From Brachycybe producta (lineage: Eukaryota > Arthropoda > Diplopoda > Playtdesmida > Andrognathidae), in NCBI GenBank assembly GCA_036925085.1, contig JAUPFP010000061.1:175001-239000 (forward strand): a stretch of DNA of 64,000 nucleotides, written 5' to 3'. Position 1 is the first letter of the stretch, and every line of letters starts with the position of its first letter. The translations under genes were made by a program, and so were the position numbers. The notes beneath the pieces were generated by a model. That model made no database searches. It saw only the letters and a program-made list of their open reading frames with translations, and had not been told where the DNA came from. Shown in pieces: positions 1 through 64,000 of the stretch.

Positions 1-176
1 CCACTCAAATCGCCTCCATTTGCAGTCCGTTTATCACGGATTCGCATGAAGTAATCGACCGCAAAATCAAGAATGTCATTCGGTTTTTCCATTAAAAATT
101 CAATTGTGAATTCCAAGAGTAAACTTTGAAATTCGGCTGGAATGTGTGGATAGGGATTTACATTGTCGCCACTCAT
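1..176 (-). CDS. PKA type II regulatory subunit, N-terminal exon (partial)
   Basis: The minus strand reads 58 codons from an ATG at 176-174 to the window edge. The protein starts MSGDNVNPYPHIPAEFQSLL and continues with a helix-turn-helix pattern; the second helix contains DILDFAVDYFMRIRDKR. This is the four-helix-bundle dimerization/docking (D/D) domain of PKA RII subunits: IP near residue 12, aliphatic residues on helix I, then the P-x-D-[IL]-x-[DE]-F-A-V-x-Y-F-x-R-[IL]-R signature. In the family this domain dimerizes RII and docks the holoenzyme on A-kinase anchoring proteins; the inhibitor and cAMP-binding domains would lie beyond the left edge. AAA precedes the ATG, and upstream sequence is CAA/CAT-rich without a frame. 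The isolated D/D fold also occurs in sperm proteins such as CABYR, SPA17 and ROPN1, but the N-terminal placement and wording favour RII. Confidence 0.82.
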   Translation of the reverse strand, partial: MSGDNVNPYPHIPAEFQSLLLEFTIEFLMEKPNDILDFAVDYFMRIRDKRTANGGDLS

Positions 177-800
177 TTTGTCGTTGTTGTTGTTGTTGTT
201 GATGTTGATGTTGATGCAAAGACACAGAATCACAATTAAAATTAAATTAAAACTGATGAACACACACACAAATGCACATACAGATTTTTAAAAAAAAAAT
301 CTAAGAAAAAAATTGTTGAATTCTTATTTGACCGGGTACAATACAAAAAGAAAAAAGAAAAAAACATACATGCACCAAAAAGATTTGTCAAAAACAAAAA
401 TGGTGCCTTGAACGTGGCCACATTGAAAAAAAATAAGGATGATTTTTCAAGACCTTATTTTCAAAATTGATGATGATGAAGATGATGATGATGATGATGA
501 TGATGATATTGATAATAAATGCAGCATACTTTTAAGTTCACTTTTGTTTTGCAGCCATAATTACTAAAAGGTGAAGCAAAACAAAAAAGGGGCTGAAAAT
601 GTGTTTGTTTTGTTTGTTTGTTTGATGGCTACCAACCAAAAAAAAAAAAAAAAATCGACCGAACACTTTTTTTTCATAAAATTCTCCTTTTATCAATGCT
701 TTTTCTATAGGTGGCCACCGCGCGCACTCACTATACTGTAGTCAAGTCAGTCACTCACTCTCAGCGTTGATTGCTCTCGAAATCTTCCTCTTCTCTTATT
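177..800 (-). promoter_or_regulatory. 5' UTR and probable upstream region of the PKA RII gene
   Basis: No coding frame is seen. Next to the start codon the minus strand is CAA/CAT repeats (186-213). A GAT/ATC triplet run lies at 470-507 and poly-A at 638-654. A more complex, GC-richer patch at about 715-790 is the best candidate for a transcription start, but no TATA box or initiator is convincing. The role is inferred only from position upstream of the exon. Confidence 0.35.
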
Positions 801-1480
801 TTTTTTGCAATGCTCCTCCACGTTAATGGAGTACGATAAAGGAAGAAGGGGGGGAAGGGAGGCCCTTTTGCCTTAATTTCACAACATCCTTTTCCCCTCT
901 TTTTAAGCAAAAAAAAAAATATATATATATATTTATAAAAAATGTGGAAGAAATTGGTTTATGTTGAGCGTTGTAGGTCACAAAAATACAAAGCAAAGCG
1001 GCAGGTGTCGCACTCTCCACTCTGGCTCCTTTTCTACCCATTTCCTCCTTATCCTCCTCCACCTCCCCCTTGTCCTTTGCACCATTTCCATCTTTTCTGC
1101 GGGGTCGTCGTTGCCTGGGAAAATTCATTGATTTTATTTTTCTGGGGTTTTGTTTTTCTATTGGTGGTTTTCGTTTGCAGACGAGTTGTAGTTTTATTTA
1201 TTTACTATTTTTTTTTGTTGCAAGGCTTATATATGTGAAATGGCGCTTTTGTTAACTCACTTTTTGTCTAAAAGCTCCCCCTTAAAATTCAAAATCTATT
1301 TCACTGCTTAGCTTTCTTCTCTTTTTTTCTTTCTCTCTCTCTCTCTGCGTTATAAAGCATGATAGAGCCATAGAGAGGTTTAAGAACTCTGCTTATTACA
1401 TGTATTAAATAGTATTTAATATAAATTAAAGATGCGTGTTTAAATCTAACTAGAATTTTATAAAGAATTATTACAATTAA
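801..1480. other. Intergenic or intronic low-complexity DNA
   Basis: AT-rich with homopolymers, a short TA run near 920 and a pyrimidine-rich plus strand at 1010-1350 (CCT and TCTC runs). Open frames here arise from the pyrimidine bias and encode low-complexity peptides. No gene or transposon recognised. Confidence 0.5.
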
Positions 1481-1482
1481 TA

Positions 1483-2208
1483 CCCAGGGGATATAGACAT
1501 TTGCCCTATGGACCCTTGCCGTAAAGTCATTTCACCTAAAACCATTTGCCCTAAAGGGACATTTGCCCTAAAACCATTCGCCTTAAAGGGACATTTGCCC
1601 TAAAACCATTTGCTCTAATACCATTTTCCCTAAAAGGACATTTGCCCTAAAACCATTTGATGTATAGGGAGATTTCCTCTAAAAACATTTGCCCTAAAAC
1701 CACTTTTTTGTTCTCTCCTTTTGTATGGTTTAGTGTCTTTCAGTGGAATAGGTTCTGTGTGCCACATGAGCACAAAAATTGCCAAATAACGTAAATTTGC
1801 ACTACTGATTTGGGCAAATGTCCTTTTAGGGCAAGTGGTTTTAAGGCAAATGTCCCTTTAAGGCAAATAGTTTTAGGGCAAATGTCCCTTTAGGGCAAAT
1901 GATTTTAGGGCAAGTGTCTAAAGGGCAAATGTCCCTTTAGGGAAAATAGCTTTAGTGCAAGTCTCAATTGAGCAAGTGTCTTCAGGGGGGGCAATTGTGG
2001 GGCAAATATTTTTAGGGAAAATGGTTTCAGGGCAAATATCCCTTTATTGCAAATGGCTGTAGGGCAAATATCCCTTTATTGCAAATGGCTGTAGGGCAAA
2101 TATCCCTTTAAGGCAAATGGTTTTAGGGCACATGGTTTTTTGGCAAATGTCTCTTTAGGGCAAATGATTTTAGGGCAAATATCCTTTTATGGCAAATGTC
2201 CCTTTAGT
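1483..2208. mobile_element. Foldback-like element FB1, copy 1 (ATTTGCCCTAAA arms)
   Basis: Left arm (about 1495-1700) is a degenerate tandem array of ATTTGCCCTAAA units in which ACC and GGGAC alternate as linkers. Right arm (about 1808-2208) is the same array in reverse complement (TTTAGGGCAAAT). Between them lies a core of about 105 bp without the repeat. The left edge carries GGATATAGACATTTGCCCT. The same edge, core and arms recur at 46.2-47.1 kb and 55.65-56.2 kb, so this is a dispersed unit rather than a local expansion. No protein is encoded. Minisatellite inverted arms around a core resemble Drosophila FB elements; no target-site duplication could be fixed. Confidence 0.7.
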
Positions 2209-2209
2209 G

Positions 2210-2213
<4 letters not shown>

Positions 2214-2265
<52 letters not shown>
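2214..2265. repeat. (TA)n microsatellite
   Basis: About 26 uninterrupted TA units between FB1 and the inverted Tc1-like element; it replaces the outermost ~50 bp of that element's left arm. Confidence 0.95.
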
Positions 2266-2267
<2 letters not shown>

Positions 2268-3385
2268 ATTCACCTTAAATTTTCAAGATAAAGAGAGCAT
2301 CTTATAAGTTTTTGCTAGGCAGAAAACAAATTTTTTAAAAAGGTAAAAACTAAAAAGAATTAAAAACTGGAAAATGACCTTTTCATGATTATAGACGCAC
2401 TAATAAACTTTTCACTTTTATTACAGTGACAAAATAAAATACTGAACACAACAGTAATATTAAAATTAATAAAGTATACAACTGTCCTGAAGTTTTATAA
2501 CTGAAAACATTCTTTTCTACATACTGCAAATTTACAAAAATTCTGCCCGAAGTAGCTAAAGTGGCACTTTTCAGCTCTACTAATGTATTATTATCATGGC
2601 AATCTGCTTAATCATCATGTATGGTGATGTACCAAATGTTCTCTATAGGATTTAAGTTGAGGGAACATTTCGGCCATTTGAAAGTGGTGATATTTTGGTT
2701 TCATAACCATTTCTTTGTTAGGTTACTGGAGCAAACTGGTGCATTTTCTTGCTGGAATACGAAGCTAATGATACGGAATTGATGTTTTTTAAGGTAGTGC
2801 ATATCCTCCCAACATTGTTTGATAAATGATGATATTTGTTTTGGTTGAAATGAATCCTAAGCTATGTATTTCAAAAGCTATGCTACTCATTCCAAAGACA
2901 CTAAATGTTTCCCATATCATTAGGCTCACCCAATGCCAAACTTTTGATTAGAAAAATATTGTTTTCCTCATATCCTTCCAATATGAAGAAAAGAAGGAAA
3001 AAAAAACTTCAAGATCATCAAGATTGAATTTTTCCCTCTCAGAAAGTTTGGTGGTGGGAGCCTAACAATATGAGAAGTGTTTAGTGTCCCTTGTATTGAG
3101 TAGCTTTTCTTTCATTTCAACCAAAAAAATAATGTTTATTATCAGACAACATTATGAGAGTGTTTACTAACGGACTAAAGTGTTAGCTTAGTATTCGAGC
3201 AAGAAAATGCACCTGTTTACTACAGTAACATAAGGAATGAATGGTTAATAAACCCAAATATCACCACTCTCTAATGGCCGGCATCTTAAGCAGATTGCCA
3301 TGATTATACTACATCAGCAGTAGAGCTGAAAAGTGGCATTTTAGCTGCTTCTGGGCAGAATTTTTGTAAATTTGCTTATAAATAT
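2266..3385. mobile_element. Inverted Tc1/mariner-like element, truncated copy
   Basis: The sequence matches the complete element at 58747-60316 through both arms. The left arm starts at GATTCACCTTAAATTTTCAA; the arms meet in a short loop near 2950-3010. Each arm carries decayed transposase 3'-end sequence: on the minus strand of the left arm the region before the 'DLNPIEN' motif and the 'QQ-NAP' motif near 2730-2755 can be traced. The left tip is lost against the TA run, and the right arm ends abruptly at 3385 where an LTR begins, so about 330 bp of the right arm is missing. Non-coding today. Confidence 0.7.
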
Positions 3386-4078
3386 TGTAACACCCAGTAA
3401 CTCCCGTTTCCACCTAAACCATTGCCTGGGGGTAAACAACTCCTGCTTTTCCCTCCCTCCTCTCTGACTCACACTTCTGACGCACATCGAAGTGGCGGAG
3501 TGATACACTTAGGACCATGGTCACTTGGACCTGGTTACACCTCGTGGGTGTACACAGGTCCAAGGTATAAAAGTATCGTGTTCCTCTTTGTTCCTTGTCT
3601 TTGTCTTTGCTTTCTTTTGTACTACGTAGGTATTTATCCGTATCACATCATGGGCATGAGGATGCACCTTTGATTATCGAATTCATTCTCGTAAACAAGT
3701 GTTTCCGTACAAGAATGAACAGTGTTATAATGGAAATCTGCGTTGTCTTCACGTTTGGTAACAATTAACTTCTCTACAGAGGCCGGAGACATCATAAGGC
3801 AGGAGACATACTATCCTGAAGAAGCTACAACATCTTCTATCGGTAGCAACAACAGAAGATGATGTACATCAGCATCAACCGAGAGAAGGATGGCCACCAT
3901 CCTTCTGCATCGATTTCACCCCCTATGCAGGAGGATGATAGTAATCCAACTTCATCCGGCTATTTCTGTAACTCGGATATTCTTTGTGTGGTTCCCGCAC
4001 AATACAGAGAAGAGGCGAGTCACTGAAAACACCATCTATAAGTCGGTAAAATTAGGAGGGTGATGTCAAAAGCTCACA
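3386..4078 (+). mobile_element. LTR of family LTR-A (693 bp), probable 5' LTR
   Basis: Begins TGTAACACCCAG and ends GCTCACA, the TG...CA rule. Inside are a core promoter (GGTATAAAAG near 3563) about 180 bp from the start, an AATGAACAGTG segment where sister copies have AATAAA, and a GCGTTGTCTTCACG stretch shared by all copies. Unlike the solo copies, the sequence after the terminal CA is a primer-site-like motif rather than a target duplication, so this is read as a 5' LTR with some internal sequence. It interrupts the right arm of the inverted Tc1-like element. TATA, poly(A) signal and 4-bp duplications in sister copies fit Ty3/Gypsy or BEL/Pao LTRs; no pol remains to decide. Confidence 0.72.
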
Positions 4079-4080
4079 TT

Positions 4081-4097
4081 TGGTGGAGGTGCGGGGT
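4081..4097 (+). other. Putative primer-binding site, tRNA-Ala-like
   Basis: TGGTGGAGGTGCGGGG starts 2 nt after the LTR end. TGG is the complement of the tRNA CCA tail, and TGGTGGAGATGCGGGG would be the complement of a typical insect tRNA-Ala 3' end (from memory), so 15 of 16 positions fit. Position directly after a TG...CA repeat is the main support. Confidence 0.5.
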
Positions 4098-5145
4098 ATG
4101 CCTCCATTTGCCTTCTCTGACCTTTCTACAGAAGCCGCCCTTTGTCCTAAGTTTTGTGATTGTGCCTCACGATCCTTCGTCCATCCTTTTCATGTAGGGG
4201 CCATGTGTTGAAAGAGACCAGCGATCACATCAATGGTCGACCACGTGGCACCGAATCTGTGGAACCGCATGTTGAAAGAGACTCTGTGAATACACACATC
4301 ACAAGTTGACCGTGCAATTCTGTGTCCTGTCCAGAGAGACACGTGGAGAAAGAACTTTTGTCTGCCATCTGCTTAGCACTCGGGGGAACACGGAGGCAAC
4401 TGTTGTGGACACGTGTTTCCGTCCATGTTTTTGTGTTTTATGTTTTATGTTTTATTGTCATCCTCTGTTTTCTTAACTCTTCTTTATATTTCGAAGTGAA
4501 ACCCACTTGACCCTCCTCCGTATCATTGGTTGGTAGGTGGGCAACACTTCAAGCAAATTCTTTTTAATCTCCAAAAAGAGTTTGCTCAGCTGAAACTCTG
4601 TATCATTGTGAGGAAAGCAAACAAGTCTCAGCTACTTGTCTTTCTACCTATTAATAGGCCTTTAAAAGATGTGTGTCTTTTAAATGTTCCTATAACCTTC
4701 ATTCTTTTATTTTAATTTTCCTAGCAAGTTTTAATCCTAACTAAGTATTATTGTTAATGGCTTACAAGCTAAAACACTCTTTTTCTAGTCACATGGGACT
4801 CTCTTTCTTGTCCCCTCTACTATTTGTTCTTTTGTTCATCCATTGTGCTTCCCTTGGGACTCTCTATGTCTTGGGTGAGCTTAGTTAGCTCCGGAAGTCT
4901 TAAAGAGACCATTACCCCCAGGATTTTTTGTTGAAATATCGTCTAGACTTACCCAACAATTGCTAAAATAAAATGAAGTGATTTTTGTTAGTCACCAAAC
5001 ACCGCCATTTTAAATTTCTAAAAACAAAAGTCTCCCCCTCAATTTACCCCCTCAATTTACCCCCTAACCCCCTCACTTTACCCCTATTCATACTAAAATC
5101 AATACAACTGTCACATCAATTCGAGAGCCACATGGCAGGTGGGAT
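4098..5145 (+). other. Remnant internal region of the LTR element, no recognisable gag/pol
   Basis: This follows the putative primer site. The first ~450 bp is less AT-rich than its surroundings and has internal duplications (for example GTTGAAAGAGAC at about 4208 and 4272), but frames are short and broken; a 62-codon frame at 4322-4510 resembles nothing I know. Beyond about 4520 it becomes ordinary AT-rich DNA, with a CCCCCTCAATTTAC short tandem repeat near 5030-5090. Where the element stops is unclear. Confidence 0.35.
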
Positions 5146-5149
5146 AATT

Positions 5150-5364
5150 CCAATATATCCATAGAACTTTGAAATGAATAGGAAATACACGTATTTGAAC
5201 AGTGAATTAAAAGTAATAGGAAATACATGTATTTGAATAGTAAATTAAAATTAATGTGAAATACATGTATTTGAATAGTAAATTAAAATTAATGTAAGGT
5301 GACAACACAGGCAAAAGGCTTAAATATCGATATATCGATATTTTTCGAGTAGAGGAGTATACTT
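5150..5364. repeat. Tandem repeat block, left part (about 42-bp subunits)
   Basis: Four degenerate copies of a unit containing GGAAATACATGTATTTGAAT are followed by a segment with ATCGATATATCGATAT and ending GAGGAGTATACTT. The same series recurs at 8470-8617. The LTR-A copy that starts at 5365 inserted here; its duplicated target ACTT is 5361-5364 and 8355-8358. Confidence 0.75.
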
Positions 5365-5756
5365 TGTGAGCTTTTGACATCGACTATATTTTTTGACCAA
5401 CTTGTAGATTTTGTTTTCTGTAACTTTTTTCTCTGCACCGCGCGGTGCCCGCACGGAGAAGATTCGAGCTACAGAAAGAGTTGGATGATGATGGATTGCG
5501 ATGGGGGTGAAATCTGTGCAGAAGGATGGTGGCCATCCTATCCTCCGTCGACGCTGATATACATCTCCTCCTGTTGATATTTACCAGCAATGGAAGATGT
5601 TCTAGCTGCATTAGGATCGGTATGCGCTTTTTACCTTATGGTGTCTCCAGCCTCTGTAGAGAAGTTATTAGTTTCCAAACATGAAGACAACGAGGTTTCT
5701 TATTGTAACACTTTTATTCATCTTTGTATAGAAACGTAAAGAGTACAAAGACAAAT

Positions 5757-8070
5757 ATTATTTGAATTTGAATTTGAAAAATTACACTGCAAGCAGCCAT
5801 AAAGGCCTATGGCAGAGGGACAAGAGTCCAAGTGCAGCATAGAAAATGCATTGTCAAAACCAGAAAATATAAAACCCTAATGATATAAACCCAACAACAA
5901 TTTCAATATTTTTAATGCTGCAAATATATGCATTGTCAAAACAAAATTATGACTCCCATAAAATATGTTTTTCCTGCATAAAATCCCCAGCAAGAGAGTT
6001 CCATTGTCGAATCGCCCTCGGGACAAATGACCAGTAATAAGAATCTGTTCGTGCAAAAATCTCTCCAACTTTGTTAGAGTGGTCACCTCTACCCAAATAT
6101 AATGCCCTGCAAAGTTTATTTGAAGTAGGTTTAGGGCAAGAGCCTACTAGCATTCGATTAAAGATATTAAGATTAAAATCTGAACGTCTTGCAAGTAAAC
6201 TATCCCAACCAAGCTCTGAAAGCATTTTAGTTACACTGTCGGCATATCCATATTTACCACAAACAAACCTAGCAGCCCTGCGTTGGACCATTTCTATAGA
6301 GTGAGCTAAGTCCTCAGTGTGGGGATTCCACACGGAGCTGCAGTATTCTAGATGGGGACGTACTAATGATTGATATGCTATACATTTTACCTCCCTGGGA
6401 CACCTTCTTAGAACGCGTTGACTAAACCTAAGCATCTGCATAGACTTGGAAATAATCTGTTCGACATGCAGCTTCCAAGAAAGTTTAGCTGTAATCGTTA
6501 CCCCCAAATATTTATAAGAATTTACGTTATTAAGTGGAATGGCTCCTATTCTATATGGAAATATTATTGGTTTTTTTCCCCTAGCTACCCTCATTACACA
6601 ACATTTTCCCTTATTAAGTTGAAGTTGCCATTTAGAACACCATGCCTCTATTGCTTTCAAGTCACTATCAATAATATGGCAATCATTGTCAGAGGTAACC
6701 TCACGATAAATTATTGTATCATCTGCAAATAGCCGGCAATTGCTGCTAACTTGACTGCTGAGGTCATTGATATACAAAAGAAACAGAAGTGGACCCAACA
6801 CACTACCCTGAGGAACCCCTGATGTAACCCCTATCCAGTCAGATTCAGACCCACCTGCAACAACCCTTTGTTTCCTATCACTCAAAAAAGAATGCACCCA
6901 TTTATACACCTGTTCACCCAATCCATACCCACTAATTTTTGTCATTAGTTTTGAGTGAGAAACTGTGTCAAATGCCTTGCAGAAAAACCAAATCTATCTG
7001 ACTGCCTTTGTCTAAAATTTTCTGAAGGTCATCAACTAAAAGAATAAGCTGGGTTTCACATGAACGCCCCCTAAGAAACCCATGCTGGTTATCACACAAA
7101 AGATTGTTTTCCATAAGAAAATTCATTGAGGAGGAATATATAATATGTTCAAGGACCTTGCAAACTATCGAGGTTAAAGACACGGGTCTGTAATTAGTTA
7201 CCTGAGACTTGTCTCCTGATTTAAAAATTGGACTAACATTAGCTAATTTCCACATATCTGGTACAATACCTACATCTAAACTCTGTTGAAAAATTAACTG
7301 AAGGTATGGACCCAACTCTTTTGCAAGATTTTTTAAAATGATAGCATACATCCCATCTGGACCACAGGTTTTATTTGAGTCTAATTTTAGAAGTTGCTTG
7401 ACTATCCCATCTGCAGTTATTACAATTTGATCCATAAAAAGAGATGTTGAAGGAAAACCCTCATGTGGTATGCCATCATCAATTGTGAAGACCTTCTTGT
7501 ATTGTTCATTTAATAAGGTAGCTTTCCCTACTGGATCTGAAACAAGCTTCCCATTTGTGTCAACCAGAGAAGGAATAGATTCTCTACTTCGCCTAGAGTT
7601 CTTGATGTAACGCCAAGATAATTTTGGGTCCGTTTTTAACCATTCTCCAAGCATTTGTTTTAAAATTATCGTGAGCTAACAAGATTTCCCGTTTCGCTGC
7701 TGTGCGTGCAATACGGAATTCATTGCAATTCACTAATTTTGGGTGATTTCTAGCCCTATTCCTCCATAAGCGTTGCTTACGAAGAGCCCTTTTAACTTTG
7801 CTAGTGTACCATACTGGTGTGGCACAGTCTCTAACTACCTTGGTTGGAATAAAGGAGGAAGACCCATTTAAAATTAAACTATGAAATCGTGACCAATTCA
7901 AATTCACATTTTGAGGATGAAAACATTCTTTAAATTTATGAAAATTATCTATCAAATGTGACTTAAAACCATCCCAATTACATTTGTTAAAAAGAAACAC
8001 TACTCTTTTAACCTCAGAAATTTTTTCCACACATGCATTAACATCACATAAGACAATCTGATGATCACTA
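5757..8070 (-). mobile_element. CR1/jockey-type LINE, family LINE1, 5'-truncated copy
   Basis: A non-LTR retrotransposon running right to left. The 3' end carries ATTCAA-type hexamers (5757-5782) and a 3' UTR with CCTCTGCCATAGGCC; the 5' end stops inside the endonuclease C-terminus (SDHQIV motif near 8050). It interrupts an LTR-A copy. A sister copy at 33234-34715 and a tail fragment at 13349-13740 are closely similar, so the family moved fairly recently. Confidence 0.88.
5947..8066 (-). pseudogene. LINE1 ORF2: endonuclease C-terminus plus reverse transcriptase, frameshifted
   Basis: Three overlapping frames give one interrupted protein. 7593-8030 holds the endonuclease end and linker (SDHQIV, then KCNWDGFKSHL). 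6968-7654 holds the RT fingers: KTCGPDGM, NYRPVSLTS, NQHGFLRGRSCETQL. 5947-6945 holds GVPQGSVLGPLLFLLYINDL, the catalytic FADD at about 6715 and the C-terminal domain ending RTDSYYWSFVPRAIRQWNSL. Order and spacing are those of CR1/jockey-group ORF2. A short deletion at about 6966-6985 shifts frame and removes the motif A 'LDF' with its catalytic Asp; another frameshift lies near 7600-7650. In life the enzyme nicks target DNA and reverse-transcribes its own RNA there; this copy cannot. Confidence 0.85.
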
Positions 8071-8354
8071 ATTATTAATCAAAGGTACATCCTCATGCCC
8101 ATGATGTGGTACGGAAATATTCAACGTAATACAAATTTAGAGCAAAGACAAGGACAAGGAACAAAGAGGAACATGGTCCTTTTATACCTTGGACCTGTGT
8201 ACACCTACGAGGTGTAACCAGGTCCAAGTGACCAAGGTCCTAAGTGTATCACTCTGCCGTCAGAATATTAATTGGGAAAGGAGGGAGGGACAAACAGGAG
8301 TTGTTTACCCCCAGGCTATAGTTTTGGCGGGAGCAGGAGTTGCTGGGTGTTACA

Positions 8355-8745
8355 ACTTTTTATTGCTTTAGTTCCGATTCATGTTGTTTGTTGGCACATC
8401 TATCTGAAATTGCAAGTTTCTGCCAATTACGGATTCATTTTGAAGTTTTTTTTAATTAAGAAGGTACTTTAAAAAAACACGTATTTGAATAGTGAATTAA
8501 AAGTAATAGGAAATACATGTATTTGACTAGTGAATTAAAAGTAATGTGAGGTGACAACACAGGCAAGAGGCTTAAATATCGATATATCAATATTTTTTGA
8601 GTAGAGGAGTATACTTTTTATTACTTTAGTTCTGATTCATGTTGTTTGGTGGCGCATCTATCTGAAATTACAAGTTTCTACCAAATACCGATTCATTTTG
8701 AAGTTTATTTTTTAATTAAGAAGGTACTATTAAAAAATAAACATC
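8355..8745. repeat. Tandem duplication (about 262-bp unit), right part
   Basis: 8358-8477 and 8617-8735 are two copies of one sequence (GCATCTATCTGAAATT... to AAGAAGGTACT), separated by a second copy of the 5150-5364 block. This is a 262-bp tandem array whose first junction was the landing site of the LTR-A insertion. Confidence 0.7.
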
Positions 8746-9385
8746 ATTTTTATAATCATAATTTTAAGTAGAAATTTCTAGAGGTTATGGTCTCTTTAAA
8801 AAGCTTTAACAAGTACGAAAATTGTGTACTATTCTAGGCTGTAACAACATTCGTAATTTTTTTTTAATTTGTTCTGAAATTACTACCAAATTTGAAATAA
8901 AAATGTTTTCTCACAAATATCTCCAAGATAAAAACGAGACAGTTTCGTAGAAATATCACCCATTAATTAACATAAAACAATTATTTGTTAATTAAAGAAC
9001 TAATTGTCGTGTGTGGTCTACTTTAACAGCAACAAGTGAGAGAGACAGAGACAGAGGAGACCTGGTATATTCCAATTAAAAGTTACTTAACTCTTTGGTG
9101 GCGTCTAACATTGCCGCTGAATCATTATATGATGAGTAAAACAGAATTTGGTCGGATGACCCTTGGGAATGGTCATCAACACTGCAATCCAGTTATCTTC
9201 TGGCTATATTCATGCAATGTACCATAACATGAAATGCTAGCAGACAATTAGGTTGAATTCTAATTTTGCATAACAATTATAACAACAACAAAAAAACAAT
9301 AACAGAATAATGTCATTTGCAAACTTTTTCCTAAACTAAAAATTCGTCCCTGTTTTTTTAGGATTATAGAAAAGAGTGTTTTTTA
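8746..9385. other. No gene seen
   Basis: AT-rich sequence with short AATT-rich and AACAAC runs. Small frames (for example 9036-9227) have no recognisable similarity. Confidence 0.45.
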
Positions 9386-9389
9386 CAAT

Positions 9390-9830
9390 TACAATTACAA
9401 TTAGTACTCTGCTAGCAGACAAATAGGCCTATGGCAGAGGGACCTAAAAGTCCACATGCAGCATTAAGCTTTGTCAAGCACATATACGTGCACATATATA
9501 CAAACAAAACGAATATACAATTGTCAATCTCACAAAACAAAATTATAAGTATTCACCACTGCCTCAGGAAGACAGTTCCATTGTCTTATAACTCTAGGAA
9601 AAAAAGACCAATAATATGAATCTGTCCTAGCAAAAATCTCCCTAGTTTTTCTAGAATATCACTGGACTGTGGTTTAGGACAATCACCACGTGTAATTTTT
9701 CCAAACAATTTCAAACTTAACTCAGCCCTGCGATGTGCCAAACTATGCCATTGTAGCACTGACAGCATCTCAGTGACACTATCTGTAAATTTTGCTGAAC
9801 CATTTCAACTGAGTGAGTGTGAAATATGAC
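9390..9830 (-). mobile_element. LINE2 (CR1-type) 3' fragment
   Basis: A second LINE family. The tail is AATTGT hexamers near 9390-9405, then CTCTGCCATAGGCC in the 3' UTR. On the minus strand the end of ORF2 is readable with frameshifts: TEMLSVLQWHSLAHRRAEL, then CPKPQS and, in another frame, ARTDSYYW-like sequence. It corresponds residue by residue to the end of LINE1 ORF2 but is clearly diverged. Other pieces lie at 19918-20158 and 49311-50140. Confidence 0.75.
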
Positions 9831-10119
9831 TTTGGCCCCCCTGCCATTAGGCTTTAGGCCACCCATGCCCATGGGCACACCCACCAAACCAGTATTCATC
9901 AACTGGGCAACCCCACAGCCAAAAGTAGCTGAGCTGGCACCCAGGTTGTCTCTAAAGAAATGTTCCCAAATAAGACACATATTAGTATGAATGTCATTTT
10001 CCCAGCTGAGAAATAGGATATGTCACCCATCTCTCAACTAATGTTCACATTATTGATGAAGGACATCTATAGTAGTGTTGTCTGCATTGAATGTTGCAAT
10101 TAGTAGTTCACTGTATACA

Positions 10120-10510
10120 CTCCTAGTCCAAGTCTGTACTACTTGCAGATGTGCTCCTGGGTTCCTCCTGTACTACATAGCGAAAAAAGACAGTTGCTGC
10201 AAAGGGACGAAATGATGGTAACAGGTCTACCTTTAAGAGTTCTTGAACAGAAACTGGCCACAGTACATTTTGGTCCCAGCCAGCCTTATTTACTGCCATC
10301 ACAAGATGATTGCGAGCAGTCACTCTCCGGAAGCAAGCAACGATACAAGATGTGATCCACATTGTCAGATTCATTTGCCTCACATGGACACTGGCCATTC
10401 GTATTTGTGAGCTTAAGGTGTTTGAAATAGCAACTAAAATGGCCATGGCCTGTCAGCAGCTGTACCAGACATCCTGAGCAAATGGTTCCAGCCAGAGTCA
10501 TGCTGGGGAG
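10120..10510 (-). pseudogene. I-group LINE ORF2 C-terminus, decayed
   Basis: The minus strand encodes VQLLTGHGHFSCYFKHLKL, then CPCEANESDNVDHILYRC: the T-x-[LM]-L-T-G-H-G-x-F-x-x-Y motif followed by a C-x-C...H-x-L-x-x-C cluster that ends ORF2 of I/R1-group LINEs. The same module in a different copy is at 35789-36058 (QMLTGHGSFNTYLKHFKL, DTVDHVLWD). Weak similarity may extend to about 10800. Frames are broken and no RT is adjacent. Confidence 0.65.
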
Positions 10511-11055
10511 CCAACCATAAAGCTGGCGACCAGTGCTCGCTGCATCTCACATTGACTGCCACATGCATACTTCCTCAGCCTGAACATCAATGTGCAAGCT
10601 AGACCGAGGAATACTATGGTCAGTTATGGTCACTTTTGTGTATCCGTTCCCTGATTGATGCTTTGAGTTGCTGCTAAGCTTTGAAAAGTTGAATAATTTC
10701 AAAGCTAGCTTCATACTCTGGGGAAGGCAAAAATCTGAAGCTTTGACGTCAATTTTGAAGCTTCGCAGGCTGCTTTGCCGCATAGCAAGGGAGTATAAAC
10801 CAACCCTAAGAAATGCAGAAAATGGTCAGCAAAATGTAATAGTTCATTGTTAGGCTGAGCAGTAAGAATCGTATGTTTGAGGTTTCTATATTTTGATATT
10901 CCTACTTTATAGAAGTGACATATATAACAGCCAATTATGGCACAATAAATATAATCCTTGACTTTTTCCTGTATAATAATTATTTAATTGCTCGTAATAA
11001 GCATGTGATATGCTCATACCATTATTTTGCCAATAAAATTATCTTGTCTTATCTT
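10511..11055. other. No gene seen
   Basis: Possible continuation of the decayed LINE to about 10800, then AT-rich sequence. Nothing further is supportable. Confidence 0.35.
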
Positions 11056-11056
11056 G

Positions 11057-11058
11057 TG

Positions 11059-11146
<88 letters not shown>

Positions 11147-11205
11147 AGATATATATGATATATATATGATATATATGATATATATATATATATATATATA
11201 TATAC
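11057..11205. repeat. (TA)n microsatellite with GATATATAT interruptions
   Basis: Long TA run with a few GATATA interruptions; frames through it are artefacts. Confidence 0.95.
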
Positions 11206-11614
11206 CTATATAATCTCCGGATATGTTTATTATAATTCAGAGAAATATACAAAAGAATATTGAATTGTACAAATTACTCAAGTTGATTAATCAGTAATTT
11301 TTTGACTACAAGAAAGATTTTTCTTGCAATTACGTAAAGAGGGGGGGGGGGGGCGGAAAGCTAATCAGATTTGCGGGAAACATGACAGATTCCGGTTTTA
11401 AATTTAAATTGGCTGTTGACAAGAACTGAACCTCTTTTTCTACTTTTGACCCCGGTTTAAGGTGGCTTTATAAATATCTATTTTGTTATTGTCTTTCCAG
11501 ATAAGGCGTTTGCGACATTATTTTGTTCTTTAGGATGTCGCTTCACCTACCCGCAGTGTCGAGAAAATGAATGTAGATTCTCAAGCCAACGTTTTACAGA
11601 AAATAAAACATTAC

Positions 11615-11755
11615 GAAAAAAGTGTTTTAATAACTAGACTAGTTGGTAATAATGGTAAAAGTTTTTTTCATGTTGATATCTTTATGACAGTTTGAAAAAG
11701 GCGACAATCAATGGAAAATCCAAAAAAACGAGTTCTTTTCAAACTACTATAAAAT
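11615..11755. repeat. Dispersed repeat Y
   Basis: GTGTTTTAATAACTAGACTAG and following (GGTAATAAT, ATGACAGTTTGAAA, CAATGGAAAATCC) recur in inverted orientation at about 61925-62100. Identity of the element is unknown. Confidence 0.55.
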
Positions 11756-11775
11756 GTTTAATTTCTTTAAGATAT

Positions 11776-12429
11776 TGTAACACGCAGTGAACCGTGATCC
11801 TCCCAGAATACATGCCTGGGGAGTGAGTGACTCATACCTGTCCCTCCCTCCTTCTATATTTAAACCAAAGTAGCGGATCAATACTTTTAGGTCCATGTTT
11901 GCTTGGACCTGGTTACACCTCGTAGGTGAACACAGGTCCAAGGTATAAAAGGACCATGCTTCTTTTTGTTCTTGGTCCACTCATTCACTCAACTATTTGT
12001 ACTACGTCAATTATTTCATCCGTATCACATTATGGGCACGTGGACGCACCTTTGATTAATAATGAATTCATTCTTGTATTGTTAATGTTCTAACCAAGAA
12101 TGAATAAAGTGTTTATAATATGAAACTACGTTGTCTTTATGTTCGGTAACTAACCCTTCTCTAGACAGGCCGGAGACACCATAGGGCAAGAAGACATATG
12201 GATCCGTTACGGAGCAGCAAGTCTTCAAGAAGGGAGATGAAACACAATGGCGACCAGAAGTGGATGGTAACCATCCTTCTGAGGAGAACACCCCTACTCA
12301 GGAGGACGACTACAATCCATCACCATCCACCTATTCTGATAGTTGGAATCTTCTCCGTGTGGTTACCACGCGATCAAGGGAAGAGACGAACTACTGGATT
12401 AAAGGTCAGAGAAGTCGCCAACGCTCACA
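11776..12429 (+). mobile_element. Solo LTR-A copy, 654 bp, TSD ATAT
   Basis: Starts TGTAACACGCAG and ends GCTCACA, flanked by ATAT at 11772-11775 and 12430-12433. Core promoter GGTATAAAAGGACC is near 11942, and the poly(A) signal GAATGAATAAAG near 12100. The last 250 bp has an open frame that several copies share in part, with ...PEVDGNHPSEENTPTQEDD and ...VVTTRSRE, but no known domain. The short flanking duplication and absence of internal sequence identify a solo LTR. Confidence 0.82.
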
Positions 12430-12837
12430 ATATTGTCGTGAAAAAACTTTTTATCATAATATTTTACCTTTCTAGTTTTGAAAATACTTTAAATTTATTA
12501 ATAATGTTTTTTAAAAAAAAAAACATTCGCATGACGTTTTTGTGTCCAATTTTTACAACAACAAAAAACGTCTATGGAGCATGGCATTAGCCACTGCAAA
12601 AATGAATATTTATAAAGTCACTTAAGTAGTACAATTTATGACAGTTCAATGACAAATGTAAAAGTCTAATTTCATGATTTCATAAAGCTGAGTTTCATTT
12701 TGTTTTAAGCAATTTTGTATTGTCTACTTGTATGTTGGCATATTGATCTTCATAACGTAATTTTTTGTATAATTCGAATTACGTATAAATTGAAATTTTC
12801 TAAAATTTATAAACTTTTTAAATTTGTGTTAAGAGCC
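12430..12837. other. No gene seen
   Basis: AT-rich unique-looking sequence; no frame, repeat or RNA gene recognised. Confidence 0.45.
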
Positions 12838-13150
12838 TAGATACACTTCCGTCTTGTTGTTTTGAGCAGATGACAACGAGACAAATGAGTGTTCTTATAT
12901 GGTGTTACTAAAACTGCAAGAAATCGCCTCACAATCGCTCAATTAAAATACAGTAAAGCGCAAAATGCAATAAAAAGTATTGTTCTTTACGTGCTCGATT
13001 TATATAATTTTTGAAAAGGTCCTTCTATTTTTAAACAAGGTTCAAAATCGATAGTTTTTTTAACTCCATGTTAAGTCCCTTATGACCAAAAAACCGTCAC
13101 CCAAACATTTGAAGAACTCCCATTAAAAACGACTTAGAACAATCACATAA
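12838..13150. repeat. Dispersed repeat X
   Basis: Begins near GTCTTGTTGTTTTGAGCAGA, followed by TGACAACGAGAC, which can pair with the first bases as a stem. It continues through TCGCCTCACAATCGCTCAAT to AACATTTGAAGAACTCC. Other copies: 25196-25440 (inside an hAT-like element), 42299-42350 (short), and 58590-58746 plus 60317-60470, where the inverted Tc1-like element interrupts it. This copy supplies the uninterrupted site (GTGCTCGATTTATATAATTT). Confidence 0.7.
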
Positions 13151-13348
13151 AAATAAGCACGTGCATTAATCTATTGGCTTCACGTTGTTTTCTTTTTATA
13201 AGCTTAGCACGCGAAATTATTTTTCTATTAATTATTATGTGACTTGAAACCTGGAGAAAATACGTTAAAAAACCATTTATCAATCAAAAACGATCGCAGC
13301 GCCTACATTTGGAGAAATTTTGAACTAAATGCTTTATCTATGCTCTTA

Positions 13349-13745
13349 ATGTCTATGCTGTATGCCCTTCAGATTTTAGTCTTAATATCTTTAATCGAAT
13401 GCTAGAAGGCTATTGCCCTAAACCTACTTCAAGGAAACTTTGCAGGGCATTATATTTGGGTAGGGGTGACCACTCTAACAAAGTTGGAGAGATTTTTGCA
13501 CGAACAGATTCTTATTACTGGTCATTTGTTCCTAGGGCGATTCGACAATGGAACTCGCTTGCCGGCGATTTTGTGCAGGGAAAATGTATTTTATGGGAGT
13601 CATAATTTTGTTTTGTTTTGACAATGCATATATTTGCAGCATAATAAAAAAATTATTGAAATTGTTGTTGGGTTTATATCAATAGGGTTTTATATTTTCT
13701 GGTTTTGACAATGCATTTTCTATGCTGCACTTTTTCAAATCAAAT
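13349..13745 (+). mobile_element. LINE1 3' fragment
   Basis: Plus-strand copy of the last ~70 codons of LINE1 ORF2 (open at 13399-13605: CPKPTSRKLCRALYLGRGDH ... AIRQWNSLAGDF) plus the 3' UTR and a TCAAA repeat tail at 13731-13751. Severely 5'-truncated. Confidence 0.85.
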
Positions 13746-13751
13746 CAAATG

Positions 13752-14229
13752 TAAAAGTAAATTATTGCTTTTAATTAAGCATAGTTCTTTCTCGGGGTTT
13801 AACTTTGCAATTTACACATAACCTGTCAATTTTATATTTAATCCTACTATATACTACGAGTGTGTTTTCAGGTTAATTAGTTTGAGATATTGTCAATCAC
13901 AATTTCAAAAGATAGGAGCAAATGAATGCAACTTTCTTTTATGTGCTTTAGATAAACGCATGAACAGAATTGTTTTCTGAAGACAATCATGTTTTTTTTC
14001 CTTTTCTTACTGTTTACTTTTTTTTCTTTTTGTTTTGTTTCTTAATTAAAATTTTAATTGAACTTAATTTTAATTTATTTATTTAACCGTTTTTGTTTGT
14101 TTTCTTAGTGTAATTAATTAAATGAACCTAAAAAAGCAAGTAAGCGCAACAGATTAAATTTTTATTGTGGAATCTATAAATTTCATTTGCTGTAAACAAA
14201 AGTGCCTTAACAATTCAAAACTGGAATTC
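13752..14229. other. No gene seen
   Basis: AT-rich DNA with poly-T runs; nothing recognised. Confidence 0.45.
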
Positions 14230-14238
14230 AATTCATGT

Positions 14239-14239
14239 T

Positions 14240-14272
<33 letters not shown>
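14239..14272. repeat. (CA)n microsatellite
   Basis: About 17 CA units. Confidence 0.95.
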
Positions 14273-14274
<2 letters not shown>

Positions 14275-14501
14275 GTTCTTAATATATATTTGTAAAAAAA
14301 AATTATAATAAAAACTGATACTTGTTTAACTGTTTTAATGGAGACAAATGTTCTGAGAGAAAGAGGCGGTTTCAAGTAAAACGAATTGAATGAACACGTA
14401 TTTCCCATTTACTTTCTCTTTAGCTATTTATTTACCTCTGTGATGATTTTCCGAATCTAATGGTTTTGTAGTGTGTTTTAATGTTTTATTTACATATATT
14501 T

Positions 14502-14503
<2 letters not shown>

Positions 14504-14566
<63 letters not shown>

Positions 14567-14643
14567 TACAAAGAGAATAAAGAATATAAATAAAATATAT
14601 ATATATATATATATTTTATTTATATTCTTTATTCTCTTTGTAG
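14504..14643. repeat. (TA)n plus a ~32-bp-arm palindrome
   Basis: After a TA run, ACAAAGAGAATAAAGAATAT (from about 14568) is mirrored by ATATTCTTTATTCTCTTTGT ending about 14641, with a TA loop between. It could extrude as a cruciform. Confidence 0.85.
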
Positions 14644-14845
14644 ATTTTGGCGGCTAAGTAAATAGACAAAAACAGAGAAACGAGGTTTATTTTCATTTTC
14701 ATTAATACTAAAGCAAAAGCAGATGGGATTTGATTGCTAATTGATGCAGACTGATGGATAGTGAGGCTTCTTATTCAGAAATAAAGGTTAGTAATATATT
14801 GCATATATACTTAATACAAGGATCTTTTTTAGGTCTTTTGAAGAG

Positions 14846-14860
14846 AAAATTTATAATGAG

Positions 14861-14920
<60 letters not shown>

Positions 14921-14945
14921 CTCATTATAAATTTTATATATATAT

Positions 14946-15001
<56 letters not shown>
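14846..15001. repeat. (TA)n inside an 18-bp perfect inverted repeat
   Basis: AAAATTTATAATGAGCTG at 14846-14863 and its exact complement CAGCTCATTATAAATTTT ending near 14935 enclose a TA run; further TA tracts follow to 15001. Confidence 0.88.
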
Positions 15002-15003
<2 letters not shown>

Positions 15004-15418
15004 CATCGTTAGATAGAAAGTTTTACCTTAGAGGCTCTTTGTTTTCCCATTTTTCGTAATTTTATATAGGAAGAAAAGGGCTTCTTGGTTGGTTTTTCTC
15101 TATTCGTCGGCCCCTCAGGCCCCTTCTAAGTACATTTGAATTACAGCAAAGATGGTTACACATATGGGAAACATCCTTTTGTTGTATTGGCATTGTGCAC
15201 ACCTTATCGATTTATAACCAAAATATATTAGTCTTTTCTCTTTCAAGTTCCTCTTTTTTCTGTGTGTGTGTGTTAGATGGTGAAAACCAATTTTTAAAGG
15301 TCATATACCATCATCAGTTATGTCAACGTTATTCTCACATGTTGCAATTTATTTTGCATAATTTTTTTTCTGAGAATATACAGAGTGTCTAATATGACGA
15401 GATTTATAGAATAGAGAT

Positions 15419-15430
15419 AGAAAAAAAGAA

Positions 15431-15511
<81 letters not shown>

Positions 15512-15512
15512 T

Positions 15513-15579
<67 letters not shown>

Positions 15580-15590
15580 AAGAGAGAGAA
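15419..15590. repeat. (GA)n compound microsatellite
   Basis: GAGA tract with AAAG and GATA interruptions, purine-rich on the plus strand; serine/leucine frames on the other strand are artefacts. Confidence 0.93.
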
Positions 15591-15599
15591 ATTATTAGA

Positions 15600-16436
15600 C
15601 GACACAAATTGACAAAAGTATGACATTAAATGATCAAACATCTTTGAATGGGAATGGTTTTACCACGTATCTTTTAAGCTGCGATTCAGTTAAGTTTCTT
15701 TTAACAAAATCAATAGAATCTTGTTTAATTCTAGATAGCCTTGTTTTGTTTACACCCTGTAATAATCCAATGCTTGTTATAGTATGACATATTAAGTCAC
15801 GCAAAGCAAAAGGTGTCTTAAATAAGAAATTTGTTTTACTATATATGTAGCTAATATGTGGAATGTGTTATAAAACTTATAACATCAGTAAGAATCTATT
15901 TGTTTCAATGCTATTCTGAAAGTAAATTTACTGGAAAAAAATGTACAGTTGAGTTACAACTAAAGGTAGAGATAATCACTAATCTAGCAGATGTCTTAAG
16001 CGGCAATCACACTAGCAATATTTACAACACAATTCACTGCAATGTACCATTGAATTAATTGCAAATGTGATAATACTGTTGTAAAATTTGCAGGCGTTTC
16101 TTGAACTGTGGTTTTTAGACAACGCTTACGTTCGTTTTTCGTATAAAATTGTGCAAGATTCACAGCAATATTTGACTTATTTATTGCGCCAAATCTTGCG
16201 ATAAAAAATAACCATTGTGATCTGTCTTTTAAGTAACTTTTTTCTTATTTATTTTTTTCCTTGTTGGTTTAAAAATAGAAAAATAAAATCTAAATGATTT
16301 TTAGATCAAATTTATTGAAAAGTAAATTTAAGTTGTATTCATCCTGATGTTAGGCAATCACTGATAGCAGATGTCTATATGAATATGTTTTTCTTATTTA
16401 ACTAAAAATAAAAGACAAAAAAAAAAACCTCCAGAG
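15600..16436. other. No gene seen
   Basis: AT-rich sequence without recognisable frames. AATCACTGATAGCAGATGTCT near 16350 and a variant near 15985 hint at an old dispersed repeat. Confidence 0.4.
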
Positions 16437-17075
16437 TGTAAACCTCAGTGATTCACGTTCCACCCGGAATGCTAGCCTGGGGGTGCGTGACTAATCTTTG
16501 TCCCTCTCTCTGTCTAAATTTAAACCTAATTAGCAGATTAATACCTTTAGAACCATGGTCACTTGGACCTGGTTACACCTCGTGTACACAGATCCAAGGT
16601 ATAAAAGGACCATGTTCCTCATTGTTCCTCGTCCACTCTTTCGCTCACCTTTTTGTACTACGTCGATTCTAATCCGTATCACATCATGACACACCTTTGA
16701 TTAACGAAATTCATTCTTGTAATGTTAAAGTTTCTAGCCAAGAATGAATAAAGTGTTTACAATATGAACCTGCGTTGTCTTTATGTTTGGTAACTAACCC
16801 TTCTCTGGACAGGCCGGAGACACCTGAGGGCAAGAAAGCATACGGATCCCTTACAGGAGCGACGAGTCTTTAAGAAAGGAAGATGAAACACCACGACAAC
16901 CAGAAGTGGATGGTAACCATCCTTCTGAGAGATTACACATCTACTCAGGAGGACGTCTACAATCCATCACCAACTGCCTACTCTGGTAGCTCCAATCTTC
17001 CTCATGTGGTTACCACGCGATCGAGGGAAAAAAACGAGTTACAGAAAAAGGGTCAAGAAGTCATATGCACTCTCA
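16437..17075 (+). mobile_element. Solo LTR-A copy, 639 bp
   Basis: Begins TGTAAACCTCAG and ends near CACTCTCA; promoter GGTATAAAAGGACC near 16599 and GAATGAATAAAG near 16742 are intact. Flanks AGAG (16433-16436) and AAAG (17076-17079) match at three of four bases, so the duplication is decayed or the right boundary is off by a base or two. Confidence 0.75.
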
Positions 17076-17079
17076 AAAG

Positions 17080-19900
17080 TGTCTTCAGACTTTTTTTTAT
17101 ATTGCTGTAAATCATTAGATAATTTTTAATTTTGTTTTCTACTTCTTCTTGTTAAATTAGTTTTTGTTGCATTTCCTATTGAATACTCATCAAATGACTT
17201 TGCAACAAATCTAGTTTTTTTAAAGTAAAATTGTTAAAAAAAAACCTTTTCTTTTCTTAATTGAGTATTTATTTCGTATATCTGGAAGATAAATAGATTT
17301 TTCATGTATGTACTTTACATGAAGTAACTGTTAAATTTAATTCCTTTTTTTTTTGTTTCATTACAATTTCTGCTGACTCTTTTGAATAGATTTAGAGGTT
17401 TGTGTCATTGACTTTTTTTTGGCACCTCAGTCAGTTGCTCTAAAGTTAAGCTTATCACGAGTAAAACAGAAATTCCTTTTTTTTTCGTTTTTAAAAGTAC
17501 TTATCTAAGCAATTTTGACGACTCTCTTCTTTATCATCTTCTGATACCTAAGTCTAGTCTCGTATTTTCTGCACACTTGATTATTTGTTACCAAACACAC
17601 AAGTGTTAGCTCAGGCTCAGCATTTTTTTTTCTTCTTCTTGTTACAGTTTTTTTGTTGTTGTTGTTTTTGAAGAAAAATGTCATTTTCTACTTTTATATC
17701 TTTAGGTAGATTGTTACATGATGTGATGGTGTTTGTAAACTGTTTGCATTTTTGTATTATTATTTTTGCCAGTTGTTTGGTTAAGCACTTTTTTGATGAA
17801 ATTAAATTTTTCTGAAAGGGTAGGATAGGAGGGTGGGTGGGTGAGTGTGTGATAGAATAAAGAAGGTGAAATGATGTTTAAATTATGGATTTTTGAGAGT
17901 AGTAGTCACACAAACAAGCTTTCACTTCTTGTTAATTGGTGGACTGTATAATTTAGTATGTTTTTTTGAAAATAGCTGGAATAATTAGTGTCTAGGCTTT
18001 CTCTCTCTCTCTCACACAAATACTCCCTATCTTCTTTCTATATATTTCTGTGACAACCCTTTTTCTGTTCATGTTGTTGTGTGATTTGTGCATAACACTC
18101 ATCTCACTTCCCCTCCCCCCATCCCCATCCCCCTTTATGCATTCCAACTTGTGTGTGGAGATTGCATTTTTGTAGATGAAAATGATGGCTTTGTTAATTT
18201 TCACAACCAAAACTATTCCTGTTTGTAATTTTCATATATACAGTATAAATTGTGCAGGTCTATATAGAAGAGGATTTATGAGTGCACCTAGTTCAAAATT
18301 GAACAATTAAAACAACTATGGAACATTTTTCAAATTAAGAGTAGCAGCAACTACTGCAACAAACAAAAAACTCCCGTCCAAGTGGAAAGTCAGTTATACT
18401 GCACAGTTACCATACAATGTACAAAATCACAAATTTGGAATTAAATCTTCACACTTAATGCTTTTCTAGAACTCGATAAAAAATGTCTCTGAAAAAAACA
18501 TCCGAAAGCATAAACTCCACTTAATAAATTGAAAATTTATAATAGGCTGCCAATGGTATGATGAAAAACTCAGAATCAAGGTCAAAGTATTATTTACAAA
18601 CTATCATTTCAGAGTTTAAATTACAAAAAAAATCTGAAATAATATTGCAAACAATATTTCAGAAAACTCTGAAAATTTAAATAGAACTCTAAAAATTCAT
18701 AACGAAGAAAAAGAAACAAAAGTCACAATTTGTAGCTAGATGGTGCTGAATTACATAAGAGTAATTGTAATTTTCAGAAGCTTTTTTCAGAGTTGTTTTT
18801 ATCGAGCTCTAAAAAGGCTTTTGCTGTCGCGGTTTAGGCAGTGTATAGATTGCCTGAAAGAATAATGGGTAAATTGATGTCAACAGAGTAACTGTGAGTG
18901 ACAATTATGATTATATCATCAAAATGACTGGTTTACTAGTATATTTTTTTCATTTTTTCTACCATTCAATAGAGAGACTAGCATCTCTGTTAAGTAAAAA
19001 CTTTAGCTTCTAATCAAATCTTTTTTTTTATTGAGACAATAGTGATATTGGGTGCTTTGATAATGTCACTTTATGTACATTACTTGTTTTTTTTTTAAGT
19101 ATTCTGCGCTTTGTCCTTTGTCCCTTATGTAGATTTACAACTAAATTAGTGTTTTTTTTTGTTGCAATATTCGGTCAATCTATAGAATGACTGATTTTTT
19201 CACTTTGACGGACAACAGGAACATTATTTTACATGGTGACTTGGTTTTGGTAATTCTGCTGCTGTTTGAGACCTTTTTGTTCTATTTGAAGGCAAAAAAT
19301 CGGTTAAATTTGTAACAGGTTTTAACAATCTTCCTTTATGTGTAGTTAAAAATGAAATTCTTAAGACGGATCATAAGAAAAGTTTATTAAAATGTACAAT
19401 ACGAGTGCATATTATAAGATATGAAGAGAAAAAAATCATATTAATAATCTTATTAATTTTACTTTCGCAATGACAATATTAGATAATTATGAAGAAAAAC
19501 TCAAAATGAAAAGTATAATAATTTTTTTTTTCTTCTTAAAAATGTTGTATAGGTTACCGCACTGTAATTTAAAGCCTGTGACGTCAGAGGGGTTGACTAA
19601 AATTTTAGGCCTGCAAGTGTCATTTTGTCTGCTAAAAAAGGAGGATATTAATAAAAAGAATTCAAGAAGCCCTTTTGTTTTAAACTGTTGAAAACTTTTT
19701 CTATTATCTCTCTTATCTATCAGGTAAAAATGGCATAGGAGTTCCTTTTCCATGAAGACCAGGGTTGGAAGCGGAGACTAGATATGCTTCTAGTTAATGT
19801 GGGTTGGGGTATTATAATTTTGAGTCGACTGAATAAGCGCCAAATTTAACAAACCTCCAAACTGAATAACCACTGAATTTTTTTCTCTTCAGTTTGTTAA
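17080..19900. other. Long gene-free AT-rich tract
   Basis: No exon, RNA gene or transposon end recognised in about 2.8 kb. Features are poly-T runs, a short CTCT/CACA run at 17998-18016, and short inverted repeats near 18590-18700 (TCAGAGTTTAAATT against AAACTCTGAAAATTT). It could be intron or 3' UTR of an unseen gene. Confidence 0.4.
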
Positions 19901-19917
19901 TCAGAATAAGGAAAATT

Positions 19918-20158
19918 AGGGAGATTTTTGCTAGGACAGATTCATATTATTGGTCTTTGTTTTCCTAGAGTTATACGACTTCCTGAGGAAGTGGTGAATG
20001 GAGATAATTTTGTTTAGTGGGATTGACAATTGTATATTCGTTTTGTTTTTATATATGTGCTTGACAATGCTTAATGTTGCATGTAGACTTTTATGTCCCT
20101 CTGCCATAGGCCTATTTGGCTGCTAGCAGAGTACTAATTGTAATTGTAATTGTAAATT
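19918..20158 (+). mobile_element. LINE2 3' fragment
   Basis: Reads GAGATTTTTGCTAGGACAGA (IFARTDSYYW-like) through the end of ORF2, the 3' UTR with CTCTGCCATAGGCCTATTTG, and a tail of four AATTGT hexamers at about 20135-20156. It sits inside another AT-rich sequence ending TATAGGCGCC. Confidence 0.78.
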
Positions 20159-20374
20159 GGAGCTTATTTAGTTTGCCATTTGTTTTGCCGTTTATTCAGT
20201 TTGGTGCTTATGTATAGGCGCCATCAAATTTTTTTCTCCAGCACACACTCGGACCTCATCAGTTTCCTCCACTTAATGTGGGGAGAAATTAATAAGGAAT
20301 AAAATAAATTAATTAATCAACAAATGAAGCGTTAATTTTTACTCAAATTTGAGTATATAATATATAAACACTTT

Positions 20375-20790
20375 TTTTATCAATTCAATTCATCTGAGTA
20401 CACCTGCAATCAGCTTAAAAGCCACAAATGATTGTCACTCAGGTAAAACAGGACAATCATTATTAAATTGAAATCGTCCTAACAGACAACTATCAACTGG
20501 AAGAAAATTTCATAGTCTAATAGCATTTGGAGAAAAAATACCCAAAATATGCATCAGTTCTAGCCATTGATTATTTTAAAGTTTTTGAATGTCCGCCCGT
20601 GTCTTTCCTTACGAGGATGTATTTTCAGTAAGTCATTAAGTAGGACCATATTATCATCTGCCAGTCCGAAAAAAAGCAAGGCTTTGGTCATTTCTTTGGC
20701 CTGCTAATGATTTCCATTTTAGTTCCTGAAGCATAGAAGATACACTGTCCTTTCACAAGTCTTGCAGCCCTACACTGTACCGTCAACATA
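20375..20790 (-). mobile_element. LINE3 (CR1-type) 3' fragment
   Basis: Third LINE family, also at 51885-53140 and 62335-64000. The tail is AATTGA hexamers (20378-20390), then GTACACCTGCAATCAGCTTA. The minus strand carries the decayed end of ORF2, including GTCAAGACTTGTGAAAGGAC-like RAARLVKGQ sequence near 20760. Confidence 0.7.
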
Positions 20791-22270
20791 CAACTAATTT
20801 CCAAAAAATACATAACTATTAAAATGAAATCAATTTTGTGACATTTACATGTAAGTTGAAGATGAAAGATTTCAGGTGAAGTGGCAAATTGGAGTTTAAA
20901 ATGCATTTCATTTTATAGATTTAATGTATATTTAGATACTTAAGCTCATTTGTAGCTGGTCAGAAAGTGATGTCATCATCACATGATATCCATCAACCAA
21001 TAGGAATTTTAAAAATGGTATTACATGCAAATAATTATCTTATCAAGGTCACATGACATTGACCTTGTGTATTAAAATAAATTCATTGAGGTGCTTGGAA
21101 CTCATTTTATGTGAACCTGAAAAGCTGAGCTGTTTTGTTGAAGATGGCTAAACACAATTAGCTGAAACCCAAATCATCTTTATTTTCAGCTAGTACTGCT
21201 TCAATACAGGAAATTCATCTTCAGCTCACTAGTAAACGCGCCTTAAGGATTTGTGCGAGATAGATAGATCTAATTTTTGCAAATCCCTTCGAGGCCACAA
21301 GCTTCAAGTTACAGTGCGGCAACTATACATTGAAGTTTTAGTTTGAATAGAATGACTGAAAAATGAACTTATTACAAGTTTGACTGGACACAAAATTACA
21401 CACACATAAAACAACAGACTCTTAAAATACAAAATACACAAGAACAAAGAGAATAGAAAAATCTTCAGTCTTTTTTTTTTCTTTTTGTCTTTTTAGATTA
21501 GACTTTGGAGCTTCAGTGGATGTTTTAGATTAAGCTTTTTTTTTGGGATTTTTTTTTTGTTAGTCGATATTCAATTTTATGTCGTGTCGTGTCGTGTTGT
21601 GTACGTGATTCATTCATAAATAGTTTTCAAAGAGACAAAACACAAAAGCAACACAGCTGCAGCAAGTGGCTAATCTGTCATGGTGTGCGTTTGTAAGTCC
21701 TCTTTTTTTTTTCCTGTTTTAATTAATTTGAGCTGTTTGACAACAAATCTGGAGTTCTTGAAACAAATTGTCACGTAAAACAATTTTAACACAAAAACAT
21801 CCAATGAAGCTTAAAACTGTTTCAATACTAGCTAAAAGTGAAGAGAATTAAATCACATTGGAAATTGAAGTGGACACAAAAATAAATTCCCCCCCCCAAA
21901 AAAAATCGAAGAATTTATTTGGAAAATGTGTTCTTGCTTTAAAAAAAGATTTGCCAGCATTTTTGTTGTTTTTTTTCACAGAAATTTGTAAATCAGAAAT
22001 CTATAGAAGAATTTGGGAATGCAATTGGAAACTAAAGAAAAAGCCATTATCTGTAAAGAAAACAGAAAAAGTAACCCACAGAGGATGTGGCTTCTGTAAA
22101 GAAAACTTGTCTGGAAACCAGAGTAGCTCCACCTACCCTTCTTAAGAAGCAATCATATAATACAAGCATGTCAAACTCGCGGCCCACCACGAATATCTAT
22201 GCGTCCCAGCCAATATAACGATATGTAAGAAAAGTTTTAATAAAAATTATATAGCGTAATTTTTAACATT
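20790..22270. other. No gene seen
   Basis: AT-rich DNA with poly-T runs and a short GTGTC tandem near 21580. The frame at 21858-22145 has no recognisable domain. Confidence 0.4.
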
Positions 22271-22275
22271 TCTAA

Positions 22276-22312
22276 CTAGTGGGGTAACCCGTCATGTATG
22301 ACGGGACATTCC
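22276..22312 (-). mobile_element. Helitron-like 3' terminus
   Basis: Read on the minus strand: the hairpin CCCGTCATACATGACGGG, then TTACCCCA, then CTAG followed by T. A GC-rich hairpin about 8 nt before CTRR with a following T is the Helitron 3'-end signature. Four other copies share it (34736, 43069, 44951, 46150). Confidence 0.6.
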
Positions 22313-22404
22313 AGTTTAACTATTTTATTCAAATACTGAAGGTCACTCAATGAAGGACGTTTCCTTCTCCCCTCTCCCCCACCGCCCTCACATGTGTTTG
22401 CTGA

Positions 22405-23165
22405 AGGGTAGTACACACCGGGATTCCTTGTTGCGATACATTGTTGCGGGGCTGAATCGCGGCTGAATCTCGTCTGTTGCGATTCTGTCCCGCAGCATTG
22501 TTGAAATATTTCGGGGCTGAATCGCATCAGCTCAGATTCATGTTTTTTGAGTCCCATCGAAATAGGAAACATTTCAACATTGTTGCGGGGCATTTCATGG
22601 TGTGGACGTCTTTTGGAACATGAACTCAAAGGGCTCAGTTTGCTTTTAATTATTAAAGACGTCTTTAATAATTAAAAGCAAACTCTGAGCCCTTTGAGTC
22701 TTTCTCAGTGGTCCACGTCGTTTTTTAAGTCTAGTACTAGACTTAAAAAAAAAAGATGTGGACCACAGAAAATATTGTTAAACTAATTGAGGACATTTTG
22801 TATAAATTGTGTTTGTGGGAAGTTATGGTCTTCATACTACAAAGGCAAATAAAAGAAATGAAATTTAGAAATCCTGCCCCATCTTCCAATTTCAGGGTGT
22901 CCAAAAGGCTTAAACCGAATGTGCTCTCAGCTGAGAAGAGCTTGTGTGCCCACCACCGTTTCTGCTTTATTTGCCCCTCTTTATGATTCACCGTGTAAGC
23001 CCATATTGCAAGGGCCGCTTCCGCTGGTAATATTTACATGGTGAAAGCCAGAAGGATGAAGAGAAACTGAGTGTAGGTGTGGACACGGAACAATGTTGCG
23101 GGTCTGAATCGTGTCAGTTGCGATTCTGCCCCGCAACATTGAATCGGAGCAGCCGTGAACTTCAT
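22405..23165. mobile_element. Palindrome-rich element with MADF-like fragment, possibly PIF/Harbinger-derived
   Basis: Both sides contain diverged, inverted copies of a GTTGCGGGGCTGAATCG motif (22440-22580 and 23090-23145), as in terminal inverted repeats, and the plus strand at 22756-22880 reads WTTENIVKLIEDILYKLCLW, the beginning of a MADF (Myb/SANT-like) domain as found beside Harbinger transposases. No transposase is present and the target duplication is not resolved. A host MADF pseudogene fragment is the alternative. Confidence 0.4.
22624..22699. repeat. Near-perfect palindrome
   Basis: ACTCAAAGGGCTCAG... runs to the centre AAAGACGTCTTT and back out to ...CCCTTTGAGT; arms are about 37 bp with one 2-nt indel. 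A second palindrome follows at 22708-22766 (GTGGTCCACGTC against GATGTGGACCAC). Confidence 0.9.
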
Positions 23166-23169
23166 GCTA

Positions 23170-24145
23170 TGTTACCCTATTTAAATTTGGCAATTTACAT
23201 TGACATTGTATGCATCAGTGCAGCCCAGTGCAATAATTAGATATCAATTCGAATTCTTTATGAAAGGAAATATGTCTCCTGTCAGATCCAGTATTACTGA
23301 CATTCACCGTGGGCCACTTTTGAAAGCAATCACTGCAAACAAGATTTCCCCGAAGTAGGAAAAATTGTTGCAGAAAAGAGTTTTTTTTTTTTTTTTGCAG
23401 CCCACATAAACTTAGACCTTGTTTATTTGGCCCATGTCATAGCCTTTGAGTTTGACATGCTTCTCCTAATATATACCAAGATACATATATAAAGGTAAAG
23501 CAACTCCATGTTAGAAAAAAAAAAAACGCAAAAAAATAAGTGACGAATCATCTGCTTTTTGAATCTAGGAGGAGGACACCTTGCTTAAAATGTCATCCAT
23601 TTTTTTGTACGTTTATTGAACACTATTGTAAGTGAAGCACTAAGCAGTTCTATAGCTAGGTTTCTTTTAACTGTCTTAAAAGCAGGGACGGTCCAACGCC
23701 AGTTGATGTACGGCATCGGATGCCGGCAACCCATGCTCAGATCCGACCTCCTGTGATTTTTTTGGGGGGTTCAACGGGGCCGATCTTGGGCACACGTCTT
23801 CTATAGAAACTCGTGTAAAAAGCCGACTGTAAAAAGTTTACACCATCCAGGAGTAAACTCCCGGAGTATTCATGACTTGGTTACACCCCTCCCTCACTGC
23901 ATCTGCTGCTTAAAACATTGCGCCCTCAAAATGCGCCCTCCAAACCTCCTGCGCCCCCCCCACAATTGCGGTGGCTTTGTGTCTCCAGCTATGCCCATGC
24001 TCGTACTAAGTACAGACTGCACCATCTATTGGCCATACTGAGTTTTGGCATGAAACACACTCCTTAGGAAAACCTTTTAGTTGATTTACCTTTGCATATG
24101 TATCTTGATACATACACTTCCTGTTTCGCAAAAAATGTAAAAAAT
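23170..24145. other. No gene seen
   Basis: A GC-richer patch at 23690-23990 (CGGCATCGGATGCCGGC hairpin, C-runs) may be an unidentified transposon relic; no coding frame recognised. Confidence 0.35.
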
Positions 24146-24149
24146 GTGT

Positions 24150-24305
24150 ATATGTTACTTTCAATCTGCTGAATCAGTCAATCTGCAAAATTCAACACCT
24201 AGAATGTATTGAATTTTGTATAATTCACTAGCAGTTTGGTGGTATTGTAGATAGCCTAGGCAATCTGCAGATTGACTGATTCTGCAGATTGACAGTAACA
24301 TATTT
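24150..24305. mobile_element. Small hairpin MITE
   Basis: ATATGTTACTTTCAATCTGC at the left is mirrored by GCAGATTGACAGTAACATAT at the right; arms about 40 bp with GAATCAGTCAATCTGC in both, spacer about 70 bp. Family unassigned. Confidence 0.6.
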
Positions 24306-24993
24306 ACATGTCATGTTTGCACCATGACCTCCTCTTGTGAAGCTTTCTAGCTATCATTTATTGCCTCATAATTGAGAAGAAAATGACAAAATGAAACACA
24401 TCCGGAAACTTTTCTTTTTTGAAGAATGTTCCAGGAGATGGAGCAATCAACCCTTCTTTATTCTTTACAGCACAAAGGAATATAGCCTTTAGATTCCAAT
24501 TCCGCACTATCTTAGTAAATTGTTTCATTGTAAATTGTAAACTGTATTTTACCCATTAATGTCTTCGATGATATCAAGTATCAATTAAAGGTGAGGAGCT
24601 TTTTTTCATAACTTCCCATGTCCAGTTACTCAATTTTTTTCGTTTCCTGAAAAAAATCGTTCTAAATTTAAAGTCAACTGCAAAATGTTTAATTGGTGTC
24701 TTAGTAAATTTGTGCATTGGGGCTTGTAATAAATAAACCAAAAGTTGAATTTTGTGCAGTTATTTATTAATGGTGAAATGAAGATTTTTTTAGTATGGAC
24801 AACTGAACATGCTACATTTTGGCCAAAAGAAAAAAAAAAAAGATTTATAAGTTTCAATGAAATTTTTATTTTAAGCCCTGTATGAAAAAAAATAATAGAT
24901 GAAATAATAGATGCTGAGGTTATAATAATGTCTGCTTGACTATGAGGGAGAATACCTCTTGTGAATCTCAGGGTTGCAGATATTGGGGATACT

Positions 24994-25489
24994 TAAGGTG
25001 ACCATATTTTCAAAGTGCAAAACCGAGACAAATTTAGAAAGGAATGCTTTTGTAACAACATCTTTCCTAAAAACATTATAAAAACATTGTTGTTACCATT
25101 TATTTTGACTTGAATGTGGCCCTGGCTTTGACTATATTTTACACAAATATCTTTTTAATTAACCTATTTTTTTATGAATGATTTTTTTTATGTCCATCTT
25201 GTTGTTTTGAGCAGATGACAACGAGACAAATGAGTGTTCTTATATGGTGTTACTAAAACTGCAAAAAATCGCCTCACAATCGCTCAATTAAAATACAGCA
25301 AAGTGCAATGCAATAGAAAGTATTGTTCTTTAAAAGCTCAATTCCCACAATTCAATTCACCACAATTTCACAAACATTTTGAGCAAAAAAAATTTGAAAC
25401 CGATAATTTAGGTAGTCTTTCGGAACATCCGGGACAAGCATTCTGAAAACGGTACTGTTCCGGTCAAACGGGTACGTATGGTCACCTTA
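24994..25489. mobile_element. hAT-like non-autonomous element (TAAGGTGACCATA ends)
   Basis: Terminal inverted repeats TAAGGTGACCATA and TATGGTCACCTTA. Flanking 8-mers GGGATACT (24986-24993) and GAAATACT (25490-25497) match at six of eight, consistent with an aged hAT 8-bp duplication. Repeat X occupies about 25196-25440. No transposase. Confidence 0.6.
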
Positions 25490-26036
<547 letters not shown>

Positions 26037-26150
26037 TCATCATCATTGTTATTTACACAAGAAACTCTTTTTTTTTTTTTTGAAGAAAAATTACTTTAGA
26101 AAATGATTTTCTTGCATGAATATATTGAAATATAATCAATATAAACAAAG

Positions 26151-26350
26151 GCATTTCGAAATCGGGAGGAACATAAGTTGGCTCCTCCCTTTTTATGACG
26201 AACGCAACTTCTAATTGGTTGTTTATGTAGTCTGACGTCACATGCTCCGCCCTTTTCAACGTCGAACCACACAACAAACCAAATTAGAAGTTGCCGGTTG
26301 TCATAAAAAAAGGGCGGAGCCAACTTATGTTCTACCCGATTTCTAAATGC
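26151..26350. mobile_element. 200-bp hairpin MITE
   Basis: GCATTTCGAAATCGGG at the left and CCCGATTTCTAAATGC at the right bound about 75-bp imperfect arms sharing AACATAAGTTGGCTCC. The inner part (CAACTTCTAATTGGTTG, GACGTCACAT) is related to the core of the 49557-49990 element. Non-coding. Confidence 0.65.
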
Positions 26351-26673
26351 GTGTGATCTAAACAGTTTTCCATAAAATGTGCAAGAAACAATTTACTGTA
26401 TATACGACTTTCCTGTTGCAGTACATTCTGATGGAATTTGACTGTCACAAAGAAAAAAATTCCATAGATAAAAGTTTGTTTGCGCTTATTTTATATGAAA
26501 TTGCATTTGAAAATATCGTCTTCATCCTGCTTTTTTTTTTTAAATATCTTTTCTACTTGAAGAGGGTTTTTCATTTTTTTTTTAACAAAAAGAACACATT
26601 ATTTTGAGCATTAGAAGTAATCATCTCCACTTTTAGCTCCACCTATAAATTACGGAGCCCTGTTGAGAACATA

Positions 26674-27368
26674 AGATACTAAGTCGTCCGGACGAGATGA
26701 ATATCGTGGGGTATAAACTCTAAAACCTGAAACAAAATGCATATTAGAATTGGCTGAACACTGTACTAACATAAGTGCGGAACAACAAAACCATTTTTTA
26801 AATTAAATCATGTGATTTTTTTTTTTACATTCCAGACAACCTGCATCAAGCTTAATTTAACGTAACACCATCTAATCACGGAAATAAAAAAACAAGCATA
26901 GTGTTCTTCCAATTCTGTATGCATTTTGTTTCGGAGTTTAGAGTTACCCTACAATGTTAATCCTTTCATCCAGACCCAACTTAGTATCTTGTCCGGACGA
27001 CTTATAGTATCTTGTCCGGACGACTTATAGTATCTCGTCCGGACGACTTAGTATCTCGTCCGGACGACTTAGTATCTCGTCCGGACGACTTATAGTATCA
27101 CGTTCGGACGACTTAGTATTTCGTCCGGACGACTTAGTATCTCGTCCGGACGACTTAGTATCTCGTCCGGACGACTTATAGTATCACGTTCGGACGACTT
27201 AGTATCTCGTCCGGCCGACTTAGTATCTCGTCCGGCCGACTTAGTATCTCGTCCGGACGACTTAGTATCTCGTCCGGCCGACTTAGTATCTCGTCCGGCC
27301 GACTTAGTATCTCGTCCGGACGACTTAGTATCTCGTCCGGACGACTTAGTATCTCGTCCGGACGAGAT
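26674..27368. mobile_element. Foldback-like element FB3 (CGTCCGGACG minisatellite)
   Basis: Right arm 26979-27368 is about 18 units of a 20-23-bp repeat containing the palindrome TCGTCCGGACGA plus CTTAGTATC. The left arm has one unit in opposite orientation (AAGTCGTCCGGACGAGAT, 26681-26698). The core is itself an inverted repeat: TAAACTCTAAAACCTGAAAC near 26714 mirrors GTTTCGGAGTTTAGAGTTA near 26930, and ATGCATATTAGAATTGG mirrors CCAATTCTGTATGCAT. Each unit has three CpGs in an otherwise CpG-poor region. It lies about 60 bp past the poly(A) signal of the membrane-protein gene. Confidence 0.7.
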
Positions 27369-27426
27369 AAAAAAAAATATTCCATATCCTCAAAAGGGCT
27401 CCCTAGTAAATGAACTTGTTCTGTCA

Positions 27427-27432
27427 TTTATT
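27427..27432 (-). terminator. Candidate poly(A) signal of the membrane-protein gene
   Basis: TTTATT on the plus strand gives AATAAA on the minus strand, about 105 bp after the stop codon. Support is positional only. Confidence 0.5.
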
Positions 27433-27537
27433 TTTTTTTATCATTGAGTATTTGCAAAGATTTTGAAACTTTTTTGTTTATATCAATAATACATATTTTT
27501 TTAAAAAAAAAAAAATTTGCAATTTGATTATTCTAAT

Positions 27538-30500
27538 TCAGAAATTAGTCAGTTCTTGAAAATCGATTTGCTTGTACCGTGGACAGTTATCTAAACTGAC
27601 CACACTTGATTCATCTCCACTGTCATAAACACTGTCCGAACTGGACATGAATCCTGTGGCTACTTCTTGATGATGATGATGATGCTGATGCTGATGCTGT
27701 GACTTCCAAGGTGAAAAATAAAGCTTCTGATCAACAGTGTTGGTAGTTGTGGTGGTGGCGGCGGCGACGGCGACGGCGGTGGACACCGAATACAAAACAG
27801 GAGCTTGAATAAAAGTTTCTTTTTCTTCTTCTTCTTCTCTTTGAAATCCTATCAGAGAAAACCGACGGATCGATGCAATTTTTTCTATTTCATCGGCCTC
27901 TTTAGACAGATTAGTTAATGATATGGTTTTACGAATTTTCGACACGGACTTGGATTCTTCCTGCCACACAAGAGATCGTTTGACCATTTCTTCGTCATCT
28001 TCGTTTTCGTTTTCTGGTAGATTCAACTCTAAATAAACAGCTGAATCTGGAGTAATATCTTGATGATTTTTGGCCGTTTGACACACTGTCGTGTAAGTGT
28101 CCTTTTCGAGTGGCAATGAAAGGTTGAACGTTGATGTGGTACCACCATCGGAATGCTCAATGAATGAAGAGTTCATTTTTTCTTTTTGTGTCGATATTTT
28201 AGCCGATTTTTCACCACTTTCGCATGATGGTGGTGATGATGATGATGATGAGGAGGAGGAGGAGGAGGAGGATGGTCCAGCTCTCTTGTCAACTTTGACC
28301 GTTTTACGAAACCTCGGTAAGAAATAACGCAACTTGTGCTGTTTGGTGGCCACCGTCGTAAAATCCAAAGAAGGATCTTGCGACGAATTGGATAAACTGT
28401 CGTCGGCATCCACTCCACAGCTAACTTTTGTACGTGGCATCTCGAAGACATTGCGAGGAGGAAGAGGGGGAGGAAGAGGAGGAGGAAGAGGAGGAGGACG
28501 AGGATGAGGAAGAGCAAGAAATCCATCTGACGTTCGACCGTTGTCCGTCGAGTCACACGAAACGTCCAGAAAACTTCGTGGACGATCACAGTTCAATTTG
28601 TTATTGTAATAGTATTGTTCATGGAAGTCGTGACTTGGAGATGAGCCGTCGGCAAGCGAACCATTTCTGTAATGTCTTTGGGGACTGTACATATAAAAAC
28701 GTACGTCGAAACTGTTGCCGGCACTTTCGGAACTACACGACGTACTACTACCACAACCACCGGTAGTTCCACCGAACTGAAGCCAACATCTTCTACTACT
28801 ACCACTACTACAATTTCTGTTTGAAGACGCAGATGGCGTTTCAGTATGTGGAAATGTTCTTCTTCCTTTTGCTACATGCTGTTGATCCTTGTTCAGTCTC
28901 TGAACTCGATGCGAATGATAAACCACTGAATTGTTGTCATCATGATAGCAGTTGTCAGTAGTAGAATATTTATGTGGCGATGGAATGTACACTTGAGTTG
29001 CACGTGACACCATTAACACTTTATTGGCAAACTCCTTCACTTTACGTTTGCCACTTTCTAAATTTCTAGGTTTACGTCGAACAGACGTCGAAGAAGAAGA
29101 AGAAGCCGTCACTTTCTTCTTGACGTGTGTCAAGTGTTCGTCAGTTGTGGTGATCGACGCCACATCGTGACTTTTGTGAATTCTGTTTTCACATTCAATG
29201 CGTCTATTGTTGCTGCTGCTGCTACAACTGCCAAAGAATCTTTTATTGAATCTCGTTTTTACAGAAGCATAATGATGTTCGTTTTCTAGATATCCACTTC
29301 TTCTGACAGTTGAACGACGATCGATTTCTACGACATTGTCACCGGCACCGTTCCACTGAATGATCTCTTCTTGTTTTATGGATGGTAAGGTGGTAAGTCC
29401 TTTGGATGGCGAAGGACGGACTGAAGATGCTGACGAAATAGATGATGAAGACGATCTACTGGACCGTGCCAGAGATCGAATACCAGCAGCCACGGTTGTA
29501 GAAACTGTTCGACGAGTTCTCTGAAGAGCCAACTGTGAAGATTGTAAGATATGTTGTGGCGAGATTCGACAAGAACCTCCTCCATGTTGAAAGGTTTTTA
29601 GAATTGGTGGTGGCATCGTGGAGAAGTTATTGTCGATTGCCATTGGAACGTCACTATCCGTATTTGGAACGGGACGTCTGGTTCGTTCCCACCTCTCGAA
29701 GGTGAAGTTCGTTCGTGCTACGGCATGACTCGATGCCGTGCCATATATGCCGAACATGCCGTGACAATTGTAACCTTCGTCGCTACTGTGACGACGTCTT
29801 TCGGAAAAACGCCGTAAGCTTTCGGCCGGAGCGTGCCAGATGGTCGAGTGTTTACGAAGAGAAGACCAAAGAGTCGATGTTGCACTTGTGCCGACCAGTC
29901 GACGACACGGATGTCCACATTGACTCCAAAAGAGTCCACACGTCAAACTCAGACACATGAGCACTTCACAGAAGCGAAGCATGTTCTGATACAACCACCT
30001 CGGTCCGATCACTTGACCAACGGTCAACAACACATTATCGTACGAGAAGACGATGCCAATGATCACGACAACACATAGTATCAATGAGAAAATGCAAGTG
30101 AAACGTGCTGCTTTAGCAGAAAGACACAAGCATGGTTTTGGTAACTTTTTCGGTAGTTGAGTACCTTCGATGTGAAGTTTTGTAAGTGTCACTCGTATGA
30201 TCTGACTTTGACGACGCATCGATGCCTTGTAGATTCTCTTATAAAGAAGACAAGTCAAAGAGGCAATAGCAGATGACCACAAAACCGAAACAGCCTTTAG
30301 AATGCGATGAAGGCAAAGTCGTTTGGTTTCATCTAAATTAGGATCAATTGCGGTCAAAACGATAACACCACCTAGTGTTCCAACTATGTAGGGTAACACT
30401 AGAACGTTGACTGTAAAGGGATTGTTGAAGGTTTTGCTCTTTTGCCATTGTGTTTCGGTGTAAATTCCAAGACCACCAACAAAACACATCATGGTGGATT

Positions 30501-31410
30501 GAAGTAGGAATGTTGGAGACTCGTACACGAGTAAATAGTAGGCTGTAGATGGGTGGCCACCGCCACCGTCATTGCCATTACCACTTGCGTCCAAATTGAA
30601 CATGTACAATGCGCGCAGAAGGCAAACGAGGCACAATAGCAAATTACTGATTATTAAATATCCTCTTTGACATAGAGTAAGACAAACAATGTGATGTATT
30701 AGTGTATAAGAGGTGAGTCCTGTCAAAATAGCGAAAAACATTCCGAACACGTACATGTGCCATTGTAAAGATTTGCTAATGTTACTGTAAGAATTGGATA
30801 ACATTTGTGTTTTGTTTTTTAAGTCCAACTCTACAAACACCACGGAAGAAGAATTTCTGTCAACTGTTGTCAAATTGAAAGTGGGATCATTCTGTAAATT
30901 ATTATTATCAAAATTCGAACTGGATGTTTTTTCGAAGGAGGAGGATGATGATGATGTGGTGGTGGTGGTGGTGGTCAAGGTGGTAGAGGTGATTGAGAAG
31001 AAGACGGAAGACGTTGTCGATGAAATTGGTTGTCGTTGAGCACTACCATCAGATGTCTTGCTGTTAGTGAGGTGTGACTTTGAGATGATGTTGGTGGCGG
31101 TGTTGGTGGCTACTGATGGAGTAGATTCAACACCAATGTAAGGTGATGATGACACTGTAATGTCACTAATGTTGGAAGAGTGGTTCAGAAATATTCGAGC
31201 TCGATCTGTTTCTTTGACATCACTCCATAAAGTGTCAGTTTGGTTTGCAGTTTGAAAACTGCTGCTACTGCTGCTTTTGCTGTTTTTGTTACTACTGGTG
31301 TTGTTCACTTGAATTGTGTCACAAACAACAACAATAATGGTGGTCAGTAGTGACGTTAATATGATTGTCAGCAGTGGTCTCGACGTTTGAAAATTGCTGT
31401 TGAACTTCAT
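27538..31410 (-). CDS. PRRT3/PRRT4-like multi-pass membrane protein, single long exon
   Basis: 1290 codons, ATG at 31410 and TGA at 27538-27540. Residues 1-30 look like a signal peptide (LLTIILTSLLTTIIVVVC). Residues 31-214 are Ser/Thr-rich with several N-x-[ST] sites (NNTS, NHSS, NISD, NLTT, NRSS). Residues 216-495 hold about seven hydrophobic spans, including LLLCLVCLLRALYMFNLDAS and PTFLLQSTMMCFVGGLGIY, the 'RAL-x-LF-x-D' then 'P-x-LL-x-x-x-x-x-CF' pattern I associate with the proline-rich transmembrane proteins PRRT3/PRRT4. Residues 500-1290 are a low-complexity tail: Arg/Ser-rich, poly-Ser, PPPLPPPLPPPLPPR (possible SH3/EVH1 ligand) and poly-His. Membrane topology and family are inferred; function in invertebrates is unknown to me. 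The absence of introns over 3.9 kb is notable. Triplet repeats (GAT, GAG, TCA) explain the antisense frames. Real by length, signal peptide and coherent domain order; family name less certain. Confidence 0.8.
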   Translation of the reverse strand: MKFNSNFQTSRPLLTIILTSLLTTIIVVVCDTIQVNNTSSNKNSKSSSSSSFQTANQTDTLWSDVKETDRARIFLNHSSNISDITVSSSPYIGVESTPSVATNTATNIISKSHLTNSKTSDGSAQRQPISSTTSSVFFSITSTTLTTTTTTTSSSSSSFEKTSSSNFDNNNLQNDPTFNLTTVDRNSSSVVFVELDLKNKTQMLSNSYSNISKSLQWHMYVFGMFFAILTGLTSYTLIHHIVCLTLCQRGYLIISNLLLCLVCLLRALYMFNLDASGNGNDGGGGHPSTAYYLLVYESPTFLLQSTMMCFVGGLGIYTETQWQKSKTFNNPFTVNVLVLPYIVGTLGGVIVLTAIDPNLDETKRLCLHRILKAVSVLWSSAIASLTCLLYKRIYKASMRRQSQIIRVTLTKLHIEGTQLPKKLPKPCLCLSAKAARFTCIFSLILCVVVIIGIVFSYDNVLLTVGQVIGPRWLYQNMLRFCEVLMCLSLTCGLFWSQCGHPCRRLVGTSATSTLWSSLRKHSTIWHAPAESLRRFSERRRHSSDEGYNCHGMFGIYGTASSHAVARTNFTFERWERTRRPVPNTDSDVPMAIDNNFSTMPPPILKTFQHGGGSCRISPQHILQSSQLALQRTRRTVSTTVAAGIRSLARSSRSSSSSISSASSVRPSPSKGLTTLPSIKQEEIIQWNGAGDNVVEIDRRSTVRRSGYLENEHHYASVKTRFNKRFFGSCSSSSNNRRIECENRIHKSHDVASITTTDEHLTHVKKKVTASSSSSTSVRRKPRNLESGKRKVKEFANKVLMVSRATQVYIPSPHKYSTTDNCYHDDNNSVVYHSHRVQRLNKDQQHVAKGRRTFPHTETPSASSNRNCSSGSSRRCWLQFGGTTGGCGSSTSCSSESAGNSFDVRFYMYSPQRHYRNGSLADGSSPSHDFHEQYYYNNKLNCDRPRSFLDVSCDSTDNGRTSDGFLALPHPRPPPLPPPLPPPLPPRNVFEMPRTKVSCGVDADDSLSNSSQDPSLDFTTVATKQHKLRYFLPRFRKTVKVDKRAGPSSSSSSSSSSSSSPPSCESGEKSAKISTQKEKMNSSFIEHSDGGTTSTFNLSLPLEKDTYTTVCQTAKNHQDITPDSAVYLELNLPENENEDDEEMVKRSLVWQEESKSVSKIRKTISLTNLSKEADEIEKIASIRRFSLIGFQREEEEEKETFIQAPVLYSVSTAVAVAAATTTTTNTVDQKLYFSPWKSQHQHQHHHHHQEVATGFMSSSDSVYDSGDESSVVSLDNCPRYKQIDFQELTNF

Positions 31411-31911
31411 GGGGTTGCTTTTGCCTGTTTAAATAAATTTGATCTGTTGTTTCCTCTTTTGTCTCCAATTGTATTGTTTTCGGATTTAAAAACATAAAGA
31501 AGAAGAAGAAGAAGAAGAAAATGAAACTGAAAATTTAAAAGGAAGGTGAAAGAAAATGATTCTAATTTTGTGTTGTTGGTTTGAGCAGTTGGTTGGATGA
31601 TGAGCAACTTCCAAATTTTGAAGCATTATTAGAATGAATATATTTTCTGGTTTCTTTAGTTGTTTTGTAGTCATCTCATCAGCCAGTTGTTTTTATAGGT
31701 AACTGGATGGCGGCGGCAGTACTTTGAAATGATCCTCAGCAGCAGCAACATTGTCTGTATCAACTTTGTAGTTGCAAGAAAACACCTTAAAAAATAAAAC
31801 AAACAAAACAAGTTTACTGATTAGTTAAATAGATTTAAAAGGAAAATAAGTACATTTGTAGGTTTACATTTTGTCTTATTTAATTTGTGTGTAGTTTTTT
31901 TTTAAGTTTCT
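31411..31911 (-). promoter_or_regulatory. 5' UTR/upstream region of the membrane-protein gene
   Basis: No frame continues upstream of the ATG. A GAA run lies at 31499-31520. On the minus strand a pyrimidine-rich TTTTTTAAG before about 31785 could be a 3' splice site of a 5' UTR exon; this is a guess. Confidence 0.3.
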
Positions 31912-32094
31912 TACAGAAAGATGAACTACAATGGCGACCAGACGTGGATGGTAGCCATCCTTCTGGCGGATTACACCCCTACTCAGAAAGACGACTACAA
32001 TCCATCACCATCCGACTACTTCTGTAACTCGAATCGAGAAAAAAGAGAGCATAATGAGTCGTCAAATACTCAAGCCAGGACGCCAATGCTCACA
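31912..32094 (+). mobile_element. LTR-A fragment (3' end only)
   Basis: Carries only the last ~180 bp of LTR-A (GATGAACTACAATGGCGACC to ATGCTCACA). The promoter half is missing. Confidence 0.75.
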
Positions 32095-33233
32095 CTATTT
32101 AAAATTACGGTCAATTACCAACTATTAAGTAATTTCCTTAATATTTTCTAGAACTTAGTTTCCTATTCTAGTTTCTAATATTTTTTTGAAATTTCTTCTG
32201 AAAGTTGTTTCCATAAAATATAAGCAAGTAATCAGTTGGATAAGCATGCAATGTTTTTTTTTTTTGTAGTACAAAATGAATGTTTTGATAAATGTATTGT
32301 GTTTACAAGTGGACCTATTTTGCTATATAATACATACGCACCCACATAAACGATACTAGACCTCATACAACCGTGTATAATATGTTAAGGGTTAGAAGGG
32401 TCATTCATCTTTTAACTCCTAGCTATGACACTATTTATATTGTTTTGATTGAATGAATTATGTTCCACAAGTGACACAACATTTGTTTGCTTTTTTTTTT
32501 CTTGTTGTTTTTCTTGTTATTGTTGCAAGAATTAAGGATTTTTCTCTTCCTTTTTTTTTTCTTTTGCTCAATTCAATCTTTAGGTATTTTTTTGGGTTCT
32601 TTCTGTAAATAGGATTTATTCTTAGCACGCTTTTTTGTTCTCTTTTTCTTAAACGATTCTTATTGTTCTTTTTCTCTCACATTTTTTTGTATTATTACAT
32701 AGGGCTCTGAAAATCCCGTTTGGCTCCCCATATATATTTATATCTAACGACTTTCTAAATTTGACAATATTTTGGCTTACACCGTTTTCAACACATACAA
32801 AGAAATTGAGAATCGGTTGGGCTTCGGGGCGCGAGATGAGGAGGTGAAGTTGTAAAGTGTTTTCAAATTTTTTTTAAAAAAAAAAAGAACTAAGAAAGAG
32901 TTGTGATAGAAAGTTGTATGAAGAAGAAAAAGGAGAAGTAAGAAGAAGAAAAAAAAAAGCGACACAGAAGTTGTACGTGAAGTAACTTAGGATTATTTTG
33001 TTTCACCTTCCTTGAGGCGGATATTCTTGATAAGCTCTTATTCATTGTGATTGGTGAGTCTTTGTTGGCAGTTGCCATTGCAATTTAAACTTTCTCTCTC
33101 TTTTTTTGCAACTGTTTGCCATCTATTTCTCATCTTAAATTTAAAAAAAAAAACATTCAAACTGGTTTAACATAGATCTATAATACACAGTATGTCCCAG
33201 AAACAACGGGCATCAGTCATATTATCAAAGTAT
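32095..33233. other. No gene seen
   Basis: AT-rich, many poly-T and GAAGAA runs; no coding frame, transposon end or RNA gene recognised. Confidence 0.4.
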
Positions 33234-34715
33234 TTGAATTTGAATTTGAATTTGAAAAATTACTCTGCAAGCAGCCATAAAGGCCTATGGCAGAGGGACA
33301 AGAGTCCAAGTGCAGCATAGAAAATGCATTGTCAAAACCAGAAAATATAAAACCCTATTGATATAAACCCAACAACAATTTCAATATTTTTTAATGCTGC
33401 AAATATATGCATTGTCAAAACCAGAAAATATAAAACCCTATTGATATAAACCCAACAACAATTTCAATATTTTTAATGCTGCAAATATATGCATTGTCAA
33501 AACAAAACAAAATTATGACTCCCATAAAATGTTTTTTCTGCACAAAATCCCCAGCAAGCGAGTTCCATTGTCGAATCGCCCTAGAGACAAATGACCAGTA
33601 ATAAGAATCTGTTCGTGCAAAAATCTCTCAAACTTTGTTAGAGTGGTCACCCCTACCCAAATATAATGCCCTGCAAAGTTTACTTGAAGTAGGTTTAGGG
33701 AAAGAGCCTTCTAGCATTCGATTAAAGATATTAAGGCTAAAATCTGAACGTCTTGCAAGTAAACTATTCCAACCAAGCTCTGAAAGCATTTTAGTTACAC
33801 TGTCGGCATATCCATATTTACCACAAACAAACCTAGCAGCCCTGCGTTGGATCATTTCTATGGAGTGAGCTAAGTCTTCAGTGTGGGGATTCCACACGGA
33901 GCTGCAGTATTCTAGATGGGGACGTACTAATGATTGATATGCTATACATTTTACCTCCCTGGGACACCTTCTTAGAACACGTTGACTAAACCTAAGCATC
34001 TGCATAGACTTGGAAATAATCTGTTCGACATGCAGCTTCCAGGAAAGTTTAGCTGTAATCGTTACCCCCAAATATTTATAAGAATCTACGTTATTAAGTG
34101 GAATGGCCCCTATTCTATATGGAAATATTATTGGATTCCTTTCCCTAGCTACCCTCATTACACAACATTTTCCCTTATTAAGTTGAAGTTGCCATTTAGA
34201 ACACCATGCCTCTATTGCTTTCAAGTCACTATCAATAATATGGCAATCACTGTCAGAGGTAACCTCACGATAAATTATTGTATCATCTGCAAATAGCCGG
34301 CAATTGCTGCTAACTTGACTGCTGAGGTCATTGATATATAAAAGAAACAGAAGCGGACCCAACACACTACCCTGAGGAACCCCTGATGTAACCCCTATCC
34401 AGTCAGATTCAGACCCACCTGCAACAACCCTTTGTTTCCTATCACTCAAAAAAGAATGCACCCATTTATACACCTGTTCACCCAATCCATACCCACTAAT
34501 TTTTGTCATTAGTTTTGAGTGAGAAACTGTGTCAAATGCCTTGCAGAGATAAAAAAAAACAAATCAATCCGACTGCCTTTGTCTAAAATTTTCTGAAGGT
34601 CATCAACTAAAAGAATAAGCTGCGTTTCACATGAATGCCCCCTAAGAAACCCATGCTGGTTATCACACAAAAGATTGTTTTCCATAAGAAAATTCATTGA
34701 GGAGGAATATATAAT
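33234..34715 (-). mobile_element. LINE1 copy 2, 5'-truncated
   Basis: Tail of ATTCAA-type hexamers (33234-33256), 3' UTR, then ORF2 to the RT finger motif NQHGFLRGHSCETQL. It stops in an AT run next to a Helitron end. The 3' UTR holds a tandem duplication of about 80-95 bp (ACCAGAAAATATAAAACCCT at about 33339 and again at 33420). Very similar to the copy at 5757-8070. Confidence 0.87.
33628..34697 (-). pseudogene. LINE1 ORF2 reverse transcriptase, partial and frameshifted
   Basis: 33628-34509 is open from YGLGEQVYKWVHSFLSDRKQ through GVPQGSVLGPLLFLLYINDL and FADD to GRGDHSNKV; the last residues are cut by a mutation near 33630. 34509-34697 carries NQHGFLRGHSCETQL in another frame. At about 34543-34565 a T-rich indel replaces the motif A 'LDF' stretch; it differs from the deletion at the same place in copy 1. 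Endonuclease is absent. Not functional. Confidence 0.85.
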
Positions 34716-34735
34716 ATATAATATATATATAAGTA

Positions 34736-35270
34736 CTAGTGGGGTAACCCGTCATAAATGACGGGAGCAAAATTCACAGGCAATTGTGCGCATGCACGTC
34801 GTTTTTTCCTTTTTTTACTCCTTTCATTTCAATTTCAGTCACCCCTCCCACTTTTCTCTCTCTCTTCCCTTCTGCACTTTCCAAACTTTTCCCCTCACCC
34901 CTCCCACTATTCTCTCTTTCTTCCCTTCTACACTTTCCAAACTTTTCCCCTCACCCCTCCCACTATTCTCTCTCTTCCCCCTTCTACACTTTCCAAACTT
35001 TTCCCCTCACCCCTCCCACTATTTTCTCTCTCTTCCCCCTTCTTCACTTTCCAACCTTTTCCCCTCTCCAACTTAATATCATGGGGTTCTTGGTTGGGAA
35101 GAGTTCAACATATAGTTGACCTTGAGAAAAAAAAGTGGTTCATTTATTTAAATTAATATAAATTCCGACACAGCGTTAGATCGCTCACACACACACACAC
35201 ACACACATACTCTCACACACATACAAAGACCTGGCTTAATATATATATAATACTTGATATACTTGATTGA
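34736..35270 (-). mobile_element. Helitron-like element copy (non-autonomous)
   Basis: Its 3' end is at the left: on the minus strand CCCGTCATTTATGACGGG hairpin, TTACCCCA, CTAG, then T. Inside is a pyrimidine-rich tandem block (about 65-bp units with ACACTTTCCAAACTTTTCCC, four copies at 34860-35070) and a block ending GACCTTGAGAAAAAAAAGTG. The other end is AT-rich with CA repeats (35188-35209) and CCAGGTC. Related copies: 42600-43069, 44605-44951, 45940-46150. No Rep/helicase gene. Confidence 0.6.
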
Positions 35271-35788
35271 TAGATATTTTTTATCTCTCTAACGGCCCGA
35301 CTGGCCGTCCAAACTAGAACTGACGGCAACTCACCATCCCGACTCCGCTTTAGGAGCGGGAACAAAATATTTAGAGCCTTAGGTGAACCCTAGGGTAAGC
35401 GACAGGAAATTTTTACACCTTGCCCACCAAAGCGGGTATTAGGGTATCATAAGTGACAGGAATTTTTACTACGCCCTGCCCACCCTTAAGGGTATTAGGG
35501 CACATATTTCATACCATACTCTATATGCAAACCGCACCAAGGTACGGTTGAGAATCAGCCTGGACCCGCCCAGTTGCGGACCCCTAAGAAGACCCTGAGT
35601 ACAGGAAAAGCCATTGGCATAAAAACCCGTACAGCCTAAACGTCTATTACAATATCTTTACAGAATTTTCTAAAAGAACCAACTAAGGGCGTCTTCACTA
35701 GATGACTCTTATCACATGGCCAACCGAACCCTAACTTTATCGCCTCAGCTGAAAGTACTTGTCGAGCATCAATCCTACTAACTAATGT

Positions 35789-36214
35789 TCAATCCCAAAG
35801 AACATGGTCCACTGTATCTATTCCTGTATTGTGTTTGTTTAACTTAAAATGCTTGAGGTAAGTGTTAAAAGAGCCATGGCCTGTCAGCATCTGTGTTGTA
35901 CTCCCAGAGAAGATGCTCCCTTCAAGGGAGGGCTCTGGAATAAATTGGAAGGTTTCCCTTCCTTTGCTAGTCTGAGACCAGTCTTCTCTCCATCTTTCAA
36001 GAAGCTGCCTCTTGACCTCTTTTTTAAAATACGAAATGGTTTTTTTGTGCCTTAACACCGTATTATTCTTTGTGCCTTAACACCGTATTATTCTCTGTGC
36101 CTTAACACCGTATTATTCTCTGTGCCTTAACACCGTATTATTCTTTGTGGCCTCTTTTGCCTGTTTGTCTGCCATTTCGTTCCCCTGATAACCTTCATGT
36201 GCTTTAACCCAAAC
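35789..36214 (-). pseudogene. I-group LINE ORF2: RNase H end and C-terminal domain
   Basis: 36113-36214 reads VVWVKAHEGYQGNEMADKQAKEAT, the last RNase H motif (H-x-G-x-x-G-N-E-x-A-D). 35789-36058 reads RWREDWSQTSKGRETFQFIP, QMLTGHGSFNTYLKHFKL and DTVDHVLWD, the family's C-terminal module. The frame between them is broken by a 25-bp unit repeated four times. Confidence 0.72.
36047..36146. repeat. 25-bp tandem repeat, four units
   Basis: GTGCCTTAACACCGTATTAT plus five bases, four near-identical units, inside the ORF2 remnant. Sequence on both sides fits one unit in the ancestral gene (NNTVLRH). Confidence 0.9.
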
Positions 36215-36215
36215 G

Positions 36216-36421
36216 ACGGAGAATAGGATGGCTACCATCTGTGCCGGAAGCACAGATTTCACCCCCATGCTGGAGGATGATAGCAATCCATCGCCATCCA
36301 ACTTTTTTTGTAGCTAGAATCTTCTTCGTGCGGGCACCGTGCGATGCAGAGAAGCAACGAGTTACAGGAAACAACATCTACAAGTTGGTCAGAAAAATAG
36401 AGTCGATGTCAAAAGCTCACA
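36216..36421 (+). mobile_element. LTR-A fragment inside the I-group LINE
   Basis: Matches the last ~200 bp of LTR-A (GGATGGCTACCATC ... GATGTCAAAAGCTCACA) on the opposite strand to the LINE. LINE endonuclease sequence resumes directly at 36422, while the left side resumes at RNase H, so the RT region was lost in the same event or later. Confidence 0.75.
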
Positions 36422-36671
36422 ACTGTATTAAGGCCATAGCCTTAAATCCAGTTTTCCTAACAATGGTGGCAGATTTAGGCTTATCGCCGTATAAATCTAC
36501 ACTACCACCAGCAAAACTATGCCGTTTTAACAACCCCGGGCTAGGCTCCTGGACACATATTATATTAATATGCTCACATGACTCGCATACTTTTTCCAGA
36601 CATGCCTCAGCTTCTCTCCCTTTCCCTAGGTTAACCTGCAGCATGTTAATTACATTGCTGTCACCCATCAT
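36422..36671 (-). pseudogene. I-group LINE ORF2 N-terminus (endonuclease start)
   Basis: Starts MMGDSNVINMLQVNLGKGRE and continues to INIICVQEP, the N-terminal strands of the apurinic-like endonuclease with the catalytic [IL]-x-x-[QL]-E-P glutamate. It begins about 34 bp after the ORF1 stop, as in I-group elements, and is cut after about 80 residues by the LTR fragment. Confidence 0.72.
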
Positions 36672-36704
36672 AATTAATTTGGGAATTATTTCTGTCTCTC
36701 ATGG

Positions 36705-37975
36705 CTAAGTAGACTGAGCACTTGTTATCCATCGCATTATGGCATCGAAGCTGTAGGCCTCTCTTCTCGCAATTGCTACACTCCTACTTTCTGCTGTGCA
36801 GTTAGTCACCAAATGGTCCCCTCCACAATTAATACACCTCTTGAACTTTCTGGTGCATTCTCCCGCCCTATGTCCATACTCATTGCACTTATGGCATTGT
36901 AGGATATCGATGTACTCCTCCAATTTATGCTGTACCCATCCTAATATCTTGTATATATTGGGAGTTACTTCCACTATAATATTTTTCCTCTCAGGGTTTC
37001 GACAGGGCCTTTCACTTCTACTACACATCCCTCCTTAAATAACTTTTCACTTCCTATTTCTTTAATGACACCCTCGTTTGAGACTATGAGATCGTTAACT
37101 AACTCTTCCTTGGGTATACCGGAGTCAACTCCAGTAATAACCACCTTTGGCCTTCTCATCTTTGCCTTAGTACAGGAGTATTCTCTGATGTCCTTAAGTT
37201 TCTCGACAAGTCTTTTTCTCTGGACCTCGTCTTTAGCAACGATGACTAATGCACCACTCTTTGTCTCCCTAACTCTTATGGGGTTACCCCCAATATCAGA
37301 GGTACATATTTTGCATTGTAAGTCTTCCCGTATGGACTTTGACGTAGCTCCTTTCTTATCTGATCGCAATAAAATTGTGTTATTGATATCACTGGAATTA
37401 ATTCCTGGGGCCTTGTCCTTTACTTTCCCATACGTCTTTTGAATTGTGGGTACCACCTTCCCCACCACATTGAACTTCTGTATGTGTTCTGTGTAAGTCG
37501 GCCTATGCCCATTTTGGGAGAGTCCTTCATAATCCATATGAGCATGTTCCGCTATAACAGCTTCACTCTGGGGAAAATTTCTAACCTGCATTTGGGTTTG
37601 GTTTATCCACATGCCCTCTAACTTGGTTAGTTTTATCTCTCGTACATGGTTTAATTCCCCCATAATACCAAAAATTTTAATAGCTCTGGCTAATCCTAGC
37701 ATTGCCTGCATTTGCTCAGCCCGATTGAAATAAATTTTATTATTTTGTCTAGTTATAGCTCCTCTTATGGAGTCAATTTGTTTATAAAATTCCCATAATA
37801 GACACTTAGGTGACATTAAAAAAGGGTCTTCTTCAACGTCATCGTCCACAATTATCTCAGAGTGGCTTTTATTGGCCTCATTATCATCGTGTTCAAAATG
37901 GCTTCTTTTCCCGGCATTGTCTCTCCCTTCCTTTGGGTCAGTAGAATTTTGCAAGTTGTTATCGGATCCACCCAT
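36705..37975 (-). pseudogene. I-group LINE ORF1 (gag-like), one frameshift
   Basis: 36974-37975 is open for 333 codons: an acidic N-terminus (DDDVEEDPF), then a region with RSDKKGATSKSIREDLQCK, GALVIVAKDEVQRKRL and RRPKVVITGVDSGIPKEELV, typical of the gag domain preceding zinc knuckles in I/R1/jockey elements. After a frameshift near 37000, 36705-37028 continues with CHKCNEYGHRAGEC (C-x2-C-x4-H-x4-C) and CINCGGDHLVTNC (C-x2-C-x3-H-x4-C). Such proteins bind element RNA and form the nucleoprotein. One indel apart from intact, so relatively young. Confidence 0.8.
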
Positions 37976-39184
37976 CCCTGCATAATTCCCCAGACTAGCA
38001 GTTCATGGTCTTACAGAGTTTGGGATGGTCTGCAATTCCCCTTTTAGTCTATTGATTAAGTCAGTTTTTGCTTGTCTTTCCACAGTTTTATAAAAGGTAG
38101 ATTTAAGCCTTAGTTTTGCCCTTATCGCAGTAATCTTTCAGTAAGCGTTCGGTATCTGCCGTTATTTTAGGGCAGAGCGCAGGCCACAGTTCTTGGAATT
38201 TCTCATCCAATAATGACCCCTCCACAAAAAAAGGGCTCTTCTCCACACCATCAAGAGTCGATGTGGAGGAAAAGAGGTACAGTGTTTCCATCTTCCATCA
38301 TAAGTTGCAACAAATATTGAAATTCAGGTTTCTTCATCGGCTTACAGGTTGGCTTATTCACGCCCCTCCAACAGGGCGCTTGCCAAGGTAGCAGACAGTA
38401 TCATGGTGGCTGTGGGTTTAAGCCTTGCCAGTGGTTATTAGATCCGATTTCCGCCAGGGCCGAATTTGCTCTGAGGTGGCGTGATTTGTTGAATAGGTTC
38501 AGTTTCCACCAGTAGTTCCTAATTTTGACAGTAATGTTAGCATGAGCCATGTCGCATAGGATGGCAGCATTGCTAAGTAGTACGGGATCTATGGAAAATG
38601 GCCCAGATAAGGGTGGTACTGAGGGTGGTGCCCACATGGCACTGGAGTGAGGATTATGGCGCAAAGGCCCCATTACTTGCCAGTGTATGGTAGTTTTGCC
38701 ATGGGTCTGTGTGGAGTCATTCCACACTACACAGCTAGTGGTGTTTGTCATAGGAACAGGATTAGGATATTTACCACTCACCATAATGGGCAAATGGGGA
38801 GGGAAACAGGCTACCAGCAATGGTCTCGAGCCAAATGAAGTGGGTTTGTCAATGCTTGTTGGATGAACCCAGGCCAAGAGACTTCGAGCCACATATACAG
38901 TAGATACCCTGCAAATGTTGGGACTGATACTGCCAGCTCGTATCCCTCAGCCATCACGCATGCAACAGGGTGCAGCATGGGCAGAGGTGTTGCCAGCCCA
39001 AGCCTCTAGACAGGGAAAACAAGAGGCCATCCCTAGGGTTGGAAGGCAATACAGATGGTACTGAGCCAGTAATTGAGGTAGAGTCCAGGGCAAGGTAGCC
39101 ACAACATGTAAGCATTTGACCATGGCAGCCAGCCCCCTTCTACCCAGGAGACTTTCAGGCAGTAGGGTACTATAAACCATTACC

Positions 39185-39653
39185 ATACATTTCTGGTCAC
39201 CATTGTAGTTCATCTTCCAGATTAAAGACTTGCTACTCCGTAAGAGATCCGTATGCTTTCTTGCCCTATGGTGTCTCCGGCTTGTCTAGAGAAGGGTTAG
39301 TTTCCGAATGATAAGACATGCAGTTTCATATTATAAACACTCTTTATTCATTTTCGCATAGAAACATCAATGTTACATGAATGAATAGTTATTAATCAAA
39401 GGTGCATCCACATGCCCAAGATGATTATACAAAATTCATCGACGTAGTATAAAAGTTGAGCAAAAGAGTGGACCAAGAACAAAGAAGAGCATGGTCCTTT
39501 TATACCTTGGACCTGTGTACACCTACAAGGTATAACCAGGTCCACGTGACCATGGTTCTAAAGGTATCAATCTGCTAATTGTGTTCTAAATACAGATGGA
39601 GGGAGGGACAGGGATGAGTCAGTCGCCCCAGGCTAGCCACTGGGTGTTACAAC
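39185..39653 (-). mobile_element. LTR-A copy, 3' part missing
   Basis: Plus strand ends TGGGTGTTACA at 39653. It includes TTTTATACC near 39497 (TATA complement) and CTTTATTCATTT near 39340 (poly(A) signal complement), and stops at 39185 (CATTTCTGGTCACCATTGTAG), about 190 bp short of a full LTR, at the edge of the I-group LINE. Confidence 0.78.
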
Positions 39654-39659
39654 AAAATA

Positions 39660-40205
39660 ACACGAAAGTTCGTTAAAGTAACAAAAATGTCATTTAGAAA
39701 AACCTATTTAAATAAAAAAAAATCAATTTAAAATAAATAAATAAAAATTAATGACTAATGAGCCACTTTGTGTAAATTAAACACTACTGTCTATTGCCTA
39801 TTGATATTCCTAATTTGGGCAGTAGGACATGGACACAGACATAGCCCTGACTGTGTGACACATAAAAGTTTCGTTTCTTGTCGAAGAAAATTGATCGATT
39901 TTTGGTTAGTTTTTCTTAAGAAACGTACATGTCTATGTGTGATGCATTATTCAGTGTGGTCACTTGGAAGTCCGTTTCAAATGAAAATAAAAGTCTTTAG
40001 AGATTGTATACATATTACATACAGATGAAAACACACCTCCTACCCCAAATATATATTGAGGTTTTCACTTCTAATAGTACTGGTTTGATGTTTTAAGACT
40101 TTAATAATCGACAGCCATCTTTTTATTATTGTTGCTGCAACTACTGTTAACAACTCATAATCAAGAGTGATGAGGGAAGCTGTGTCTTATTGCTTTGCTT
40201 GCACC
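39660..40205. other. No gene seen
   Basis: AT-rich. The frame at 39768-40028 has a hydrophobic start but no recognised domain. Confidence 0.35.
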
Positions 40206-40209
40206 CTGT

Positions 40210-40741
40210 TGTAACAAGGTAGAGCTCTTGTTACGGGGCTCACGTGTAAACTGTCTTAGTTAGAGCGGACACCGTTTTTTACTGAGAGAGTTAGTGTTTT
40301 AGAACCCGAGTCCAACTGGTGCCGGGGTCGTTCTCTATGGTATTCCGTTGTTGCGACAATGCTGGAAAGGATTAAGGTAGACAGGCGAGACGAATGCAGA
40401 TTGTCGAGTTTACTTGTTTATTGCACACAATCATAATAAGCACAATAAATAGAGAAGAGTTTGAGACTGTGGCGTAGCTTAGCCACCCGATCATTAAATG
40501 TTATTTCATAGTTTCGATATCAGAGAATGGACCCAGAATTGACCGAGACATGGTCTTTTATACCTAGGGCCTGTGTACACCCTTCACAGATGCACCCATG
40601 CCCCAGGGACCGTGCATCAGCTGGTATCTGGTATCCTTTGGGGTTTCAGAGAGTGAGGGAAGAGAGGGAAGTGCATCACTTGGGCCCCAAGGAACCCCAA
40701 AGCTATGGTAGCACCAAAAGGATAAAATACAGGGTGTCACA
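40210..40741 (-). mobile_element. Solo LTR, family LTR-B (532 bp), TSD CTGT
   Basis: Plus strand starts TGTAACAAGG and ends GTGTCACA; CTGT lies at 40206-40209 and 40742-40745, an exact 4-bp duplication. On the minus strand it starts TGTGACACCC and has GGTATAAAAGACCATG near 40555 and GCAATAAACAAG near 40415. The promoter block resembles LTR-A (CAGGCCCTAGGTATAAAAGA against CAGGTCCAAGGTATAAAAGG), but the rest does not align by eye, so it is a related family. Confidence 0.8.
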
Positions 40742-40789
40742 CTGTACTAACCATAAGGTACTTAGAATGTCTTTTAAAAGCTAGGTCAA

Positions 40790-40955
40790 AATTCAAGAAT
40801 GACACTTTGCACTTGAACTTCAACTTGAAATTTCAAAACAATTTTCAAACATAGAAAGAAAAAAAAACCTTTTTTATTGTATACCTTTATAAAGGTTTTT
40901 CTATATTCATGCCAAAAGAAGCTTCAAGTTGAAGCTCAAATGTCGTTTTTCTTCT
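40790..40955. mobile_element. Small hairpin repeat
   Basis: GACACTTTGCACTTGAACTT near 40801 is mirrored by AAGCTTCAAGTTGAAGCTC...TGTCG near 40920-40945. An inner hairpin is AACCTTTTTTATTG/TTTATAAAGGTTTTT. Likely a MITE; no ends fixed. Confidence 0.4.
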
Positions 40956-40959
40956 TGTA

Positions 40960-42298
40960 TTTGGACCAGAATATGTTCAGGCTTCACTTTTGATAAGACG
41001 TCTTATTTGGTATGATTGGCTTATATTATTTTTCTTATCAAGTGAAACAAACTTTTTTTTTTCTATCTGAAGGTGGGAGGGGGAGGGGAAGGGTGTAAAA
41101 GAAAATTCGATGTTTTTGTTGTGGTTCCTCTTTCTGCATAATAATTTATCGACCATATTTGAGGTCTTATTTTCTAACATGAGAAAGTAAGAAGAAGAAA
41201 AAGAAAAAATACTCTTGCTGTATTTCAGGGGAAAAAATAGGTTAAAAACTGTTAGGAGTTTGGGGCCACAAAGCTATTACTGAGCTTATAACTATGTATA
41301 GAGATATTCCTCCCCCGCCCCCTCCCCTCCTTCTTTCTAAAAAAAATTGTCTCCAAATAAAACTATTTTCTAGTTTAGTCTCTAGAGACAACCAATAACT
41401 GTCCGCGGATAGAAAAAAATTCTGCCATCTCCGTCAAAATGTTGTTTCTTCTAAGTTGTATTTCTCTAGTATTATTGCATGGCCCTTTTTCTACACCCTC
41501 CATTCTCATAGTACTGTATATATAATATACACTATATATATATAAAGAGAGAGAGAGAGAGAGATCAAATGTGGAATTGTCTTTTCACAAATTGCTTTAA
41601 AGGTCCCTTATTTTTTTTTTTCTTTCCTTTCGTCTTCCTCCCTTACCATATTTTTTTTCTCTCTTTCTCTACTTTCTTCGTAAATTCGTATCATTTTCGT
41701 TTATCAGCTTATATTTACACAGGAGTAAACATAGTTTTTTTTGGGGGGGGGGTTCTTTTTCTTTCTTATTTTGTTTTCATCTTGGGGTTGAAATTTCTTT
41801 TCGAAAATGGAGAGTGAAAGAAAGAAAGATAAAGTTGGAGAGATAAAAGGAGAGAGAGAGAGAGAGAGAGACAGACAGAGACAGAGAAAGAGTGAGAGAG
41901 CCTCATATCTAAAAAACATTCTCTTGATTTTTGTCATAATGGGTGGGTGGGGGGTCATGATAGAAAAAAAACTAGAAGGGTCATTTTTTTGAAATATGAA
42001 ATCCATAATTTTTTTAAGATTTGACGCATCTTTATTAATAGAGTGAAAATTTAATTATTTAGACGTGAAATGGACTTTTCTTATTAAGTAGAACAACAAA
42101 AAAGACTCAAGCTTAATTTTATAAAGCTAAAATTAGCTCTTGAATATTTACTTGAATTTTAAGAAGAAAGGTTTAACATAGAAAAACTCTTTGTTTTATT
42201 GGGTGCTCTTTTGAAGATGATTTTTTGTTATGTTTGAACCCGACAGAAAGTTGAAGTTGAAGTTCAAGTGCCAAGTTTCTTTCTTGAGTTTCTTTCTA
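40960..42298. other. No gene seen; short GA microsatellites
   Basis: AT-rich DNA with GA runs at 41546-41563 and 41849-41870 and poly-T/G runs. Frames here follow the low complexity. Confidence 0.4.
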
Positions 42299-42350
42299 GA
42301 TACACGTCCGTCTTGTTCTTTTGAGCAGACGACAACGAGACGAGACGAGC
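42299..42350. repeat. Short copy of repeat X
   Basis: GTCCGTCTTGTTCTTTTGAG followed by CAGACGACAACGAGACGAG; the rest of repeat X is absent. It abuts a Helitron 5' fragment. Confidence 0.5.
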
Positions 42351-42480
42351 AACATAATGTTGACCTTGAGGAAAAAAGTGGTCCATTTAAATTTATATAA
42401 ATTCCGATGTGTTTACACGTTTTTGTCCTTGTTTGTACGGCGTTACACATACAGTGACGGACAGACTTTACTTAATATAA
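42351..42480 (-). mobile_element. Helitron-like 5' fragment
   Basis: TGTTGACCTTGAGGAAAAAA and AATTTATATAAATTCCGA match the 5' part of the Helitron copies at 34736-35270 and 44605-44951, oriented opposite to the copy that follows at 42600. Confidence 0.5.
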
Positions 42481-42505
42481 AGATAGATAGATAGATGTAG
42501 ATATC

Positions 42506-42546
<41 letters not shown>

Positions 42547-42600
42547 ATCTATATATATATATATATATCCATATCTATACATATACATATACTATGTATA
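42481..42600. repeat. (GATA)n and (TA)n microsatellites
   Basis: GATA units, then TA units, then variants up to 42600. Confidence 0.9.
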
Positions 42601-43069
42601 TGTAAAAATGAACTTTTTTCTCAAGGTCAACTATATGTTGCACACTCCCCATCCAAGAACCCCATGATATTAAATTGGAGAGGAGAAAAGGTTGAAAAGT
42701 GTAGAGGGGGTGAGAGAGAGAGAGAGAAACGTGGAGGAGGAAAAAGTGGGAGGGGTTGACTGAAATTGAAATGAAAGGAGTAAAAAAAGGAAAAAACGAC
42801 GCGCATGCGCACACCAGAGAGAACGCTCTCTTTCAAATATAAAAAAGGGGAGGGGATAATAGTAGCAAAATTAAACTAGAATTTATCACAGGCAATTGTG
42901 CCCAGCATTAGAATTTCTTTTGCTCAGCTGTTTTATGAACGTCGTCAATTTCTAATTGGTTTGTTACTTGGTCTGGCGTCATAAAAGGGCGGAGGAAAAG
43001 AAATTCTAAGGCAGGACACAATTGCCTGTGAATTTGGCTCCAGTCATTTATGACGGGTTACCCCACTAG
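42600..43069 (+). mobile_element. Helitron-like element copy
   Basis: Contains the TCTCAAGGTCAACTATATGT block, CGACGCGCATGCGCACA, and ends with the hairpin, TTACCCCA and CTAG at 43069, followed by T. An inner hairpin (AGAATTTCTTTTGCTC ... AAAAGAAATTCT, 42909-43008) looks like a MITE inserted in this copy and the one at 45940. Confidence 0.6.
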
Positions 43070-43079
43070 TATATTATAT

Positions 43080-44320
43080 TGATTGCCCTCTTAGAAAAGC
43101 ATTGTTAGTTGCAATGCTATCAGTGATTGCCTACTTTCAGTAGTAGTAATCTATCTGTTTGAGTTTCAATTGCGTTAAAAAAGTTCTGGCACCATTTTAT
43201 CAGTTGGTAAAATAAAACTTCTTTATGTAGTTTATGAGATTAAAACTTGTTTTTATTGATTATGTAAATGTATATATTCCAATAGCAATACAAATAAAGC
43301 AAAACTGTTATTTCTTAAAATATATAATGGTTATGGACACTGGTTTTTCCTATTTGATTTTTATTTCCGATCTCTCTCTCTCTCTCTTTATATATATATA
43401 TATAATGATTAATATCTTGCCATAAATATTTATAACAATTTGCTTCCTCCCTTTTTTCCTCCTCCCCATCTCTTGATACATTTCAATTTTTACGACATTT
43501 TTATGGGGAGACTTTCTAAAAAAATGAAAGTCAAGATTTGTGTGTTGGTGTTTGAGATGGGGGTAAAAATAACATTTCTAAAAATGAAATTTCAAGAAGA
43601 TGAATATCTACAGCTTTTTATTCTCTTCTTCTTATTATTGTATGTATATGTATATGTGATGGTTATTTATACTTAAGAATGTGATAATAGAAGTACAAAA
43701 CAGACAAGACCCTTCTACATTTTAGTTTGTAAATGATCAACATGGGGAATGGAATCTGTTAGTAGTAGAGGTCTTTAGAGAGTTTTGTGGCCAAATTATA
43801 CATTATAAGGTTCCATAGGCTGTTTATGGAAGGGGAGAGAGAAAGAGAAAGAAAAGAAAACGGAAAATTGTTTGGTTTTAAAGCCAAAACTGTGATGTGG
43901 TGGTCTGGGGTCGTATCATGTTTTATTATGAAATATCCTGGAAAACCTTTGAAAATTACATTAACTCAAGAGTTCATTTTAATAGATAATATATTCATAG
44001 CCATGCCTTAGAATATTTCCTCTTTTAGAGGTTTTAAGTGTTTATAAAAGCTTAAATAATTATATTTTGCTTTCCGTTTTTGCCAGTACATAAAAATGCT
44101 ACTAGAAATTATATTATAAAATATTTTTCTCATTTAGTCTGTTGAGTATTGAAGCAATAAATCACGAATTTGTCCGGATTTTTTTTGCATATTTCTGATA
44201 TTTATTCGCACTTATAATGTTCAGCAAAAAACGTGGATTAGTGATATATACCCGGTATTATATTCAAGGATTATGTATTCTATATATGTTTGGTTATTGT
44301 ATCAAGATATAAATATCTAT
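43080..44320. other. No gene seen
   Basis: AT-rich with CT/TA runs at 43372-43405; no exon or transposon end recognised. Confidence 0.4.
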
Positions 44321-44500
44321 GTATTTAGACCTAAGTGGCCAAGTGATACTTTTAGGACCATGGTCACTTGGACCTGGTTACACCTCATAGATGTACACAT
44401 GTTTAAGATATAAAAAGACCATGTTCCTCTTTGTTCCTCGTCTATTTTTTTCGCTCAACGTTTTGTACTACGTCAATTCTATCTGTATCATAACATGGTA
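44321..44500 (+). mobile_element. LTR-A fragment (promoter part)
   Basis: GGACCATGGTCACTTGGACC, then GATATAAAAAGACCATG and TTTTGTACTACGTC correspond to positions about 110-290 of LTR-A; both ends are missing. Confidence 0.72.
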
Positions 44501-44504
44501 TAAC

Positions 44505-45815
44505 ATCTCAATATATTGACTTTAGGTTAGGTTGAGGTTATATTAGGTTTGGTTTGGTTAGGTAACTATACCTAACCTCACCTAAGCTAACCAAACCAAA
44601 GCCAATATTATATATATAATATCCCAGGTCTGTGTGTGTGTGTATGTGTGGAGTAACAAAAACCATTGAAGCATGTCGGAATTTATATAAATTTAAATAA
44701 ATGAACCATTTTTTTTTCTCAAGGTCAACTATATGTTGAACTCTTCCTTTGGAAAGTGTAGAAGGGAGAGAGAGAGAAAAGTAGGAGGGGTGAGGGGAAA
44801 AGGTTGGAAAGTGTAGAAGGGGAGAGAGAGAAAAGTGGGAGGGGGTGACTGAAATTGAAATGAAAAGAGTAAAAAAAGGAAAAAACGACGCGCATGCGCA
44901 CAATTGCCTGTGAATTTTGCTCCCGTCATTTATGACGGGTTACCCCACTAGTATTGAAATAGTATCTGTATATATTAGCTTAGTATCTCAATATATTAGC
45001 TTAGTATCTCAATATATTAGCTTAGTATCTCAATATATTAGCTTAGTATCTCAATATATTAGCTTAGTATCTCAATATATTAACTCAGTATATCAACATA
45101 TTGACTTAATATCTCAATATATTGAGATTGTTAGGTTAGGTATACCTAACCAAACCAAACCTAAAATAAGTCAATATATTGAGATACTTAGTCAATATAT
45201 TGAGATACTAATCAATATATTGAGATACTGAGTCAGTATATTGAGATACTGAGTCAGTATATTGAGATACTGAGTCAGTATATTGAGATACTGAGTCAGT
45301 ATATTGAGATACTGAGTCAGTATATTGAGATACTGAGTCAGTATATTGAGATACTGAGTCAGTATATTGAGATACTGAGTCAGTATATTGAGATACTGAG
45401 TCAGTATATTGAGATACTGAGTCAGTATATTGAGATATTGAGTCAGTATATTGAGATACTGAGTCAGTATATTGAGATACTGAGTCAGTATATTGAGATA
45501 CTGAGTCAGTATATTGAGATACTGAGTCAGTATATTGAGATACTGAGTCAGTATATTGAGATACTGAGTCAGTATATTGAGATACTGAGTCAGTATATTG
45601 AGATACTGAGTCAGTATATTGAGATACTGAGTCAGTATATTGAGATACTGAGTCAGTATATTGAGATACTGAGTCAGTATATTGAGATACTGAGTCAGTA
45701 TATTGAGATACTGAGTCAGTATATTGAGATACTGAGTCAGTAAATTGAGATACTGAGTCAGTAAATTGAGATTCTAAGTCCATATATTGAGATACTAAGT
45801 CCATATATTGAGTTA
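44505..45815. mobile_element. Foldback-like element FB2 (21-bp minisatellite arms)
   Basis: Right arm 45170-45790 is about 27 copies of a 21-bp unit, TATTGAGATACTGAGTCAGT plus A, nearly identical in the middle and diverged at the ends. Left arm 44965-45115 has about seven units of the related TATCTCAATATATTAGCTTA in opposite orientation. Between them is a short core with GTTAGGTATACCTAAC. A second piece (AACATCTCAATATATTGAC and a GGTTAGG hairpin, 44505-44600) lies left of an inserted Helitron. The unit is 7 codons, so frames on both strands stay open across the array without being genes. Confidence 0.68.
44605..44951 (+). mobile_element. Helitron-like copy inside FB2
   Basis: Starts in AT-rich sequence before CCCAGGTCTGTGTG and ends with the hairpin CCCGTCATTTATGACGGG, TTACCCCA, CTAG at 44951, then T. 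It has two copies of the GTGTAGAAGGGRGAGAGAGA-type purine block where 34736-35270 has four. Confidence 0.6.
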
Positions 45816-45939
45816 GTAATTCAAATGTCCTATAAGGGGCACCGTAGTTTTCACTTGCCACACTTTCCTATATAAAACGATAAGATGGCAATAAGCATGC
45901 GCTCTGCTAATACTAATGGGCTAACGCTAGTAATAATAT

Positions 45940-46150
45940 ATAGTAGCAAAATTAAACTAGAATTTATCACAGGCTATTGTGGTTAGCATTAGAATTTCTT
46001 TTGCTCCGCCCTTTTATGAACGTCATCAATTTCTAATTGGGTTTGTTACTTGGTCTGATGGCATAAAAGGGCGGAGGAAAAGAAATTCTAATGCTGGGCA
46101 CAATTGCCTGTGAATTTTGCTCCCGTCATTTATTACGGGTTACCCCACTA
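45940..46150 (+). mobile_element. Helitron-like 3' fragment
   Basis: Shares the last 210 bp with the copy at 42600-43069, including the inner AGAATTTCTTTTGCTC hairpin. The terminal hairpin has one mismatch and CTAG has decayed to CTAC. Confidence 0.55.
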
Positions 46151-46164
46151 CTTTATATATATAT

Positions 46165-47110
46165 GGCCATTTGCCCTAAAACCACTTGCCCTACAAACTG
46201 TTTGCTCTAAAACCATTTGCCCTAAAGGGACAGTCATCCTAAAACCATTTGACCTAAAAGGACATTTGCCATAAAGCCATTTGCCCTAAGGAGACATTTG
46301 ACCTAAAACCATTTGACCTAACATTAACACCAGGATATAGACATTTGCCTTAAAAGAATTTGCCCAAAATCCACTTTCCCTAAAACCATTTGCCCTAAAT
46401 CCACTTTCCCTAAAACCATTTGCCCTAAATCCACTTTTCCTAAAACTATTTGCCCTAAAGGGTTATTACCCTAAATACACTTGCCCTATATAGGCATTTG
46501 CCCTAAAATCATTTGCAGTAAAAGGATGTTTGAAACTAAAACTATTTGCCCTAAATGGACATTTGCAATAAAACCATTTGCCCTAAAACCATTTTTTTGT
46601 TTTCTCTTTTCATACTGTTTAGTGTCTTATGGTAGAGTATGAGTGCAAAGGCAAACTGTTAAGGAAACTGCCACCACTTAAACTTAAAATTTTAAAAGGC
46701 ATGTCACAATCTATCAGAGGGATACATGGAATGAATTAATGTACATTTTTTTCTACTGCTTCTTTATGTCAAATGCCATTTAGGTCAATTGTTCTTTGTA
46801 GGTTAAATACATATTCAGGTCAAATGTCTTTTTAGATAAATTCCCCTTCAGGTCAAATGTATTTTTATGTCAATTGCCTCTTTAGCTGAAATATACTTGT
46901 AGGTCAAATGGCTATTTCGGCCAAATGACCCATTAGGTCAAATGCCTTATCAGTTCAAATGTCCTGTCAGGTAAACTTGGTTTTAGGTGAACCATTTTTC
47001 TAGGTCAAATGCCTCTTTAGGTGTAATGCCTATTAGGTCAAACATTGTTTTATGTCAAATGCGACTTTATTTTAAACAACTCTAGGTCAAAGGTTTGCAT
47101 CAGGCCAATT
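46165..47110. mobile_element. Foldback-like element FB1, copy 2
   Basis: The left array of ATTTGCCCTAAA units runs 46165-46585 and includes an internal left-edge motif (AGGATATAGACATTTGCC at 46333). The core resembles copy 1 (TTTTCATACTGTTTAGTGTC). The right array at about 46780-47100 is strongly diverged (AGGTCAAATG units). Confidence 0.62.
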
Positions 47111-48125
47111 TATGTTCATTTAGCGAAATTTACATACATTTCGTATAGATGACTTATTTACGCCAAATGGATGCGACATATACATTACATTGTAAGTGAT
47201 AAAGGTTTGAATGGTATAATACAGTATATACCACTGTATTTCATTATAGAGATTATAACATTGGCATCATGCTGACTTCACTTGTAGTCCATTTTGTGTT
47301 GTCCATATTCTATACAATGTGTATTCACAATTGAACATCAGTAAGAAGCTTTGACAGTGACGCAAACAAGCAGAAAACATCACAGGCAATTTTCAGTTTC
47401 AGTTTCGGAATTCTTTAAATACTAGAAGAGTAAAAGAATAATTTAATAAAATTTTTCAAAATATTTTCTGGTAGTTCTTTAAATACTAGATGAGTAAAAG
47501 AATAATTTAATAAAACTTTGAAAGGTGAAATGTAATTTTTTTTTACCTTAAAGCAATATTCAAACTGCCATAAAACATTTGTTTGGAAAGATTTTTAGAT
47601 AGGCTAGTTTTTTTAATTAATAAATAAACTTGTTTGATAAAGTTTTCAAGCGAATTCAACATGGCGCCACACTAATCATTACGCCAGTAAACTTACACCT
47701 GTGGTGTACTTTTTGGCTTCATTACACTAGTCTGATACTGTAGCCAATAATCATTGCAAGTGGAAACCCTGCTTAATTGACACTTTCAAGTTTGATTAGT
47801 GAGTAGAACACTCTAGCCTGTACTCAGTTTTTTTTTTGTTTAAAAAAAACAATTGTGGCTGTTTACCATATCTAAATATTGCTTTTAAATTACTGTTTTA
47901 CTTTTAATGTTTAAAAAAATATGAGTTCCTTTTAAAATTACTGAAACGGATGAACGTGTTTAATCTGTTCCTAAATTTGAAGAACGGTTTGGTTCAGCAC
48001 GACTACCGTACTACGTATGCATGTCAATTGTATTCTAAAACTAAATACTGATGAACAACTGTTGCTTTATTTCTCAAAGGAACTTGTATTTGGAGAGCCC
48101 TCCAACTCATAATTTATTATTAAAA
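47111..48125. other. No gene seen
   Basis: AT-rich. A direct repeat TTCTTTAAATACTAGA occurs near 47410 and 47475 with ~70 bp spacing. Confidence 0.4.
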
Positions 48126-48550
48126 CAGGGTTGGCAAAGTTTTTCCCAAGGGTGGTGGTATTTACCGGATATTACCAGGGCTTTTTCCCAGTTTTAGACA
48201 ATTTCAATTTCTTAAGCCAATTTTTTTCTCATACAGTCTGCTTTTGCACTTAACACTTTCTTCTGGTACAAGTTAATTTTCCACGTCTATCGCGATGTTT
48301 TTCAAAGTATGTGATCATGAATAGAATCTATTGGTCTTCCACCCTTGATCATTTTTTGCGATTTAAATAAATATAGCTGTACATAAAATACACAAACTTA
48401 AAAAAATTAAAAACTGAAGTTGTCACACTCCAGAAGGGGTTATTCCCTAGCAACCCTGCTAGGGAATATAAAAAGTGTGAAGGGCTTTCTAGATTCTATT
48501 GCATTCAATTCTATATTTTCAATACTTCTGGTTTTCTTCACATTACATTA

Positions 48551-49225
48551 TGTAACGAATCGCATATTCGAAATTCCTTCCCACTCCATATAATAGAAGA
48601 GATTTAAGATGCAGGTTCTCACCTCATGCTTGGGGCTGGCCCGGAGGTCATCAAGACGATACCTCCCTGCCCACCAGGATGAGAATAGAATGGCAAGAGG
48701 CCTGCATTGTCGATTTTAATAGGATAAATTCTAGAGAAATCAATGATGCAGAACTCTTGGCCAGTGAGAACTCTGCCAAGTGAAACAAGAAGGATAGAAG
48801 CATATTCTTCCTAATAGAATTAATTTATTTGAATCTTATAGATTTTATTGTTATACATTTCTGTATTTTTATTAGGTCCTGGTTATGTCCAAGGGACTTG
48901 GACACACCTGGTGCCTTTGTTTATGTATCACATATTCCATTGTTATTTCATGTTTAAAAGCAAAACTTCACTTCTCAATCCACAGCGAGTCGCTGTCTTT
49001 GTAATAAAGAGAACATTTTCATATATATCAATCACTGTGTGGACTCCGTTTATTTTTGGGACGTGGGACTCTGAATTTCAGCCACCACTTGACCGAATGA
49101 TCCAACCGACGAAAAGAGTCGCCAGCAGCCACTTGTAAGCCATATTCAACAGTACTATTTTCTACCTCTGAACTCCTGAGGTACCGACCCTTGTGGGTCA
49201 GGAAACGGGAAACGGGAACGTTACA
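48551..49225 (+). mobile_element. Solo LTR, family LTR-C (675 bp), TSD ATTA
   Basis: Starts TGTAACG and ends CGTTACA (7-bp perfect inverted ends), flanked by ATTA at 48547-48550 and 49226-49229. A poly(A) signal GTAATAAAGAG lies near 49000, favouring plus orientation. The paralogous hAT sequence at about 61318-61340 lacks the insert, confirming both ends. TGTAACG...CGTTACA is common for Ty3/Gypsy LTRs. Confidence 0.85.
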
Positions 49226-49310
49226 ATTATATGGTTGCCAGCTCAAATTAAAATTGGCATTGACATGGATGTCACTTTTTTAATAATAATAATATTAACA
49301 ATAGCTTATA

Positions 49311-50140
49311 ATTACAATTAATACTCTGCTAGCAGCCAAATAGGCCAATGACAGAGAAACATAAAAGTCCACATGCAGCATTAAGCATTGTCAAGCACAT
49401 ATACATGCACATATAGGAAAAACAAATGAATATACTACAATTGTCAATCCCACAAAACAAAATTATCCCCATTCACCACTGCCTCAGGAACTTATAACTC
49501 AGCCCTGCGATGTGCCAAACTATGCCAGTGTAGCACTGACAGCATCTCAGTGACACAGACTATTACTTTACTGGACTGGCAACTCTCGAAATTTTGTGTT
49601 GGACAGTTTTGCATCATCGTAACGTCGTTTTCGAAGTGGCGCCTCTAGCGGGACTATGGTATATGAACATGAATAGTAAAAGTGAAGTTTTGGACGAGTT
49701 CATTTTGTACTTATGTAGGGTGTATTTTTATATATTAGTATAAAAAGTATGGCAGATGAAGAACTACACAGGCATATGATGAACGCAACTTCTAATTGGT
49801 TGGTCATGTACCTGACGTCACATCAATCAACGTCGAACCACACAAAAAAAAACAGACTATTTCACTTGCGATTTTCTTTGAAAATAATGCCACTAGACGG
49901 AGCTGCGTCACTTTTGCCTACGAACAAGCATTTAACGCTTTAACATTTAGAAGATAGGGAGTTGCCAGTCCAGTAAAGTAATAGTCTAAGGTGACACTAT
50001 CTGTAAATTTGTGCTTGCCACAAACAAACCTAGCTGCCTTATGCTGAACCCCATTTCAACTGAGTGAGTGAGTTTGTCAGAGTGAGGATTCCATACAATG
50101 CAGCAATACTAAAGATGAGTCTGAACAATGCTTGATGAGG
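49311..50140 (-). mobile_element. LINE2 3' fragment inside hAT-1, itself split
   Basis: Tail ATTACAATTAATACTCTGCT at the left, 3' UTR, and ORF2 end. It resumes after the inserted TIR element at 49991 with sequence encoding (minus strand) THLEYC-like, then VWNPHSDKLTHSVEM. It corresponds to the 9390-9830 copy but lacks a stretch around 49490. Confidence 0.75.
49557..49990. mobile_element. TIR element K, copy 1 (434 bp), 7-bp duplication GTGACAC
   Basis: AGACTATTACTTTACTGGAC at the left and its mirror GTCCAGTAAAGTAATAGTCT at the right (TIRs about 28 bp). GTGACAC occurs at 49550-49556 and 49991-49997; uninterrupted LINE2 at 9770-9790 reads CAGTGACACTATCTG with only one GTGACAC. The left tip seems to have lost CTT relative to copy 2. 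No protein; superfamily not assigned. Confidence 0.82.
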
Positions 50141-50274
50141 AATATAATAGATGAAAAGAGCATAATACTAGTTTTTCCCGGTTTTACGGGTAAAAAACCG
50201 GTTGTAACCGGTATTTACCAGGGCCCCGTACTTTACCGGTTTTACCCGAGATTTTGTCAACCCTTTTTACGAGT

Positions 50275-50886
50275 ACAATCGTTTGCAAGTTGCAAGTTCA
50301 TATAATTGGTGCCAACTTATATATTGGACAAGTTGTTGCATAATAAACCTAATAATTGCAATGTATGTTCGCATCATTTCAAGAGATGAGAAAGAATATT
50401 TAGGCCTAGTTTGTAGGATGATTTAATGGAGAAAAATGTAAGGTTCATTTATTTAGACTATCACTCAAAAGTTTTCATGTGTTTTGGGTACCCTGTTTGT
50501 GTTTGTGTGAAAGTATTAGCTTCTAATATTATACTTAAGATTGTTTATGAGAGTGTGTATGACTCCTTGAGGTTGCAATACCTCTTGTTTCCCCCCCCAA
50601 TGATGGGATATATTTAGAAGTCTCATAAGATTTAGAATAGGTTGTTGTGTGGGTTTGTACCAGAAATAGGGTCCTAATAATATCCAACATTGTACATTGC
50701 CAATTCTAATATGTATATAGTGTGTATGTGTATTAAGATGAAAAGTGAACATTTTTCCATTCTCATCATAATGGAGCTTCTTTGCCTTCATTTTGATTCA
50801 ATTTGCCACCCAATTCTTAATGTCTTTTCTTTTCAAGTCAATAACACTGTAACTTGTAATCCAATTGAAAAGAAAAAGGAGATAAA

Positions 50887-50929
<43 letters not shown>

Positions 50930-51880
50930 TGTGAGGGTTGGAGGTGTGGGGTGAAGATATCTCATCTCCACCCTCACCTTCTTAGTTTGCTCTTTTGGTG
51001 TTATGTATTTCGACGGTATGACCTCTCCATAACCTTTTGAGCCTGTTTGCCATTCTCAATGGAAATCTATAAATGTCTTAGTCCTTCTTTCGTTTTTTTT
51101 GTGGGAGGATGTGAATGTAATGAAATCCGTTTTTGCCAATGCCAGAAACATAAAACTCTTTGGACCCATGCTGAGTGCAGCCTCCGAAAAAAAGAAAGAA
51201 TTTTTTGATCTCAACTCCCATTGGCTTTTTTTTCTCTTTCGTTTTTTTCATGTTGAATATGTGTCTCTTTTTTCACAGTATATAGTTCTTTATTACATGT
51301 TTATTACATGTACATTAGATTTAGAATTTGTGTGTCTTGTGTGATGCATCATAAAAAGGGGGGGGGGTCAAGATTTACATGTATATAGAAGCCAAAGAAG
51401 AAGAAAAAAAATTACATGCAATGGATGTCATGCAGTAAATAACATGTCTTCTCAATAATTGCTTTTCTATGATTTAGTGCTAAAGTTTGTATCTAAAAAA
51501 AAAGTATTCTTGACAATTCACGCGTATAACCTGTGTTTGCGTATATGATTAATTTTATTCACCATGGAGATTTGTATGAAAACCTTAGTTACTTAAAGAT
51601 AGAAAGAGGGACCTGGTAACTGAAAAGCTGATTGCTTTAAAAGTGATGCCTACTAGGTTATTAAGGGTATTAAGTTTGTTAGAAACTAGAAGTGTGAAAC
51701 AAACAACTAATTGTAATTTAAATTTAAATCAAAATGAACGTTTTTAGCAATTGAAAAAAAAAATTGAATATTGCATTCTATTTTTTTTAAAATTCTTTGT
51801 TTTAAATTTTAATTACAAGGTAAAATTTTTTGAACTGCTCTGCATTAGACGTACAAAATGGAAACCATTTAACACGAAAT
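50275..51880. other. No gene seen; (GA)n at 50886-50924
   Basis: AT-rich, with one GAGA microsatellite and G-runs. No exon recognised. Confidence 0.4.
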
Positions 51881-52276
51881 TCAATTCAATTTCAACTCAG
51901 TACACCTGCAATCAGCTTAAATGCCATGTGGCAGAGGGGACTGTTCCCAATCACAAATAATTGTCATTCAGGTAAAACAAGACATCATTGTTAAATTGAA
52001 ATCGTCCTAACAAAAGATTATCAACTGGAAGAGATTCATCCCCATATTTTTGGGAAAAAAAAAACCAAAAATATGCATCAGTTCCAGCCATTAATTCTTT
52101 TAAAGTCTTTGAATGCCCGTGTCTTTTCTTACGAGGATGTGTATTCAGTAAGTCGTTAAGTATTGCAGTAATATCATCAGTCAGTAAACGTCTGAAAGGG
52201 CAAGGCTTTGGTCATTTTTTCGGCCTGCTAATGATTCCCATTTTAATTCTTGAAGCATAAAAGATACACTGTTGGT

Positions 52277-52516
52277 TTACACGTATCTTCCTTTCACAAA
52301 TCTTGCAGCCCTATGCTGTACAATTTCTATTTCGTGCTTTAAGTTACTTCTAAATGGGCTCCAAACCGAGGTACAATATTCTAATATAGGTCTGACTAAG
52401 GTAAAATAACAGACCTCTTTTACATTTTCTTTACAATGCTTAAGGGTACGTTGGAGAAAACACAACTTGTGGTTAGCTTCACTGACTGCATTGTTTATGT
52501 GTTCTTTCCAAAGCAT
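52277..52516 (-). pseudogene. LINE3 ORF2 RT C-terminal segment
   Basis: MLWKEHINNAVSEANHKLCF is followed by VCYFTLVRPILEYCTSVWSP and EIVQHRAARFVKGRY, the conserved RT thumb region 'LVRP-x-LEY-x-x-x-VW' and 'QRRAARFV' of CR1/jockey LINEs. It is open only because it is short; upstream codons (...LTLSND) are separated by the K insertion, and downstream frame is lost. Confidence 0.8.
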
Positions 52517-52526
52517 GTCGTTTGAT

Positions 52527-53070
52527 CTTAGACTATTACCTTACTGGACTGGCAACTCCCAAATTTTTGTGTTCGACTGAAATGCGGCATCGCTTTAGAA
52601 ACGGCACCTAGTTTAGCGGGACTATGGTATATGAAATTTAAAAAAGATTTCAAGTTTAGGACGAGTTCATTTTGTAGTTATAGAAGCTGTATTTCAAGGG
52701 GGCAGACATTGAAGAAAAAAAATCATGTTCGAGATTCATTTAAGATTTGCAAAGATTAATCCAGATTCACAGCAGATTGTGCATATGGAAAGCCATTTTA
52801 CATTTTTATCGGGGTTTTACTAAATTCCCAGAATAGAATTAAAATCTAAAATTCCTGTAAAACATGGAAAAACTAAAATGGCTTGCCATAGAGTACATGA
52901 TTCACCCCCAGTGTCTTCCCCTTTGTAAAAACGAAACTTTCACTCCGATTTTACGTACAAATAATGCCACTATACAAAGCTGGCTTCACTTTTGCCTTAG
53001 ACCAGGCATTTAACGCTTTACATTTGAGAAGATAGGATGTTATGCCAGTCCAGAAAGGTAATAGTCAAAG
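52527..53070. mobile_element. TIR element K, copy 2 (544 bp), 7-bp duplication GTTTGAT
   Basis: Starts CTTAGACTATTACC and ends GGTAATAGTCAAAG; GTTTGAT is at 52520-52526 and 53071-53077. The homologous LINE3 sequence at about 62516-62540 is uninterrupted. Shares the internal AGCGGGACTATGGTATATGA and AATAATGCCACTA with copy 1. Confidence 0.85.
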
Positions 53071-53140
53071 GTTTGATAAGGTTAAGCCAAGATATTTGAA
53101 TTTATCAACATGGGTTAGCTGAACATCCCACATTGAAAAG

Positions 53141-53780
53141 GACCAGAATATTTTTTCGTGTTAAAAAAAATTCTATATGTGTATTTTGTGTTGAATAATT
53201 CCTATTGTATTTTGAAGAATATCGTCTTACATTTTTTTTGAAACGCCTTTACTCTTCTAGTTTCTATCTATGAATTTCATTTAAAATCACTTCGTTTTAT
53301 TTTATTGCTTGTAGCTCAAGAAGAAAAAAAAACTTTTAGATTCTGATAAGATTTATTATTAGATTTTTGTGTGGAGGCTTTTACTATGCAATTTGCAGAT
53401 GATTGACTTTTTGTGATTTTTTCTTCTCTGTATTTTCGAGAAATGAAAAAAAAAATAAAATAAAAAAATGTCAAAAAAGGCAATGTTTAAAATAGGTTCC
53501 TCTTATATCTTATATTAAAGTATATATGTGAAATTTAGATGTTGTAAATAAATGTGTTGTGTGATATAAATAGCTGTTTATATTGGTTCTACATTTCCCC
53601 CCTTAAAGTAGGCAATCACTGATAGCATGGCAGAAAAAAAAAAACTTAATGGAGTCTTTTGGTACCATTTGTTAGAGATGAGAATTGGGGGTAAAAAAGA
53701 AAGGATGAATCACTACCCTAACAATTCGATTGTGTCTATGGCAATAGTTAGTTCTTCCACTCCACCTCCTTCGATTTTTT
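53141..53780. other. No gene seen
   Basis: AT-rich; GGCAATCACTGATAGCA near 53611 recurs near 16350 and 43115 (both forms), an unassigned dispersed repeat. Confidence 0.4.
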
Positions 53781-53784
53781 TTTC

Positions 53785-54284
53785 TCTCTCTCTCTCTCTC
53801 CTGCTCTCTCTCGCTCTCTCTCTCTCCTGCTCTATCGCTCTCTCTCTCTCCTGCTCTCTATCGCTCTCTCTCTCTCTCTCCTGCTCTCTATCGCTCTCTC
53901 TCTCTCTCCTGCTCTCTCTCGCTCTCTCTCTCTCCTGCTCTATCGCTCTCTCTCTCTCCTGCTCTCTATCGCTCTCTCTCTCTCTCCCCTGCTCTCTATC
54001 GCTCTCTCTCTCTCTCTCCCCTGCTCTCTCTCGCTCTCTCTCTCTCTCCTGCTCTATCGCTCTCTCTCTCTCCTGCTCTCTATCGCTCTCTCTCTCTCTC
54101 CCCTGCTCTCTATCGCTCTCTCTCTCTCTCTCCCCTGCTCTCTATCGCTCTCTCTCTCTCCTGCTCTCTCTCGTTCTCTCTCTCTCCTGCTCTCTCTCTC
54201 TCTCCTGCTCTCTCTCTCTCTCCTGCTCTCTCTCTCTCTCTCCTGCTCTCTCTCTCTCTCCTGCTCTCTCTCTCTCTCTCCTGC

Positions 54285-54316
<32 letters not shown>

Positions 54317-54505
54317 GCTCGCTCTCTATCTATCTCTCTCGCTCTCTATCTCTCTCGCTCTCTATCTATCTCTCTCGCTCTCTATCTCTCTCGCTCTCTA
54401 TCTATCTCTCTCTCTCTCTCACTATCTTTCTCTCTCACACTCTCTTTCTTTCTCTCTCTCTCGCTCTCTCTCACTCTATTTTTATCTCTCTCTCCCTCTC
54501 GTTTT
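53785..54505. repeat. (CT)n array with higher-order CCTGCTCTCTATCG units
   Basis: Pyrimidine tract of about 720 bp in which CTCTCTCTCC-TGCTCT and TATCGCTCTCTC blocks alternate in 35-60-bp higher-order units, then simpler CGCTCTCTAT and CTCT. A long Leu/Ser frame across it is an artefact of the repeat. Confidence 0.93.
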
Positions 54506-54772
54506 CTTCCACCCCCCCCCCCTTACTTTTCATGTACTATTCTTTCTATACATGTGATATATGACATGTGACGGAGAAACGCTTTTTCCCATTCTTTTTT
54601 TTTTTTTTTTTTTTGCTTTGGAAACTCTTGACAACGTTAATCGGACTGATTAAAAGTTCATAGATCTCTTTGTTTCTCATTCTTACTGACTAGAAGTTTA
54701 GAACTTATTTTTAAATTTAGGTTTGATACGATATGGTGCAAGTAAAACGAGTCTGGTTTCAAATCAGAAAAC

Positions 54773-55226
54773 TAGAGGTGGGGACAAATCCTAAATTTTC
54801 TCGAATCCGAATCCTAAAAGGTTCTCGAATTTCTTGAATCTCCCGAATCTCGCATCTTTCGAACCCTTCATATAAGAAGAATTCTATATTATTCATTAAG
54901 AAGATACAAATAAATGAAATAATATTAAATATTAAATTATTAATAATAAAAAAACAAGTGTGGCACTCAGGGTCGCCACAAGGTGATATTGGTGATTCGG
55001 ATACCAAAGAAATTGCAACATTCGCCGGTTTTTTTTTTGTTAGTGAACGCTTCTATTTGGACGTCAATGGGGTTAAAATTAATTTTTCCAAAGTTTTTTA
55101 ACAGTTTTTTTAGGTTAGGATTCGAAAGATTCGAAAGACAAAAAAAGCGCGAAGATTCGAGTTTTCGAATCTCGAATTTTTTTTTCATGATTCGCCGGAT
55201 TCCAGGATTCGAATGGCCCTTCCCTA
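54773..55226. mobile_element. hAT-like element F, copy 1
   Basis: Left end TAGAGGTGGGGACAAATCC, right end CGAATGGCCCTTCCCTA. Subterminal GATTCGA/TCGAATC repeats lie on both sides. Flanking 8-mers CAGAAAAC and GAGAAAAG match at six of eight. Core (ACTCAGGGTCGCCACAAGGT) recurs inverted in copy 2. No transposase. Confidence 0.68.
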
Positions 55227-55229
55227 GAG

Positions 55230-55645
55230 AAAAGTGTTAAAGTTACAAGCCTGAGCGGTTTATACTGTATAATTATTAGCAACAATTATAAAAAAACTGA
55301 AACTAAGTGGTCGAATATTAACAAAGTTACTGAATTTTAAAAAATAAGGTTTAGAAAAAAGATGTTTTCTGAATTGTCAGTTGATGGGTTTAAAATTCAA
55401 TACCGCAGATTAGCAATTGAACTGCAGCTTGAACCTTGCAAGTAGAGTTTAAACATAGTAGACGTTGTTGATGGCAACAACTTTGTTAATATTTGAAAAA
55501 ACATGTGCAAATCCATATCACTTGTAAACCCGTCGTACAACTTGCACGAAAGGAAAACGGACTACAACTTAAGCAAAGAGTTGTATACTGGGTTATATGC
55601 AAAAATTACTATAGAGAATATAATATTCCTTGCTATACATATACA
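55230..55645. other. No gene seen
   Basis: AT-rich sequence between two transposons; the small frame at 55493-55675 is not recognised. Confidence 0.4.
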
Positions 55646-55649
55646 AATA

Positions 55650-56215
55650 TAGCAGGATATAGACATTCTCCCTAAACACACTTGCCCTGAAGCCATTTGC
55701 CATGAAGTCATTTGCCCTAATGCCAATTGCCCTAAAGGGATGGTTGCCCTAAATCCACTTGCCCTAAAACCATTTGCCCTGAAGGGCTGTTTGCAGTAAT
55801 GCCATTTGCCCTAATGAGACATTTGCTCTAAAACCACTTGCCATAATGGGACACTTACTCTAAAACCACTTGCCCTAAAAAGGACATTTGCCCTAAAACC
55901 ATTTGCCCTGAAAGGATGTTTGCAGTAATGCCATTTGCCCTAATGAGACATTTGCCTAATGGGACACTTACTTTAAAACCACTTGCCCTAAAAGGACATT
56001 TGTCTTAAAACCACTTTTTTTCTTCTCTTCTCATAAGGTTTATAGTGTCTGTCAGTGGAGTATGTTAAATAGGTTCTGCGTACCACAGGCATGCAGATAA
56101 CACCAAATGACTTATATTTAGACTGCTGATTAGGGTAAACGTCCCTTTTGGGGAAAATGGTTTTAGGCCAACTGTCCATTTAAGGGAAATGGTTTTAGAG
56201 CAAGTGTCTTACACT
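55650..56215. mobile_element. Foldback-like element FB1, copy 3
   Basis: AGGATATAGACATTCTCCCT at the left edge, array of ATTTGCCCTAAA units to about 56010, core matching copy 1 (GTGTCTGTCAGTGGAGTATG, AATAGGTTCTG), and a short inverted right arm (GGTTTTAGGCCAAC, AAATGGTTTTAGAGCAAGTG). Confidence 0.68.
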
Positions 56216-56367
56216 TTTTTTTTGGAAAATGAGTTTAAAGTTTCAAATTTTTTTATCTCAATCTATTGTAGGGAAGCCAAATAAACCGATATCGTTAATA
56301 GTCAAAACGGTTTTTGCACTTGAAAAGCTCCGCAAAGTAAGCCGTGAATCTTCTCTTAACTTTAAAC

Positions 56368-56875
56368 TAGGAATGGGACATTCGAATCCTCGAATCTCGT
56401 GAATCTTGAAAAATATTCGAGATTCGAAAAGTCAAATCTTCGCGCTTTTTTCGTCTTTCGAATCTTTCGAATCCTAACTTTAAAAAAAAATGTTAAAAAC
56501 TTTGGTAAAATTAGTTTTAACTCCATTCACGTCCAATATAAGCGTTCACTAACAAAAAACGGCGATTGTTGCATTTTCGGTGGTACCCGGATCACCAATA
56601 TCATCACCTTGTGGCGACCCTGAGTGTCACACTTTTTTATTATTAATAATTCAATATTTAATATTATTTCATTCATTTGAATCTTCTTAATGAATAATAT
56701 AGGATTCTTATAGAAAGGATTCAAGATTCGGGAGATTCGAGAACCTTTTAGGATTTGTATTCGCATTCGGAATCGAGAGATTCGAGAACCTTTTAAGATT
56801 CGGATTCGGAAGATTCGAGAACCTTTTAAGATTCGGATTCGGATTCGAGAAAATTTAGGATTCGTCCCACCTCTA
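56368..56875. mobile_element. hAT-like element F, copy 2, TSD CTTTAAAC
   Basis: Starts TAGGAATGGGACATTCGAA and ends GGATTCGTCCCACCTCTA; CTTTAAAC flanks it exactly at 56360-56367 and 56876-56883. Orientation is opposite to copy 1. The 8-bp duplication with short inverted ends is the hAT signature. The right subterminal region begins the GATTCGAGA repeats that expand further right. Confidence 0.82.
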
Positions 56876-56932
56876 CTTTAAACTAATTTTCCAAAAAAAA
56901 GTGGGTTTTTGAGTTGTACCATCCTTCTAGCA

Positions 56933-57580
56933 TAGAGGATTCTTATATGAAGGATTCGAGAGATTCGAGAACCTTTTAGGATTCGGATTTGCATTCGGAT
57001 TCGAGAGATTCCAGATTAAGGAGATTCGAGAACCTTTCAAGATTCGGATCGAGAGATTCGAGAACCTTTTAAGATTCGGATTCGAGAGATTCGAGAACCT
57101 TTTAAGATTCGGATTCGAGAGATTCGAGAACCTTTTAAGATTCGGATTCGAGAGATTCGAGAACCTTTTAAGATTCGGATTCGAGAGATTCGAGAACCTT
57201 TTAAGATTCGGATTCGAGAGATTCGAGAACCTTTTAAGATTCGGATTCGAGAGATTCGAGAACCTTTTAAGATTCGGATTCGAGAGATTCGAGAACCTTT
57301 TAAGATTCGGATTCGAGAGATTCGCGAACCTTTTAAGATTCGGATTCGAGAGATTCGAGAACCTTTTAAGATTCGGATTCGAGAGATTCGAGAACTTTTT
57401 AAGATTCGGATTCGAGAGATTCGAGAACCTTTTAAGATTCGGATTCGAGAGATTCGAGAACCTTTTAAGATTCGGATTCGAGAGATTCGAGAACCTTTTA
57501 AGATTAGGATTCGAGAGATTCGAGAACCTTTAAAGATTCGGATTCGGATTCAAGAAAAGTTAGGATTCGTCCCACTTCTA
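56933..57580. repeat. 33-bp minisatellite derived from hAT-F subterminal repeats
   Basis: About 16 units of GATTCGAGAGATTCGAGAAC plus CTTTTAAGATTCG (57010-57560). The block ends with GGATTCGTCCCACTTCTA and CTTTAAAC again (57581 on), then repeats the 56876-56930 flank (GTGTTTTTTTGAGTTGTGCC). It is therefore a tandem segmental duplication of the right end of hAT-F with its flank, followed by array growth. Confidence 0.85.
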
Positions 57581-57639
57581 CTTTAAACTCATTTTTCGAA
57601 AAAAAGTGTTTTTTTGAGTTGTGCCACCCTTCCAGCTGA

Positions 57640-58321
57640 GGTGCTTGCGTATTGTTTGTAGTTTAGATTGCGATACGTGACGCGTTTTATCTTCGCCACC
57701 CGTTAATATACGCGTCAATGTGTATGTGTGTCTGTGCCAATTGTGATATAGTGCATTATATAAAAGGGGGATTTTGTTCTATGTAATTTGCATATTCGAT
57801 CAACATATATTTTTTTATTCTAGTTGCTAGTCACATTTTACTATTGTGAGGGTTATTGAACGCAAATTTGGATCGTTTTCACACCATTTGTGTGCTCCTT
57901 TAAAAATTAATAAATATTCTAATGAATGCACAGAGAGATATGGTTAGGATTTTCTTTTCTTTGTTGTTGTTGTTGCCTTAAAAGCTCAGGTTTTTTTTCT
58001 TTCTATTTCTATACTTAATTTGCATGTTTTTTTCGTCAGTCTAGAAATTTCATTTAAGGTGTAGTCGTTTTATGAAAATTGTTAAGTTTAGCTTAAGATA
58101 CAGGGTGTGCTCATTTAAGAGGCAACAACAAATCTGTCAAGTCAGGGACACACATGCAGAAACATACAACAGAAAATGTACAAGAAAACCACTGCAACAA
58201 AAGAAGTTCTGTTCGTTTTCTTTTTTTCTGAAAATTAGACAACATGTGTTCCACAGGCTAATGAAGATGGATGATCAAACAATAGTTGCAACATACCCAC
58301 TGGGTGCATTGTTTGCTTTGA
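57640..58321. other. No gene seen
   Basis: AT-rich. A 136-codon frame at 58072-58482 overlaps the hAT end and has no recognised domain. Confidence 0.4.
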
Positions 58322-58589
58322 GTCTACAACAGGGTTGGCAAAGTTTTTTTTCCAGGGGTGGTATTTACCAGATATTACCACGGCATTTACAGTCTGGGAA
58401 TAATGGCTTTTTTCCCAGTTTTAGGCAATTTCAATTTTTTAAGACAATTTTTTTTTCTCATACAGTTTGCTTTTGCGTTTAAACTTTCTTTCCGTTCCAC
58501 GTCCATCATGATGTTTTTCAAAGGGATCATGACTAGGATCTATTGGTCTTCCCACACCCTGTTCATTTTTTTGTGATTTAAGAGACACG

Positions 58590-58746
58590 TTCATCTTGTT
58601 GTTTTGGACAGATGACAACGAGACAAATGAGTGTTACTATATGGTGTTACTAAGCTTGCAAGAAATTGCCTCACAATCGTTCAATTAAAATACAGTAAAG
58701 TGCAAAATACAATAAAAAGTATTGTTCATTAAGTGCTCGCCTTATA
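58590..58746. repeat. Repeat X, left part (continues at 60317-60470)
   Basis: CATCTTGTTGTTTTGGACAG to AAGTGCTCGCCTTATA, resumed after the inverted Tc1-like element at AAATTTTGAAAAAGTCCTTC. Together they reproduce the uninterrupted copy at 12838-13150. Confidence 0.72.
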
Positions 58747-60316
58747 CAGTGCGTTTGATATATATAGATGCACCCCAGAAATTGGTTATAACTCGAGTTG
58801 TAGTTGTGGATTCACCTGAAATTTTCAACATAAAGAGATCATCTTATATTCTAAACTTTCTGCTAGGCAGAAATTTTTTTCTTAAAAACGTAAAAATTAA
58901 AAAAATTAAAAACTGGAAAATGACCGTTTTATAATTATAGACACACTAATGAACTTTTCACTTGTATTAATTATTGTGACAAAACAACATGCTGAACACA
59001 ACAGTAACACTAAAATTAATATGGTATACGACAGTCCAGATGTTTTAAAACTTAAAACATACATTTCTACATACTTTAAACAATATTTATAAGCAAATTT
59101 ACCGAAATTCTATCCCAAAGGAGCTAAAATGGCAATGTTCAGCTTTGATATTGTTGTATCATGATGGCAATCTGCTCAATCATCATGTACAATGATGTCC
59201 CAAAAGTTTTCTATAGGATTTAAGTCCGGGAGACACGCGGGCCATTTGAGAGTGGTGATGATTTGGTTTTGTAACCATTCCTCTGTTAGGTTATTGGAGG
59301 AAACTGGGGCATTTTCTTGCTGGAATACTAATCTAATGCTATGGAATCGATGTTTATGGCAGTACATACCCTCGTAACATTGTCTGATAATCACTGATAT
59401 TTATTTGGGTTGAAATAAATGCTAAGCTCACGTTTCAAAAACTAAGCTGCTCGTTCGAAAGGCACTAAATGTTCCCCATATTATTAGGCTCCCCCGCTGC
59501 CGAAATTTTGTTTAGAAAACTATTGTGGGGTTTTTGTCACATCCTTTCAATATGAAGAAAAAAATAAAAACTGTCGGAATCATCGATATTTAATATTTCC
59601 CCCCCTCGGATATGTCGGTGGTGGGAGCCTAACAATGTGCAAAGTGTTTAGCACCTTTGAACCAATCAAAAAATAATGTTTATTATCAGACAATGTTATG
59701 AAAGTGTTCATTGACATGCCAAAGTCAGTTTCCTAGCGTTAGCTTAGAAAAGTGCAGAAAAATGCACCAGTTCACTCCAGTAATGTAAGGAATGAATTGT
59801 TACGAAACCAAAATACTACCACTATCGAATGGCCAGTGTCTCCCCAGACTTAAAATCTACAGAGAAGTTTTGGGACATCATCATACATTGATGATTAAGC
59901 AGATTGCTATGATTATACTACAATAGCAAAGTTGAAAAGTCCCATTTTAGCTGTTTTGGGGTTGAATTTCGACAAATTTGCTTATAAATATTGTTTAAAG
60001 TATGTAGAAAAGTGTTTTAAGTTTTAAAACTTCAGAACAGTCATATACCTTAGTATTTTTAATGATCCAGCATGTTATTTTGTTACAATAATTAATAAAA
60101 GTGAAAAGTTCATTAGTGCGTCTATAATTATGAAACGGTCATTTTCCAGTTTTTGATTTTTTTAATTTTTACCTTTTTAAGAAAAAAATGTCTGCATAGC
60201 AGAAAGTTTATAATATAAGATGATCTCTTTATGTTGAAAATTTCAGGTGAATCTATAAACTATAACTCGAGTTATAACCAATTTCTGGGGTGCATCTATG
60301 TATATGAAATGCACTG
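58747..60316. mobile_element. Inverted Tc1/mariner-like element, complete (1570 bp, TA target)
   Basis: Bounded by TA (58745-58746 and 60317-60318). Left end CAGTGCGTTTGATATATATA, right end mirror CAGTGCATTTCATATACATA; inverted identity continues for roughly 750 bp per arm around a loop of about 90 bp near 59520-59600. Both arms carry the 3' half of a Tc1-type transposase pointing outward, so the element is a tail-to-tail duplication of one transposon end. A truncated second copy is at 2266-3385, so the structure itself has multiplied. Confidence 0.85.
59176..59394 (-). pseudogene. Tc1/mariner transposase C-terminal fragment
   Basis: Minus strand reads VFQQENAPVSSNNLTEEWLQ, then LKWPACLPDLNPIENFWDII. 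These are the QQDNAP motif (with the second catalytic Asp changed to Glu) and the WPA-x-SPDLNPIEN-x-W motif of Tc1 transposases (DDE/D family); GGGS-x-x-x-WG-x-FS can be traced further right near 59470-59490. The opposite arm holds the same region, more decayed, on the plus strand (VGGGSL near 59612, QKNAPVHS near 59758). N-terminal DNA-binding domain is absent. Confidence 0.85.
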
Positions 60317-60569
60317 TATAAATTTTGAAAAAGTCCTTCTATTTTTACACAAGGTTCAAATTCTTTCGTTTTTTAACTCCATGTTAAATCCCATTGGACC
60401 AAAAACCATCTCACAAACATTTGAAGAACTCTAGTTAAAACATTTTAGAACAACCTGATAATTTTTTGTCTGTAAGGTTGAAGTTGGGTTCCAATATAAA
60501 GCAGTTATTCTATACTATTATGTATTATTATTATTATTATACTATTATACTGTTATACTATTACAAGTA

Positions 60570-61260
60570 GGAACTCCTCTAACAGTGAACAGAGGCAGAA
60601 ATTTATTGAATTGGTGGATGATTTAATTCATAAAGTCCCATCTTGTGGGTGTGGAAATGCAGCTGGTGGAAAAGTGGATGAAGTTATAACTGTGAATACT
60701 TCTTGTGTTCATGATATGGCTACTGTTGTAAGTGATTTGAAAGCTCTGTCTTTTATACATTTTAAGGCAGAAACTGAGAAGAAAATCAAATTGCTTGAGT
60801 CTAAACCTTTAATTGATTAGGAAGTTATAAATAATTCTAACTTAAGTTCAAACAAGCTCCAAATCTAACTTTAATCTTGGCTTGAAGGATATGAAGCATC
60901 CCAGTTCTAAGATAGGGATCATCATTGAAACTCAAAGTGGGAGTGATGTGGCTTGGTCAATTGCTTCAAAATGGAGAGGAAAATATTTGCCTAAATATTC
61001 TGCTGATTTACCCAGTCCTTGAGTGGCTGGAAATGTGAATTCACGTCAGCTCCACCGTCCTCTTTTGGTTAAGGGTACTGCTCAAACAAATCAAAATGTT
61101 TTGTTGAAATGTTTAGATCTTTAGTTTAGATCTTTTTTGGGTGGCTGTCAATCCTCAACAGAGGTCGAGCATCTTGGTGACTTTTTATGTGATAAAGGTG
61201 TTGATCCAAAAGAGATCAAGTGTGTGTCAAAAAGTACAAGAGTAATCGTCAAGGGGTAAT
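60570..61260 (+). pseudogene. LINE ORF1-like remnant, multiple stops
   Basis: 60611-60820 is open (MVDDLIHKVPSCGCGNAAGG ... AETEKKIKLLESKPLID); in-frame or shifted continuations include ETQSGSDVAWSIASKWRGKY and FLGGCQSSTEVEHLGDFL, then VDPKEIKCVSKSTRVIVKG. The last resembles the 'FVGG-x-x-x-x-T-x-x-x-L-x-x-F-x-x-x-x-G-V' RRM-like end of CR1/jockey ORF1 proteins. It may belong to LINE3. Recognition is by pattern only. Confidence 0.4.
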
Positions 61261-61545
61261 ATAATGGCTTTCTAGTTTCTATTGCATTCAATTCTATGCT
61301 TTCTATATTTTTGATTTTCTTCACATTACAGTATATGATTACAAGCTCACATTAAAATTATTGACAATGACATGCATGTCACTTTTTAATAAGATAATAT
61401 TAGCAATAGCTTATAGTTCTAGATGAAAAGAGCAATAATACTAGTTTTTCCCGGTTTTAGCAGTAAAAACCAGTTGTAACCAGTATTTACTAGTGTCTTG
61501 TCCTTTACAAGTTTTTTCCGAGATTTTGCCAAACCTGGTCTACAA

Positions 61546-62334
61546 AAATATTTTGATGATGTCATGCAAGCTACAATCCTATTGGTTCATTTATCAAGTT
61601 TGAAGTTTAGAATTTACAAAAAAAAAATGCCATACATAAAAAACGTTTATTTTTGACAACAGCAACATATAAATATATTTAATTTTGTTTTTTAAAATCT
61701 TCTAGTTTCTACAATATTTTCAAGAAACCTGGAAAAAGGACCAAACCTTCTTTACTTATTAAGGTGGCTAATGCTATATCGGCTATAGACTTTTTATAAA
61801 ATTTAAACGAAAACTCGTCACTAGAAACAAAATTATGAAAAAAAATCAAACTGTTTTCAAAACTAGAATGGTAAAAGATCATGCTAAACGTTTTTTCATG
61901 GCATTATCTCAAAAAATAAACATTTGATAGCAGTTCGATAGCAGTTTGAAATTGATCTGTTTTTTGGTTTTTCCATTGACATTTCATAAAATCCATTTTC
62001 GCCTGTTTCAAACTGTCATAAAACGTTTATTTTTAAAGATATTATCATGAAAAAACTTTTGGTATTATTACCAACTAATCTAATTTCTAAAACACATTGA
62101 ATTTTATCCTAATGATTATCCTGAAAAACGTTCGCTTGAAAAAATATAATGTTTCTGAAAGCCGTGGGTGGAGGGGGAAGATACCTCCTATAGAACATAA
62201 GACACAGCAGTGGGGACATCCAGAGGATGAAAACAAAATAATTTTCTATTCAGGCACCTTATTGCATTCATAATTTCGAATTTAAAAGATGGCAACGTAA
62301 TACTTGCATTTTAACCTAATTTTAATGGGACCTT
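61546..62334. other. No gene; contains dispersed repeat Y
   Basis: 61925-62100 is the inverted partner of 11615-11755 (CAAACTGTCATAAAACGTTT, ATTATTACCAACTAATCTAA). The rest is AT-rich without features. Confidence 0.45.
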
Positions 62335-62822
62335 ATCAGTGGACCTTATAGGAAGAGACCTTATCAGTGTTGAAATGTGGTGCTCTGCATGGCAACTACA
62401 ACTAAATTTGACTAAATGTAATGTTATGCAAGTCTCTCAAAAGCAGGAACCTTGCAGGGCAGCTTACACAATGGGGGATGTTCAGGTAACCCATGTTAAT
62501 AAATTCAAAGATCTTGGTTTAACCTTATCAAATGACATGCTTTGGAAAGAACACATAACCAATGCAGTCAGTAAAGCTAACCACAGGTTGCGTTTTTTCC
62601 AATGCACCCTTAAACATTGTAAAGAAAATGTAAAAAAAGGTATGTTATTTTACCTTAGTCAGACCTATATTAGAATATTGTTAACCAATTTGGAGCCCAT
62701 TTAGAAGGAACTTAAAACACGAAATAGAAATGGTACAGCATAGGGCTGCAAGATTTGTTAAAGGAAGATACGTGTATACTGACAGTGTATCTTCTATGCT
62801 TCAGGAACTAAAGTGTCCTTGA
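62335..62822 (+). pseudogene. LINE3 ORF2 fragment: RT palm end and thumb
   Basis: Open at 62339-62704 with WCSAWQLQLNLTKCNVMQVS, NKFKDLGLTLSNDMLWKEHI and TLKHCKENVK; after a frameshift, EIEMVQHRAARFVKGRYVYT and DSVSSMLQEL follow. The 3' UTR and tail are absent; at 62823 an upstream part of the same family begins. Confidence 0.8.
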
Positions 62823-62823
62823 T

Positions 62824-64000
62824 GTTGTAATAACTAACATTCTCCTTATGATATCTAATGTTAAGGTTTCTGAGGGAATTAGTGACCATCACATTGCAAC
62901 TTGTGATGTCAATGTTAATATTAGGAGTACCGTTAAAGTCATAAGACAGGTTAGTCTTTATAACAAATGTAACTGGAATGGGTTTAAGTTGCATATGCAG
63001 CAAAATCTTGAGAACTTTAAAAATAATTTTAATCAGCATGATGTTGATGAAATTGGGCAATTTTTCACTCATTACTGACAGGAGGGGTCTCAAAGTTTGT
63101 TCCCTTAAAGAGTCCGGGATGCTTCAAGACCAGCATGGTATATGCCATGTGTTAAAAGGGCTCTTCGTAAGCAGCGATTATGGAGAAATAGATACAGAGG
63201 TTATTCAAGTTTATTGAATTCAAATGGTTTGCATAATGCTCGTGCAAATGCTAAAAAAAACTGGTATTAGTCCATAAGGATTTTAAAACTAATAAACTCA
63301 GTAAATGGCTGCAAGAAGATCAAAAGCTGTTTTGGACGTAAGTCAAGCATTCTTGGGCTGGTGAGTACTCAATTCCAGCTCTTGTTGGGGCAAATGGAGA
63401 ACTAATATCACACCCAAAATTGAAGGTTTCTTTGTTGAATGAGCAATACAGGAGTGTTTTTACAGCAGATGAAAATACTACACCTAAAACTTTTAAGTCT
63501 AGAACAATGCATTCTTTGCAGATATTTTTGTTAATACTGAGGGTGAGGATCAAACAACTATTGAACCTTAATAAAAATAAAAGTGGGGGCCAGATGGAAT
63601 TCATACAGTAGTTCTAATAAAATTAGCTAGGGAAGTGGGACGATTTCTTCAGCTAATTTATCAGCAGTTTTTGGATCAAGGGTTGTTCCAAGTATGTAGA
63701 AATTAGCAAATGTTACCCCCATATTTAAGTCAGGTAATAAGTCCAAAGCTGCAAACTAGGCCTGTATCTCTAACTTCAGTGGTTTGTAAAATTCCTGAGC
63801 ATATCATACTCTGGCTGCATTAAGTTTCTCAAATCTCACAATCTCATTTCTGATAACCAACATGGTTTCCTAAGAGGGCAACCTTGTGAAACTCAACTTA
63901 TCCTGGTAGTGGATGACTTCCAGAAAAGTTTAGATAATGGTAAACAGGTTGACATGGTGTTTCTTGACTTTTGTAAGGCATTTGACACTGTTTCACATTC
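62824..64000 (+). pseudogene. LINE3 ORF2: endonuclease end to RT fingers, frameshifted, continues off window
   Basis: ISDHHIATCDVNVNI (endonuclease SDH motif) and NKCNWNGFKLHM at 62870-62995; GANGELISHPKLKVSLLNEQ near 63390; GPDGIH near 63588; RPVSLTSVVCKI near 63752; DNQHGFLRGQPCETQLIL near 63855; VDMVFLDFCKAFDTVSH at 63948-63999, with intact motif A. Several frameshifts and stops (63075, 63150-63300, 63590-63720). The protein is the LINE3 counterpart of LINE1 ORF2. Confidence 0.82.

Follow-up and report, generated by a model that had tools for sequence, protein, structure and literature searches.

A stretch of 64,000 nucleotides from the Brachycybe producta assembly (G000:C61:175001-239000, referred to here as the window) contains short elements, named FB1, in which tandem minisatellite units stand in inverted orientation on both sides of a common core, raising the question of what kind of sequence this is and what moves it. 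Reverse-transcriptase-like frames and long reading frames were also present in the window. The initial annotation had placed three FB1 copies at 1483-2208, 46165-47110 and 55650-56215, and all three were recovered at essentially these coordinates (Table 1). The 12-mer of the arrays was matched 95 times in the window (up to 2 mismatches, both strands), 85 times inside the three copies, compared with 6 to 18 matches in each of ten first-order Markov simulations of the window. The description of the three as copies of one design held, with the correction that copy 2 was divergent (23% from the family consensus where alignable, with a long gap) and was preceded by an extra left-type array, which is either a truncated neighbour or an internal duplication. 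The consensus right end was absent from copy 1, next to which an (AT)26 run was located at 2214-2265. No right end was found for copy 2, and copy 3 featured a short right array and a degenerate right end, TGTCTTACACTT. As no readable target duplication flanked window copies 1 and 3 (4 of 9 bases alike in each), the ends of FB1 were defined on copies from the rest of the genome.

Table 1. FB1 copies and the unoccupied target site in the window (window coordinates)
Feature	Position	Strand	Remarks
FB1 copy 1, whole	1488..2207	+	left end GGGATATAGACATTTGCC at 1488
FB1 copy 1, arms	left array ~1498-1698; right array ~1812-2207	+	
FB1 copy 1, core	1697..1817 (approximate)	+	9.9% from family consensus
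Extra left-type array	46165..46321	+	directly upstream of copy 2 left end
FB1-related copy 2, divergent	46332..47110	+	left end 46332; left array to ~46594
Copy 2, core	from ~46586	+	alignable only partly
Copy 2, right array	~46771-47110	+	variant unit GGTCAAATG; set off from core
FB1 copy 3	55654..56213	+	left end AGGATATAGACA at 55654; left array to ~56010
FB1 copy 3, core	56009-~56136	+	18% from consensus
Unoccupied target CTATAGAAC	62188..62196	+	in a dispersed repeat; empty counterpart of FB1 copy L037

A search of the assembly (295.3 Mb, 442 contigs) with 116 bp of the copy 1 core identified 514 candidate places, the best 40 of which were scored and had 77-100% identity to the query. The fortieth scored match was window copy 1 itself, and the remaining 39 were fetched with approximately 2 kb per side to give, with the three window copies, a sample of 42 sites. 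One of these, L009, was an allelic twin of window copy 1 (99.3% identity over 4,372 bp). With up to 3 mismatches allowed, the core was preceded by forward ATTTGCCCTAAA-type units and followed by reverse units at 42 of 42 sites, so that inverted units accompanied every core in a sample drawn from the best 40 of the 514 places. At least two units adjoined the core in both arms at 39 of the 42, the exceptions being L039 with a single left unit, window copy 2, and L029 where another repeat, identified by eye, sits between array and core. The enlarged interiors of L024 and L029 were, by eye, insertions of foreign repeats, and both were dropped as candidates for FB1 elements with a larger interior of their own.

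The shortest arms had a single unit and the longest had 93 on the left side or 101 on the right side, in agreement with the differing unit numbers initially described, and arm length reached about 1.5 kb (L023). Units were spaced by 15 bp (n=558), 17 bp (n=375) or 16 bp (n=24), the 15- and 17-bp spacings accounting for 933 of 1,005 when the 25 most frequent spacing classes are taken and L009 is counted. This pattern agrees with the alternating ACC and GGGAC linkers noted earlier and explains the 32-bp dimers given by a repeat finder. The core measured about 125-130 bp rather than the approximately 105 bp first given. At L013:2448-3030 the first FB1 element had a neighbour, a second one of opposite orientation with two partial cores, whose structure resembles a rearrangement between copies.

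A common left and a common right end were first recognised by reading 12 short copies, from which the strings for the end searches were taken. The ends are fixed and slightly unequal, GGGATATAGACATTTGCC on the left and GGGTGTGGGACATTTGCC on the right, both read inward. Consensuses of 24 bp, GGGATATAGACATTTGCCCTAAAG for the left end and GGGTGTGGGACATTTGCCCTAAAG for the right end read inward, were derived from the 19 copies in which 7 or more of the 9 flank bases were duplicated at fixed edges, a set that differs partly from the copies with 8 or 9 matching bases described below. Both consensuses consist of a common GGG, five unlike bases and an identical inner stretch of 16 bp. The left-end 23-mer was located at 525+519 places genome-wide (1,044 in total; reversed control 0+1) and the right-end 23-mer at 445+481 (926 in total; control 0+0), each with up to 3 mismatches, and a core 23-mer had 355+368 near-matches (723; control 2+0). 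These counts indicate a copy number of several hundred to about a thousand. Fixed inverted ends were therefore present at many loci, as in non-autonomous DNA transposons with terminal inverted repeats (TIRs).

Target duplications were examined in the 40 copies whose two ends each had no more than 6 mismatches, window copy 2 and L046 being dropped. Mean flank identity at fixed edges reached 0.583 for a length of 9 bp, compared with 0.255-0.300 for lengths of 5-8 and 10-12 bp, a peak solely at 9 bp and thus a duplication of constant length. With 3 bp of slack, 8 or 9 of the 9 flank bases were alike in 19 of the 40 copies, as against 0.7% of 1,560 pairs of flanks taken from different copies. Six further short copies were found by their ends alone (a seventh, on C12, was L047 over again). 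Among these, C32:1769747 had 9 of 9 bases at fixed edges, C4:6613614 and C3:13166916 had 8 and 7 of 9 after a one-base shift by eye, and the other three had 3, 4 and 5. The duplications were 65% A+T compared with 66% for the flanks and had a weak C-TTT-W-N-W-A-C preference.

The joined flanks of the 40 copies were also compared with the window and the fetched loci, and an unoccupied site was identified in one case. In L037, CTATAGAAC flanks FB1 on both sides inside another copy of the dispersed repeat that carries the unoccupied window target, and a single CTATAGAAC with the same surroundings was also present at L020:2558. L022 was rejected as a second empty site, its alignment spanning the junction without a clear duplication.

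It is highly improbable that FB1 is no transposon at all and represents inverted minisatellites that segmental duplication or rolling-circle insertion has dispersed. The 21 of 40 copies with fewer than 8 of 9 matching flank bases would fit such an origin, which the fixed ends, differing flanks and empty site oppose and the 9-bp-specific peak contradicts outright. A single segmental duplication with common flanks, the alternative named in the initial annotation, was ruled out because the copies are spread over many contigs with differing flanks and differing 9-bp duplications. The proposed core search and alignment had thus yielded fixed ends and a target duplication, and the earlier view, of a mobile family of foldback type that is dispersed and non-coding, was supported by the inverted units at all 42 core sites and by their differing flanks.

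Together, the fixed ends, the 9-bp duplication and the empty site argue that FB1 is a non-autonomous DNA transposon with minisatellite TIRs. The reading that we favour, and consider probable, is that of a miniature cut-and-paste element mobilised by a Mutator-like transposase acting in trans. Its TIRs would be stacks of the 12-bp unit at 15- and 17-bp spacing, closed by GGGATATAGACATTTGCC and GGGTGTGGGACATTTGCC, and the Mutator-like transposase supplied in trans would bind these ends. The repeated units would probably act as multiple putative transposase binding sites, by analogy with the Drosophila element Galileo (P superfamily), in which the tandem repeats of the long TIRs hold extra transposase binding sites according to the portion of the source available (PMC3688188). 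The transposase would excise FB1 and reinsert it by a staggered cut with duplication of 9 bp, and between jumps each arm would grow or shrink separately by tandem duplication. The FB1 copies would derive from an internally deleted ancestor, of which the core of about 130 bp would be a remnant.

Separate changes in the two arms were evident from the largest arrays. In L023 a left arm of approximately 40 units of 32 bp faced a right arm of approximately 60 units of 15 bp. In L041 the left arm again comprised approximately 40 units of 32 bp, nearly identical to each other, and the right arm approximately 8 units of 17 bp. These differences indicate that each arm expands locally and independently. 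Units in a single arm had a mean identity of 0.815 (70 arms), those in opposite arms of an element 0.808 (29 elements) and those in different elements 0.807 (1,192 pairs), all units having been chosen with up to 4 mismatches, a choice that narrows the range. These nearly equal values lend no support to inter-arm copying, and copying between arms as the main process was rejected on this basis and on that of the unlike large arrays.

Cores diverged by 5-18% from the consensus in all copies except window copy 2 and by 15% on average from each other (window copy 2 and L009 excluded), the closest pair being 5.4% apart. Younger FB1 subfamilies may exist, since the order of the scored matches followed their similarity to copy 1. 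The core, annotated as conserved, is with copies 15% apart best read as inheritance from one deletion derivative, with nothing pointing to selection.

With respect to the class of the mover, elements of the hAT and P superfamilies usually duplicate 8 bp and Merlin elements 8-9 bp, and hAT ends read (C/T)A(A/G)NG. The 9-bp duplication and GGG ends of FB1 thus depart from the hAT pattern. The 9 bp agree with the 8-11 bp, usually 9 bp, listed for Mutator-like elements (MULEs) in the portion of PMC6446971 available. A mover from outside the MULEs is improbable; candidates would be Merlin, with similar duplications and GG-type ends, or a P-type transposase like that of Galileo, which, in the accessible part of its description, has foldback arms within the P superfamily (PMC3688188), and the 9-bp length of the FB1 duplications speaks against the usual P or hAT length.

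Inverted arrays of short units around a loop, as in FB1, are also the design of Drosophila Foldback and of sea urchin TU, the latter with units of about 15 bp. The duplication length of Galileo differs from that of FB1. Galileo resembles FB1 in its long TIRs with tandem repeats and differs in having a P-type transposase, as far as the available description extends. Tetris of Drosophila virilis, in the part of its report available, was assigned to Mutator by duplications of 8-10 bp and had no coding copy found (PMC4079207). Tetris is likewise a foldback family with tandem repeats in its TIRs, whereas its units are of 220 bp and three structurally complete copies were described in that portion of the report. 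The closest published design, judging from the sections available, is Tm1, a Mutator/Foldback family of Meloidogyne with 9-bp duplications, unequal 7-bp outer motifs and variable numbers of approximately 14-bp units, comprising a MITE-like class and a single coding copy of Phantom type among 61 elements analysed (Gross and Williamson 2011, PMC3169594). On the same partial basis both Tm1 and FB1 duplicate 9 bp and are decayed families with a non-coding, MITE-like class, and in both the TIRs are composite, with tandem units in variable number and with short, unequal motifs bordering the inverted repeat on its outer side. Their unit and end sequences differ, as do the one coding copy of Tm1 and none found for FB1, and the 61 Tm1 elements in the available account contrast with several hundred to about 1,000 FB1 ends and cores and arms of up to about 1.5 kb. 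FB1 is a real, structurally well-defined family of a type already known, and is new in the sense that it was not met in the literature searched.

The genome also contains a coding foldback family, R31. There were 21 matches to the MULE domain PF10551 in the genome, and R31 combined GGG ends, inverted 31-bp arrays and an open MULE frame, and also had shortened derivatives; the genome thus contains a MULE-type gene within a foldback family beside FB1. The open frame of 1,088 codons scored 28.9 bits for MULE against a cut-off of 27.6, and fell below the Pfam cut-offs for PHD (20 vs 24) and SWIM (16.2 vs 19.6). A PDB search with the last 312 residues gave weak PHD-type matches alone (best E 0.024), and an Ulp1-like protease stretch suspected by eye was confirmed neither by Pfam nor by the PDB search. 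L071 was a broken R31 copy between inverted arrays of the 31-bp unit. The R31 end GGGTCAGACTAAAACACGGAAAC, predicted from L076, was located at 140+137 places with up to 3 mismatches (control 0+0), and among 100 listed places the ends formed at least 15 pairs of 0.3-4.3 kb and at least 3 of 13-14 kb. Eleven pairs were examined for duplications: 7-8 of 8 bases matched at 8 bp in six, all 9 matched at 9 bp in three and all 7 at 7 bp in another, and the last had no duplication; in 110 mismatched control pairs one reached 7 of 8 and none 8 of 9.

The 13-14-kb R31 elements (C5:5398643-5412657, partly L070; C2:4229405-4243488; C38:889843-903077) each held two divergently oriented transposase genes, and the arms of L070 were 100% complementary (rounded) around a 233-bp centre. 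The target duplications of the C5 and C2 elements differed (CAAAAAACA vs CATAAATA), which suggests that the double element moves as one unit, assembly foldback being the less likely alternative.

R31 itself is unlikely to move FB1, since its duplications are mostly of 8 bp and its unit and inner end sequence also differ; the stricter 9-bp duplication and other unit of FB1 indicate that its mover is probably another gene. It is possible, although we lean against it, that FB1 belongs to the Rehavkus branch and is moved by a divergent relative of the R31 transposase, with a MULE domain, a weak PHD-finger match and minisatellite TIRs. According to the portions of these sources available, a minisatellite, a PHD finger and a 9-bp target duplication are listed for Rehavkus (PMC6446971), and the inverted termini of Rehavkus-1_TC include satellite arrays (PMC10218199), so that Rehavkus and FB1 share 9-bp duplications and a minisatellite in or near inverted termini. 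R31, which is Rehavkus-like, has GGG ends and inverted arrays too and shares the FB1 genome, and R31-related genes were diverse: of 119 candidates from a search with the R31 protein, 42 were scored and yielded 45 matches, among which 20 had 26-37% identity. On the other side, FB1 is without coding sequence, the R31 PHD match is below the Pfam cut-off, R31 duplicated 8 bp in 6 of 11 pairs and 9 bp in 3 of 11, and BLAST of the FB1 core against R31 loci gave only words of 10 bp. Flanks were read for 2 of the 20 divergent relatives, and FB1 arms were absent from 1.4 kb on both sides of C12:3725843 and from 1.2 kb on the 3' side, the one side read, of C3:11785715. By eye, approximately 240-bp tandem repeats (L075, C12:3728850-3730250) were located 3' of the C12 relative, whose frame of 1,049 codons is open, and this relative is by the same inspection a further coding element with a 3' array.

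A Phantom-type transposase with a FLYWCH finger is the feature that marks membership of Tm1. The possibility that FB1 is of the Phantom/Tm1 branch of MULEs and is moved by a Phantom-like gene appears rather unlikely. The Tm1 design, in the accessible part of its report (PMC3169594), is nearly identical to that of FB1 in its 9-bp target duplication, unequal outer motifs, approximately 14-bp units and MITE-like class. A candidate gene was furnished by a MULE family present in several reading-frame pieces in L054, L055 and L057, with fragments 93.8-94.7% identical. By eye, L055 had a RING-like C-terminal stretch; L057 included a translated AEAQA-type minisatellite near its end. Against a Phantom-like mover, the edges of these fragments as read had no FB1 arms, only single scattered units. 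An FB1 copy outside the sample of 42 was located inside L054 about 0.6 kb from the MULE fragment, with its own 9-bp duplication, GATACAAAT, by eye.

The initial annotation had left the mover of FB1 unnamed. The range has been narrowed to a probable Mutator-like transposase, and no transposase gene with FB1 arms was found among the MULE loci readable with enough flank. The MULE loci L049-L053, L056 and L058-L062 had no FB1 arrays in about 3.3 kb each, with single scattered units in some, and L072 and L073, the members of these families read with longer flanks, had one FB1-type unit each. Exact ends were also paired among the first 100 ends listed of the 1,044 left and 926 right, and three pairs 11-20 kb apart were considered as long FB1 elements. 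Their flanks matched at 6, 3 and 4 of 9 bases, for which reason they look like chance neighbours and were rejected, less firmly for the pair on C26 with 6 of 9.

Two other foldback-like structures were observed in the window. Inverted arrays of a 21-bp unit were located at 44950-45815 (left 44960-45123, right 45169-45812) around TTAGGTTAGGTATACCTAACC. The region 56370-57585 included arrays of a 33-bp unit (GGATTCGAGAGATTCGAGAACC...) with ends TAGGAATGGGAC and GTCCCACCTCTA and ACTTTAAAC on both sides, by eye, and by these ends looks like a hAT-like foldback element; a second right-type end was present after the 33-bp-unit arrays at about 57570. A separate array of 18 copies of a 21-bp unit, ACTTAGTATCTCGTCCGGACG, with the palindrome CGTCCGGACG within, was present at 26979-27365, about 170 bp past the point where a long reading frame on the minus strand (27538-31428) ends.

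We tentatively suggest that several foldback families in this genome were built independently, FB1 with 9-bp duplications, R31 with mostly 8 bp, a hAT-like third and a fourth with the 21-bp unit, the last two recognised by eye. If so, inverted minisatellite arms would be a recurrent convergent adaptation of unrelated transposases rather than the property of one lineage, for example for multi-site loading, with the 15- and 17-bp spacing as a binding phase. For certain foldback families, among them Tetris in the part of its description available, a few complete copies and no mover are known. FB1 offers several hundred to about 1,000 copies, with arms from one unit to about 100, in the same assembly as a coding foldback family, and this set makes it possible to test whether mobility depends on arm length, by what route the arms grow and which transposase recognises them.
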